NCBI GenBank assembly: GCA_021399405.1
Contig: JAAFKL010000399.1
Location: 1 to 6,021, forward strand
Direction of reading: 5' to 3'
DNA: 6,021 nucleotides
Origin: Candidatus Heimdallarchaeota archaeon
GTDB lineage: Archaea; Asgardarchaeota; Heimdallarchaeia; Heimdallarchaeales; Kariarchaeaceae
This document shows, piece after piece, positions 1 through 6,021 of the stretch (within the stretch, counting starts at the first letter, position 1; every line of letters starts with the position of its first letter). A model generated the notes under the pieces. That model saw nothing but the letters and a program-made list of their open reading frames with translations, did not search any database and had not been told where the DNA came from. The translations under genes and the position numbers were made by a program.

Positions 1-313
1 AGATATGACTGTGCAGAAAAAGAAGAGAAAACCAATCCACAAGGATTTTGACAGGACATACCTCCTGAACTCACTATGTATAGTAGATGCAGCAGTTATC
101 GGTGATAAGGAAGATCATATGAGAATAGTCAGAAGAATAAAGCCTGATGTTGTTGCTATAGGTTCTGATCAGGATCATCTGGAGGATGCATTAAATATTC
201 AGCTCAAAGATCAAGGAATGATAGCAACTAAGATTGTGAGATTGGATGCAGACTACGAGGATAAAGCCACTACAAAACTTATTGAAAATATATTGTTAAG
301 ATCTAGAGAGTAA
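1..313 (+). CDS. ribL: FAD synthetase, archaeal RibL-type nucleotidyltransferase, 3' part only
   Basis: This is the C-terminal ~104 codons of a cytidylyltransferase-fold protein that resembles archaeal RibL, which adenylylates FMN to FAD in the cytoplasm. The reading frame is open to the left edge. The ATG at position 5 is probably an internal Met, because the family's N-terminal half with the HxGH nucleotide-binding motif is missing. Visible family features, numbered from that Met, are a basic KKKRKPI segment (residues 5-11) matching the substrate-loop region, the strand-turn VDAAVIGDKED (27-37), IKPDVVAIGSDQ (45-56) and the late KATTKLIENIL element (87-97), which stands where related enzymes carry an ISST-like motif. 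The stop codon TAA lies at 311-313 and overlaps the end of the convergent ribK gene by 11 bp. Glycerol-3-phosphate or other cytidylyltransferases share the fold, so the exact substrate is inferred from the match to RibL and the neighbouring riboflavin kinase. Confidence 0.8.
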   Translation, partial: DMTVQKKKRKPIHKDFDRTYLLNSLCIVDAAVIGDKEDHMRIVRRIKPDVVAIGSDQDHLEDALNIQLKDQGMIATKIVRLDADYEDKATTKLIENILLRSRE

Positions 314-692
314 TCTGAAGCTTGCATCCATCTTCCAAATCCCAAAGCTCTCGGATATTTTCATGTGCAACTATCTCTGCAACAGATGAATCATGTCGTG
401 TCAGTAAAGGTCTTACTGCAACGGCATTAATAAAACTATTATTTGGTTTGCATTGGATTTTGACATCGATTATTAATACCCCTCCAGTTTCTTTCCCATC
501 ATTAACGAGATTGTCATAAATCACACCAGATTTGAATTTATCATTGATTTTTTCTCCATCTTCCTCTGAAAGGACTAGATTGAGGGTCCCGTGGAAAGGG
601 GTTTTTCCCAAATGTTTTTCAAAAATGGATTCATAAACTGGTAGGGAGACAAATCTTGCCCCACGCCCAAATCCTGTCACAATATCACCCAA
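303..692 (-). CDS. ribK: CTP-dependent riboflavin kinase (archaeal RibK, DUF120)
   Basis: A 129-aa protein of the archaeal riboflavin kinase family, which phosphorylates riboflavin to FMN using CTP rather than ATP. Its length is close to that of the stand-alone methanogen enzyme. Family motifs run in order: the glycine-rich GFGRGARFVSLP (residues 7-18), PFHGTLNL (32-39, nucleotide-binding loop region), RPLLTRH (94-100) and the C-terminal EIVAHENIRELWDLEDG (106-122). The start is the TTG at 692-690. In-frame sequence upstream has no ATG or GTG before a TGA at 719-717, and an AAGGAGA Shine-Dalgarno sequence sits 8 nt upstream of the TTG. The gene follows the translin-family gene with only 13 bp between them, so the two are probably cotranscribed. 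Its 3' end overlaps the convergent ribL end. The product of RibK is the substrate of RibL. Confidence 0.93.
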   Translation of the reverse strand: MGDIVTGFGRGARFVSLPVYESIFEKHLGKTPFHGTLNLVLSEEDGEKINDKFKSGVIYDNLVNDGKETGGVLIIDVKIQCKPNNSFINAVAVRPLLTRHDSSVAEIVAHENIRELWDLEDGCKLQITL

Positions 693-700
693 AAGTTTTA

Positions 701-707
701 TCTCCTT
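701..707 (-). promoter_or_regulatory. Shine-Dalgarno sequence of ribK, overlapping the upstream stop codon
   Basis: Reading the minus strand, AAGGAGA (707-701) overlaps the TAA stop (708-706) of the translin-family gene and is followed after 8 nt by TTG at 692-690. The spacing is right for ribosome binding and decides the unusual TTG start. It also suggests translational coupling with the upstream gene. Confidence 0.75.
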
Positions 708-1314
708 AATTTTCCTTCACCTCTTCTCTATTTTTCGAGGAGATCATGTAATTAAGAACATCACTTTCTGTTCTCTCTGTTACAGATCTTGCCACATCTA
801 ATTTTCTTCTAAAATTTGGTATTAGAGTTTTTGAGAAACTTAGACCACTTATCTCTATAAATATATACTGCATGACTTCCAGAAGTTCCTTGGCCCTTTT
901 TAATTCTCCTTGGAGCAATTTGTTCAGAATAATTCTTCTAAGTTCTCCTGGTACATCACCCAGACCAGATAACCATACCCAAACTGGAATATTCAGCTCT
1001 TTTGGAGTAGGTATGTGATTTCTTTGCATAATACTAATAAGAATTTCAAACTCTGCGTACTCTTCAACCCCAGAATTGACTACCTTCCAGGAGATGATGG
1101 GGGTGATTTTCCCAAGGGATTCAATGAGGTCTGTGTAGGTTTGTCTAGATTGTGACAATTTCTCATCTGCTGGATCACCCATCACAATACTTGCTATACC
1201 TCTGCCACTAGAACGATTCAATTTTCGGGTTGCAGAGATCACGTATTCTCTTATCTCATCGTATTTATCCAGCTCTGATACAACCGCATCAAGTAATTGG
1301 GGTAATTTGTCCAT
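706..1314 (-). CDS. Translin-family nucleic-acid-binding protein
   Basis: A 202-aa, mostly helical protein of the translin/TRAX superfamily. Eukaryotic translin and TRAX form ring-shaped complexes that bind single-stranded nucleic acid, and TRAX supplies RNase activity; archaeal members are single-gene relatives. Recognisable elements are EEYAEFE (residues 84-90), matching the EYVEA helix of TRAX, then GLGDVPGELRR (117-127), matching the D-L-T-G-E-L-x-R signature, and RRKLDVARSVTERT (169-182), the conserved C-terminal helix. E85, E88, D120 and E124 stand where TRAX carries catalytic acidic residues, so RNase activity is possible but inferred. The ATG at 1314 has no Shine-Dalgarno sequence; a TATA-like element about 26 nt upstream fits a leaderless transcript. 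It leads a probable two-gene unit with ribK. No known pathway links translin with flavin synthesis, so the pairing may be only positional. Confidence 0.85.
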   Translation of the reverse strand: MDKLPQLLDAVVSELDKYDEIREYVISATRKLNRSSGRGIASIVMGDPADEKLSQSRQTYTDLIESLGKITPIISWKVVNSGVEEYAEFEILISIMQRNHIPTPKELNIPVWVWLSGLGDVPGELRRIILNKLLQGELKRAKELLEVMQYIFIEISGLSFSKTLIPNFRRKLDVARSVTERTESDVLNYMISSKNREEVKEN

Positions 1315-1335
1315 ACAATGTCTTTATACTACTTG

Positions 1336-1343
1336 TTAATAAA
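1336..1343 (-). promoter_or_regulatory. Candidate TATA box for the translin-ribK unit
   Basis: Minus-strand TTTATTAA is centred about 26 nt upstream of the ATG at 1314, the distance expected if transcription starts at the start codon (leaderless). The surrounding spacer is very AT-rich, so chance matches are likely. The absence of a Shine-Dalgarno sequence before this gene is the main supporting point. Confidence 0.35.
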
Positions 1344-1431
1344 TTAATCAATAAGTCCTACTTGTATTAGTTTAAGATAGTATGAACTATGATATTGATT
1401 TATGATATATTTAATTTTTAATTTTAATTAA

Positions 1432-3282
1432 TTATTTTCTTTTTTTGTTTACAAAAACGGTTACTAACATGATTGAAGCAAAGAACATGGGTACTAGGTT
1501 CTCAATTGGTAAGAAACCACCACCAGTTACTGATTCGTATCCGGCAAGTGCCATGAATTCTTTGGCTTTCTCAATGTCAAATGGGTGATAGACAAGACTT
1601 GCGTCATACCCAGCAGCCACATCAGGCCATAGGGTGGTACTTGCAGTTCCAACTCCTTTCTTGATCACATTGACGATCTCATCTCTTGGTACAATGTGTG
1701 AAATAGCAAGTCTGACATAGTTAGCAGCTTCTGCGGCCCTTGTGGGATCATCCTCTCCTAGAGGAGTACCAACACCAGTTCCTAGAATTGGGTGCTCCAT
1801 GTTAATAGTGATGAATTGACTACCAAAATCAGCTAGGATTGTGAACGAAACTCCAGCTTGACCCTCAACTTCAGCTTTCTCCAGAACCATCTGGGGATCA
1901 ATGATTTGAGCGGTACCAGCCTTAAGATCTGCAAGTGCAGCTTCTTTGTTACCATATTTGTTGAATGAAACGGAGTTAAGTTTAGCATCTCCATTCCAGT
2001 AGGTGTCATCCTTGACAATCTTCACATTGTTAGCGGTAGCACTATATGATTCCAAAACAAATGGACCAGCACCAATGGTGTAGGTCAATGGGTCTTTATT
2101 GTAATCATAATCTACGGCAGCAGGTGAAGCGGGGGTTCCGATCACTGACATATCATAGATAGAGTAAGACATGAGCTGAACTGCTCTGAAGTAGGGATCA
2201 GCAAACTCAAACACGACTTTATCACCGTCAACTCTGATGGAGTTGTTGTAATCACCACTTGCATCCTTTGCTAGGAAAGAGGTGAGTGTACCATAACTGG
2301 TACTACCAACTGCGGGAGTTAGATGCATTTGATATGTGTTAACAACATCTGCTGCAGTAACGGGATTACCGTTTGAGAATTTTGCATCAGGATTCAATGT
2401 AACTGTTGCAATGGTGTTGTCTGCATTCCATGTTGGCAAAGCAGATGCAATCATAGGTCCATAGGCAAAGCCTGCATTAGCAGGACTTCTCTCAAATAGA
2501 CCACCCATTACTGGTGCTAACCAAGCCCAAGTAATATAGGATTGTGCAATGAATGGGGTGAACTCAGTCAATTCATAAGAGTGAGCATACACGATATCTG
2601 TTTCAGTACCAACCTCAATGTTCTTCCAACCATCAGCATACTGGGTCTGTGAGAGCATTAACCAGTCATCATCAGAGATCTGAGTAGATGTGATTTCATC
2701 ACTATAGGCCCATAGTCCAGCTGTGTTTATCAGTGGGATATATGGGAGTTGGGTTGCAAGTGCTCCTTGGATCTTCTCTGCAATGGGAACCCTTTTGGCA
2801 GGATCAAGCTCTGAAGAGTACTCTGCTAGCCATGCGTCAACTGTGGCATTAGAGTAGTGTGCCATGTTGTCACTGGATGGTGAGAATGTAGTAGAGCTAT
2901 GAATGGCAAATGGATCATAATCTATTTCTCCAGACCAACCTACGAAGAACATATCGAATCCACCATCATCATAGGTGGGCAATTCTCCGTCTTCATAGCC
3001 TTCTGTGGTGCCATCAGCGGGGTGAGCATAGGTTTTTGGACCTAGTACGTCCCAACCGACGTTTTCATAGGATTTCACTCCAATTCCGATTTTTGGTAGT
3101 GTCTCCGCGATTAGTTCTGACCATGTATTTCTTGCTGGGTTAGTATTAGGTGCTAACACAGTAATTTCAAATACAGCGTCAGGGAAATCTTCATCTTGAG
3201 CTGAAACTTGTAGTGTACCAATTGCCATAGCAGAGACAATGAGTATATACAAAACAGCAGATGTAAATAATTTTACTTTCAT
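1432..3282 (-). CDS. Secreted, membrane-anchored ABC transporter solute-binding protein, family 5 (DppA/OppA-like), segments in permuted order
   Basis: A 616-aa extracytoplasmic binding protein of the peptide/nickel family (SBP_bac_5), expected to deliver a peptide-like or oligosaccharide ligand to the divergently encoded permeases. Residues 1-28 form a Sec signal peptide ending VSA before QD; there is no lipobox cysteine. Residues 36-197 match the normally C-terminal part: GIGVKSYENVGWDVL (66-80), FDMFFVGWSGEIDYDPF (109-125), MAHYSNATVDAWLAEYS (140-156), LDPAKR (159-164) and LPYIPL (179-184). Residues 228-583 match the normally N-terminal part: KFSNGNPVTAADVV (301-314), IGAGPFVLESY (403-413), VRLAISHIVPRDEIV (523-537) and DIEKAKEFMALAGYE (569-583). 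The order is thus that of a circular permutation. A GGG linker, LPIEN, a hydrophobic helix (about 594-611) and KKRK form a C-terminal anchor resembling archaeal CTERM sorting tails. The ATG at 3282 is preceded by a weak AGGA sequence 10 nt upstream. Family membership is firm; the ligand is unknown. Confidence 0.93.
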   Translation of the reverse strand: MKVKLFTSAVLYILIVSAMAIGTLQVSAQDEDFPDAVFEITVLAPNTNPARNTWSELIAETLPKIGIGVKSYENVGWDVLGPKTYAHPADGTTEGYEDGELPTYDDGGFDMFFVGWSGEIDYDPFAIHSSTTFSPSSDNMAHYSNATVDAWLAEYSSELDPAKRVPIAEKIQGALATQLPYIPLINTAGLWAYSDEITSTQISDDDWLMLSQTQYADGWKNIEVGTETDIVYAHSYELTEFTPFIAQSYITWAWLAPVMGGLFERSPANAGFAYGPMIASALPTWNADNTIATVTLNPDAKFSNGNPVTAADVVNTYQMHLTPAVGSTSYGTLTSFLAKDASGDYNNSIRVDGDKVVFEFADPYFRAVQLMSYSIYDMSVIGTPASPAAVDYDYNKDPLTYTIGAGPFVLESYSATANNVKIVKDDTYWNGDAKLNSVSFNKYGNKEAALADLKAGTAQIIDPQMVLEKAEVEGQAGVSFTILADFGSQFITINMEHPILGTGVGTPLGEDDPTRAAEAANYVRLAISHIVPRDEIVNVIKKGVGTASTTLWPDVAAGYDASLVYHPFDIEKAKEFMALAGYESVTGGGFLPIENLVPMFFASIMLVTVFVNKKRK

Positions 3283-3306
3283 AAAAATTTATTCCTGTTA
3301 TTTTCT

Positions 3307-3325
3307 TAGGCAATTAAATTGCCTA
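3307..3325. repeat. Perfect 9-1-9 inverted repeat, candidate operator in front of the binding-protein gene
   Basis: The sequence taggcaatt-a-aattgccta is a perfect palindrome with 9-bp arms around one base, lying 25-43 bp upstream of the binding-protein start codon. If the TATA-like element at 3353-3347 is used, transcription would begin near 3323, so the palindrome would cover the start site. Archaeal repressors commonly bind there. The outer TTAGGC/GCCTAG half sites faintly recall DtxR/MntR-type metal-regulator boxes, a resemblance only. It could instead fold as a short hairpin in the 5' leader. Confidence 0.55.
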
Positions 3326-3346
3326 GTTTTATCCGAAATCAAACAG

Positions 3347-3360
3347 TTATAAGATTTTTC
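3347..3360 (-). promoter_or_regulatory. Candidate BRE/TATA promoter of the binding-protein gene
   Basis: On the minus strand a purine-rich GAAAAA (3360-3355, BRE-like) runs into CTTATAA (3353-3347). A start about 26 nt downstream would fall near 3323, giving a leader of about 40 nt. That agrees with the weak AGGA ribosome-binding sequence (3296-3293) before the ATG at 3282. The assignment rests on spacing and consensus alone. Confidence 0.4.
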
Positions 3361-3683
3361 AGTAATCTCAAATAAAAGTGCAATAATTAATCAATTTTCG
3401 ATTTCATTATTGATCGATACCTTTTTTTTGCCCTAAATTCATGATAATTATATTATATGTACTTTTGCAGAAGATGATGTAAATTCCAATTTATGGATAA
3501 AATTAAATTAATTGCTCATACATTTCTGAATATATCATTAATATGAAATCCATTATCCGGAGTAAATAAGATACTCAACTAATTGATATTTTCAATGTAT
3601 ATGGCTATTTTTGAATTTTAATTTCCCAATTCCATATAATTTTCACATTTAATACATTGTTTTCAGGATTAAAATACTAAGAA

Positions 3684-3751
3684 TGCATTAGTGAAATGCG
3701 GTTCGGTAAACTAAGCGAATCTGGTTGCAGGCTAATTACGATCATTTGCAA
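3684..3751 (+). other. Hairpin-prone block in the divergent spacer, possible structured RNA
   Basis: Three consecutive short stems can be drawn. The first is GCATT/AATGC (3685-3689 with 3695-3699, loop of 5). The second is GGTTCG/CGAATC (3700-3705 with 3716-3721, one G-U pair, loop of 10). The third is TTGCA/TGCAA (3725-3729 with 3747-3751, loop of 17). The block is visibly richer in G and C than its flanks. It matches no tRNA, C/D-box RNA or riboswitch that I recognise, and the strand shown is arbitrary because palindromic stems work on either strand. Short stems also arise by chance. Confidence 0.25.
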
Positions 3752-3920
3752 AGCTGGGAATATGAAAGGAAAGTATTTATTTCATATAATAGGCATAACC
3801 GTTTAGATTTGTCAATTATCAGAATTTAATATATTCTAATTCATTTTATACAGTGGATTGAAATGGACAACATATCTTTGATCAATAATTCATTCAGATT
3901 TACTTATCCAAAATAAAACA

Positions 3921-3930
3921 TTCATATATT
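3921..3930 (+). promoter_or_regulatory. Candidate TATA box of the dppB-dppC transcript
   Basis: TTCATATATT is centred about 27 nt upstream of the ATG at 3953, and no Shine-Dalgarno sequence precedes that ATG, so a leaderless mRNA is plausible. Other TATA-like strings (about 3782-3790 and 3845-3850) lie further upstream and could serve a leadered transcript. Confidence 0.4.
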
Positions 3931-3952
3931 CCCCAAATAATGGCAAAGTATC

Positions 3953-5038
3953 ATGACAGAAGAAAATGAAATGATAGTCGAAAATACAAGCCTTTTTGAA
4001 AAGGTAAAAATATTTTTCACAAATAGAGTTGTCATATATACCATTAGAAGGTTACTTGTCATGATACCTCTATTTTTCGGTGTATCATTAATTACATTTT
4101 CCATGTCAAAAGCAATTGGTGACCCGACAGATCAGGTACTGGGCCTTGGAAGAGGAAGAGAACTTGCCATTGAGATTATCAAACAGCAATATGGACTTGA
4201 TCAACCAATTCATATTCAGTATTTCAAATGGCTGGAAAATTTTGTTACTTGGAAATTTGGTTATTCAGGGATTTACAAGGTTAAAGATCCCTCTGATATC
4301 ATAAATGAACTCATCTACCAGACTGCAAAGATGCAGTATTCATCGATATTCCTAGCATTAGCAATAGCTATACCACTTGGTATAATTGCTGCCAAGAACA
4401 GGGGTTCAAATTTGGATACAGCTGTATCAGGAATAGCATTATTGGGTCTTTCAATGCCGATTTTTGTTTCTGGCATTATTCTTATCTTAATTTTTGGTGG
4501 TGGTGGATTAAATTGGTTCCCAGTTGCGGGTGCAAATACACCTCATCGGGAGGAGGTGAATTGGTCGGTATTCTTTGAAAATTTTAGCTATCAATGGTCC
4601 TTGCTTTGGGATAATATAGCAGATTCAAATCTACATCTAACTCTACCATTAATTGCTCTTACTTTTGCATTTTTAGCATTAAACACTAGATTGGTAAGAT
4701 CTAATATGCTTGAGGTACTAAATCAGGACTATATTCTGGCGGCAAGGGCAAATGGGATAAAAGAGAGTGTAATTATCTGGAGGCATGCCCTTAGGAATGC
4801 CATATTGCCTGTAGTTACATTTGTTGGCTTATCAATTGGAGCAGCCCTTGGAGGTGCCCCGATTACAGAAACAGTATTCGCATGGCCAGGATTAGGGAAG
4901 GTATACATATCAGCAATATTTTTGCTAGATATGTCATTGGTGCTGGGAATAACAATGATCATAACACTGTTAATTCTATTTTCCAATCTAATTACTGACC
5001 TGTTGTATGCGGTCATTGATCCTAGGATCACTATTTAG
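3953..5038 (+). CDS. dppB: ABC transporter permease, DppB/OppB family
   Basis: A 361-aa inner-membrane permease of the peptide/nickel importer family, one half of the translocation channel. The N-terminal helix with IRRLLVMIPLFFGVSLITF (residues 31-49) is the typical DppB start, preceded by a cytosolic tail of about 25 residues. LDQPIHIQYFKWL (82-94) and FGYS (102-105) match the family's extracellular segment. A conserved LNWFPVAGANTP (186-197) precedes a long polar loop. The EAA motif that contacts the ATPase is at 260-287, with YILAARANGIKESVI (260-274) and WRHALRNAILPVV (276-288). The C-terminal TETVFAWPGLGKVY (305-318) and DPRI are also family hallmarks. The gene is followed by dppC after 10 bp. 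Its binding protein is encoded divergently. The symbol denotes the family, not a proven dipeptide substrate. Confidence 0.94.
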   Translation: MTEENEMIVENTSLFEKVKIFFTNRVVIYTIRRLLVMIPLFFGVSLITFSMSKAIGDPTDQVLGLGRGRELAIEIIKQQYGLDQPIHIQYFKWLENFVTWKFGYSGIYKVKDPSDIINELIYQTAKMQYSSIFLALAIAIPLGIIAAKNRGSNLDTAVSGIALLGLSMPIFVSGIILILIFGGGGLNWFPVAGANTPHREEVNWSVFFENFSYQWSLLWDNIADSNLHLTLPLIALTFAFLALNTRLVRSNMLEVLNQDYILAARANGIKESVIIWRHALRNAILPVVTFVGLSIGAALGGAPITETVFAWPGLGKVYISAIFLLDMSLVLGITMIITLLILFSNLITDLLYAVIDPRITI

Positions 5039-5041
5039 GGG
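5037..5041 (+). promoter_or_regulatory. Shine-Dalgarno sequence of the dppC-like gene
   Basis: AGGGG overlaps the TAG stop of dppB (5036-5038) and lies 7 nt before the ATG at 5049. It supports that start over the in-frame ATG at 5136 and suggests translational coupling of the two permease genes. Confidence 0.6.
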
Positions 5042-5048
5042 TATAATA

Positions 5049-6021
5049 ATGAGTAATAAAAATCAAAGAATCAATTTCAATCGCGATCTGGATATCGCGG
5101 GTTCAGTTACATTAAGGGAGGGAACAAAATTGGATATGAATCTTAAATCAGATACTTGGTACCATACGGTGTCAAATAGACTGAAGGAGAATAAACCTGC
5201 ATTATATAGTCTTTACTATGTATATGCCATGATATTACTGGCAATTTTTTATCCCCTCCTTCTTCCTGTTAGACCAACCAATACAGGGCCGTTATACGGG
5301 ACAACTTGGGGAAGCGGGAGTACATCATACCCCAATCTCAGGCATCCCTTCGGGACAGCTGCAGTGGGAAAGGATATCCTGTCGCAGTTATTAGCTGGAA
5401 CAGAAACCAGTATGATTGTAGGGTTTGGTTCAGTTATAATATTTCTATCAATTGGTATACCAATTGGTCTAGTGTCAGGGTATTATGGTGGAAAAAGAGA
5501 AGAATTTTTAATGAGATTTACCGATTTCTTCATTGCCTTACCCTTCTTGATATTCGCTATATTAGCAATTAATATTGTTAAAAACTCCAACTCAGAATTT
5601 TTAAATAACATACCTGTGGTTATGATCATATTAATAGCCTTGGGAATTTTTGGTTGGGCTGGAACTGCGAGATTGGTAAATGCAACAACCAAACAAGTTA
5701 ATAATCTAGAATATATTTCAGCTGCTAGAGTACTCGGAGCTTCAGATAGGAGAATTCTAAGAAGACATATTCTGCCCAATATACTGGCACCTATCATAGT
5801 TGTCGCCACTATTGGTGTAGGTGGAGGAATTCTATCAGAAGCAGGTCTAACCTTTCTTGGATTTGGTGATGCCAATAAAGATGTATCATGGGGTACAGTA
5901 ATCCAAAATGGTACTACCTTTGTATCTTTGCATCCACAGATTTCTCTATCAGCAGGATTTATGGTATTCTTCGTAACCATGGCCATAAATCTCTTTGGCG
6001 ATGCTATTAGAGATGCACTCG
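5049..6021 (+). CDS. dppC: ABC transporter permease, DppC/OppC family, 3' end cut by the window edge
   Basis: The frame from ATG 5049 stays open to the right edge (324 codons seen), so no stop is visible. It encodes the second membrane subunit of the peptide-type importer. A long polar N-terminal tail (about residues 1-52) leads into the first helix (LYSLYYVYAMILLAIF, 52-67). The periplasmic family motif is HPFGTAAVGKDILSQLLAG (99-117), in which the usual GTDxxGRD reads GTAAVGKD. The EAA motif is at 222-251, with YISAARVLGASDRRIL (222-237) and RRHILPNILAPI (238-249). SEAGLTFLGFGDANKDVSWG (263-282) is the typical late DppC signature, followed by part of the last helix. Start choice rests on the Shine-Dalgarno sequence at 5037-5041. 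Only a few residues of the conserved C-terminus should be missing. ATPase genes (dppD/dppF-like) would be expected next, outside the window. Confidence 0.93.
   Translation, partial: MSNKNQRINFNRDLDIAGSVTLREGTKLDMNLKSDTWYHTVSNRLKENKPALYSLYYVYAMILLAIFYPLLLPVRPTNTGPLYGTTWGSGSTSYPNLRHPFGTAAVGKDILSQLLAGTETSMIVGFGSVIIFLSIGIPIGLVSGYYGGKREEFLMRFTDFFIALPFLIFAILAINIVKNSNSEFLNNIPVVMIILIALGIFGWAGTARLVNATTKQVNNLEYISAARVLGASDRRILRRHILPNILAPIIVVATIGVGGGILSEAGLTFLGFGDANKDVSWGTVIQNGTTFVSLHPQISLSAGFMVFFVTMAINLFGDAIRDAL

Follow-up and report, generated by a model that had tools for sequence, protein, structure and literature searches.

The locus analysed here raises the question of whether a solute-binding protein gene of a Heimdallarchaeota archaeon carries the parts of its fold in a swapped order and, if it does, how that order arose. 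The window, by which we mean the whole stretch of 6,021 nucleotides, holds an ORF at 1432–3282 on the minus strand which encodes 616 aa, as an earlier note on this DNA had stated. From the letters alone, that note had also claimed that the part which normally comes last in family 5 proteins comes here first. We refer to the last third of the canonical protein as the C-block and to its first two thirds as the N-block. The parts of the gene are as follows:

1432..3282, minus strand: permuted family 5 solute-binding protein gene, 616 aa (ORF; SBP_bac_5 at 185.8 bits; swapped blocks)
3196..3282, minus strand: residues 1–29, hydrophobic N-terminal signal-like segment (sequence; helix 2–30 in the model, at low confidence)
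2626..3183, minus strand: residues 34–219, C-block, the last third of canonical family 5, profile about 361–507 (alignments)
2602..2667, minus strand: residues 206–227, canonical C-terminal end joined to the canonical N-terminal end (boundary approximate)
1537..2607, minus strand: residues 226–582, N-block, the canonical first two thirds, profile 43–364, with AGY at its end (alignments)
1438..1536, minus strand: residues 583–615, short linker and hydrophobic helix 596–615, then KKRK (sequence; model helix at low confidence)

The score of 185.8 bits was obtained with Pfam PF00496 (SBP_bac_5), whose curated cut-off is 32.4, and in a test for cluster B homology this was the only one of 24736 Pfam models that matched the window protein at E up to 1. 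The match falls into two stretches, the best of which (residues 275–594) could be taken for a complete canonical family 5 domain standing behind an unrelated first block. However, it spans profile positions 3–288 of 368, the rest is matched by residues 33–203, and past residue 587 there is just a short linker and a hydrophobic helix. With a canonical profile built from 37 relatives (P0031–P0067), residues 33–203 match positions 361–507 with 55 bits and residues 226–587 match positions 43–364 with 179 bits; the two ranges complement each other, and the window protein contains the first two thirds as well as the last third of a canonical protein. A single PDB sequence, E. coli YliB (1uqw), aligns likewise, with its chain 162–341 on residues 384–583 (i-Evalue 8e-6) and its chain 395–498 on residues 105–205 (i-Evalue 4.4e-7). 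These two-block alignments refute an unrelated first domain, a reading which we regard as extremely improbable, and identify residues 33–203 as the missing family 5 part. They also confirm the swapped and complementary blocks, which the earlier note had expected to appear as two profile matches in swapped order, and its motif positions (K301, I403, V523 and A573) agree with them. Because the segment order is swapped, the protein was filed as a permuted variant and not as a standard SBP_bac_5 member. As a control, all 14 loci with a long uninterrupted SBP_bac_5 Pfam match were read as canonical by the same profile; the 37 proteins from which it was built also read canonical, which is not an independent control.

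In the predicted structure, the N-block showed the same fold as family 5 solute-binding proteins, and when the whole model was given to sequential structure aligners, the coverage was essentially that of the N-block alone. The C-block modelled alone was poor (pLDDT 67.5, pTM 0.42), and among the 50 rows of its comparison at least 3 were not family 5, namely two ribose-binding protein fragments and one viral endonuclease. No solved permuted family 5 member was present among the best 60 of 109 PDB matches.

We searched for relatives of the window protein in several ways. The first homologue search returned 67 proteins, with swapped order in P0001–P0016 and P0027–P0030 and canonical order in P0017–P0026 (P0024 being a fragment); 16 swapped proteins align over their full length, with a hydrophobic N-terminal segment ahead of the C-block; one of them, P0028, is truncated at its end. 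Scanning genome contigs with the window protein as a single sequence gave 30 stretches, none of which was confirmed, and scanning with an alignment of 16 swapped proteins gave 79 loci. There, 97 ORFs matched the canonical profile: 86 swapped, one swapped with a split N-block, 8 with the N-block only and 2 with the C-block only. The archaeal loci belong to Heimdallarchaeota, Bathyarchaeota, Methanomethylicota/Methanosuratincola, Nitrososphaeria and Asgard LC30, and the bacterial ones to Alphaproteobacteria, including Acetobacteraceae, and to one Desulfobacterales genome; the bacterial strains include Belnapia mucosa, Paracraurococcus ruber, Neoroseomonas marina, Rhodovarius and Sinirhodobacter populi. 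When 16 diverse swapped proteins served as queries in another homologue search, all of the matches listed, the best 120 of 344, had the swapped order. Altogether, the same order and breakpoint were seen in 140 of the 187 homologues collected, among the matches listed; since the searches began with swapped proteins, this share is uninformative about family 5 overall. Blocks occurring alone (19 N and 3 C) were also seen. The earlier note had proposed a search of archaeal genomes for the same order, and it proved to be widespread there and to occur also in bacteria.

Matches over 95% of the query were obtained in two plasmid records, one from Salipiger sp. CCB-MM3 and the other from Neorhizobium sp. 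NCHU2750, and both are swapped; the plasmids are closed and come from bacterial isolates. Three phage records showed partial matches to the window protein. When genomes were sampled with the source genome included, matches were found in 6 of 100 genomes of the Belnapia family, in 7 of 101 of the Bathyarchaeota genome's phylum (6 of the 7 loci swapped, one with the N-block alone) and in 1 of 59 of the Desulfobacterales genome's phylum, and under these strict E-value limits the permuted gene looks patchy outside Asgard archaea. We also detected a deeper, diverged permuted group of about 610–730 aa (L153, L156, L157, L162–L165 and L169), whose one scanned member, L157, had no NCBIfam match at E up to 1e-10. 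One degenerate copy (L146, 22–849), with a partial N-block and then a C-block, lies directly upstream of a canonical gene.

These relatives bear on whether the window gene could encode just part of a longer tandem protein or stem from a chimeric contig, as the earlier note itself had considered. The window is a mere 6 kb sequence, which leaves room for such an artefact, but the same order is found in many assemblies, the two closed isolate plasmids included, and the close homologues are single genes. Moreover, relatives have a hydrophobic N-terminus before the C-block and end soon after AGY or after an anchor. For the family, the shared single-gene order refutes an artefact or fragment, to which we give hardly any credence. 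Three lines of evidence favour a circular permutation inside family 5: the sequence, the predicted structure as far as the larger block is concerned, and the many relatives sharing the breakpoint. We are highly confident that the window gene as a whole is best explained as encoding a family 5 (cluster C) solute-binding protein with a natural circular permutation.

The cut site lies between two structural elements, the helix with AGY at its end and the beta strand FxITLL that follows it. In archaeal permuted members, AGY is followed by a linker and a hydrophobic anchor-like segment, and the hydrophobic helix 596–615 with KKRK at the new C-terminus of the window protein is likely a membrane anchor. 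In the bacterial permuted members printed, the chain ends about 3 residues or fewer past AGY, with no C-terminal anchor; their N-terminal segments resemble Tat signals, with which the source names of two proteins agree. In one Bathyarchaeota permuted protein (L059, 5890–9120), the open frame reaches 1077 aa, and AGY is followed by a long additional C-terminal region. Compared with DppA, OppA, NikA and GsiB (PF00496), the window protein is homologous in both blocks, shares the N-block fold and is adjoined by OppB/OppC-type permeases, whereas the order of its family is permuted and its chains end at the AGY loop, where archaeal members have the anchor-like segment. One residue of the C-block deserves separate listing:

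2920..2922, minus strand: Asp121, aligned with the Asp of many family 5 proteins (alignment)

This column holds D in 41 of 55 archaeal and 0 of 6 bacterial permuted rows, in 13 of 13 canonical Asgard rows and in 13 of 35 other canonical rows. We take the equivalent Asp of OppA and DppA to bind the amino group of the peptide; if it plays the same role here, the bacterial permuted members may bind a non-peptide solute.

Two permease genes of the window point to the transport system which the protein may serve:

3953..5038, plus strand: OppB/DppB-type permease, divergent from the binding-protein gene (BPD_transp_1; best NCBIfam match Opp2B, below its curated cut-off)
5007..6020, plus strand: OppC/DppC-type permease, running off the window, alternative ATG at 5050 (BPD_transp_1 and OppC_N; best NCBIfam match Opp4C, below its curated cut-off)

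The window protein is most likely the binding protein of the adjoining OppB/OppC-type importer, held by its C-terminal membrane helix. The permuted chain would fold into the usual two-lobed binding protein, capture an extracellular peptide or similar solute and pass it to the importer encoded alongside; with the anchor on the new C-terminus, the tether would leave from the cut site and not from the usual C-terminal end. The other genes of the window are a nucleotidyltransferase-like ORF (2–692, its 5′ end open), which adjoins an opposite-strand gene for a CTP-dependent riboflavin kinase and with it possibly forms an archaeal flavin cofactor pair, and a gene for a Translin-family protein (706–1314; Pfam 28.7 bits; NCBIfam PRK14562 group, below cut-off).

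Permeases like those of the window (BLASTP, E up to 1e-8) were found near the swapped gene in 30 of the 73 loci with a usable swapped gene, 11 of these 30 being Bathyarchaeota or MCG loci with a divergent layout like that of the window. No window-like permease was nearby in the other 43, of which 34 are Asgard, and many permuted copies may therefore be orphans or serve another function. Among Heimdallarchaeota loci, permeases were seen in L001 only. Several loci of this group (L003, L009, L019, L022, L027 and others) carry two or three tandem permuted genes, and such tandem loci (L003, L009 and others) had no window-like permease within the available stretch; two genomes with tandem arrays have 16 and 30 SBP_bac_5 matches, with split pieces counted. 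In the two plasmid loci, a permease-permease-ATPase-binding protein operon was identified, at which the gene order varies. These operons (L178 in Salipiger and L179 in Neorhizobium) adjoin genes for LLM-type and nitrilotriacetate-type flavin-dependent monooxygenases, which hint at a non-peptide ligand. About 3.4 kb further along, L179 has another family 5 gene, this one in canonical order.

To follow the history of the order, each protein was cut at the breakpoint and the N-block and C-block were aligned separately. The trees gave a finding which the earlier note had not foreseen: the Asgard proteins of canonical order are placed within the permuted clade. In the tree of 109 rows, a single clade (SH-aLRT 99) unites the swapped proteins with 13 canonical Asgard proteins, a 54-row Asgard clade (100) includes these 13 (99), and they are sister to the Kariarchaeaceae group that contains the window protein (93). 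The N-block and C-block trees support the Asgard clade with 99 and 98 and the branch joining canonical and Kariarchaeaceae proteins with 87 and 62; a careful tree of 44 rows gives 100/99 and 91/79, respectively. The same branch received 46.5/50 and 91.1/91 in single-block trees under a simpler model and 57/29 in a 37-row tree, and the branching order within the Asgard clade was not settled in the 52-row and 37-row trees. The simpler single-block trees agree in outline, with several groups weaker, such as the canonical Asgard proteins in the C-block tree (23.4/78). The canonical Asgard proteins take the same position in the N-block tree as in the C-block tree, which gives no sign of a hybrid origin from blocks with differing histories.

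A single clade of all permuted proteins was rejected by the AU test with 44 rows (p 0.0004), with 52 rows including the deeper swapped group PER2 (p 2e-14) and with 37 rows (p 0.0001), from which bacteria, PER2 and long outgroup rows had been removed so that no end branch was flagged long; this last rejection speaks against long-branch attraction as the cause of the nesting. The segment order has thus changed at least twice. The canonical Asgard proteins (P0017–P0026 and L110–L116) share a LSPNTNPARN-type motif with the permuted proteins, and P0017–P0026 show 31–44% identity to the window protein over 28–61% of its length. They differ in their canonical order and, in the 13 rows measured, have a breakpoint linker of 20–28 residues (median 21), whereas the median elsewhere is 7. 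Four genomes (G007, G037, G038 and G039) have canonical Asgard members plus swapped paralogues, some of the latter with weak C-block matches (2 to 52 bits).

Most simply, the history consists of one permutation and one reversion, or else of repeated permutation at one site. Could the order instead have changed independently, two or three times in the same loop, with the canonical Asgard proteins never having been permuted? One clade of the Heimdallarchaeota and Kariarchaeaceae permuted proteins was not rejected (AU p 0.27, 44 rows), and given that clade, if PER2 is left aside, two gains cost the same as a gain and a reversion. In addition, the AGY loop varies between 5 and 20 residues in the 35 other canonical rows and may be a permissive site. 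Against this, with PER2 included, at least three events at one site would be needed in place of two, although the C-block matches of PER2 are partly weak. The long linkers of the canonical Asgard proteins are a possible trace of the rejoined old ends, suggestive and not diagnostic because other canonical linkers reach 20. We therefore regard independent changes as possible but rather doubtful. By parsimony, a gain and a reversion being two events against three gains with PER2, it is fairly probable that the canonical-order Asgard proteins arose by reversion. One early permutation, later undone in one Asgard sublineage, would be the least costly history. We find it reasonably likely that the permutation happened once and early and is common to Asgard, TACK-type archaea and proteobacteria, that it was followed by paralogue arrays in Heimdallarchaeota, and that one Asgard lineage reverted at the same site.

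The origin may have been a tandem duplication or fusion, after which new ends formed. Two main models of permutation, duplication and fission-fusion, are described in a review, with saposin/swaposin as an example (PMC3320104, in part); they are general models, and no tandem intermediate (N-C-N-C or C-N-C) was seen among the family 5 ORFs examined. The main text of that review has no word starting with "revers". Among cluster B binding proteins, a natural permutation is known from the solved structure of TpMglB-2 (Tp0684) of Treponema, and the authors propose tethering as a possible reason for it (PMC4990184, in part). According to the same partial source, TpMglB-2 and the "cluster Bc" or "type Ic" proteins are likewise natural permutations, probably tethered in most carriers; unlike the family 5 case, TpMglB-2 has a cluster B glucose-binding fold with the first strands of the N-lobe near the C-terminus, and a return to canonical order is not described in the available sections. 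The bacterial permuted members of family 5, which have no C-terminal anchor, argue against tethering as the sole reason for the permutation. No permuted family 5 protein was found among the best matches in the open-licence PubMed Central literature; permutation in family 5 is undescribed in the sense that it is absent from this literature, which the search covered in part.

Family 5 binding proteins include a real and widespread circular permutation, and both orders occur within one clade. Existing annotations label the permuted proteins as ordinary binding proteins, and profile libraries and sequential structure aligners detect mainly their larger block. For structural work, the members from bacterial isolates offer permuted scaffolds of natural origin. 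As both orders occur in one large family, with identities of up to 44% between proteins of different order, they can be aligned and compared, and the family makes it testable whether a permutation can be undone, what makes a site permissive and whether a moved tether alters transport. If the reversion is true, the normal-order proteins in that Asgard lineage would be former permuted proteins.
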